Source: Hydrogenophaga sp. (GTDB lineage Bacteria; Pseudomonadota; Gammaproteobacteria; Burkholderiales; Burkholderiaceae_C). Taken from it: 35,611 bases of DNA. The stretch spans positions 38,541 through 74,151 of the forward strand of contig NZ_JALHLX010000005.1 in NCBI RefSeq assembly GCF_022844385.1, in the 5' to 3' direction. Of the stretch, positions 1 through 35,611 are shown in pieces; positions within the stretch are counted from its first letter, which is position 1, and every line of letters starts with the position of its first letter. The notes under the pieces are model-generated. The model saw nothing but the letters and a program-made list of their open reading frames with translations. It was not told where the DNA came from and searched no databases. A program made the translations under genes and the position numbers.

Positions 1-56
1 GGATTGCCCTTGCAGGCGCCGTCGGTGTAGATCACCACATGGTTCAAAACGCTCAC
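1..56 (-). CDS. rnhA: Ribonuclease HI, N-terminal fragment (runs off window)
   Basis: Only the first 18 or so codons are in the window; the gene continues beyond base 1. From a GTG at 56-54 the minus strand reads V-S-V-L-N-H-V-V-I-Y-T-D-G-A-C-K-G-N-P. The Y-T-D-G-A-C-x-G-N-P stretch is the RNase H family signature, and its Asp is the first catalytic carboxylate that binds Mg2+. RNase HI cuts the RNA strand of RNA:DNA hybrids, for example R-loops and primers. The gene lies 26 bases after the methyltransferase stop on the same strand. The order gloB / methyltransferase / rnhA matches gloB-yafS-rnhA of E. coli, so dnaQ may follow outside the window. The GTG start is my choice; an in-frame TTG four codons later is possible. 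Confidence 0.85.
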   Translation of the reverse strand, partial: MSVLNHVVIYTDGACKGN

Positions 57-82
57 TCCAGAAAACAATTGAAAGAAAAAAT

Positions 83-901
83 TCAGCGCCGGTTGGCCAC
101 CGGCACTGGTGCCGGCGACGCGGCGCGCCGGGGCTTCCAGGCCGGACCCAGCAGGCGCATGCCCCGCACACGCTTGACCGCGACCACAAAGTACACCGCA
201 CCAAAAATGGGCCACCATCGGGCTCCGGCGCGGTCCATCCAGGCGGTGCGCTGCAACCACTTGTCGGTCTTCATCGCCGGGCGGTAACAGCCGTAACGGT
301 CGGACTCAAGCTCGAAGCTCAACAGCTGCAGCCAGTCGCGCAAACGCCAGGGACCGATGAAGTCGCCCGCGTCGGGCAGGAACAGGTTGGAGGCGCCCAG
401 CATCGACACTCCCATGCGATCGCACAGCCGGGCCCTGCCCTGCCGAAGACCCCAGAGGCTGCCGGGGTTGAAGCCGGAGATGACCACGCGCCCCTCGGGC
501 ACCAGCACACGCTCCACCTCGCGCAGCACCTGGTGCGGATCGGCGCTGAGCTCCAGTGTGTGCGGCAACACCACAAGATCGAGGCTGGCCGCGGGGAAAG
601 GCAAGGCCGCCGCGTCGGTGATCAGCGAGACCTTGATGGTTGGCTGTGCTGCGGCTTCACCGCCGCCGGTGCCGCCCGCAGTCCAAGCCTGCGCGGGCAG
701 CAAGGCCTCGGGCAAGGCCTGCCATCGGTGCGGCATGCGGTTGGCCTGCAGCGCCTGCAACTCGGGCAAGCCGAGCTGCAGCGCGTTGTAGCCAAACAGA
801 TCGGCCACCGCCAGGTCGAACTGTGTCTGCTCCCAACCCAACAGGTACTGGCCTGGCGGGGTCTGGAACCATTCGGTCAAACCTGTCAACTTTTCGGGCA
901 T
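83..901 (-). CDS. YafS-like class I SAM-dependent methyltransferase
   Basis: About 272 residues from the ATG at 901-899; a TTG four codons upstream (913) is also in frame, and neither has a clear ribosome-binding site. The C-terminal half carries the post-motif-I part of a class I methyltransferase: a D-L-V-V-L-P-H-T-L-E strand, then V-L-R-E-V-E-R-V-L-V-P-E-G-R-V-V-I-S-G-F-N-P, the usual 'leader-at-the-top' segment of Methyltransf_11 proteins. The classic glycine-rich SAM loop is not obvious in the N-terminal half, which is typical of this subfamily. The position between divergent gloB and rnhA equals that of E. coli yafS. The substrate is unknown. The gene is probably co-transcribed with rnhA. 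Confidence 0.85.
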   Translation of the reverse strand: MPEKLTGLTEWFQTPPGQYLLGWEQTQFDLAVADLFGYNALQLGLPELQALQANRMPHRWQALPEALLPAQAWTAGGTGGGEAAAQPTIKVSLITDAAALPFPAASLDLVVLPHTLELSADPHQVLREVERVLVPEGRVVISGFNPGSLWGLRQGRARLCDRMGVSMLGASNLFLPDAGDFIGPWRLRDWLQLLSFELESDRYGCYRPAMKTDKWLQRTAWMDRAGARWWPIFGAVYFVVAVKRVRGMRLLGPAWKPRRAASPAPVPVANRR

Positions 902-1011
902 GGGAGGTGTCAAGCGGGCAATGAAACAGGCGAAGTCTGCGACACTGCAAGCCTTCGGGCAAACCCCCGCACTCTACACGCCAGAACCTCCGCGACGCAC
1001 CCCCCCGATCC

Positions 1012-1785
1012 ATGGAACTTTTTCCCCTGCCCGCCTTCAGCGACAACTACATCTGGACCCTCCACAACGGCCAGCGCGCGCTGGTGGTGGACCCCGGCGA
1101 GTCCGACGGCGTGCTGGCCTGGCTGGACCAACGCGACCTGCAGCTCGACACCATCCTGATCACCCACCACCACGCCGACCACACGGGCGGCGTGGCCGCA
1201 CTGCGCGAAGCCACCGGTGCACGCGTGGTCGGCCCTGCATTCGAACCCATGCCCGAGCCGCTGCAGCGCGTGAGCGCCGGCGAACACGTGGACGTGCTGG
1301 GTTTGCGCTTCGAGGTGATCGAGGTGCCGGGGCACACCGCCGGCCACATTGCCTTCTACGCCGCCGAGGCCGAAGGCACACCGCTGCTGTTCTGCGGTGA
1401 CACGCTGTTCTCGGGTGGCTGCGGCCGTCTGTTTGAAGGCACGCCCGCGCAGATGCTGGACTCCCTCACGCGGCTCGCCGCCCTGCCCGCGGCCACGCGC
1501 GTGTGTTGCACCCACGAGTACACGCTGTCCAATCTCAAGTTCGCGCAGGCCATCGAGCCCGACAACAGCGACCTCGCCGCCTACACACAGCATTGCCAGC
1601 AACAGCGTTCACTGAACTTTCCCACCCTGCCCAGCTCCATCGGGCTGGAGAAACGCATCAACCCGTTCCTGCGCACCGCAGAAGCGACTGTGGTGCAGTC
1701 GGCCCGAAACCACGAGCCGGCCACCACCACCGACGCGGTGTCGGTCTTTGCCACGCTGCGGACCTGGAAAAACAACTTCAAATGA
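1012..1785 (+). CDS. gloB: Hydroxyacylglutathione hydrolase (glyoxalase II)
   Basis: 257 residues, the normal family length. It hydrolyses S-lactoylglutathione to D-lactate and glutathione, the second step of methylglyoxal detoxification in the cytoplasm. It is a metallo-beta-lactamase-fold protein: T-H-H-H-A-D-H-T-G-G at residues 51-60 supplies the binuclear metal ligands (H52, H54, D56, H57). Further ligands come from V-P-G-H-T-A-G-H, F-C-G-D-T-L-F and C-C-T-H-E-Y-T. The C-terminal region has the N-P-F-L-R glutathione-binding segment of the family. The stop codon overlaps the next start (ATGA at 1782-1785), so mltD is probably translationally coupled to it. No strong Shine-Dalgarno precedes the ATG. 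Confidence 0.97.
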   Translation: MELFPLPAFSDNYIWTLHNGQRALVVDPGESDGVLAWLDQRDLQLDTILITHHHADHTGGVAALREATGARVVGPAFEPMPEPLQRVSAGEHVDVLGLRFEVIEVPGHTAGHIAFYAAEAEGTPLLFCGDTLFSGGCGRLFEGTPAQMLDSLTRLAALPAATRVCCTHEYTLSNLKFAQAIEPDNSDLAAYTQHCQQQRSLNFPTLPSSIGLEKRINPFLRTAEATVVQSARNHEPATTTDAVSVFATLRTWKNNFK

Positions 1786-3452
1786 CCCAAGCCTGCGCCC
1801 TGCCTCCCTGCTCTCTTCCATCCCTCCGCCAGCCGCGCTGGCATGTCGCCGCCGCCTTGGCCATGGGCCTTTTTCTCGCAGGCTGCGCCACGGTGGATAG
1901 CGGCTCGACCGGCGGCCCCTCGGCGGCTGTTGAACCCGTGGCGAACGCTCCCAGCGGCCCGCGCCTGCCTTCGTACCGCCTGCCGGGGAACATCCCGCTG
2001 AGCGACATCGGCGTGGCCCAAACCAGCGTGCCGCCTGTGGCCTCGCTGGCGGCACCGGCCGACCTGTGGGAGCGCATCCGTCGAGGCTTTGCCATGACCG
2101 ATCTCGACAGCGATCTGGTGCGCGATCAGGAACGCTGGTACGCCACGCGCCCGGACTACATCCAGCGCATGACCGAGCGCTCCAGCCGCTACCTGTTCCA
2201 CATCGTCGAAGAGATCGAACGCCGCAACATGCCCATGGAGCTGGCCCTGCTGCCCTTCATTGAAAGCGCCTTCAACCCGCAAGCCGTCTCCAGCGCACGC
2301 GCAGCCGGCATGTGGCAGTTCATGCCCGCCACCGGGCAGTCGTTCGACCTGAAGCAGAACGCCTTTCGCGACGACCGCCGGGATGTGCTGGCCTCCACCC
2401 GCGCCGCGCTCGACTACCTGCAGCAGCTGCACGGCCGTTTCGGTGACTGGCATCTCGCACTGGCCGCCTACAACTGGGGCCAGGGCAACGTGAACCGCGC
2501 CATCACGAACAACAAGCGGCAAGGCCTGCCCACCGGCTACCTCGACATCAACATGCCGCTGGAAACGCGAACCTACGTGCCCAAGCTGCAGGCCGTCAAG
2601 AACATCATGGCCCGGCCGCAGGCCTACAACGCCACGCTGCCCCTGATCGGCAACCACCCTTTCTTCGACACGGTCACCCTTGAGCGTGACATTGACGTGG
2701 CGGTGATCGCGCGTTTGGCCGAGGTGAGCGAAGCCGACTTCCGCGCGCTCAACCCCTCGCTCAAGCAGCCGGTGGTGATGGCTGCGGGCACGCCCAACAT
2801 CTTGCTGCCCTGGGACAACGCAGTGATCTTCCAGAACAAGCTGATGACCCACAACGGGCCCCTGGCCAGCTGGACCGCGTGGGTCGTGCCCACCACCATG
2901 ACAGTGGCACAGGCGGCCTCACGCGTGGGCATGAGCGAATCCGAATTGCGTCAAGTCAACAACATTCCCCCCCGCATGAGTTTGCGTGCGGGCTCCAGCC
3001 TGCTGGTGCCGCGCACCGACCAGCGCAACAGCGACGTGCCCCTGCACGTGGCCGACAACGCCCAGCTCAACCTGCAGCCCGACATGGTTTTGCGCCGATC
3101 GGTGGTCAAGGCCCGCAAGGGCGACACGCTGGCGCGCCTGGCGCAGCGCTACGGCGTGAGCGCTGTCAGCGTGGCGGGCTGGAACAAGCTGGCGGTGAAT
3201 GCTGCGCTCAAGCCCGGCCAGCAGGTCACGCTGATGTTGCCCAAGCGGGTGTCGGTGGCGTCTGGCGGCTCCAGCGCAAAGAAGCAAACAGCGACCGCCA
3301 ACACCAAACGCAAGGTCTCCAAGAGCGCGAGTCAGCCCACCAAAGCCAAGGCCGCGGCAGTGACCAGGAAGAAATCCACCACCCAGTCGGCATCGAAGAA
3401 CAACGCCAAAACGCGCGTGGCCTCCACGGCCAAGGCTGAAAAAAGGCCCTGA
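1782..3452 (+). CDS. mltD: Membrane-bound lytic murein transglycosylase D (lipoprotein)
   Basis: 556 residues from the ATG that overlaps the gloB stop; an upstream in-frame extension is ignored because the lipoprotein signal begins here. A hydrophobic segment ends in the lipobox L-A-G-C with Cys35 as the likely lipidated residue, suggesting an outer-membrane lipoprotein. The SLT domain has L-L-P-F-I-E-S-A-F-N-P with catalytic Glu162, then A-A-G-M-W-Q-F-M-P-A-T-G and L-A-A-Y-N-W-G-Q-G-N. Two LysM-like modules follow (around T-M-T-V-A-Q-A-A and K-A-R-K-G-D-T-L-A-R), then a Lys/Ala/Ser/Thr-rich tail of about 60 residues. It cleaves peptidoglycan glycan strands to anhydromuropeptides. The basic tail is longer than in E. 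coli MltD. The last codons also contain a terminator for the opposing gene. Confidence 0.93.
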   Translation: MTQACALPPCSLPSLRQPRWHVAAALAMGLFLAGCATVDSGSTGGPSAAVEPVANAPSGPRLPSYRLPGNIPLSDIGVAQTSVPPVASLAAPADLWERIRRGFAMTDLDSDLVRDQERWYATRPDYIQRMTERSSRYLFHIVEEIERRNMPMELALLPFIESAFNPQAVSSARAAGMWQFMPATGQSFDLKQNAFRDDRRDVLASTRAALDYLQQLHGRFGDWHLALAAYNWGQGNVNRAITNNKRQGLPTGYLDINMPLETRTYVPKLQAVKNIMARPQAYNATLPLIGNHPFFDTVTLERDIDVAVIARLAEVSEADFRALNPSLKQPVVMAAGTPNILLPWDNAVIFQNKLMTHNGPLASWTAWVVPTTMTVAQAASRVGMSESELRQVNNIPPRMSLRAGSSLLVPRTDQRNSDVPLHVADNAQLNLQPDMVLRRSVVKARKGDTLARLAQRYGVSAVSVAGWNKLAVNAALKPGQQVTLMLPKRVSVASGGSSAKKQTATANTKRKVSKSASQPTKAKAAAVTRKKSTTQSASKNNAKTRVASTAKAEKRP

Positions 3453-3470
3453 GCTGGCACGCCTCAGGCC
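3439..3470 (-). terminator. Intrinsic terminator of the ABC substrate-binding gene, inside the mltD 3' end
   Basis: On the minus strand GGCCTGAG (3470-3463) pairs with CTCAGGGCC (3453-3445) with one bulged base and a loop of about 9. TTTTTT (3444-3439) follows at once. The hairpin contains the stop codons of both convergent genes, and the T-tract is written as the Lys-rich C-terminal codons of mltD. The plus strand has no T-run after the hairpin, so it should act only on minus-strand transcripts. Confidence 0.7.
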
Positions 3471-4513
3471 CGGAAGCGGGCTTTGGCCTTGCGCGCAAAC
3501 ACGTTGGTGAAGGTGGCGGCCAGGTTGAAACGGTCGAGCGACCCGGGCTCGTCGAACTGGGCCACCTGACGCGCCGCGATTTCCGGCCCTTCTTCGGGCA
3601 TCACACCATCGGGTGACCAGGACTCCCGCGCACGGTTGAACGCCGACACATACAGTGAACGATCGCCCTGGAAATGGCGCTCGGGCACCACCTTGATGAT
3701 GTCGGACGGCCCCGCCGTTTGCAGCCACTTGAGCGCGTGCACCATGGCGTCCGTCATGGACTGGCTGGCGCGCGGAAACTGGGTGATGAACTCGCTGGTG
3801 GCGCACAGGCACGCCGACGGCATGGGTCCGCCGAACACCTCGGCGTTGCCGCGCACGCTGCGCGTGTCAGCCACCACACGCAACTCGCCCGCCTGCTCCA
3901 GCTGCGTGATGGTCGGGTCGGTGTAGCTGATGGCGTCCAGCGCGCCGCTGCGGAAGGCGGCGATGGCGGCCCGGGCGTTGGGCATGGCAACGAACTGCAC
4001 GTCGTTGGTCCTGAGCCCACCCCGACTCAAGACGGCGCGCGCCACGCGGTGCGCTGGCGTTCCCAGATCCTGCACACCCACCCGCTTGCCGCGCAGATCA
4101 CCCAGTTGCCTGTAGTGCCCCATGGTTTTGGTCGACACGCCCACCACGATCTGTGGCGTGCGCCCCTGCAGCACAAACGACTGCAGGGCCTGGCCCCGCA
4201 TCTGCCCGGCGATGGTGCTGCTGTAGCTGCCCGACACCGCGTGCGCAGCTCCCGAGGCCAGTGCCTGCAGCGATTGGGCGGCATCGGGGAAATCGCGCAC
4301 TTCGACATCCAGACCCTCCATGGTGAAGTAACCCAGCCGGTCGGCGATGGTCAGGGGCAGGCAGGAAAAGTCGATCCGGTTGTCCACCCCGATCACCAGC
4401 TTGGGCGCGCTGCGCGCTGCGGGTACGGGAGTCGGCTGGGCGCGCGCACCCGGCAATCCCGCCGACCAGGCCATCGCCGCCACCGCCCGACCCCACTCTC
4501 GCCGATTCAGCAT
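3464..4513 (-). CDS. ABC transporter substrate-binding protein, NMT1/SsuA-like
   Basis: 349 residues. The N-terminus (L-N-R-R-E-W-G-R then a hydrophobic Ala/Gly-rich run ending near A-R-A-Q) looks like an export signal, possibly Tat because of the twin Arg. The mature part begins K-L-V-I-G-V-D, then P-L-T-I-A-D-R-L-G-Y-F and G-L-D-V-E-V-R-D-F, the usual start of periplasmic type II binding proteins for sulfonates, nitrate or thiamine precursors. L-R-G-K-R-V-G-V and A-A-I-A-A-F-R-S-G-A-L-D-A are also family-typical. No permease or ATPase is adjacent, so it is an orphan component and the ligand cannot be told. It converges on mltD with only 11 bases between the stops. Confidence 0.85.
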   Translation of the reverse strand: MLNRREWGRAVAAMAWSAGLPGARAQPTPVPAARSAPKLVIGVDNRIDFSCLPLTIADRLGYFTMEGLDVEVRDFPDAAQSLQALASGAAHAVSGSYSSTIAGQMRGQALQSFVLQGRTPQIVVGVSTKTMGHYRQLGDLRGKRVGVQDLGTPAHRVARAVLSRGGLRTNDVQFVAMPNARAAIAAFRSGALDAISYTDPTITQLEQAGELRVVADTRSVRGNAEVFGGPMPSACLCATSEFITQFPRASQSMTDAMVHALKWLQTAGPSDIIKVVPERHFQGDRSLYVSAFNRARESWSPDGVMPEEGPEIAARQVAQFDEPGSLDRFNLAATFTNVFARKAKARFRA

Positions 4514-4568
4514 GCCCGAACATCCTCTCTGTATTGCTTTATGAATACACAGAGACTAGGTGGCGAAC

Positions 4569-4604
4569 AAAAAACCCGCATCGGGACCATTCCCGAGCGG
4601 GTTT
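4569..4604 (-). terminator. Strong intrinsic terminator after the dnaX-ebfC-recR-MAPEG cluster
   Basis: AAACCCGC (4572-4579) pairs with GCGGGTTT (4597-4604), and TCGGGA (4581-4586) with TCCCGA (4591-4596), with a single bulged A and a 4-base loop. Read on the minus strand the hairpin runs into TTTTTT (4574-4569; the first bases also pair in the stem). This fits the end of the minus-strand MAPEG transcript, whose stop lies about 64 bases upstream. Confidence 0.85.
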
Positions 4605-4667
4605 GTACGGAGCGGATTCAGGGTGTTTTTTGCAAGCCGATGTAACGGCGCCAACGGGCGCCGCGGC

Positions 4668-5072
4668 TCAGGCAAACAGGATCGCAATGTTCGCCACCAG
4701 GGCCAGCAACCAGACCAGGCTGCGCACCGTGGCCAGGTCGGCCACGTACATCATGATGTAGAGCAGGCGCAGCACGATGTAGAGAAAGGCCAGCACATCC
4801 AGCCGCAATTGCGAGGCGCCGAGCTGGTGGGCAATGATCACCGCGCCGATGAAGAACGGCAGCGCCTCGAAGCTGTTGGCCTGGGCTGCGTTGGCGCGCG
4901 CCCGCCAGTCGGTCTGTTTGGCCAGCCACTGGCGCGGGTGGTTGTTGTCGTAGCCGCCCTCGCGTTTGGGTGTGCCGAACATGCCCCACTTGGCCAAGCC
5001 CGCGCACACGATGGGCAACAGCGAGGCCACCAGCACGCACCAATACGCCACGGTCAATCCCGCCAGTTTCAT
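4668..5072 (-). CDS. MAPEG family membrane protein
   Basis: 134 residues with four hydrophobic helices: an N-terminal V-A-Y-W-C-V-L-V-A-S-L-L-P, a middle A-L-P-F-F-I-G-A-V-I-I-A-H, and two C-terminal segments (Y-I-V-L-R-L-L-Y-I and V-W-L-L-A-L-V-A-N-I-A-I-L). The N-x-F-E-x-L-P-F-F motif (here N-S-F-E-A-L-P-F-F) is typical of bacterial MAPEG proteins, relatives of microsomal glutathione transferases. The substrate is unknown. It follows recR by 35 bases on the same strand and precedes a strong terminator, so it is probably the last gene of that transcript. Confidence 0.88.
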   Translation of the reverse strand: MKLAGLTVAYWCVLVASLLPIVCAGLAKWGMFGTPKREGGYDNNHPRQWLAKQTDWRARANAAQANSFEALPFFIGAVIIAHQLGASQLRLDVLAFLYIVLRLLYIMMYVADLATVRSLVWLLALVANIAILFA

Positions 5073-5107
5073 GGGTTGGTTCTTTCAAGAAATGGAATCT
5101 GTGTGGC

Positions 5108-5722
5108 TCAGCGCCGGTCCACCAGCGCGTGGGCAATGGTGCCCAGGTCCACGTATTCGAGCTCGCTGCCCACTGGCACGCCGCGCGCCAGCCGCGTCAC
5201 CACGACCCCGCGCCCCTTGAGCGCCTGGGCGATCACGTGCGCGGTGGTTTCGCCCTCGGCGGTGAAGTTGGTCGCCAGGATCACCTCGCGCACTTCGGAC
5301 ATGCCGGTCGGCGTCTGCGCGGGCGCGTCGATCCGCTCAAACAGCTTTTGCAGGCCGATGTCTTTCGGGCCCACGTTGTCCAGCGGACTGAGCTTGCCCA
5401 TCAGCACGAAAAACAGGCCCTTGTAGGCACCGGTGCGCTCCATGGCGGCCTGATCGGCTGGCGTTTCCACCACACAGAGCTGGCTGCGGTCGCGCCGCGG
5501 GTCCAGGCAGGTGTGGCAGATGGTGTCTTCGGTGAAGGTGTGGCACAGCGCGCAGTGCTGCACCGTGGCTGCAGCGTGGTCCAGTGCCCGCGCCAGGGCC
5601 AGAGCCCCTTCGCGGTCGTGCTGCAGCAGATGAAACGCCATGCGCTGGGCCGACTTGACGCCCACCCCCGGCAGACGGCGCAAGGCCTGAACCAGGTGTT
5701 CAAGGGAATGGGCTTCGGCCAT
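5108..5722 (-). CDS. recR: Recombination mediator protein RecR
   Basis: 204 residues, the usual length. It works with RecO (and RecF) to load RecA on SSB-coated single-stranded gaps. The N-terminal helix-hairpin-helix reads [15 protein letters not shown]4 zinc finger uses Cys57, Cys60, Cys69 and Cys72 (H-C-A-L-C ... I-C-H-T-C). A Toprim domain follows with L-C-V-V-E-T-P-A-D and the glycine-rich strand near G-L-F-F-V-L-M-G. Its place after dnaX and ebfC is the classic dnaX-ybaB-recR order seen in E. coli. Confidence 0.96.
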
Positions 5723-5737
5723 GCAATGCGTGGGCGG

Positions 5738-6070
5738 TCAGAAAGGAAACTTCATGCCACCGGGCAGACCCGGCATGCCGGCGGTGATCTTGCCCATCTT
5801 CTCGGCCGAGGTCTCTTCGGCCTTGCGCACCGCGGCATTGAACGCTGCGGCCACCAGGTCTTCAAGCATGTCCTTGTCGTCGGCCAGCAGGCTGGGGTCG
5901 ATGGTGATGCGTTTGACGTCGTGCTTGCAAGTCATGAGCACCTTGACCAGACCGGCACCGGACTCGCCCGTGACTTCCACGAAAGCCAGTTCGTCCTGCG
6001 CCTTCTTCAGGTTGTCCTGCATGGCCTGGGCCTGCTTCATGAGGCCGGCGAGTTGTCCTTTGTTGAACAT
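5738..6070 (-). CDS. ebfC: YbaB/EbfC nucleoid-associated protein
   Basis: 110 residues from the ATG at 6070-6068, giving the standard [15 protein letters not shown] start of the family; an upstream in-frame ATG would add a non-conserved extension. The N-terminal helix with [17 protein letters not shown] is the coiled-coil tweezer arm, followed by the [13 protein letters not shown] sheet. Family members are dimers that bind DNA and coat the nucleoid. It lies between dnaX and recR, 15 bases upstream of recR and 34 after the dnaX stop. Confidence 0.95.
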
Positions 6071-6104
6071 GCTGTGTGTCTTTCTGTGTGAAATGAATGA
6101 GGGC

Positions 6105-8021
6105 TCAGGCGCGAATGGCCTTGAGCGTGCCGGGAACGATTTTGCCGCCAAAGTCGCGCATCATGGTTTGCACGAACGGATCGCCCATGATCTGCGCTTC
6201 GGCCTCGCGCTGCTGCCGCTCGGCCTCCAGCGCCAGGCGGCGCGACGGTGAGTCGGCCACGGTACCGATTTCCACCACCAGCCGCACCTGGTGGCCGATG
6301 GTCTGCAGGGCCGTGGCCAGGCGCTCGCGGCTGTTGCCCTGGTTGAGCGATTCACGCTCCACGCGCAGCACCCAGCGGTCGGTGTCGCGCGCCACCAGTT
6401 GCGACTGCAAGCCGAGTTCGCGCACGAGCGCCGAAATCGCCTCGGCACGCACCAGTTGCATGACGGCATCGAACCAGAAATCGCCCTCTTCGCTGGGCGC
6501 AATCGGTGCAAGCGCTGAAGGTGATGCAGGTGGACGGACTTGAGGCTGGTCTGCGCGACCCGGCTCCCCCGCATCGCGCACTGGAATGGCCACCGTGCGA
6601 CTTGGGGTGAGCGCTGTCGCGGAGTTCTCTTCCCACGGTGGACCATCGTCGTCGGGCCATGGCGCCTCGTCCATCTCGGGCGGTGCCGCGGCCGGTTTGG
6701 CGGGGGCCTCGACTGGAATGGGTTTGGGTAGTAGAGCCACCATCGCAGGCGGCGCAACCACCACGGGTTTTGGCGCTGGTGCGGTGGCTGCGGGCGCCAC
6801 CACGGGTGCTGCGCGCGCCACCGGCGCACTCGCCGCCACGGCAGTCGCCACCGCTTGTGGCGCCGCCTCAGCGGGTTTCAGAGTTTTTTTTTCCGCCGTG
6901 GCAACTGCCGAACCTGCGGGCTTGAACGCCAGCAGCCTCAGCAGCACCATGGTCAGGCCGGCGTATTCGTCGGGCGCCAGGCCGAGTTCGGTTCGGCCGT
7001 GCAGGCACAGGCTGTAGAGCAACTGCGTCTCGTCTGCCGGCAGGCTGCCCGACAGACGCTCGATCTCGACCTCGTCGGGATCTTCCAGTCCATCGGCCGG
7101 CGCACGACCTGGCACCGCCTGCAGCACCGCCATGCGCTGCAGCACGCCGGTCATGTCTTCGAGCGTGGTGGCCGCGTTCAGGCCGTTGAGGCGCAGCGCG
7201 TCGATGGTGTCGACCACCGTGGCACCATCGGCGCGCGCCAGCGCGTCGATCAGGCGCAGCACATAAGAGCGGTCCACGGCGCCCAGCATCTGGCGCACCG
7301 TGGCTTCTTGCAATTGGCCGCCGCCAAAGGCAATGGCCTGGTCGGTGAGCGAGAGCGCATCGCGCATGGAGCCGCGCGCGGCACGAGAGATGAGACGCAG
7401 CGACTGGGCGTCTGCCGACACAGCTTCGGCCTGCAGTACTTGCACCAGGTGCGCCTGCACGGTCTCGGGCGCCATCGGCCGCAAGTTGAATTGCAGACAG
7501 CGCGACAGCACGGTGACCGGCACTTTCTGCGGATCGGTCGTGGCCAGCACGAACTTGAGGTATTCCGGGGGTTCTTCCAGCGTCTTCAACATGGCGTTGA
7601 ACGCTGTGTTGGTCAACATGTGCACCTCGTCGATCATGAAGACCTTGAAGCGGCCCTGCACCGGCTTGTAGACCGCCTGCTCCAGCAGCGCCTGCACCTC
7701 GTCCACGCCACGGTTGGAGGCGGCATCGAGTTCGGTGTAATCGACGAAACGCCCGCTGTCGATGTCGGTGCAGGCCTGGCACACGCCGCAGGGCTCGGCG
7801 GTGATGCCGCCCTGTCCGTCGGCGCCCAGGCAGTTCAACGACTTGGCCAGGATGCGCGAGACAGTGGTCTTGCCCACACCGCGCGTGCCGGTGAACAGGT
7901 AGGCATGGTGCAACCGCTGGGTGGTCAGTGCGTTCGAGAGGGCCTGAACCACATGGCCCTGACCCACCATCTCGGTGAAATTGCGCGGGCGGTATTTGCG
8001 GGCCAGAACGACATAAGACAT
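6105..8021 (-). CDS. dnaX: DNA polymerase III tau subunit (gamma by slippage)
   Basis: 638 residues, close to E. coli tau (643). AAA+ clamp-loader subunit of the polymerase III holoenzyme. [12 protein letters not shown] starts the family. Walker A is G-T-R-G-V-G-K-T (45-52), zinc-binding Cys are at 64, 78, 81 and 84, Walker B/DExx is F-M-I-D-E-V-H-M-L, and the SRC motif appears as L-S-R-C-L-Q-F. A Pro/Ala-rich linker follows residue ~375, then the tau C-terminus that contacts DnaB and the alpha subunit. At codons 377-379 (GAA AAA AAA, followed by another A) nine A occur in a row. Both alternative frames stop within six codons, so a gamma form of about 380-384 residues is predicted. Confidence 0.97.
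6884..6892 (-). promoter_or_regulatory. A9 slippery run in dnaX (putative gamma-producing frameshift)
   Basis: Nine consecutive A on the minus strand, read GAA AAA AAA ACT. A -1 shift gives Asn-Ser-Glu-Thr-Arg then TGA at 6870-6868; a +1 shift gives Leu then TGA at 6880-6878. The heptamer A-AAA-AAA fits a -1 ribosomal slip. The length also fits transcriptional slippage, as reported for Thermus thermophilus dnaX. A perfect 6-bp hairpin (CGCCAC/GTGGCG, 6846-6851 with 6857-6862, 5-base loop) lies about 21 bases downstream, farther than in E. coli. No clear internal Shine-Dalgarno is seen about 10 bases upstream. Confidence 0.7.
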
Positions 8022-8081
8022 GCGGATGATTCTAAGCGGCGGGTTATGGGCCCAGGCCCCGCGACACCGCAGCGCATCGCC

Positions 8082-8087
8082 TACAAT
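8082..8087 (+). promoter_or_regulatory. Probable -10 element of ffs
   Basis: TACAAT ends 7 bases before the first base of the predicted 4.5S RNA stem (8095), the expected distance from -10 to the transcription start. A -35 element is weak: GCGACA at 8061-8066 with 15-base spacing is the best match. Confidence 0.55.
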
Positions 8088-8094
8088 TCACCTC

Positions 8095-8188
8095 GACGGG
8101 CCTTCCCGCATGGTGAAGCGGCCAACCGGGTCAGGTGGGGAACCAAGCAGCCCTAACTGTGAATCCAGTGCCGGGGTCAAGGCTCGTC
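8095..8188 (+). ncRNA. ffs: 4.5S RNA (signal recognition particle RNA)
   Basis: About 94 bases. The ends pair over 8 positions: GACGGGCC (8095-8102) with GGCTCGTC (8181-8188). The apical domain contains the conserved SRP pattern GGGTCAGGTGGGGAACC-AAGCAGCC (8128-8152), with a GGTCAGG symmetric-loop strand, a GGGGAACC tetraloop-type hairpin tip and the AAGCAGCC strand. The partner strand GTGCCGGGGTC follows. This RNA binds Ffh and FtsY for co-translational targeting of membrane proteins. It is divergent from dnaX, which starts 73 bases away. Exact ends are inferred from the closing stem. Confidence 0.93.
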
Positions 8189-8309
8189 ACCTTCTTCTCA
8201 AGACCTTCGCCGGTCGCTCTGTCGACACAAGGCTACCCTCGCGCGGTTTCGCCTGTACAGCCCCCTGACGATCGTGCTACAAGCCTCGCAAAACCAGCGA
8301 GGTGGATTC

Positions 8310-9119
8310 ATGGGGAAGGTGTGCGAGAGGTGCGGAACCGACAACCGCGAGAAGGCGATGTTCTGCCTGGGCTGTGGCGTGAAGTTGGGCGCCGGGCCAC
8401 TTCAAGAACCTGCGCCAGCTCTTGCAACTCCAGCGAAGGCAGACCCAACCCATGGCGACCTGGATCCGGCCGCCGCATCCGTGGCCCCTGCGAAGGGCGT
8501 GATGGGCAAGTGGCTTCCACGGGTGGGCTTGCTCCTGGGTGCAGCTGCTTTGATCGCATGGTTCCAATTGCACCAGCAGGCGAGCAGGTCACAGCAACCC
8601 ATGCCCGCTCCTGCCGCTGTAGCACCAGCTCTTGATGCACAGCCGCCCACGGCGTCCGTGCCGGAGGGACCGGCGCCGGCCACCGAACCTGTGACTGCAC
8701 CGGGCCAACCTGCTTTCGACCCTGCCGCATCGGCCGCCGCGGCTGAACGGATGATCGAGCAGAACAAGCAGCGGGCGCGACTCAATCAGCAGCGCCTTGA
8801 GCGCGAAAAACGCGAGCGTTTGTTGGCAGCCCAAGAGCAGGCCCGCGCCGCGCAGGAACTGGAACGGCGGCGCGAAGAGCAAGCCAGTCGACAGGTGATC
8901 AACGCAGCCGCCCAGCCCGTTCGCGTTCCGCCCGCCCCGATTCAGCCTGCTGCCCCGGCGCTCACCGTCGCTCGCATCTGTGACCAGGCCGGCAATTTCT
9001 TCGCGCGCGAAGTGTGCCGCCTGCGGGAGTGCAACAAAGCTTCCCAGGCCAGCGACCCGATCTGTGTGAATTTTCGAAGAATGGAGGAGAACAACCGGGC
9101 ACTGCAACAGACCGAGTAA
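8310..9119 (+). CDS. Zinc-ribbon, single-pass membrane, coiled-coil protein of unknown function
   Basis: 269 residues from ATG 8310, preceded by GAGGTGG six bases upstream; an earlier in-frame start lacks this site. Residues 1-25 form a zinc ribbon with Cys5-x2-Cys8 and Cys19-x2-Cys22 (C-E-R-C-G and F-C-L-G-C-G). A Pro/Ala-rich linker leads to one transmembrane helix at about 70-87 (L-P-R-V-G-L-L-L-G-A-A-A-L-I-A-W-F). After another Ala/Pro linker comes a charged coiled coil (about 150-200, Gln/Arg/Glu-rich). The C-terminal domain has four Cys (I-C-D, V-C-R-L-R-E-C, I-C-V), possibly disulfides or metal sites. The zinc ribbon would be cytoplasmic if the Cys-rich end is periplasmic. No function can be assigned. 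Confidence 0.75.
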   Translation: MGKVCERCGTDNREKAMFCLGCGVKLGAGPLQEPAPALATPAKADPTHGDLDPAAASVAPAKGVMGKWLPRVGLLLGAAALIAWFQLHQQASRSQQPMPAPAAVAPALDAQPPTASVPEGPAPATEPVTAPGQPAFDPAASAAAAERMIEQNKQRARLNQQRLEREKRERLLAAQEQARAAQELERRREEQASRQVINAAAQPVRVPPAPIQPAAPALTVARICDQAGNFFAREVCRLRECNKASQASDPICVNFRRMEENNRALQQTE

Positions 9120-9179
9120 CGCCGCTGTTTGATGGGCTCCGCTCCCCGGCTTCAACGCAGGTCGCTGCGGTAGGAAGAC

Positions 9180-10490
9180 TCAGGCGGACAAACCCCTGAT
9201 CCAGCGGCGCACACCCTCCCCTGCCGCCACGCCACTGGCCAGACAGGCCGTGAGCAGGTAGCCACCCGTCGGCGCCTCCCAGTCCAGCATTTCGCCTGCG
9301 CAAAACAAGCCCGGATTCGCCTGGACCATCAGGTCCGGGTTCAACGCCGCCCACCGCACGCCTCCGGCGCTGCTGATCGCCTCGTCAATGGGGCGGGCTG
9401 TGCACACAGTGACAGGCAAGGCCTTGATGGAAGCGGCAAGCCGCACGGGATCGTTCATCGCGTCCTTGTCCAGCCTCTCGTGCAGGATGCCCATCTTGAT
9501 GCCGTCCAGACCGAGGCGGCTCTTGAGGTGACTGGACAGGCTGCGCGAGCCACGCGGGTGACGCACCTGCGCCAGCACGTGTTCGGCGCTGCGGTCGGGC
9601 AGGAGGTCGATGTCGAAGCTGGCCTGGCCGTTGCGCGCGATCTCGTCGCGCAGCAGGCTGGAGGCGGCATAAACCAGGCTGCCTTCCACACCCGTGGCGG
9701 TCGCCACGAATTCACCCTTGCGGTGGAACTGCTGGCCTTGGCTGTCGGTGGCGCGGATGGCCACCGATTTGAAGGGTTGCCCGGCGAAGCGTTCGCTGAA
9801 GTGCGAGCTCCAGCCCTGCGCCACGCCGTGGGCGGCTGATCCGGCCACATCAAAACCGCAGTTGCTGGGCAGGAGCGGGCTCACTGCCACGCCAGCCGCT
9901 TCAAGCCATGGCAGCCACGCGCCATCAGACCCCAGGCGGGCCCAGCTGGCACCACCCAGGGCGAGCACGGTGGCGCGGGCTTGAATCTGCACCTGGCCGG
10001 ACGGCGCATTGAACGACAACGGACCGCCGGGCGAGCCGGTCCAGCCTTGCCAGCGGTGGCGCATGTGAAACACCACCGGCACACCGCCTTCGTCCGGATG
10101 GCGCAACCGGTGCAGCCAGGCACGCAGCAGGGGCGCGGCCTTCATGTCGGTTGGGAAGACGCGGTTCGAGGTGCCCACGAAGGTGTCGATGCCCAGGCCA
10201 GCAGCCCAGTCGCGCACGGCCTGCGGGCCCCAGTGCTGCAACATGGGCTGCACGCGGTCCTGCGCCGTGCCGAAACGGGTGACAAAGCTGTCCAGCGGCT
10301 CGGCATGCGTCAGGTTCAGGCCGCCCTTGCCCGCCAGCAAAAACTTGCGCCCGACCGAGGGCATGGCGTCGAACAGGTGCACGGCCACACCGGCGCGGCT
10401 CAAGACCTCGGCGGCCATGAGGCCGGCGGGTCCGCCGCCGATGATGGCCACATCTACGTTGAAAGAAGAAACGGCGTTGGAGTCGGTCAT
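9180..10490 (-). CDS. NAD(P)/FAD-dependent oxidoreductase, HI0933/BaiN-like flavoprotein
   Basis: 436 residues from ATG 10490-10488, whose ATGA overlaps the addA stop. The N-terminus shows a Rossmann FAD site: D-V-A-I-I-G-G-G-P-A-G-L-M-A-A-E. G-R-K-F-L-L-A-G-K-G-G-L-N-L-T-H is the hallmark of the HI0933 family. The C-terminal G-L-F-C-A-G-E-M-L-D-W-E-A-P-T-G-G-Y-L-L-T-A-C motif closes the FAD site; its form resembles the TIGR03862 (PP_4765-type) branch rather than BaiN itself. The substrate and redox partner are unknown. Translational coupling to addAB suggests co-expression but does not prove a repair role. Confidence 0.9.
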   Translation of the reverse strand: MTDSNAVSSFNVDVAIIGGGPAGLMAAEVLSRAGVAVHLFDAMPSVGRKFLLAGKGGLNLTHAEPLDSFVTRFGTAQDRVQPMLQHWGPQAVRDWAAGLGIDTFVGTSNRVFPTDMKAAPLLRAWLHRLRHPDEGGVPVVFHMRHRWQGWTGSPGGPLSFNAPSGQVQIQARATVLALGGASWARLGSDGAWLPWLEAAGVAVSPLLPSNCGFDVAGSAAHGVAQGWSSHFSERFAGQPFKSVAIRATDSQGQQFHRKGEFVATATGVEGSLVYAASSLLRDEIARNGQASFDIDLLPDRSAEHVLAQVRHPRGSRSLSSHLKSRLGLDGIKMGILHERLDKDAMNDPVRLAASIKALPVTVCTARPIDEAISSAGGVRWAALNPDLMVQANPGLFCAGEMLDWEAPTGGYLLTACLASGVAAGEGVRRWIRGLSA

Positions 10491-13400
10491 GGGTTGATCG
10501 TTGTGTCTTGCAGTTCGATCAAACGACCATGCAGATTGATGAAGGCCAGGCGCACCTTGGCGCCGGATCGCGCGGCTCGCACCGCCTGGCGGTAGCGCTG
10601 CATTTTCGTCAGCAGGTCCTGCTGTTGCTCCGGATTCTCCGCGCTCTTGAAATCGAGCACCCACCACTCACCGGTGTCGGAGCGCCGCACCAGGCGGTCC
10701 AGCCTGAGCAGCTCACCCGCATGAAAGATGTCGACCTCATTGCCGCTGGTGTCGACCACGCCATCGTCCCACGCCCACGCGGCTTCGCCTCGCACGATGC
10801 GCCGCGCCATCGTCTGCGCCTGGGCAGCCTGCGCGGGGTTGAGTGCGAATTCGCGGGCCACGGCTTGCGTGTGTGCGTTCGTCCAGTCGAAGCCGCGCGC
10901 GGGCGTGGGATGCCACTGGAGCAGGCGATGCAGCGCGAGGCCGATGCGGGTGCGCTCGTCGTCGGCCGCCAGTGGTTCAACCGGCTCAGGTGGTGCCGTG
11001 CTGGCCTCGTCAATCAACGTGGGCAGCGCGAGCAGGCTGAAGGTGTCGGCCCCTGAGGTGTCGGCAGGCGCGCGCATGCTCGTTTGAGGCGGTTTTTCCA
11101 GCGGCTGCGTGAGGGGCAACAAGCGCTCGTACCAGCTGGTGGTGCCAGTGGGTCGCGAGTACGGCTCGAAGCTGGAGATCACCAGCCGCGATTCGGCCCG
11201 CGTGAGCGCCACGTACAAGGCGTTGAGTTCTTCGAGCGAACGGGCCTGCTGCTCAAGCGCTAGCGCACTGGCCGCGCAAGCCGGCGGGTTCTTTTCGCTG
11301 GCGAGAAACACGAAGCGGCGCGGCACGGGTGCTTCGCCCGGCCAGTCGATCAGCACGCCCATGCTCTCGGGGCGCGAAGAGCCGGTGTCGGTGTCGAGCA
11401 TGAGCACGGTGTGGGCCTCCAGCCCTTTGGCGCCGTGGATGGTGAGCAGGCGCACGGCGCCGCTGTTGTGGGTGGGCGTGGCCTTGATGCCGCCGGCCTT
11501 GAGTGCACGCACGAAGCGGTAGGACGTGAGGAACCGTCCGCCGTCTTGCGCCAGTGCATTGGCCAGCAGGTCGCGCAACTGCGCCAGCACCCCCGCGCGT
11601 TGGCTCGCGGGCACGGCCTGGGCAAAACGCGCGAGCACGTCGCCATCGCCGTAGATGGCGGAGAGTGCGTCGTGGGGGGGCAGGCTCTGCACCCACTGGC
11701 GGTAACGCAGCAAGCGCGTGGCGGCGTTGCTGAACGCTTGCGCCAGCGGCTGAGGAACGCTCGGCAATCCGACACACTCCTGCTCGGGCAGATCGGCAAA
11801 GCGCTGCAACACGGTCCACCACGACGGCTTGACTGGCTGGGCGTCTGCGCCGGGCCGCACGGTCCAGTTCTGCTGCAAGCGGGCCATCCAGGCCAGCGCA
11901 TCGTCACCCCAGCCGAACAGCGGCGACTTCAGCGCACGCGCCAGGCTCAGGTCGTGGCGCGTCGACACCAGCGCGTCCAGCAACGCCACCACGTCCTGCA
12001 CAGCGGGTGATTCACACAGGTCCAGCTTCTCGGGCTGCTCGCTGGCAATGCCGCGTTCGCGCAGTGCCTCGAACATCCAGGCCAGGCGCTCGCGCCGGCG
12101 CGCCAGCACCATCAAACCATCGGGGCTCAAGCGGCCCGAGTGAACCTCGCCGGCGATCCAGTCGGCCGCCTGGCGCGCTTCCAGCGCCGACATGGTGTCT
12201 TCGAGCAGAACGCGCGGCGTGACCAGGCTGTCGCGCCAGGCGGCATCAGCGACTGCACCATCGCGTTCGCGCGCATTGCGCGGCACCTGCGGCAAGGCCA
12301 CCACTTCACCGGGCTCGTGGCTCTCGGTGGTGTGCTGGCGGAAGTCGCTGCTGTATTCCCCGGCCTGCACGGCAGCGAGCATGGCGCTGTTGAGCGCGTC
12401 CACCACGGCGGGCGCGCAGCGGCGGGTGTGATCGCAGCTGAGCAAGGCGCCCGCGAGGCCTTGCACCACGAAGGCCTGTGCTGCCTTGAACACCTGCGGC
12501 TCGGCGCGGCGAAAACGGTAAATGGACTGTTTGGGATCACCCACCAGGAACACGCACGGCGCCTCGCCCGGACCGGCGCCGGCGTAGGCGGAAAGCCAGC
12601 CGTAAAGCGCATGCCACTGCAGCGGGTTGGTGTCCTGGAACTCGTCGATCAGCACGTGGCGGACGCGCGCGTCCAGCCTCTGCTGCAACCAGCCCGAGAG
12701 CTCGGCATCGCCCAGCAGGCGGCGCGCAGCGGACTCCACATCGTTCATGTCGACCCAGCCGCGCTCGTGTTTGAGCGCGGCAAAGCTGGTGAGCAACACC
12801 CGCGTGAGCCGGGCCATGCGCTGGTGGTGCAGCCAGGCCTGGTGCTGCGAACGGGCAGCCAACGCGCGCATGGCCAGGTCTTGCGCAGCACGCACCTGTT
12901 CGATGCCGGCGAGCTTGTCGCTGAACTTGCGCGGCTCGTTCTTTTGCGTGAGCAGCGCATCGATCACGCCAGCGCCGTTGCGGCCGGTCAGGGCCTTTTC
13001 CAGCTCGACGCCCTTGGCCGCAAAGGTCACGGCGCTGGCCTGGCCCAGCGCGATGGCGGCTGCCGACAACGAGCTGTGGGTGGGCGCGTGGTCCACCAAC
13101 CATTGCAGCGGATCGTCGAAGCCCGTGAACTCGGGAAACCGATCGGCCATCTCATCCACCGAGGTCTGCACCACGCCCGCCGCATCGGCCAGCGCGAACT
13201 CCACGCGTTTCTGCAGCGCCTTGCGCAGCGCCTGCTGCGTCTGAAACCGGCCGTGTGTTCCGACAGCATCCACAAAGTCCTGGCGGTCGGACGCACTCGC
13301 TGCGAGCGCGCCATAGAAGCGCGGCCACACCTGCTCCACCGCCTGCGTGTCGTCTTCGAGCAGCTCGTACTGCACCGGCAACTGCAGCTCCTGCAACACC

Positions 13401-13840
13401 GACAGCGGCGCGCCACGCAGCAAGGCGGCGAACCAGCTGTGGAAGGTGCGCACCTGCACCGGCCGGCCCAGCGCCGTGACCCGCGCGTGCAGGCTGCGGG
13501 CCTCGGCAACCCGCCCCTCGGCATCGGCTGTGCTCAAGCCGCGCTGGCGCAACACGTCCATCAGCTCGGTGTCGGTCAGGTCGGCCCAGCGGCGCAGCTC
13601 TTCGCCCAGGCGCTTGCGCATTTCGCCAGCGGCCTTTTTGGTGAACGTGATCGCCAGAATGTCTTGCGGCGCACAGCCGTCGAGCAACGCGCGCAGGATG
13701 CGTGAGACCAGCATCCAGGTCTTGCCGGCGCCGGCGCAGGCTTCCACCGCGATGCTGCGCGCCGGGTCGCAGGCCAGCGCATAAAAGGCTTCCCGGGACA
13801 CGGGTGCGCCGTCGATGCGGTAGGCAGCGGGCCCGGTCAA
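10487..13840 (-). CDS. addA: AddA-type UvrD/RecB-like helicase-nuclease
   Basis: 1117 residues from a TTG at 13840-13838 that overlaps the addB stop (TTGA) and has TGGAG 6-10 bases upstream; an ATG at 13894 would add 18 residues. Superfamily 1A helicase motifs: Walker A A-C-A-G-A-G-K-T (about 34-41), motif Ia I-T-F-T-K-K-A-A-G-E-M, motif II L-I-D-E-F-Q-D-T-N, motif III V-G-D-P-K-Q-S-I-Y-R-F-R-R-A, motif V I-H-G-A-K-G-L-E-A, and motif VI V-A-L-T-R-A. The C-terminus has a PD-(D/E)XK nuclease core: G-E-L-L-R-L-D-R-L ... W-W-V-L-D-F-K-S-A. With AddB it would process double-strand breaks to RecA-ready 3' tails. Many betaproteobacterial copies carry only generic names. Confidence 0.88.
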   Translation of the reverse strand: MTGPAAYRIDGAPVSREAFYALACDPARSIAVEACAGAGKTWMLVSRILRALLDGCAPQDILAITFTKKAAGEMRKRLGEELRRWADLTDTELMDVLRQRGLSTADAEGRVAEARSLHARVTALGRPVQVRTFHSWFAALLRGAPLSVLQELQLPVQYELLEDDTQAVEQVWPRFYGALAASASDRQDFVDAVGTHGRFQTQQALRKALQKRVEFALADAAGVVQTSVDEMADRFPEFTGFDDPLQWLVDHAPTHSSLSAAAIALGQASAVTFAAKGVELEKALTGRNGAGVIDALLTQKNEPRKFSDKLAGIEQVRAAQDLAMRALAARSQHQAWLHHQRMARLTRVLLTSFAALKHERGWVDMNDVESAARRLLGDAELSGWLQQRLDARVRHVLIDEFQDTNPLQWHALYGWLSAYAGAGPGEAPCVFLVGDPKQSIYRFRRAEPQVFKAAQAFVVQGLAGALLSCDHTRRCAPAVVDALNSAMLAAVQAGEYSSDFRQHTTESHEPGEVVALPQVPRNARERDGAVADAAWRDSLVTPRVLLEDTMSALEARQAADWIAGEVHSGRLSPDGLMVLARRRERLAWMFEALRERGIASEQPEKLDLCESPAVQDVVALLDALVSTRHDLSLARALKSPLFGWGDDALAWMARLQQNWTVRPGADAQPVKPSWWTVLQRFADLPEQECVGLPSVPQPLAQAFSNAATRLLRYRQWVQSLPPHDALSAIYGDGDVLARFAQAVPASQRAGVLAQLRDLLANALAQDGGRFLTSYRFVRALKAGGIKATPTHNSGAVRLLTIHGAKGLEAHTVLMLDTDTGSSRPESMGVLIDWPGEAPVPRRFVFLASEKNPPACAASALALEQQARSLEELNALYVALTRAESRLVISSFEPYSRPTGTTSWYERLLPLTQPLEKPPQTSMRAPADTSGADTFSLLALPTLIDEASTAPPEPVEPLAADDERTRIGLALHRLLQWHPTPARGFDWTNAHTQAVAREFALNPAQAAQAQTMARRIVRGEAAWAWDDGVVDTSGNEVDIFHAGELLRLDRLVRRSDTGEWWVLDFKSAENPEQQQDLLTKMQRYRQAVRAARSGAKVRLAFINLHGRLIELQDTTINP

Positions 13841-16482
13841 GAGACGCTCCAGAAATCTTTGCGGCACAGACCACGCGCCTTGCAGAACTCGCACACACGG
13901 CCTTCACCCAGCGCAGGCATGGGGTGGCCGGCGGCCACGCGGATCATGTCGTGCGAGAGCCCGGCGCGCAGCTGTTCGCGCGCCTCCAGCACCTCGGTGT
14001 GTTCCACCAGCCTGGTGGCGGTGTCACCCGATGTCGAGCCAGGCCGGTCGTTGATGCTCAGGTAAGCGGCGCGCAAGGTGTCGTCGGGCAGCAGCGCGGC
14101 GTAGAACGCGAGCTGCACGTCCTCCAGCGGCTCTTTCAATCGGTCGGTGGTGGTCTTGCGGCTTTCGGTCTTGTAGTCGATCACAAACGGGATCGGGCCT
14201 TCCGGGCTGTCCTGTGCGTCCACGCGGTCGAGCTTGCCATAGAGCCTCCATGGGCCCACGGCGGATGTCATCACCGCTTCAGCCTGCACAAAGCGCGGGC
14301 CGGGTCGGTCGCCCGTGGCTTCGAAGGTGGCGAGCCATTGCAGGTAACCGTCGCGTGTGGCGGGCCACACCACCTCATAGGGCAGGAAGCCCGCGCCGCC
14401 CTCGCCCGCGTTCAGGCCCATGGCGGCGGCGGTCTCCAGGGCAAGCTGGTCGAGCGCGGCGCGGTCGGCCTCAGTGCCAAGGCGTGCATCGCCGCGTTGC
14501 TCGTGAAAGGCGCGCAGTACCGCGTGCAACCAGTTGCCCATGTCGCGCTGGTCGGGCTCGACTTGGAGCTCGGGCGCGTCGACCAGCCGCAACTGACGCA
14601 TGGCAAAGAAACGGTACGGACAGTCGCGCAGGTCCTGATACGCACTGGCCGAGAGCGCGCCGGGCAACACGTCGCCGGCCGAGGGCGCGGGAGGCGCGGA
14701 GGGAGCCGAGACCAGCGTCGTCGGTGCGCGCGGGTCCTGTCCGTCGTGCAGCGCTTCGGCCTGCAACGCCAACACCCAGGCACTCGGCATCACCGGCTCA
14801 CCCAGCTCCTGCGTGCGCCACAACACGTCCAGCTGCGGCATGCGCAACAACGACTGCCACGCATTCGCGGCCGCACGAGCCAGGGTCTCGCGCGAGGGCA
14901 GGCCCAGCAACTCGCGCTGTGCAGCCGTCCAGGAGCCGGGTGGTTCCGGGCTGGGGTTGAGGTGCACCTCGTCGCACCCAGGCACGACCGTGGCTGCGAA
15001 CGAGCGCCCGAGAATCTGGGCCATCGGCAGGATCACCACCGCCGCTTCGCCAGTGCCGCGCGGCATGAAGGTCGCGCCCTCCAGCACGTCGCGCACCCAG
15101 GCCGTGAACAGGGCGAGCGGCTTGCGGCCGGCAGACCGGCTCGTCGCAGAATCGCCCGCGGTCTCGCCGATGTCGGCGAGTTCGCGCGCCGCGCCGTCCT
15201 CCAGACGCAGCACCTGCAGGGCCTGCTGACCCGCCACATCGGCCTGGAGCGCGTCCCACAGGCCGGTGGCCTTCAGGGCCTTGGCCACCGCGTCCAGCCA
15301 TTGCACCAGGCTGCGCGGGGATTGCAGTTCGCTCAGGATCTCGACCAGACCCTCCGGCAGGGCATGCGCCAGGCTGGCGGTGCGCACGGCAGCGCGCCAC
15401 TGCGACACACCAGCCTCGCGGGCGAGTTGCTCCAGGGTGAGCACGGAGGCCTCGGGCCAGCGCGGCGCCTGCTTGAGAAAGTCCAGCACATCGTCCATGG
15501 ACGCACGCGGTGAAGCCGCACGCAGCAGGCTCATGAGTTGCGCGGCGGCGTGGGTGGTGGAGAGCTTCCAGCCCGTTTCGTCACGCACCGCGACACCTGC
15601 GCCATGCAGCAGGGCGCTGATGCGTCGGGTCAGCAGGCGGTCGGTGGCAACCAAGGCCACAGGCTGATGACCCTGGTTGACCCGTGCAATCACGCAGGCC
15701 GCAGCGCGCTGCGCTTCGTCTTCGGCGTCATCGCAGGCGTGCAACGACCACCCCGAAGCGCGGGAACCACCCACGCGCCATGAGAGGCTCAGAGCGCGTT
15801 CACCCCAATGGGCCACCAGCGCAGCGGCCAGCGGGTCGGCCTGAAAGCCCTGCAGCACCACCAGCGCCTGTACGCCAGCGCCAGGGCTGGCCTGCGGGTT
15901 CCACAACACGTCGGTGGCGTAGGTGGATGTGCTGGCCCAGGTGAGTGCCAGCGTTGCCACCAGCCCTTCCCACTGCAGTGAGGCCGGGCCCGGCAACAGC
16001 GACTGCTGCAACGCTTCGGCCCATGCCACGCGCTGCTCTGGCGGCACCGCAGCAGCCAGCGGAGCGAGTTGCCGCGCAGCCTCCACCAGACGCGTGACCA
16101 TGACGGCGCGCAACTCGGCGTCGGCCCGCGCAGGCGCCACGCGGTCGATGAAGGCCGAAGCCACCAGGCTGTCGCGCGCCATGTCCATGCTCAGGTCGGT
16201 CGCGCCCGGCGTGAAGGGCTGCAGCGATGCGGCCCAGTTGCGGCTCGACTCGAAGCGCGGCGCAAAACCATCGGGGCGGTGGGACGACCAGGCGCGCCGA
16301 CCGACATCCATGAGCTGCGCGTAGGGCACAAGCACCACCGCGCTGCCAGCCTCGATGCCACGCTCTGCCAGTGACTGCGACAGTGTCTTGATCAACGACT
16401 GCCAATCGCTGGCACTGCCTTCGATTTCTTGCCCGGGCGAGGCGGGAAGACCGGACTGGGCAGGCGGGTTGGCTGGCGTCAT
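13837..16482 (-). CDS. addB: AddB-type PD-(D/E)XK nuclease with Fe-S cluster motif
   Basis: 881 residues from ATG 16482; the in-frame extension upstream looks non-coding. The C-terminal nuclease shows G-K-L-D-R-V-D then F-V-I-D-Y-K-T-E-S and Q-L-A-F-Y-A. One Cys before the nuclease (Cys621, R-D-C-P-Y-R-F-F) plus Cys864, Cys867 and Cys873 (C-E-F-C-x5-C) match the C-...-C-x2-C-x5-C pattern of the AddB 4Fe-4S staple. The N-terminal part lacks a clear Walker A, as expected for the inactivated helicase of this subunit. It is the first gene of the addB-addA-flavoprotein operon and is divergent from trxA. Confidence 0.87.
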   Translation of the reverse strand: MTPANPPAQSGLPASPGQEIEGSASDWQSLIKTLSQSLAERGIEAGSAVVLVPYAQLMDVGRRAWSSHRPDGFAPRFESSRNWAASLQPFTPGATDLSMDMARDSLVASAFIDRVAPARADAELRAVMVTRLVEAARQLAPLAAAVPPEQRVAWAEALQQSLLPGPASLQWEGLVATLALTWASTSTYATDVLWNPQASPGAGVQALVVLQGFQADPLAAALVAHWGERALSLSWRVGGSRASGWSLHACDDAEDEAQRAAACVIARVNQGHQPVALVATDRLLTRRISALLHGAGVAVRDETGWKLSTTHAAAQLMSLLRAASPRASMDDVLDFLKQAPRWPEASVLTLEQLAREAGVSQWRAAVRTASLAHALPEGLVEILSELQSPRSLVQWLDAVAKALKATGLWDALQADVAGQQALQVLRLEDGAARELADIGETAGDSATSRSAGRKPLALFTAWVRDVLEGATFMPRGTGEAAVVILPMAQILGRSFAATVVPGCDEVHLNPSPEPPGSWTAAQRELLGLPSRETLARAAANAWQSLLRMPQLDVLWRTQELGEPVMPSAWVLALQAEALHDGQDPRAPTTLVSAPSAPPAPSAGDVLPGALSASAYQDLRDCPYRFFAMRQLRLVDAPELQVEPDQRDMGNWLHAVLRAFHEQRGDARLGTEADRAALDQLALETAAAMGLNAGEGGAGFLPYEVVWPATRDGYLQWLATFEATGDRPGPRFVQAEAVMTSAVGPWRLYGKLDRVDAQDSPEGPIPFVIDYKTESRKTTTDRLKEPLEDVQLAFYAALLPDDTLRAAYLSINDRPGSTSGDTATRLVEHTEVLEAREQLRAGLSHDMIRVAAGHPMPALGEGRVCEFCKARGLCRKDFWSVS

Positions 16483-16604
16483 GAAATGGGGGTTTCTGTC
16501 ACAATTGCCCGGACTGGTTGGCCCTGTGGTGACCTTCAAGCCCTTGAAGCCCGCGCAAGTGCCCAAACTTTAACCTCCCCGTTCAACGTTTTTTAGGATG
16601 AATC

Positions 16605-16937
16605 ATGGCGAGCGACCTGATCAAACATGTTTCCGATGCAAGCTTCCAGGCCGATGTGCTGGAAGCGCAGGCGCCCGTCCTGGTCGACTTCTGGGCCGAA
16701 TGGTGCGGCCCGTGCAAGATGATTGCCCCCATTCTTGATGAGGTGGCCGGCTCTTATGACGGCAAGCTCAAGATCGCCAAGCTCAATGTGGACGACAACC
16801 GCGATGTGCCCGCCAAGTTCGGCATCCGCGGCATTCCCACGCTGATGTTGTTCAAGGACGGTCAGCTGGCCGCCACCAAGGTCGGCGCCATGAGCAAGGC
16901 CCAGCTCACCGCGTTCATCGACCAGCAACTCGCCTGA
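16605..16937 (+). CDS. trxA: Thioredoxin 1
   Basis: 110 residues, the usual length. The active site [10 protein letters not shown] sits about one third in, and the cis-Pro loop [11 protein letters not shown] is present. It reduces protein disulfides in the cytoplasm using electrons from thioredoxin reductase. AGGA lies about 7 bases before the ATG. A terminator follows within 45 bases, so it is probably monocistronic. The order trxA-rho is widely conserved in proteobacteria. Confidence 0.97.
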
Positions 16938-16950
16938 TCCAGATCAAGAA

Positions 16951-16980
16951 GTGCCTGGGTGCAATGCCCGGGCACCTTTT
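16951..16980 (+). terminator. Intrinsic terminator after trxA
   Basis: GTGCCTGGG (16951-16959) pairs with CCCGGGCAC (16967-16975) over nine positions (one G-U) with a 7-base loop, followed by CTTTT. It lies 14 bases after the trxA stop. Confidence 0.75.
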
Positions 16981-17000
16981 CAGCGGCATTCTTTTCCTGT

Positions 17001-17121
17001 CATAATTTCCCGCAGGCGGATCCGAGACAGACCCCGCCTCTCATCTGCGCACCGTCCGACATCCGGACGCCAGCGCCCCCTCCCCCGGTTCCCGACTCAA
17101 CTCCCTCCCGGAGTGAATTCC
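17001..17121 (+). promoter_or_regulatory. rho promoter/leader with C-rich, G-poor segment
   Basis: CATAAT at 17001-17006 is a plausible -10 (weak -35 TTTTCA at 16977-16982). The leader then has a 6-bp hairpin CGTCCG/CGGACG (17053-17058 with 17064-17069). After it, 17071-17111 holds by hand count 24 C and 7 G in 41 bases, ending at the CCCGGAG ribosome-binding site. C-rich, G-poor unstructured RNA is the known signature of Rho loading (rut) sites, and rho autoregulates through its leader in E. coli. Function here is inferred. Confidence 0.45.
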
Positions 17122-18384
17122 ATGCACCTCAACGAACTCAAGGCACTGCATGTGTCTGAAGTCCTCAAGCAGGCTGAAGCGCTTGAGATCGAAAACACCG
17201 GCCGCATGCGCAAGCAGGAGCTGATGTTCGCCATCATCAAGAAGCGCGCCAAGGGCGGTGAGCTGGTGTACGCCGACGGCGTGCTGGAAGTGCTGCCCGA
17301 CGGCTTCGGTTTCCTGCGCGCGCCGGACACCAGCTACACCGCCAGCACCGACGACATCTACATCTCGCCCAGCCAGATCCGCCGCTTCAACCTGCACACC
17401 GGCGACATGATCGAGGGCGAAGTCCGCATTCCCAAGGACGGCGAGCGCTACTTCGCGCTCAACAAGCTCGACAAGATCAACGGCCTGCCCCCCGAGGACA
17501 ACAAGCACAAGATCATGTTCGAAAACCTGACGCCGCTGTTCCCCAAGGAACAGATGCGCCTGGAACGCGACATCAAGAGCGAAGAGAACATCACCGGCCG
17601 CGTCATCGACATCATTGCGCCCATCGGTCGCGGCCAGCGCGCGCTGATCGTGGCGCCGCCCAAGAGCGGCAAGACAGTGATGATGCAGCACATTTGCCAC
17701 GCCATCGCGGCCAACCACCCCGAGGTGGAGCTCATGGTGCTGCTGGTGGACGAGCGCCCGGAAGAAGTGACCGAGATGCAGCGCACCGTGCGCGGCGAAG
17801 TCATCGCCTCCACCTTTGACGAGCCCGCTGCGCGCCACGTGCACGTGGCCGAGATGGTGATCGAGCGCGCCAAGCGCCTGGTCGAACTCGGCAAGGACGT
17901 GGTGATCATGCTGGACTCCATCACCCGCCTGGCCCGCGCCTACAACAACGTGTTGCCCTCCAGCGGCAAGGTGCTCACCGGTGGTGTGGACGCGAACGCC
18001 CTGCAACGCCCCAAGCGCTTCTTCGGTGCGGCGCGCAAGATCGAGGAAGGTGGCTCGCTCACCATCATCGCCACCGCGCTGGTCGACACCGGTTCCCGCA
18101 TGGACGAGGTGATCTTTGAAGAATTCAAGGGTACCGGCAACTGCGAAATCCACCTGGACCGCCGCCTGTACGAAAAACGCGTGTTCCCGTCGATCCAGCT
18201 CAACCGCAGCGGCACCCGCCGCGAAGAGCTGCTTCTGCAGCCCGAGATCCTGCAAAAGACCCGTATCCTGCGCCAGTTCATGTACAACATGGACGAAATC
18301 GAAGCCATGGAAATGGTGCTCAAGAGCATGAAGTCGACGAAGAACAACTCGGAGTTCTTCGACATGATGCGGCGTGGGGGCTGA
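17122..18384 (+). CDS. rho: Transcription termination factor Rho
   Basis: 420 residues from ATG 17122 (GGAG 9 bases upstream), the typical length; an in-frame extension into the leader is rejected. The N-terminal helical domain is M-H-L-N-E-L-K. The RNA-binding cold-shock-like domain contains G-F-G-F-L-R and [12 protein letters not shown]. The ATPase has Walker A A-P-P-K-S-G-K-T, Walker [13 protein letters not shown], the Q-loop segment [10 protein letters not shown], and R-loop region S-G-T-R-R-E-E. The hexameric RNA helicase ends transcripts that lack intrinsic terminators. Confidence 0.98.
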
Positions 18385-18391
18385 CCCGGGC

Positions 18392-18475
18392 TATAATCTG
18401 CGGCTTTGCTGATTGCGACAAGTACAGGGAAATGGTTTCCCTGCGGCTGCCGCACCTGAACCTCAAGGACACGTC
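18392..18475 (+). promoter_or_regulatory. rpmE2 promoter and hairpin leader
   Basis: TATAAT at 18392-18397 is a perfect -10 just after the rho stop; the -35 is weak. The leader of about 70 bases contains a perfect 8-bp hairpin with a 3-base loop: CAGGGAAA (18425-18432) with TTTCCCTG (18436-18443). The RBS AAGGA lies about 30 bases downstream. There is no T-run after it, so it is not a terminator. Confidence 0.6.
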
Positions 18476-18742
18476 ATGAAAGACGGCATTCACCCCAACT
18501 ACCGCGAAGTCTGCTTCCAGGACCTCTCCAACGGCTTCAAATTCGTGACCCGCTCGTGCGCGAACACGAAAGAGATGATCAAGATGGAAGACGGACGCGA
18601 GCTGCCGCTGTACAAGCTGGACACCTCCAGCGAGTCGCACCCTTTCTACACCGGCACGCAGAAAAGCGTGGACAACATGGGTGGTCGTGTGGAACGTTTC
18701 CGCAACCGCTACGGCAAGACGACGACGCCCGCTGCAACGTAA
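18476..18742 (+). CDS. rpmE2: Ribosomal protein bL31, type B
   Basis: 88 residues from ATG 18476 with AAGGA 6-10 bases upstream. [16 protein letters not shown] and the [10 protein letters not shown] segment identify bL31. The C-x2-C zinc motif of the type A form is absent and the protein is longer, so this is the zinc-independent type B (YkgM-like). In organisms with both types the B form often serves under zinc limitation. Whether a type A copy exists elsewhere cannot be seen. Followed by a strong terminator. Confidence 0.95.
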
Positions 18743-18791
18743 GCAGACGGCCGGCTTGCACTCCAACGGGTGCAAGGTCCTGCACAAAAAG

Positions 18792-18820
18792 AGCAGCTGG
18801 TCTCCCGGCTGCTTTTTTTT
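18792..18820 (+). terminator. Strong intrinsic terminator after rpmE2
   Basis: AGCAGCTGG (18792-18800) pairs with CCGGCTGCT (18805-18813), with a TCTC loop and one wobble, running directly into eight T (18813-18820). Confidence 0.9.
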
Positions 18821-18870
18821 CGCCTTCTGCTTTCTCACCCCGGCTTCATGCCCCTTGTATATTCCTTGAA

Positions 18871-20598
18871 GTGAACCAGCCCACCCCCGCCATCGTGACC
18901 CAGTCGGCTGTTCGCCGCCTGCCACGGATCGCTCTCTTCCTGTTCTGCGTCGCGTATGTGCTGCCAGGCTTCCTGGGCCGCGAGCCCTGGAAAAACGCCG
19001 ATGTCTCCGCCTTTGGTGTGATGCTGGAAATGGCCTGGGGTCACGGTGGCTGGTGGAGCCCGCAGGTGCTGGGCGTGGCGGTCGAAGAAGCCGGCCCGCT
19101 GCCCTACTGGCTCGGGGCGGTTTTCATCAAGCTGCTGCCATTCTTCTCGCCCGAGTTCGCGGTGCGCATTCCCTTTGCGCTGCTGCTGGCCCTCACCCTG
19201 GTGTGCACCTGGTACACGGTTTACCACCTTGCACGCCAACCAGCGGCGCAACCCGTGGCGTTTGCCTTTGGTGGCGAGGCCAAACCCACCGACTACGCGC
19301 GTGCCCTGGCCGATGCGGGCCTGCTCGCGCTCATGGCCTGTCTGGGCCTTGCCCAGCTTTCGCACGAAACCACGCCCGATCTGGCGAGGCTCGCGCTGGT
19401 CTCGTTGCTGCTCCTGACGGCTTCTCGCATGGCCCACACGGGACAACGGCAACACCTGCGCAGCGTCGGCTTGTGGGCGCTTGCCCTGCTCGCGCTGGTC
19501 TTCAGCGGTGCGCCCTGGATCGCGGCCATGCTGGGTGGCGGCCTGCTGGTGGTCCTGTGGCACTCACGACGGCACGCCAGCGCGCCCGACACCGCCTGGC
19601 TCTCCGAGGAAGCGCCTTCGAAGCGTGACCCCTTGATCTGGGCGGCCGTGCTGCTGGTGCTGATCCTGGGGCTGTCGGCACTGGCGGGGCAGGTGCCGGT
19701 GCCGGCCCTGCAAACCGCGCTGGCCCAGGTGCAGTGGCAGAGCTGGGGCAAGCTGCTGGTCTGGTTCACCTGGCCGGCGTGGCCGCTGGTGCTCTGGACG
19801 CTGTGGCGCTGGCGCCATCAACTGCTGCGGCCCCACGTCGCCTTGCCCTTGTGGGCGGCCCTGGTGAGCGTGGTGGACAGTGCGCTCTCACCCGAACGCG
19901 ACCGTGCCCTGCTGCTGGCCCTGCCCGCGCTCGCGGCACTCGCCGCCTTTGCACTGCCCACCTTGCGGCGCAGCGTGTCTGCCCTCGTGGACTGGTTCAC
20001 CCTGCTCTTTTTCTCGGGCTGCGCGCTGGTCATCTGGGTGATCTGGTTCGCCATGCAGACCGGCGTGCCCGCCAAGCCGGCAGCCAATGTGGCCAAGCTC
20101 GCGCCGGGCTTCGTGCCCGAGTTCTCGCTGTGGTTGTTCCTGGCGGGAGCGGTGGCCACCGGTGCATGGCTGTGGCTCGTCGCGTGGCGGGTGGGCAAAC
20201 ACCGCCAGGCACTGTGGAAGAGCCTGGTGTTGCCCGCCGCAGGCAGCACCTTGTGCTGGTTGTTGCTCATGACGCTGTGGCTGCCCCTGCTGGACTTCGG
20301 TCGCAGCTACGGCCCGGTGTCTCGGCGCATCGCCACCCTGGTGCCGGCGCAAGGCTGCGTGGTGGTAGATGGCTTGAGCCAGGCGCAGATTGCGGCGTTG
20401 CAGTACCACGGTGCACTGACACTGGTGCGCAGCGGTGGCAACGCAGGGTCCGATTGCCAAAGCATGGTGGTGGCCCCCGCGAGCCAGGCCTCGCTGCACC
20501 AACGCGTTGAACTCACCCACTGGGCGTTCAAGTCCACGGTCAGCCGCCTGACCGACAGCAAGGAAAGCCTGCTGGTCTACCAGCGCGTGGGCAACTGA
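18871..20598 (+). CDS. Polytopic membrane protein, GT-C (ArnT/PMT-like) glycosyltransferase family
   Basis: 575 residues from a GTG at 18871; a second in-frame GTG at 18895 is an equal candidate, and no good ribosome-binding site is seen. About 11-12 hydrophobic helices are visible, starting with I-A-L-F-L-F-C-V-A-Y-V-L-P. Right after the first helix comes G-R-E-P-W-K-N-A-D, where ArnT-like GT-C enzymes carry their conserved acidic motif in the first periplasmic loop; here the position reads N-A-D rather than D-E. A C-terminal soluble domain of about 90 residues follows. GT-C enzymes transfer sugars from polyprenyl phosphates. The acceptor is unknown. It converges on phoR with 7 bases between stops. 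Confidence 0.75.
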   Translation: MNQPTPAIVTQSAVRRLPRIALFLFCVAYVLPGFLGREPWKNADVSAFGVMLEMAWGHGGWWSPQVLGVAVEEAGPLPYWLGAVFIKLLPFFSPEFAVRIPFALLLALTLVCTWYTVYHLARQPAAQPVAFAFGGEAKPTDYARALADAGLLALMACLGLAQLSHETTPDLARLALVSLLLLTASRMAHTGQRQHLRSVGLWALALLALVFSGAPWIAAMLGGGLLVVLWHSRRHASAPDTAWLSEEAPSKRDPLIWAAVLLVLILGLSALAGQVPVPALQTALAQVQWQSWGKLLVWFTWPAWPLVLWTLWRWRHQLLRPHVALPLWAALVSVVDSALSPERDRALLLALPALAALAAFALPTLRRSVSALVDWFTLLFFSGCALVIWVIWFAMQTGVPAKPAANVAKLAPGFVPEFSLWLFLAGAVATGAWLWLVAWRVGKHRQALWKSLVLPAAGSTLCWLLLMTLWLPLLDFGRSYGPVSRRIATLVPAQGCVVVDGLSQAQIAALQYHGALTLVRSGGNAGSDCQSMVVAPASQASLHQRVELTHWAFKSTVSRLTDSKESLLVYQRVGN

Positions 20599-20605
20599 AA
20601 TCGCC

Positions 20606-21925
20606 TCAGCCAGTCACGCGCTCGCGCACCCGGTTGGGCGGCAGGGCGATGGCAAAGCGCGATCCTTCGCCGATCGTGCTCTCGGCATCGATGTGGCCGC
20701 CATGGCGCTGCGCCACGTGTTTCACGATTGCCAGCCCCAAGCCGGTGCCGCCAGTCTCCCGTGAGCGGCTGCGGTCCACACGGTAGAAGCGCTCGGTCAG
20801 ACGCGGCAGGTGCTCTGCAGCAATGCCGGGGCCGGTGTCCTTCACAAAAAACTCCGCCCAACCATCGCTGCGCAAACGCCAGCCGGTCTGGATGAGTCCA
20901 CCACCCGGCGTGTAGCGCACGGCGTTGCTGAGCAGGTTGGACATTGCGCTGAGCAGTTCGGTCTTGGCGCCCGACACCCAGATGGCGGGTCCCGGCACCG
21001 GTTCGATGCGGTGCTGCGTCGTCGAGATCGCCTCGGTCAGACCCCGGGCTTCCTGCACCACGTGCGTGAGCAGCTCGTCGCCATCGATCCACTCACCCGG
21101 GCCGGGCGCGGGGCTGCCTTCCAGCCGCGAGAGGGTGAGCAAATCACTCACCAGCGTCTGCATGCGGTGCGCCTGTTGGCTCATGAGGCCGAGGTAACGC
21201 GTGCGGTCGGCCTCTTCCAGCGGGATGCTCTGCATGGTTTCCACAAAGCCGCTGAGAACGGTGAGCGGCGTGCGGATCTCGTGCGACACATTGGCCACGA
21301 AATCACGGCGCATGGTCTCGGCCAGCTGCACCGCAGTCACGTCGCGCGTGAGCATGAGCTTGCGCTTCTTGCCGTAAGGGTGGATCTGCAGCGAGATTTT
21401 GGATGGCTGGGATGGGCGCGGGCCCACCCCGTCGATCTGGATCTCGTGATTGAACTCACCGCCCGCCAGATACGCGGTGAACGCCGGGTTGCGCACCATG
21501 TTGCGCACGTACTGACCCAGGTCGCGCTGCGGGTCGAAGCCCAGGTGGTTGGCCGCCGTGAGGTTGGACCATTCGATGCGACCGGCTGAATCTAGCAGTA
21601 CCACGCCGTTGGGTGAGGCCTGAATGGCGGCCAGAAAGTCCTCCAGCCGGGCGTCGCTGTTCTGCGCCTTCTTCTCCAGCTTCTTGATCAGCTTGCGGGC
21701 CCGGTCCAGCATCTCGCCCCAGGCGCCCGAGAGTCGGGGCTGGCGGGTGACGTCTGCCTTGTTGAGCCAGCGCAGGAAACTGCGAGCGCGCAGCCCGTCA
21801 ATGATGGACCAGATGAACGCGCCAACCAGCGCGCCCGCAAATGTCCATCCCGGCGAATCCTGCGTCCAGCCCAGCACTGCTCCCAGTGCCACGAGCAGAA
21901 GCAGCTCGATCGCACGCCGGGTCAT
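20606..21925 (-). CDS. phoR: Phosphate regulon sensor histidine kinase PhoR
   Basis: 439 residues. Two N-terminal transmembrane helices (about 5-21 and 28-44) with almost no periplasmic loop, as in PhoR. A linker helix rich in Lys leads to a PAS domain (about 95-195; A-I-Q-A-S-P-N-G-V-V-L-L-D). The H-box F-V-A-N-V-S-H-E-I-R-T-P-L carries His215. The catalytic domain has N-L-L-S-N-A-V-R-Y-T-P, D-T-G-P-G-I and G-G-T-G-L-G-L-A-I-V-K-H. It phosphorylates PhoB when Pst signals low phosphate through PhoU. The ATG overlaps the phoB stop (ATGA). Last gene of the pst-pho operon. Confidence 0.96.
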   Translation of the reverse strand: MTRRAIELLLLVALGAVLGWTQDSPGWTFAGALVGAFIWSIIDGLRARSFLRWLNKADVTRQPRLSGAWGEMLDRARKLIKKLEKKAQNSDARLEDFLAAIQASPNGVVLLDSAGRIEWSNLTAANHLGFDPQRDLGQYVRNMVRNPAFTAYLAGGEFNHEIQIDGVGPRPSQPSKISLQIHPYGKKRKLMLTRDVTAVQLAETMRRDFVANVSHEIRTPLTVLSGFVETMQSIPLEEADRTRYLGLMSQQAHRMQTLVSDLLTLSRLEGSPAPGPGEWIDGDELLTHVVQEARGLTEAISTTQHRIEPVPGPAIWVSGAKTELLSAMSNLLSNAVRYTPGGGLIQTGWRLRSDGWAEFFVKDTGPGIAAEHLPRLTERFYRVDRSRSRETGGTGLGLAIVKHVAQRHGGHIDAESTIGEGSRFAIALPPNRVRERVTG

Positions 21926-22653
21926 GTGGTGGAAATGGGGGTGTCTTGCGCCGGTCGCCCGGTGTTGTTCATTGAAGTGAGCCGGTAGCCGGCACCACGC
22001 ACCGTTTCGATCATGCCCGAGGCCTCACCCAGTGATTCCCTCAATCGTTTGACATGCACATCCACGGTTCGCTCCTCGATGAAAACATGGTCTCCCCAGA
22101 CCTTGTCGAGCAGCGTACCACGGGTGTGCACCCGCTCTGCGTGCTTCATGAGGTAGTGCAGCAGCTTGAATTCGGTCGGCCCGACCTTGAGTTCGGTGCC
22201 GCGAAACGTGATGCGGTAGGTAGCCGCATCCAGCGACAGTTCACCCACCTGCACCGAGTCGTTGACGATCTCGGGCGCGCGCCGGCGCAACACAGCGCGG
22301 ATGCGAGCCAGCAGCTCCTGGGTGGAAAACGGTTTGGTGATGTAGTCGTCCGCGCCAGCGTCGAGTCCCTGCACCTTGTCGTTCTCGTCGCTGCGCGCGG
22401 TGAGCATGAGGATGGGGATGGTCTTGGTGCGCTCGTTCTTGCGCCAGGCGCGGGCCAGCGAGGCGCCGCTTTCACCGGGCAACATCCAGTCGAGCAGGAT
22501 CACGTCGGGCAGCACGGCATCCACCTCGCGCTGGGCGGCCGCACCGTCGAACACGACGGTGGGCGCAAAGCCGTTGTGCCGCAAGTTGACGGCGATCAAC
22601 TCGGCGATGGACGGCTCATCCTCCACCACCAGAACGCGTGGAAGCTTTCTCAT
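21922..22653 (-). CDS. phoB: Phosphate regulon response regulator PhoB
   Basis: 243 residues. The receiver domain has the acidic pair E-D-E near residue 11, phosphoacceptor Asp55 (I-L-L-D-W-M-L-P), T in L-M-L-T-A-R and K in I-T-K-P-F-S. The winged helix C-terminus contains L-L-H-Y-L-M-K-H, V-W-G-D-H-V-F-I-E-E-R-T-V-D-V-H-V-K-R-L-R, typical of the OmpR/PhoB class, then a short non-conserved tail. It binds Pho boxes made of two 7-base half-sites spaced 11 bases; such sites lie before pstS, ppk1 and the RHH gene here. Its start overlaps the phoU stop and its stop overlaps the phoR start, both as ATGA. Confidence 0.97.
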   Translation of the reverse strand: MRKLPRVLVVEDEPSIAELIAVNLRHNGFAPTVVFDGAAAQREVDAVLPDVILLDWMLPGESGASLARAWRKNERTKTIPILMLTARSDENDKVQGLDAGADDYITKPFSTQELLARIRAVLRRRAPEIVNDSVQVGELSLDAATYRITFRGTELKVGPTEFKLLHYLMKHAERVHTRGTLLDKVWGDHVFIEERTVDVHVKRLRESLGEASGMIETVRGAGYRLTSMNNTGRPAQDTPISTT

Positions 22654-23351
22654 CCGACGACCGACTCCACCTGAGACATGGGCGTGTGGCGAACGTCTTC
22701 ACCCTTGACGATGAAGATGATCTGCTCCGCGATGTTCTTGGCGTGATCACCCACACGTTCGATCGATTTGGCGAGAAACAGCAGATCAAGGCTGGGCGAG
22801 ATCGTGCGGGGGTCTTCCATCATGTAGGTGATGAGTTTGCGCAGGAAACCGTTGTACTCGTCATCGATCTGGTGATCCTCCTTGATGATCGTCACCGCCA
22901 TGGTGGTGTCCAGCCGGGCGAACGAGTCGAGGGTCTTGCGCAGCATGTTGGCCGCCAGGTCGGCCGCCAGGCGCAACTCTGAGGTGGGCAGATTCCGGGG
23001 CGTTCCAGCCTCGATGATGGACTTGACCATACGGGCGATGCGAGCGACTTCGTCACCTGCACGCTCCAGGTTTTGCGTGGTGCGCGAGATCGCCATGAGA
23101 AAACGCAAGTCGCGTGCGGTGGGCTGGCGTCTGCCGATCGTGGAAATGATCTCCTGGTCGATGCTCAGCTCCATCTGGTTGATGCGCCGCTCGGTTTCAA
23201 TCACTTGCTCGGCGGTCTCGGCGCTCATGTGCACAAGGGCATAGATGGCCTGATGAAGCTGGGATTCAACCAGTCCACCCATTTCCAGCACATGGCTGGA
23301 GATGGAGTTGAGCTCGGCGTCGAACTGGCTGGAGAGGTGTTTGTCGCTCAT
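22650..23351 (-). CDS. phoU: Phosphate signalling protein PhoU
   Basis: 233 residues from ATG 23351, giving the usual M-S-D-K-H-L-S-S-Q-F-D start; an upstream in-frame stretch across the intergenic gap is not conserved. Two three-helix PhoU repeats each carry the metal-binding motif: E-R-A-G-D-E-V-A-R-I-A in the first and E-R-V-G-D-H-A-K-N-I-A in the second. It links the Pst transporter to PhoR and keeps the Pho regulon off when phosphate is plentiful. It lies 22 bases after pstB and overlaps phoB by four bases. Confidence 0.97.
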   Translation of the reverse strand: MSDKHLSSQFDAELNSISSHVLEMGGLVESQLHQAIYALVHMSAETAEQVIETERRINQMELSIDQEIISTIGRRQPTARDLRFLMAISRTTQNLERAGDEVARIARMVKSIIEAGTPRNLPTSELRLAADLAANMLRKTLDSFARLDTTMAVTIIKEDHQIDDEYNGFLRKLITYMMEDPRTISPSLDLLFLAKSIERVGDHAKNIAEQIIFIVKGEDVRHTPMSQVESVVG

Positions 23352-23373
23352 GTCTGGGTTCCCTGTTGCCGGT

Positions 23374-24195
23374 TCAGCCGAAGCGACCGGTGATGTAGTC
23401 CTCGGTCGCCGTCTGGGTCGGCTTGAAAAAGATCTGTTCGGTGGCACCGAATTCAACCAGCTCGCCCAGGTACATGTAGGCGGTGAAGTCGCTGCAACGC
23501 GCGGCCTGCTGCATGTTGTGCGTGACGATGGCGATGGTGTAGTCGCTTTTGAGCTCGTGTACCAGTTCTTCGACCTTGCCGGTGGAAATGGGATCCAGTG
23601 CCGAGGTCGGTTCGTCGAGCAGCAACACCGAAGGCTTCACGGCCACGCTGCGTGCAATGCACAGACGCTGCTGTTGGCCGCCCGAGAGTGACAGGCCGTT
23701 CTGGTTGAGCTTGTCCTTGACCTCTTTCCACAGGGCGGCCTTGCTCAGCGCCCATTCCACTCGGTCGTCCATCTCACTCTTGGAGAGGTTTTCGTACAGA
23801 CGGACCCCGAAAGCGATGTTGTCGTAGATCGACATCGGAAACGGCGTGGGCTTCTGGAACACCATGCCGATGCGCGCGCGCAGCAGGTTGAGGTCCTGCT
23901 TGGGGTCGAGGATGTTCTGGCCGTAGAAGTTGATCTGCCCCTCCGCGCGCTGCCCCGGGTACAGGCTGTACATGCGGTTCAGCGTGCGCAGCAGGGTGGA
24001 CTTGCCGCAGCCCGACGGCCCGATGAAGGCGGTGACCCGCTTTTCCTGGATGTCCAGCGTCACATCCTTCAGGCCCTGGAACTTGCCGTAGTAAAAATTG
24101 AGGTCGCGCACCTCGATGGCGTTGCGCACCTCGCCCACCTGCTCGGTCTTGGTGGCGAAGTTGGAGGGTTTGATCGCGAAAGCGGATTCAGACAT
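23374..24195 (-). CDS. pstB: Phosphate ABC transporter ATP-binding protein PstB
   Basis: 273 residues. Walker [11 protein letters not shown]-loop [11 protein letters not shown], the signature L-S-G-G-Q-Q-Q-R, Walker [13 protein letters not shown] and the H-loop I-V-T-H-N-M-Q-Q-A. The [12 protein letters not shown] segment and the E-F-G-A-T-E-Q-I-F end are specific to PstB. It powers high-affinity phosphate import with PstA and PstC at the inner membrane. Confidence 0.98.
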
Positions 24196-24241
24196 TTCTT
24201 TTTCCTTGACGGTATTCGTGGGAGCTCAGGGCTGCGGCGGC

Positions 24242-25096
24242 TCAGACTTTGACTTTTTCGCGGAAGAACACACGGGCCAGGATGTTGAGCACCAGCACGG
24301 TCATGGTGATGATCAGCGCGCCACTCCAGGCCAGGCGGATCCAGTTGTCGTAAGGGCTGAGCGCGAACTGGAAGATGACGACCGGCAGGTTGGCCATGGG
24401 GCCGCCCATGTCGGTGCTGAAGAACTGGTTGTTGAGCGCGGTGAACAGCAGCGGCGCCGTTTCACCGGCGATGCGTGCGATCGCGAGCAGCAGACCGGTG
24501 ATGACCCCGCTTTTCGCTGCGCGCAGCGTCACCATGGTGGCCACTTTCCAGCGTGGCGCACCCAGGGCAAATGCCGCCTCGCGCAGGCTGCCCGGCACAA
24601 GGCGCAACATGTTCTCGGTGGTCCGCACGACCACCGGCACGGCGATCAGAGACAGCGCCAAGCTGCCCGCGTACCCGGAAAAGTTGCCCACGGTGGCCAC
24701 CGCAATGGCGTACACGAACAGGCCCAGCACGATGGACGGTGCCGACAGCATGATGTCGGTGACGAATCGCGTGACTTCAGCGGTCTTGCTGGTGTCGCCA
24801 TATTCGGCCAGGTACACGCCCGCCAGAATGCCGATGGGCGTGGACACCAACACCGCCAAACCCACGATCATCAAGCTGCCCAGCAAGGCGTTGCGAAGTC
24901 CGCCGCCCTCGGTGCCCGGTGCGGGCGTATCGGCGGTGAAGATGTTGCTGTCCAGGCCCGCAATGCCGTTGGAGAACAGCACCCACAGGATCCAGAGCAG
25001 CACCGTCAGGCCCAGTGCCATGGCGGACATTGAAAGCGTCAGACCGAACCAGTTCGCGCGGCGGCGGCTGGCGTACAGGGATTGATTCATTTCCAT
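24242..25096 (-). CDS. pstA: Phosphate ABC transporter permease PstA
   Basis: 284 residues from ATG 25096; a second ATG two codons later is possible. About six transmembrane helices. The permease coupling segment is visible as [15 protein letters not shown], the EAA-type loop that docks on Pst[17 protein letters not shown] is typical of PstA. It forms the phosphate channel with PstC. The gene follows pstC by 24 bases. Confidence 0.97.
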
Positions 25097-25120
25097 GATC
25101 GTTCTCGTTGTCTTTTTGGC

Positions 25121-26146
25121 TCAATTGCCCTTGGCCCGCTCGGCCCGGATGATCATCCACTTGGCCAGTGCCAGCACCACGAAGGTGATGCAGAACAGCA
25201 GGAAGCCCAAGGCGAACAAGGTGTTGAAATGCAGGCCCTCGGCCTCACCGAACTCGTTGGCCAGCACCGACGCGATGGACGTGCCTGGAGAAAACAGTGA
25301 AGTCGGCATGCGGTTGGCGTTGCCGATCACGAAGGTGACCGCCATGGTTTCGCCCAGCGCCCGGCCCAGACCCAGCATGATCCCGCCGACGACACCTTTC
25401 TGCGTGTAGGGCAGCACCACCTTGCCAACCACCTCCCAGGTGGTGCAGCCCAGCCCGTAAGCCGACTCACGAAGGATGGGAGGCGTGATCTCGAACACGT
25501 CGCGCATCACCGCAGCGATGAAGGGCAGCACCATGAAAGCCAGGATGATGCCAGCGGCCATGATGCCCAGGCCGTTGGTGGCACCACCAAACAACCAGCC
25601 CACCAGCGGCAAACCACCCAGCACCTGCTGCAAGGGCACCTGCATGTAGTCGGCAAAGATGGGCGCAAAGACAAACAGGCCGAACATGCCATAAATGATG
25701 GACGGAACGGCGGCCAACAGTTCAATGGCCGTGCCCAGTGGGCGACGCAGCCAGACCGGGCAGGTTTCGGTGAGGAACACCGCGATGCCGAAGGCCAGCG
25801 GAACCGCGATCACCATGGCAATGCTTGCGCTGAGCAGCGTGCCGACAATGGAAATGGCCGCGCCGTACTCTTCGTTGACGATGTCCCACTCAATGGTGGT
25901 GACAAAAGCCAGGCCGAACCTCGAGAAGGTGGGCCAGGCGTTGTAGAAAAGCGAGACGATGATGCCCACCAGGGCAATCAACACCAGCAAAGAAAAGGTT
26001 TGCGTGAGGCGGTGGAAGACAAGGTCCTGGACATGGGCACGTCTGGCAATGACGCGCATGGAAGCGTCGTCGCGCTGATCGGAACCGCCGCTGCTGAAAG
26101 TGGAACTGGACATGGTGCTGTCTGCGCTTGTTGTTGTGGTGTTCAT
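25121..26146 (-). CDS. pstC: Phosphate ABC transporter permease PstC
   Basis: 341 residues from ATG 26146, which has a very strong ribosome-binding site (GGAGGGG about 6 bases upstream on the minus strand). After a Ser/Thr-rich cytoplasmic start come about six to seven transmembrane helices. The PstB-docking loop reads [27 protein letters not shown] is the conserved PstC motif. The strong ribosome site may offset the attenuator between pstS and pstC. Confidence 0.97.
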
Positions 26147-26185
26147 GGAATCCCCTCCGGACTCATGTGACAGACATTGAACTGC

Positions 26186-26219
26186 AAAAACCCACCGGCC
26201 GGCGAGTGCCCGCCGATGG
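26186..26219 (-). terminator. Attenuator-like hairpin between pstS and pstC
   Basis: On the minus strand CCATCGGC (26219-26212) pairs with GCCGGTGG (26199-26192), one wobble, loop of 12 that can itself fold, then G and TTTTT (26190-26186). Partial termination here would give more PstS than permease, the stoichiometry known for ABC importers. Confidence 0.6.
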
Positions 26220-26244
26220 ATTTGCTCAGGCATTCAGCCGGGGA

Positions 26245-27279
26245 TCACTTGTTGTTGATCTGCGACCAGACGCGGGTCGCGATTTGCTGGGTCACTGCCG
26301 GGGGCATGGCCACATAGTCCAGTTCGCTGGCTGCTTTACCGCCGTTCTTGAAAGCCCAGTCGAAGAACTTGATGACTTCAGCCGACTCGGCCTTGTTGGT
26401 GGGTTCCTTGTACATCACGATGAACGAAGCCGTGCTGATGGGCCAGCTCAGTGCACCTTTGGCGTTGACCATGGACACACCCATGCCGGGCACGCTGAAC
26501 CAGTCCACGCCGGCTGCCGCAGCTTCGAACGACTTGTCATCCGGACGCACAAACTTGCCATCGGCGTTTTGCATCGACATGTACGGGATGTTGTTTTTCT
26601 TGGCGTAGGCGTACTCAACGTAGCCGATGGCGCCCTTGGTGCGGCTCACGTTGGCGGCCACACCTTCGTTGCCGCGACCGCCAATTGAGGTAGGAGCTGG
26701 CCACTTGACGGCAGCGCCTTTGCCAACGGTGTCAGCCCAGTCTTTGCTCACAACGCTCAAATAGTCGGTGAAGTTGAAGGTCGTGCCCGAGCCGTCGGCA
26801 CGGTGCACCACGGTCACAGCTTGGCTGGGGAAGGTCTTGCCGGGATTCAGGGCCGCAATCTTGGGGTCGTTCCAGTTGGTGATCTTGCCCAGGAACATTT
26901 CGGCCAGCACCTGGCCAGTGATACGCACCTCGCCTTGGGCAAAGCCGTCCAGGTTGAACACAGGAATGGTGCCGCCAATGATGGCGGGGAACTGCACCAT
27001 GCCGTCTTTGTCGAGCTCAGCACCACTGATGGGTGCGTCTGTAGCACCAAAGGCAACAGTCTTGGCGCGGATCTGACGCATGCCGCCGGACGAGCCGATC
27101 GACTGGTAGTTCATGCCGGTGCCGGTCTGGGCCTTGTACATCTCAGCCCACTTGGCGTAGATGGGGAAGGGGAACGTGGCGCCAGCGCCAGTGATGTCGG
27201 CAGCAATGGCGGAACCCATGCCGGCGGTGGCCATGGCGGCGGCAGCGATGGCCTGGAGGAAGATGCGTTTGTTGATCAT
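26245..27279 (-). CDS. pstS: Phosphate ABC transporter substrate-binding protein PstS
   Basis: 344 residues from ATG 27279 with AAGGAG about 9 bases upstream. A Sec signal peptide (M-I-N-K-R-I-F-L-Q-A-I-A-A-A-A-M) ends near A-I-A-A-D. The mature protein starts I-T-G-A-G-A-T-F-P-F-P-I-Y, with Y-Q-S-I-G-S-S-G-G and R-A-D-G-S-G-T-T-F-N-F as phosphate ligand loops. It captures phosphate in the periplasm for PstCA. First gene of the operon, under a canonical Pho-box promoter. Confidence 0.98.
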   Translation of the reverse strand: MINKRIFLQAIAAAAMATAGMGSAIAADITGAGATFPFPIYAKWAEMYKAQTGTGMNYQSIGSSGGMRQIRAKTVAFGATDAPISGAELDKDGMVQFPAIIGGTIPVFNLDGFAQGEVRITGQVLAEMFLGKITNWNDPKIAALNPGKTFPSQAVTVVHRADGSGTTFNFTDYLSVVSKDWADTVGKGAAVKWPAPTSIGGRGNEGVAANVSRTKGAIGYVEYAYAKKNNIPYMSMQNADGKFVRPDDKSFEAAAAGVDWFSVPGMGVSMVNAKGALSWPISTASFIVMYKEPTNKAESAEVIKFFDWAFKNGGKAASELDYVAMPPAVTQQIATRVWSQINNK

Positions 27280-27317
27280 TGAAAGACTCCTTGCGGTTGG
27301 GAAGAGGAACAGGAGCG

Positions 27318-27351
27318 ACTCTAGGCAGGCAATGTGACAAGCTCGTGACAA
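27318..27351 (-). promoter_or_regulatory. Pho box and -10 of the pst-pho operon
   Basis: On the minus strand TTGTCAC-GAGC-TTGTCAC-AT (27351-27332) matches the PhoB consensus of two 7-base half-sites with an 11-base period. Eight bases downstream TAGAGT (27323-27318) serves as -10, the same spacing as in the E. coli phoA promoter. The pstS start is about 40 bases further. Another TTGTCAC on the plus strand (27359-27365) lacks a partner at 11 bases. Confidence 0.88.
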
Positions 27352-27500
27352 CGCGCGCTTGTCACAGACCCGGGGACGGTGGATCAGCCATTGGCACGCT
27401 GCCGAACAGATAACGCCCCGGGCATGCGTCACAATCCGGAGCTCCTCCAGCCTTCTTCTCTCCCCGAGTAGCCGTTCCGGCTCGCCGAACTCCCTTTCGC

Positions 27501-28985
27501 ATGCAAAACGGTACCCTCCTCGCCGCCATCGACCTCGGCTCCAACAGTTTCCGTCTGGAGATCGGCCGCTATCACTCGGGGCACATCGAGCGCATCGAAT
27601 ACCTCAAGGAAACCGTGCGCCAGGGCAACGGACTGGACGAGGAAAAGAACCTCAGCCAGGCCGCGATGGAGAGGGGCTGGGAATGCCTGGCCCGCTTTGC
27701 CGAGCGGCTGCACGGTTTCAAGCGTCAGCAGGTGCGCGCCGTGGCCACCCAGACCCTGCGCGAGGCCAGGAACCGCGACGATTTCGTGCGCCAAGCCCAG
27801 GCCGTGCTCGGCTTTCCGATCGACGTGGTCTCCGGCTATGAAGAAGCGCGCCTGATTTACCAGGGGGTTTCGCGCCTGCTGCCCCATTCCGACGAGAAAC
27901 GCCTGGTGGTCGACATCGGCGGGCGCTCCACCGAGATGATCCTGGGTCAGGGCTATTCGGCCCGCACCATGGAGTCTTACCACCTGGGCAGCGTGGCCTG
28001 GTCAACCCGTTACTTCCCGCGTGGGCAATTCAGCGCTGCCGCTTTCAAAACGGCCGAGGTGGCTGCCAAGGCAGTGATCGAGGATGCACTGGACCGTTTC
28101 CCGCCGGCCGACTGGACGGTGGCCTACGGATCGTCAGGCACCGTGAGCGCGGTGGCCGACATGCTCGCAGCCAACGGATGGGCCTCAGGGGTGGTCACCC
28201 GCTCGGGTCTGGACTGGCTGCTCGACCGCATGATCAAGTCGGGCAGCGCCGAGCAGATGCGCCTGGAAGGCCTCAAGGACGACCGCCGCCCGGTGATCGG
28301 CGGCGGTGTGAGCGTTTTGCGCGCCATCTTCGACCTGTTCGGCATCGAGCAGATGCTGCCGGCCCAGGGTGCGCTGCGTCATGGCGCGCTCTACGACCTG
28401 ATCGACCGCGACACCGACGGCGGCGACGTGCGCGAGCGCACGGTGAACTGGCTGGCGCACCGCTTCTCTGCCGACGAAGGCCATGGCAAGCGGGTCAGCA
28501 CAGTGAGCACCGCCCTCTTCTCCCAGATTGCCGCGGTGGATGCGCAAAACGAGCGTTATTCGCAAAAGCTGGCCTGGGCCGCCCGGCTGCACGAGATCGG
28601 CACCCACATTTCGCACGAACGTTCTCACCACCACGGCGCCTACATCCTCGACAACGTGGACGCACGCGGCTTTTCCCTGCCCGAGTTGCACCGCATGAGC
28701 CAGCTGGTGCTGGGCCAGCGCGGCAAGCTGCGCAAGCTCGAAGAAGCGCTGCAGGACGAGCTGTTCGCCAAACAGCTCATGGCCCTGCGCCTGGCCGTGC
28801 TGCTGTGTCACGCGCGGCAGATGCCCGAACACGAGTCGGTCGCTCTCAGCTACAAGCCGCGCGCCTTCAAACTGGCCACCAATCCGGGCTGGGCCAAGCG
28901 CTACCCGCAGTCGGCGTGGCTGCTGGGTGAAGAGGTGGTGGCCTGGCAGAAATCGGCCTGGAAGTTCACCGCGGACATCCGCTGA
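27501..28985 (+). CDS. ppx: Exopolyphosphatase (Ppx/GppA family)
   Basis: 494 residues. The ASKHA phosphatase core has A-A-I-D-L-G-S-N-S-F-R-L near the start, A-V-A-T-Q-T-L-R-E-A-R-N, and the second phosphate loop V-V-D-I-G-G-R-S-T-E. The C-terminal HD-like half includes L-H-E-I-G-T-H-I-S-H-E-R-S-H-H-H-G-A-Y. It releases phosphate from polyphosphate ends (GppA activity on pppGpp cannot be excluded). It is divergent from pstS across 221 bases, and ppk1 is nearby in the opposite orientation, so synthesis and breakdown genes of polyphosphate flank the RHH gene. Confidence 0.95.
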   Translation: MQNGTLLAAIDLGSNSFRLEIGRYHSGHIERIEYLKETVRQGNGLDEEKNLSQAAMERGWECLARFAERLHGFKRQQVRAVATQTLREARNRDDFVRQAQAVLGFPIDVVSGYEEARLIYQGVSRLLPHSDEKRLVVDIGGRSTEMILGQGYSARTMESYHLGSVAWSTRYFPRGQFSAAAFKTAEVAAKAVIEDALDRFPPADWTVAYGSSGTVSAVADMLAANGWASGVVTRSGLDWLLDRMIKSGSAEQMRLEGLKDDRRPVIGGGVSVLRAIFDLFGIEQMLPAQGALRHGALYDLIDRDTDGGDVRERTVNWLAHRFSADEGHGKRVSTVSTALFSQIAAVDAQNERYSQKLAWAARLHEIGTHISHERSHHHGAYILDNVDARGFSLPELHRMSQLVLGQRGKLRKLEEALQDELFAKQLMALRLAVLLCHARQMPEHESVALSYKPRAFKLATNPGWAKRYPQSAWLLGEEVVAWQKSAWKFTADIR

Positions 28986-28998
28986 TCGCCGGCGTACG

Positions 28999-29029
28999 CA
29001 GTCACATATTTGTCACGCTACTGTCACAA
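28999..29029 (+). promoter_or_regulatory. Three PhoB half-sites upstream of the RHH gene
   Basis: CAGTCAC (28999-29005), TTGTCAC (29010-29016) and CTGTCAC (29021-29027) are spaced exactly 11 bases, giving two overlapping Pho boxes on the sense strand of the downstream gene. The spacing to the nearest -10 candidates (TATAAA 29033, TATACG 29044, TATACT 29053) is not the usual 8 bases, so activation geometry is uncertain. Confidence 0.75.
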
Positions 29030-29058
29030 CCGTATAAACGGTTTATACGGTTTATACT
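29030..29058 (+). repeat. GTTTATAC operator-like repeats overlapping -10 region
   Basis: CCGTATAAAC (29030-29039) and GTTTATACGG (29041-29050) form a perfect 10-bp inverted repeat with one central base. A third unit in direct orientation follows (GTTTATAC, 29050-29057), giving the 9-base direct repeat GGTTTATAC twice (29040 and 29049). It lies between the PhoB half-sites and the ribosome-binding site and overlaps every -10 candidate, as a repressor operator would. Confidence 0.7.
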
Positions 29059-29091
29059 GCGCTCCTTTTTACTTTTCACCGGAGTGCATCC

Positions 29092-29541
29092 ATGGCCAGT
29101 CAGAGCAACAAGAAGCCCAAGCTCGTGCGCGACAGCTTCACCATTCCCAAGGCGGAATTCGCCGCCATTGAAACGCTGAAGACCCGCGCCATCGCGATGG
29201 GCACCAGCGTGAAGAAAAGCGAGCTGCTGCGCGCCGGCCTCATGGCTTTGCAAGGTCTGAACGACGCCGCATTCAAGGCTGCGCTGTCCGCCGTGCCCAC
29301 GCTCAAGACCGGTCGCCCCACCAGCACCGAGAAGAAGCCCGAAGCCGCGAAAAAACCCGTGGCGAAAACCGTCGCCAAGCCTGCGGTGAAAGCCGCGGCC
29401 AAGGTGGCCGCGAAGACCCCCGCCAAGCCGGTGGCCAAACCCGCAGCCAAAACCGCCACCCAGGCGGTCGCCAAAAAAGTGGCTGCCAAGCCCGCCGTCA
29501 AAAAGGCCGCCGCGCCTGCCCAAAAGGCCGCCACCGCCTGA
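29092..29541 (+). CDS. RHH-like DNA-binding protein with Lys/Ala/Pro histone-H1-like tail
   Basis: 149 residues; CCGGAG lies 7 bases before the ATG. Residues 10-55 look like a ribbon-helix-helix fold: strand L-V-R-D-S-F-T-I-P, helix A-E-F-A-A-I-E-T-L-K-T-R-A, turn M-G-T-S-V, helix K-K-S-E-L-L-R-A-G-L. Residues 80-149 are almost only Lys, Ala, Pro, Val and Thr with A-K-P-A-type repeats, like bacterial H1-like proteins (AlgP, PhaM tails). It would bind DNA, and the polycationic tail could contact DNA or polyphosphate. Located between ppx and sixA-ppk1 with PhoB half-sites upstream. The RHH call is from pattern only, and no function is known. Confidence 0.85.
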   Translation: MASQSNKKPKLVRDSFTIPKAEFAAIETLKTRAIAMGTSVKKSELLRAGLMALQGLNDAAFKAALSAVPTLKTGRPTSTEKKPEAAKKPVAKTVAKPAVKAAAKVAAKTPAKPVAKPAAKTATQAVAKKVAAKPAVKKAAAPAQKAATA

Positions 29542-29547
29542 TGCCGG

Positions 29548-29569
29548 CCCGGGGTACGGCCCCGGGTTT
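29548..29569 (+). terminator. GC-rich hairpin after the RHH gene
   Basis: CCCGGGG (29548-29554) pairs perfectly with CCCCGGG (29560-29566), loop TACGG, followed by only TTT. It sits between the convergent RHH and sixA stops. The short T-run makes it a weak terminator candidate. Confidence 0.5.
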
Positions 29570-29572
29570 CGT

Positions 29573-30055
29573 TCAGATCAACTCGGGGGTTTGCACCGTC
29601 ACCACGACGGTCTGGTTGCCGCTGGCGCGCTCGCGGTGCCGCAACCACCACACAGCACCCTTCTTCACCGAACAATCGTCCTCGGCCAGGTTGAGCAGCC
29701 GTGCAATCACCCGCCCCAGCGTGGGCTGGTGCCCCACAACGACCACCGGCGACTTGCCGTGCGGCCATTGAACCAGTTCCAGCAAGGCCAGCGGATCGCC
29801 TTCGGGCAACAGCTCTTCACGCAGCTTGAACTTGCGCCCCAGCGCCAGCGCAGTCTGTTCACAACGCGAAGCCGGGCTGCTGAAGACGCGCGCGCCCTCG
29901 GGCAACTGCCGGTCCAGCCAGGCGGCCATGCGCGTGGCCTGCTTTTCTCCGCGCGGCGTGAGTCGTCTCGCCAGATCCCTGGCGTCGCCGGGCACCCCGG
30001 TCAGCAGATCGGGATGTTCATGGGCTTCGGCGTGCCGCCAGAGAATCAGGTCCAT
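29573..30055 (-). CDS. sixA: Phosphohistidine phosphatase SixA-like (histidine phosphatase family)
   Basis: 160 residues from ATG 30055, chosen because GGAGAG lies 9 bases upstream. An ATG at 30085 overlaps the ppk1 stop (ATGA) and would add ten residues. M-D-L-I-L-W-R-H-A-E-A is the catalytic R-H motif; S-S-P-A-S-R-C-E-Q-T-A and V-V-V-V-G-H-Q-P-T-L complete the family signature. SixA of E. coli removes phosphate from phosphohistidine proteins. The link with ppk1 on one transcript is common in betaproteobacteria, and its role there is unclear. Confidence 0.9.
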   Translation of the reverse strand: MDLILWRHAEAHEHPDLLTGVPGDARDLARRLTPRGEKQATRMAAWLDRQLPEGARVFSSPASRCEQTALALGRKFKLREELLPEGDPLALLELVQWPHGKSPVVVVGHQPTLGRVIARLLNLAEDDCSVKKGAVWWLRHRERASGNQTVVVTVQTPELI

Positions 30056-30081
30056 GCTGCGGCTCTCCATGGTGCTCACGC

Positions 30082-32160
30082 TCATCCCTTGCTGCCGTAG
30101 CGCGCCATCAGGCTGGCCTGAGCCGAATGCATCACGGCGCGTGTTCGACCGCTGCCGGTGATGCTGGCGGGCACGTAGCGCCCGTCGGGCTGCAGCAGCC
30201 ATGCGTCCTTGGTGTCGTGCAGATAAGCCGACAGGCACTCGTCAATGACGCGGTGGCGCAATGCGTTGTCGGTCACCGGCCAGGCCAGCTCGATGCGGCG
30301 CAACATGTTGCGGTTCATCCAGTCGGCGCTCGACAGCCACAGCTCCTCCGCCTCACCGGTGCGGAAATAGAACACCCGCGAATGCTCCAGCAAGCGACCG
30401 ATCACCGAGCGCACGCGCACGTTGTCGGTGAAGCCGGGCACCTGCGCCGGCAGGATGCAGGCGCCGCGGATGATGAGGTCGATCTTCACGCCCTGTTGCG
30501 AGGCCACCGCCAGCGCGCGCGCCAGCTGCTCGTCGGTGAGCGCGTTCATCTTGACGATCACACGCGCGTCCTGGCCGGCTTTGGCGGCCACGCCCGCCGC
30601 TTCCAGCTTGTCGAGCATGGCCTTGTGCAGGTGAAACGGTGCGATCAGCGCCTTGTTGAGCTTGGGCAGGCGGTTCTGGCTGGCCAGGTGCAGGAAGATC
30701 TGTTCCAGGTCGGCGGTGAGCGCGTCGTCGGCCGTGAGGTAACTGATGTCGGTGTACAGCCTGGCCGTGCCGGGGTTGTAGTTGCCGGTGGACAGGTGCG
30801 CGTAGCGCTTGAGCCCAGTGGCTTCGCGGCGGGTGATGAGCAGCATCTTGGCGTGGGTCTTGAGCCCCACGACCCCGTAGACCACCTGCGCCCCCACCGA
30901 CTCCAGCCGCTCGGCGTAGTTGATGTTGGCCTCTTCGTCAAAGCGCGCCTTGAGCTCCACCACGGCGGTGACTTCCTTGCCACGGCGCACGGCCTCGCGC
31001 AGCAGGTTCATCAGCTCCGACTTGGCGCCCGTGCGGTAGATGGTCATCTTGATGGCCAGCACGTCCGGGTCTTCCACCGCTTCGCGCAGGAAGGCGAGCA
31101 CAGCGTCAAAACTCTCGTACGGCTGGTGGATCAGCACATCGCCCTGCTGCAACCGCTCAAAGTACGACTGCCCGGGTGTGAGCTGCGCAGGCCAGCCGCC
31201 GTTGTAGGCCTCGAAGCGCAGCGCGGGCGCCTCCACCTTGTCGATCAGCTGGTTCAGCCGCACCAGGTTCACCGGCCCGGGCACGCGGTACAGCGCCTGG
31301 TTCGGCAGGGCGAACTGCTCCAGCAGGAAATTGGACAGGAACTCCGAACAGCCCGCCGACACCTCCAGCCGCAGGGCCTGGCCGTAGTGGCGCTGTTGCA
31401 GGCCTTTGCGCAGTGCAGTGCGAAGGTTCTTCACCTCTTCCTCGTCCACCGCCAGGTCGGAGTGGCGCGTGACGCGGAACTGCGAAAACTCGGTGACCTG
31501 GCGACCCGGGAACAGGTCACCCAGGTGCGAACGGATCAGGCTGGAAATGGAAACAAAGTGGGTCTGTTTGGAACCCTTGATCGGCGGCATGCGGAAGAAG
31601 CGCGGCAGGATGCGCGGGACCTTCACGATGGCGATTTCGTTCTCGCGTCCGAAAGCGTCCTTGCCGGCCAGCCGCACGATGAAGTTGAGCGACTTGTTGG
31701 CCACCTGCGGGAATGGGTGTGCCGGGTCCAGCCCCACCGGCATCAGCAGAGGCTGGACTTCATTGATGAAAAACTCCTTGACCCAGCGCCGCTGGCGCGG
31801 ATTGCGCTCGCCGTGCGAAATCAGCTTGATGCCCTTTTTCTCCAGCAGCGGCAGCAACTCGTCGTTGTAGATGGCGTACTGCTGGGCCACCAGCCGATGG
31901 ACTTCTTCCGACAGCTTCTCGAAGGTCTGCGCGGTGTACTGGCCGCGTTGTTCGTTGGCCTGGGCGGCGGTGAGGTGGGGTGCGACGCGGACCTCGAAGA
32001 ACTCGTCGAGATTGCTGGAGACGATGCTGAGGTAGCGCAGGCGCTCCAGCAGCGGCACGTCGGGGCGGCGTGCCCAGTCCATGACGCGTTCGTTGAAAGC
32101 CAGGATGCTGTGATCGCGATCGAGGAAAGGAAACTTGCTGTTGGAGTTGTTGCCGCTCAT
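30082..32160 (-). CDS. ppk1: Polyphosphate kinase 1
   Basis: 692 residues, normal length. The N-domain begins with F-L-D-R-D-H-S-I-L-A-F-N-E-R-V and S-N-L-D-E-F-F-E-V-R. The catalytic core has H-A-K-M-L-L-I-T-R-R with the phosphorylated His, then Y-A-H-L-S-T-G-N-Y-N-P-G-T-A-R-L-Y-T-D, and the second His region E-H-S-R-V-F-Y-F. It polymerises ATP gamma-phosphate into polyphosphate. A Pho-box promoter lies about 80-115 bases upstream, inside the end of the glycosyltransferase gene. sixA follows 26 bases downstream. Confidence 0.97.
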   Translation of the reverse strand: MSGNNSNSKFPFLDRDHSILAFNERVMDWARRPDVPLLERLRYLSIVSSNLDEFFEVRVAPHLTAAQANEQRGQYTAQTFEKLSEEVHRLVAQQYAIYNDELLPLLEKKGIKLISHGERNPRQRRWVKEFFINEVQPLLMPVGLDPAHPFPQVANKSLNFIVRLAGKDAFGRENEIAIVKVPRILPRFFRMPPIKGSKQTHFVSISSLIRSHLGDLFPGRQVTEFSQFRVTRHSDLAVDEEEVKNLRTALRKGLQQRHYGQALRLEVSAGCSEFLSNFLLEQFALPNQALYRVPGPVNLVRLNQLIDKVEAPALRFEAYNGGWPAQLTPGQSYFERLQQGDVLIHQPYESFDAVLAFLREAVEDPDVLAIKMTIYRTGAKSELMNLLREAVRRGKEVTAVVELKARFDEEANINYAERLESVGAQVVYGVVGLKTHAKMLLITRREATGLKRYAHLSTGNYNPGTARLYTDISYLTADDALTADLEQIFLHLASQNRLPKLNKALIAPFHLHKAMLDKLEAAGVAAKAGQDARVIVKMNALTDEQLARALAVASQQGVKIDLIIRGACILPAQVPGFTDNVRVRSVIGRLLEHSRVFYFRTGEAEELWLSSADWMNRNMLRRIELAWPVTDNALRHRVIDECLSAYLHDTKDAWLLQPDGRYVPASITGSGRTRAVMHSAQASLMARYGSKG

Positions 32161-32241
32161 GTCTGGTCTTGTTGTCGACGGGGGCGTCCGTCCTGTGGTC
32201 TGGGGCAGTATGCCCAGCCGCTTCCACGAACTTTGTGACGA

Positions 32242-32274
32242 TTATTCAACGAGCGGATGACGTTTGTGTGACAG
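32242..32274 (-). promoter_or_regulatory. Pho box and -10 of ppk1
   Basis: On the minus strand CTGTCAC-ACAA-ACGTCAT-CC (32274-32255): the first half-site is perfect, the second has two or three mismatches. Eight bases on, AATAAT (32246-32241 region) is a good -10, the same spacing as in the pstS promoter. The whole element overlaps the last ten codons and stop of the upstream glycosyltransferase. Confidence 0.75.
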
Positions 32275-33354
32275 TTTCACGAGGGCGTCTCCGTCATGAC
32301 CCAGCACGGACAAGCCCGGACGCTGGCGCTGCCTCGGGTGCCGCGGCAGCACCACGAGGTGCGAGAGGAACAAGGCGCTCGCCCGGCCCCAACCAAAGTG
32401 CAGCGCGCGGTCACGCGCCTCATGGCGTTTGACCTTGAGCGCCTCGACCCAGGCCTCGCGAAGGTCTTCACGCATGGCGCCCGCGTGACTCTGCCCCAAC
32501 ACCTGCATGGGCCCGTCCACCGGGTAGGCGGCAACCGGCACGCCACTGGCCATGGCCTCCAGCATGGTGCGGCCAAAGGTCTCACCGCGGGCCGGGAACA
32601 CAAACACATCGGCGCAGGCGTACACCTGCGCCAGCTCGTGCCGGGGCAGCACACCCAGCCAGTGCACATTGGGGTAGCGCGCCCGCAGGCTCGAAGCGAG
32701 CGGCCCGACGCCGCACACCACCTTGCTGCCGGGCACGTCCAGTGCCAGAAAAGCCTCGATGTTTTTCTCGCGCGCGATGCGCCCGACATACAGGCTCACC
32801 GGGTGCGCCAGTGGACCCAGCGGCGCGCAGGGCTGGCTGCTGTCGGACAGCGCGAACAGACGCGTGTCCACGCCGTGCGTCCACAGCAGCAAGCGGCGAA
32901 ACCCTCGCGCCTCCAGCATGTTGAGCACGCCCTGGCTGGGCGCCATCACGCCGTTGGAGGGCTTGTGAAACCAGCGCAGCAGCGCGTAGCCCCAGTTCAC
33001 CGGCAGGCCAAACGTGTCCTTGAGGATTTCAGGAAACTTGGTGTGAAACGCGGTGGTGAAGGGCCAGCGGCGCCGCAGGCAGTGGCGCCGCGCCGCCCAG
33101 CCGAGCGGGCCCTCGGTGGCAATGTGAATGGCGTGCGCCTGGGCGCTGTCCATGAGCTCGCGCAGCCGCGAGCCGGGAAACCACGCAATGTGGATGTTGG
33201 GAAACCCGGGGCACGGCCGGGTGCGGAACTGTCCGGGCTGGATGACCACGACCTCGTGGCCGCTGATCTGGAGCTGACGAACCAGTTCAGCCAGTGTGGT
33301 GGCGACCGAATTCACCTGCGGTTGCCAGGCGTCCGTCACGATCAGGATCTTCAT
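32242..33354 (-). CDS. GT4 glycosyltransferase, probably lipid (diacylglycerol) glycosyltransferase
   Basis: 370 residues from ATG 33354 (AGGGAG about 6 bases upstream). The N-terminus M-K-I-L-I-V-T-D-A-W-x-P-Q-V-N-S-V and the H-I-A-T-E-G-P-L-G segment are typical of the MgtA/SqdX-type GT4 branch. The C-terminal half has L-Y-V-G-R-I-A-R-E-K-N-I and F-V-F-P-A-R-G-E-T-F-G-R-T-M-L-E-A-M-A-S-G-V-P-V with the E-x7-E sugar-nucleotide motif. With the phosphoesterase upstream it resembles the plcP-agt pair that makes glycolipids when phosphate is scarce. The start lies 68 bases inside the upstream gene. The last ~35 residues look unconserved and cover the ppk1 promoter. Confidence 0.87.
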   Translation of the reverse strand: MKILIVTDAWQPQVNSVATTLAELVRQLQISGHEVVVIQPGQFRTRPCPGFPNIHIAWFPGSRLRELMDSAQAHAIHIATEGPLGWAARRHCLRRRWPFTTAFHTKFPEILKDTFGLPVNWGYALLRWFHKPSNGVMAPSQGVLNMLEARGFRRLLLWTHGVDTRLFALSDSSQPCAPLGPLAHPVSLYVGRIAREKNIEAFLALDVPGSKVVCGVGPLASSLRARYPNVHWLGVLPRHELAQVYACADVFVFPARGETFGRTMLEAMASGVPVAAYPVDGPMQVLGQSHAGAMREDLREAWVEALKVKRHEARDRALHFGWGRASALFLSHLVVLPRHPRQRQRPGLSVLGHDGDALVKLSHKRHPLVE

Positions 33355-34258
33355 GCTTGTCTCCCTGGGCACCAACGGGTACCGCGGTCTGTGGACTCCA
33401 GTGCACGAGCTCCAGGCGGCCGTCCATGTGCTCGACCAGGGCCGACAGGCTTTCGACCCAGTCGCCGTCGTTGCAGTAGAGCGTGCCGTCGATGGTGCGC
33501 ATTTCAGGCCGGTGGATGTGTCCGCAGACCACGCCCTGGTAACCCCGCTGGCGTGCCTCGGCGGCCACCGCGCGCTCAAAGTCGGTCACGTAGTTGAGCG
33601 CGCTCTTGACCTTGTGCTTGAGGTATTGCGAGAGCGACCAGTAAGGCAGGCCCATGCGCGCTCGCAGCGAGTTGAGGTGGCGGTTGAGCTTGAGGGTGAA
33701 CTCGTAGGCGTTGTCGCCCAGGTAGGCCAGCCACTTGGCGCACTGGATCACGCCGTCGAAGTAGTCGCCGTGCACCACCCACAGGCGGCGACCATCGGCG
33801 GTGGTGTGCACGGCTTCGTTGGCCACCTCGATGCCGCCGAAGTTGTGGCCGTCGAACTGGCGCGCGAACTCGTCGTGGTTGCCCGGCACAAAGACCACAC
33901 GGCAGCCCTTGCGGGAGCGACGCAGCAGCTTCTGGATCACGTCGTTGTGAGCCTGCGGCCAGTACCATTTGCGACGCAACTGCCAGCCATCAATGATGTC
34001 TCCCACCAGGTAGAGGGTTTGGCTGGGGTGGTGCTTGAGGAATTCGAGCAGCGGTCGGGCCTGGCATCCCGCGGTGCCCAGGTGCAGGTCGGAAATGAAA
34101 ACGGCCCGAAAGCGGGCCCGTTCACCACCCTCACCCGTGCCATCGTCGTCGCTGGCGCCCTCAGCGTCCACGTCGGCCAGGGCACCGCGGAACTGGCTTT
34201 GCCAGGCCGCCAGTGCCGCCCCTTGGGGGGTCGCGCGAAGCGCGGCGGGGGGTGCCAT
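33287..34258 (-). CDS. Calcineurin-like phosphoesterase, LpxH/PlcP type
   Basis: 323 residues from ATG 34258, one base after the olsB stop. The conserved domain starts only near residue 52: F-I-S-D-L-H-L-G-T, then L-V-G-D-I-I-D-G-W, P-G-N-H-D-E, V-H-G-D-Y-F-D and C-G-H-I-H-R-P-E, the five metal-binding blocks. It is often named UDP-2,3-diacylglucosamine diphosphatase. Its position between olsB and a GT4 gene, next to Pho genes, favours the PlcP branch, which splits phospholipids to diacylglycerol during phosphate starvation. The first 50 residues are low-complexity and contain a REP-like repeat, so a later GTG (near residue 30) may be the true start. Confidence 0.85.
   Translation of the reverse strand: MAPPAALRATPQGAALAAWQSQFRGALADVDAEGASDDDGTGEGGERARFRAVFISDLHLGTAGCQARPLLEFLKHHPSQTLYLVGDIIDGWQLRRKWYWPQAHNDVIQKLLRRSRKGCRVVFVPGNHDEFARQFDGHNFGGIEVANEAVHTTADGRRLWVVHGDYFDGVIQCAKWLAYLGDNAYEFTLKLNRHLNSLRARMGLPYWSLSQYLKHKVKSALNYVTDFERAVAAEARQRGYQGVVCGHIHRPEMRTIDGTLYCNDGDWVESLSALVEHMDGRLELVHWSPQTAVPVGAQGDKHEDPDRDGRLATAGEFGRHHTG
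34208..34256. repeat. REP-like palindromic element in the olsB-phosphoesterase junction
   Basis: A G/C-only stretch with a perfect 5-bp hairpin CGCGC/GCGCG (34232-34236 with 34240-34244, GAA loop) and flanking CCCC/GGGG runs (34219-34230, 34245-34252). It forms the first codons of the phosphoesterase ORF. It resembles short repeats I know from Comamonadaceae intergenic regions, but no second copy is in this window. Confidence 0.4.
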
Positions 34259-34259
34259 G

Positions 34260-35072
34260 TCAGGCCCCCAGAAAATGCTTGCGGTAACGGGCCGGCAGAT
34301 CGCTGATGCGCATCAGCATGGGCAGGTCGGCCGAGTTGAAGTCCGGGTCCCAGGCCGGTGGCCCCATCACCTTGGCGCCCAGGCGCAAATACCCTTTGAT
34401 CAGCGCGGGCGGCTGCACCTCCAGCGTGTCGTCCAGCCCCTCCACCGGCAGCGGCAGGCGCGGGCGCACGTGGAAGTCGATCGGGGCAAGGTGCTGGTCC
34501 TTGACCTGGCGCCAGATGCTGGCCGCTGCGTGGCCTCCGCCCACCATGCCGTGGGGCCCCTCGTGCTGCATGGGGATGCTCGCGCAGCCGATCATGGTGT
34601 CGAGCTGGTTGTGCACCATGAACCCGGCCAGGGCACCCCACAGCGCCATGATCACGCCGCCATGACGGTGGTCGCGGTGCACGCAGCTGCGGCCCAGCTC
34701 CACCATGCGTTCGCGAACACCACGCAAGCGGGTGAGGTCAAATTCGGTGTCGCTGTAGGTGCTGCCCACGCGTTTGGCTTGGGCGGGCGTGAGCACGCGG
34801 TAGGTGCCGATCACCTGGCGGCTGGCCTTGTCGCGCACCAGCAGGTGTTCGCAGAAGTCGTCGAACAGGTCCACGTCGTGGCCCGGCACGGCCTTGGGCA
34901 GGCGGGCACCCATCTCGGTGGCAAACACGTCGAACCGGAGCTTTTGCGCCTCGCGCACTTCGCTTTGGTGCCGGGCCCACGACACCTCGATGCCGTGCGA
35001 GGCCGGCAGGCTGGGCGCCGGCACGAAAACGGGTTGGGACGTTATGGCGTGGGGGACATGGACAGTGTTCAT
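34260..35072 (-). CDS. olsB: L-ornithine N-alpha-acyltransferase (OlsB-like GNAT)
   Basis: 270 residues from ATG 35072; ATG 35078 adds two residues, and a longer in-frame ORF to 35168 starts in AT-rich upstream DNA and is rejected. Family blocks seen: A-Q-K-L-R-F-D-V-F-A-T-E-M-G-A, V-I-G-T-Y-R-V-L, M-V-E-L-G-R-S-C-V-H-R-D-H-R and M-I-G-C-A-S-I-P-M-Q. These mark the Acetyltransf_5/hemolysin group with OlsB. It would make lyso-ornithine lipid from 3-hydroxyacyl-ACP; OlsA, the second acyltransferase, is not in view. Ornithine lipids lack phosphorus and rise on phosphate limitation in many bacteria. First gene of a three-gene unit with the phosphoesterase and GT4. Confidence 0.87.
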   Translation of the reverse strand: MNTVHVPHAITSQPVFVPAPSLPASHGIEVSWARHQSEVREAQKLRFDVFATEMGARLPKAVPGHDVDLFDDFCEHLLVRDKASRQVIGTYRVLTPAQAKRVGSTYSDTEFDLTRLRGVRERMVELGRSCVHRDHRHGGVIMALWGALAGFMVHNQLDTMIGCASIPMQHEGPHGMVGGGHAAASIWRQVKDQHLAPIDFHVRPRLPLPVEGLDDTLEVQPPALIKGYLRLGAKVMGPPAWDPDFNSADLPMLMRISDLPARYRKHFLGA

Positions 35073-35116
35073 GAACATGCAGTGTGAAAACCGGCCATGA
35101 CCCGCCCAAGGCAATC

Positions 35117-35136
35117 GCGTGAAGTTTTGATGACAC
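35117..35136 (-). promoter_or_regulatory. Weak Pho-box candidate before olsB
   Basis: On the minus strand GTGTCAT-CAAA-ACTTCAC-GC: 6 of 7 and about 5 of 7 matches to PhoB half-sites with the right 11-base period, 45 bases before the olsB start. No -10 hexamer is seen 8 bases downstream, so it is a suggestion only. Confidence 0.4.
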
Positions 35137-35200
35137 ACGCACTCCTCGCCATCAATTTTATATTTCAACTATTATTGAATCGTACTGAGATCCCCCACCC

Positions 35201-35611
35201 ATGAACCTTGCAGACACCCTCAACCTCGGCTGCGCCTGCCAGACGCTGTCCATGCCGCTGCTGCGTCAGCAGCTCGAGACCGGCCCGGCGCTTGACGGGC
35301 TGGCCGCGCGACTGACCTTGAGTCACCCGCACCTGTTCTCTGCCACGGCGGTGTTCATGGACAGCGGCGTGGCCGTGCGCATCCAGCAGGCCGTGACCAC
35401 CATCGAGCGCGTGATCGCGCTGCCTGCCTGGCGGGAACAGGCATTGGCGCGTGCACCGGCCACCGCAGCGCTGGACAACGGTCCGTCCGGCGTGTTCATG
35501 GGCTACGACTTTCACCTCACCGATGCGGGTCCCCGGCTGATCGAGATCAACAGCAATGCGGGGGGTGCCCTGCTCAACGCGGCGTTGGCCCGCGCGCACA
35601 GCGCCTGCTGC
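35201..35611 (+). CDS. Unrecognised protein, possibly ATP-grasp-like, N-terminal part (runs off window)
   Basis: An open frame of 137 codons from ATG 35201 to the window end with no stop. It begins M-N-L-A-D-T-L-N-L-G-C-A-C-Q-T-L. Near the end G-V-F-M-G-Y-D-F-H-L-T and L-I-E-I-N-S-N-A-G-G-A-L resemble the metal-binding E-I-N-x-N strand of ATP-grasp enzymes, but this is a short match. Codon use and third-position GC fit the neighbours. It is divergent from olsB across 128 bases that are unusually AT-rich (35150-35180) and may hold both promoters. The function is not known. Confidence 0.75.
   Translation, partial: MNLADTLNLGCACQTLSMPLLRQQLETGPALDGLAARLTLSHPHLFSATAVFMDSGVAVRIQQAVTTIERVIALPAWREQALARAPATAALDNGPSGVFMGYDFHLTDAGPRLIEINSNAGGALLNAALARAHSACC

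Follow-up and report, generated by a model that had tools for sequence, protein, structure and literature searches.

A putative autoregulated RHH-like protein with a lysine/alanine/proline tail, encoded near polyphosphate genes in Burkholderiales

The window analysed here is a whole stretch of 35,611 nucleotides from Hydrogenophaga sp. (contig NZ_JALHLX010000005.1, positions 38,541 to 74,151). Within it, an ATG open frame on the + strand (29092-29541), preceded by a ribosome-binding GGAG at 29081-29084, encodes a 149-aa protein composed of an RHH-like domain (residues 7-76; 29110-29319, + strand) and a Lys/Ala/Pro tail predicted to be disordered (residues 77-149; 29320-29538, + strand). Upstream on the same strand lies ppx, encoding a Ppx/GppA family exopolyphosphatase (27501-28985; identified with Pfam and NCBIfam), while downstream, on the opposite strand, are a sixA-like histidine phosphatase gene (about 29573-30055; Pfam superfamily over cut-off, NCBIfam TIGR00249 below cut-off) and the polyphosphate kinase gene ppk1 (30082-32160; Pfam and NCBIfam over cut-off). 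The genes beyond ppx, from about 27432 down to 20606, we take from their position to be pstSCAB-phoU-phoB-phoR. The RHH protein has a single match in the window's genome (3.9 Mb, 237 contigs). A bacterial small SRP RNA gene was also seen in the window, at 8095-8191.

The intergenic stretch between ppx and the RHH gene carries two types of repeated element. The first is an operator at 29028-29057 (no strand assigned) built of GTWTAWACn units in 9-bp steps: GTATAAAC at 29032-29039, GTTTATAC at 29041-29048 and GTTTATAC again at 29050-29057. The first two units lie inside a perfect 25-bp palindrome (29028-29052), the last forms a third half-site, and a possible -10 element, TATACT (29053-29058, + strand), overlaps it. 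Directly ahead of the operator are three 11-bp Pho-box repeats (29001-29027, + strand, 0 mismatches) of the form GTCAY-N6, a consensus that we take to be that of PhoB.

To characterise the domain, we aligned a 70-residue core from 93 sequences. Five residues (R, R, K, G and R) are invariant, near-invariant positions fall within the motifs VRDSFTxP and KKSExLRAG, and the core ends in an invariant K-x-GR. An AlphaFold2 monomer model made with this alignment (pLDDT 92) comprises an extended VRDSFTI segment followed by helices at protein residues 20-35, 42-54 and 58-66, the last being an extra helix. When 14 chains were aligned to this model, RHH proteins came out best, led by the RHH part of NikR (Z 4.2, 1.8 Å over 43 residues), with ParD third of the listed chains (Z 3.2). 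A Foldseek search with the model returned nothing significant (best E 3.5), the 149-aa protein matched no Pfam or NCBIfam family over cut-off, and a PDB sequence search reached at best E 0.12 (ParD at E 1.5). A Pfam scan of the 93 members produced scattered weak single-member matches to unrelated families (best E 0.0018), and the Pfam ParD RHH family was touched by 1 of the 93 (E 0.059). Because Foldseek was not significant and ParD was touched by just that one member, we call the domain RHH-like, a label resting on shape and pattern. Membership in a named family was rejected, given weak Pfam and PDB matches and none over cut-off in Pfam or NCBIfam.

The tail of the window's protein, modelled from its single sequence, is coil with block pLDDT values of 44-58. 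Across 151 tails of at least 40 aa, drawn from 156 loci, the median tail had 85 aa, 19% Lys, 29% Ala, 14% Pro, 4% Asp+Glu and a net charge of +15. The motif KPAA occurs 181 times in these tails, and lysines four residues apart are strongly over-represented (745 pairs vs 457 expected, sd 17, z 17.2), with a further signal at lag 8 (z 13.0). The side on which the tail is attached varies: over 99 loci (the window, 22 genome_contigs and 76 family genomes) 80 have it at the N-terminus, 14 (including the window's group) at the C-terminus, 4 at both ends and 1 has none, with at least three switches on the domain tree. Since composition and periodicity recur while the side switches, tail chemistry is mostly kept and tail position is not. 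Among homologues without a basic tail are one of 84 aa (L131) and one whose tail has no Lys (L059); in several plasmid copies the tail is less regular and of mixed charge. An earlier sequence-only reading of this DNA had placed a small protein gene between ppx and sixA-ppk1 and had given its product an N-terminal RHH-like domain and an H1/AlgP-type tail. The open frame and its family-matched neighbours, the extended segment and helices of the model with NikR and then ParD among its best chains, and the composition and four-residue lysine spacing of the tails all agree with that description.

KPAA-type lysine/alanine/proline tails, H1-like in kind, are common to the RHH protein, AlgP and PhaF. 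In the passages on AlgP of Pseudomonas aeruginosa in PMC9239181, this protein, with its KPAA-type tail, sits on polyphosphate granules and is thought to bind DNA, and it is apparently found on the nucleoid once all polyphosphate kinases are deleted. Those passages give AlgP a C-terminal tail and an N-terminus predicted to be helical, and mention neither an RHH domain nor an operator of its own, whereas the RHH protein has an RHH-like domain, an operator at its own gene and a tail at either end. A plain AlgP-like tether between granule and nucleoid, in which the tail would act on bulk DNA as well as polyphosphate while the RHH domain would serve simple autorepression with no sensing of polyphosphate, is in our view possible but somewhat unlikely. 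It fits the tail composition and lysine spacing, which are as described for AlgP, the attachment of the tail at either end, as expected of a tether, and the one strong target of the RHH domain described below, but it leaves the DNA-binding domain without a role beyond level control. KPAA tails may also simply bind DNA or RNA.

The operator accompanies the gene well beyond the window. At ≤3 mismatches, the pattern GTWTAWACNGTWTAWAC lies before the domain in 92 of the 99 loci, and an operator was found ahead of 132 of 148 homologues vs 2 of 1504 control windows, the region searched varying in length (200 nt together with any open frame ahead of the domain) and the control windows being 400 nt. 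Copies without nearby ppx, sixA or ppk1 have it as well (41/48), and the shuffled window gave 0 matches to the palindromic operator. The consensus of 136 sites is AAACgGTATAAACTGTTTATACtGTTTA, with two units in 53 sites, three in 63, and four or five in 20; operator-to-start distances are partly circular, as the first start codon after the operator was the one used. As to the possible -10 element TATACT, a sigma-70 scan found no promoter.

We then considered sites with ≤1 mismatch across 150 family genomes, in which the tallies of operator sites, ppk1 and ParA against the RHH gene were made by hand. Such sites occur in 49 genomes, 45 of which have one at the RHH gene. Six lie away from it (in G130, G035, G112, G043, G051 and G072, with no RHH match in G043 and G072), no more than were found with a backwards control pattern (31 sites in 23 genomes). 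When the window's genome is searched with the strict pattern, ≤2 mismatches give this locus only, and ≤3 mismatches also C3:51587 (3 mismatches); another genome (G133) has two gene copies, each with its own operator. Because strong sites sit at the protein's own gene, with just six elsewhere, the protein looks, as far as sequence can tell, like a self-regulator with essentially one strong target, its own promoter, and a tandem, palindromic operator at that position is what would be expected of an RHH protein. This reading applies to genomes with a ≤1-mismatch site and not to the 32 of 77 gene-bearing genomes that have none at the RHH gene, given which weaker or secondary targets may exist. In G051, a second operator copy (C13:35339; L251:4340-4356) was seen ~214 bp behind ppx, with the RHH gene ~10 kb away; located at ppx, where relatives carry the RHH gene, it is a probable relict of a rearrangement or move.

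These data also bear on the view that the protein is a classical transcription regulator of ppx, sixA and ppk1, as its gene neighbourhood could suggest and as could loci whose operator is flanked by divergent genes (L112 with ppx, the L206 type with sixA). The ppx, sixA and ppk1 promoters of the window, however, contain no operator at ≤3 mismatches, and the excess of ≤1-mismatch sites over the backwards control that such a regulator should leave elsewhere in the 150 genomes is missing, which makes this role very unlikely. Regulation of ppx and ppk1 by the RHH protein was rejected because those promoters have no operators.

An exact two-unit Pho box near the operator was found in 7 of 136 loci, the window included (0.5 expected); L005, L006 and L057 also have it. 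In the window, the repeats stand at the promoter as expected of a PhoB regulon member, whereas a constant link to PhoB was rejected on the 7/136 count; PhoB input seems limited to some clades. Pho-like repeats were also seen before ppk1 (32235-32283, 2-3 mismatches) and pstS (27323-27349, 3 mismatches); the whole window has 12 such matches vs a mean of 4.5 in shuffles, so some of them may be chance. The sequence-only reading had noted PhoB half-sites upstream of the gene, which holds for the window, where they are three exact units, and for its clade, while elsewhere the exact box is found in a minority; the palindromic operator was absent from that reading. As for the transcription or genome organiser that it proposed, the putative specific DNA-binding domain is predicted to target the protein's own promoter rather than the polyphosphate genes or the genome at large.

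In genomes sampled by taxonomic rank up to the class, the core is present in 77/150 from the family, 57/250 from the order (35 of 120 genera) and 3/185 from the class; the window's genus accounts for two of these last three. Linkage was scored in the 128 homologues whose flanks extend for 4 kb or more both ways. A ppx, sixA or ppk1 gene lies no more than 4 kb off in 79 of them (ppx or ppk1 in 74), against a chance linkage, by arithmetic, of ~0.7%; the remaining 49 have none of the three in that range. This survey of neighbourhoods bears out the linkage to ppx and ppk first proposed from the window, and the homologues are not simply scattered, even with those 49 unlinked. By source, linked copies numbered 41/62 (family), 12/17 (genome_contigs) and 26/49 (order); an alternative count of 92/140 admits cut loci only where a gene was seen, and 79/128 was preferred. 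The linked loci fall into 13 arrangements, including ppx-RHH-sixA-ppk1 as in the window (41), the RHH gene between sixA and ppk1 (6, all in one other family) and ppx downstream (5). On the domain tree, which is poorly resolved (70 columns, many open forks), linkage is gained or lost at least 22 times. The rows used in this work exclude L133 (no tblastn match), identical domains and five order/class loci of <55 bits, and additional or fragmentary matches of G048, G074 and G131 did not count as loci. As ppx, sixA and ppk1 often form one cluster, part of the linkage amounts to a single linkage kept while genes moved.

Some of the other loci are associated with different phosphate genes. Nine of the 48 loci without ppx, sixA or ppk1 within 6.6 kb have PPK2, CYTH-CHAD or pst/pho genes, while 20 control windows (3.8-6.8 kb, around unlinked ParA) contained no polyphosphate gene and one phoR-like match. 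In the part of PMC6537752 that deals with them, CHAD proteins bind polyphosphate and sit on polyphosphate granules in Ralstonia eutropha. The gene ppk1 occurs in 138 of the 150 genomes at nearly equal frequency with (74/77) or without (64/73) the RHH gene, so co-occurrence by itself ties the two genes weakly. PPK2, counted in the three RHH-bearing genomes that lack ppk1, is present in all three, at 2.8 kb from the RHH gene in G022, at 2.0 kb in G031 and on other contigs in G036. Three unlinked homologues (L083, L109 and L126) adjoin a similar protein, presumably a CorA/ZntB-type metal transporter.

The core was also found in 15 plasmid records, 12 in Burkholderiales genera and the others in Calothrix, Piscirickettsia and Thiomicrorhabdus, and 12 stretches, taken from these records and from those of a second search, were looked at. 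One copy lies 69 bp before phoU, another 162 bp behind a CHAD gene (a near-identical plasmid was also seen), a further one is divergent from a 'phosphate transport regulator' gene, and in a Cupriavidus record without annotation the copy lies about 0.6 kb before ppk1. In the Comamonas aquatica plasmid p1_SCLZS63, the homologue immediately follows an arsenic resistance operon with arsA, arsB, arsC and arsH; arsenate mimics phosphate. Two unannotated plasmid stretches (L279 and L281) have no phosphate gene.

We propose, with a probability of about 0.5 for the model as a whole, that this is an autoregulated, polyphosphate-responsive DNA-binding protein, that is, an autorepressor titrated by the polymer; that it senses or anchors polyphosphate and controls mainly its own gene is probable. 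RHH dimers would bind the tandem 9-bp units in their own promoter and repress it, while the flexible KPAA tails, with their AlgP-like chemistry, would bind accumulating polyphosphate. Capture by the polymer would pull the protein off the operator, and more protein would be made until the polymer is covered. Both polyphosphate binding by the tail and release from the operator are suggested here by analogy with AlgP. PhoB probably adds low-phosphate induction in the window's clade, and RHH domains with free tails on granules could tether polyphosphate to DNA.

The proposed logic, in which a storage polymer would take a repressor off promoters, resembles that of PhaR: in the sections of PMC12542648 on this protein, its removal by PHB granules, or its deletion, suffices to raise PhaP1, and its negative autoregulation is considered probably not general. 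PhaR acts on the phasin and other genes, whereas the RHH protein seems self-targeting and its polymer would be polyphosphate; no sequence kinship is claimed. The model would thereby merge the role of PhaR, a polymer-sensing repressor, with the granule coat or tether role known for PHB. PhaM of Ralstonia eutropha has a histone-like C-terminus that ties granules to the nucleoid according to the corresponding section of a 2025 review (PMC13052382); those are PHB granules, and the RHH protein, as stated, has no NCBIfam family over cut-off. For polyphosphate granules, a table passage of the same review gives AlgP as the sole positioning protein. Among the matches listed in the open PMC literature (titles and abstract starts), we found no paper on this RHH-KPAA family and none joining polyphosphate granules with an RHH protein; nor did open PMC yield a paper joining RHH with polyphosphate and ppk. 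The family is a compact Burkholderiales candidate with a defined operator, and any polyphosphate sensing by it could be addressed with one promoter fusion.

A different set of neighbours points towards plasmid partition. Among the genes directly next to the 48 unlinked copies, those for a ParA-family ATPase are the most frequent, found in five loci (L099, L203, L216, L235 and L240); the ParA gene is 18 bp away in L099, divergent in L203 and L216, and in a further locus, L065, 13 bp away. Overall, ParA-like genes occur in 10 of 156 loci, three of them with weak cores (L240, L248 and L249), and not in the window. The NCBIfam ParA partition model matched all five ParA neighbours tested, four below cut-off. 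ParG of plasmid TP228, a type Ib partition protein, is described in the relevant portion of PMC7308502 as an RHH protein with a disordered tail that represses its own operon via an upstream operator. The family resembles it in having an RHH-like domain with a predicted disordered tail and iterons ahead of its own gene, and differs from it in the KPAA tail, the frequent polyphosphate-gene neighbours and, at most of these loci, the lack of the adjacent ParA ATPase gene that type Ib systems have.

The three distant plasmid genera extend this comparison. In Calothrix, a ParA-matching gene annotated as cobyrinic acid a,c-diamide synthase lies 105 bp from the homologue, in Piscirickettsia the ParA gene is 63 bp away in one case and overlaps in another, and in Thiomicrorhabdus no ParA gene was seen beside the homologue. 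Arrays of 9-bp iterons lie upstream in Piscirickettsia (4 units, 3 mismatches) and Calothrix (7 units, 10 mismatches); for both, 0 of 300 resampled copies were as good and 9 was the best of spacings 7 to 12, in stretches that were chosen after reading the sequence. The tails of both are charged and not KPAA-like, and the Calothrix core had no match when compared with phage records. In the Calothrix plasmid, the stretch between ParA and RHH genes (L276, upstream of 2842) is largely 9-bp iteron array, likely a partition centromere. At the level of sequence, the core and its DNA specificity are common to these ParA-RHH plasmid cassettes. Because distant plasmid homologues adjoin ParA and carry the same 9-bp iterons, we infer a direction: plasmid partition proteins of the ParG-like, ParA-partner kind are the probable source of both the RHH core and its iteron specificity.

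Whether a partition function survives is another matter. One could envisage a ParG-like adaptor that, with an orphan ParA, positions granules or the ppx-ppk locus, the operator acting as a centromere-like anchor. The adjacent ParA genes (L065, L099, L203, L216 and L235), the plasmid ParA-RHH pairs, two with the same 9-bp iterons, and the ParG precedent of an RHH protein whose flexible tails accompany repression of its own operon (PMC7308502, in the portion cited) would suit such an adaptor; yet the ParA neighbours were noticed after the fact, and the ParA subfamily, present in 119 of 150 genomes, does not follow the RHH gene (63/77 with it, 56/73 without). The ParA gene of the window's genome lies on a different contig, and none of 20 ParA stretches chosen from the 119 genomes has an RHH homologue beside ParA. 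We consider this adaptor quite unlikely, and an obligatory ParA partner was rejected on the lack of co-occurrence and on those 20 stretches. Another view takes the gene for a chromosomal leftover, orphaned from a plasmid partition or antitoxin-like module and with no polyphosphate function. It draws on the plasmid homologues with ParA and on the patchy presence in 77/150 genomes, but is highly unlikely, as linkage to polyphosphate genes persists through many rearrangements and the operator and tail chemistry are kept across divergent lineages. A variant that we regard as unlikely, though worth stating, is a domesticated partition protein whose former centromere iterons would persist as one chromosomal site next to the polyphosphate genes, anchoring granules at its own locus, perhaps via the orphan ParA to the segregation machinery, with polyphosphate setting its level by competing for the tails. 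The titrated autorepressor that we favour would, for its part, be a case of a DNA-binding module of partition type put to new use in a storage organelle. As a minor observation from the chosen ParA stretches (L252-L271), the orphan ParA gene is followed in 6 of 18 parsed loci by a gene that we take to be MaoC-like.
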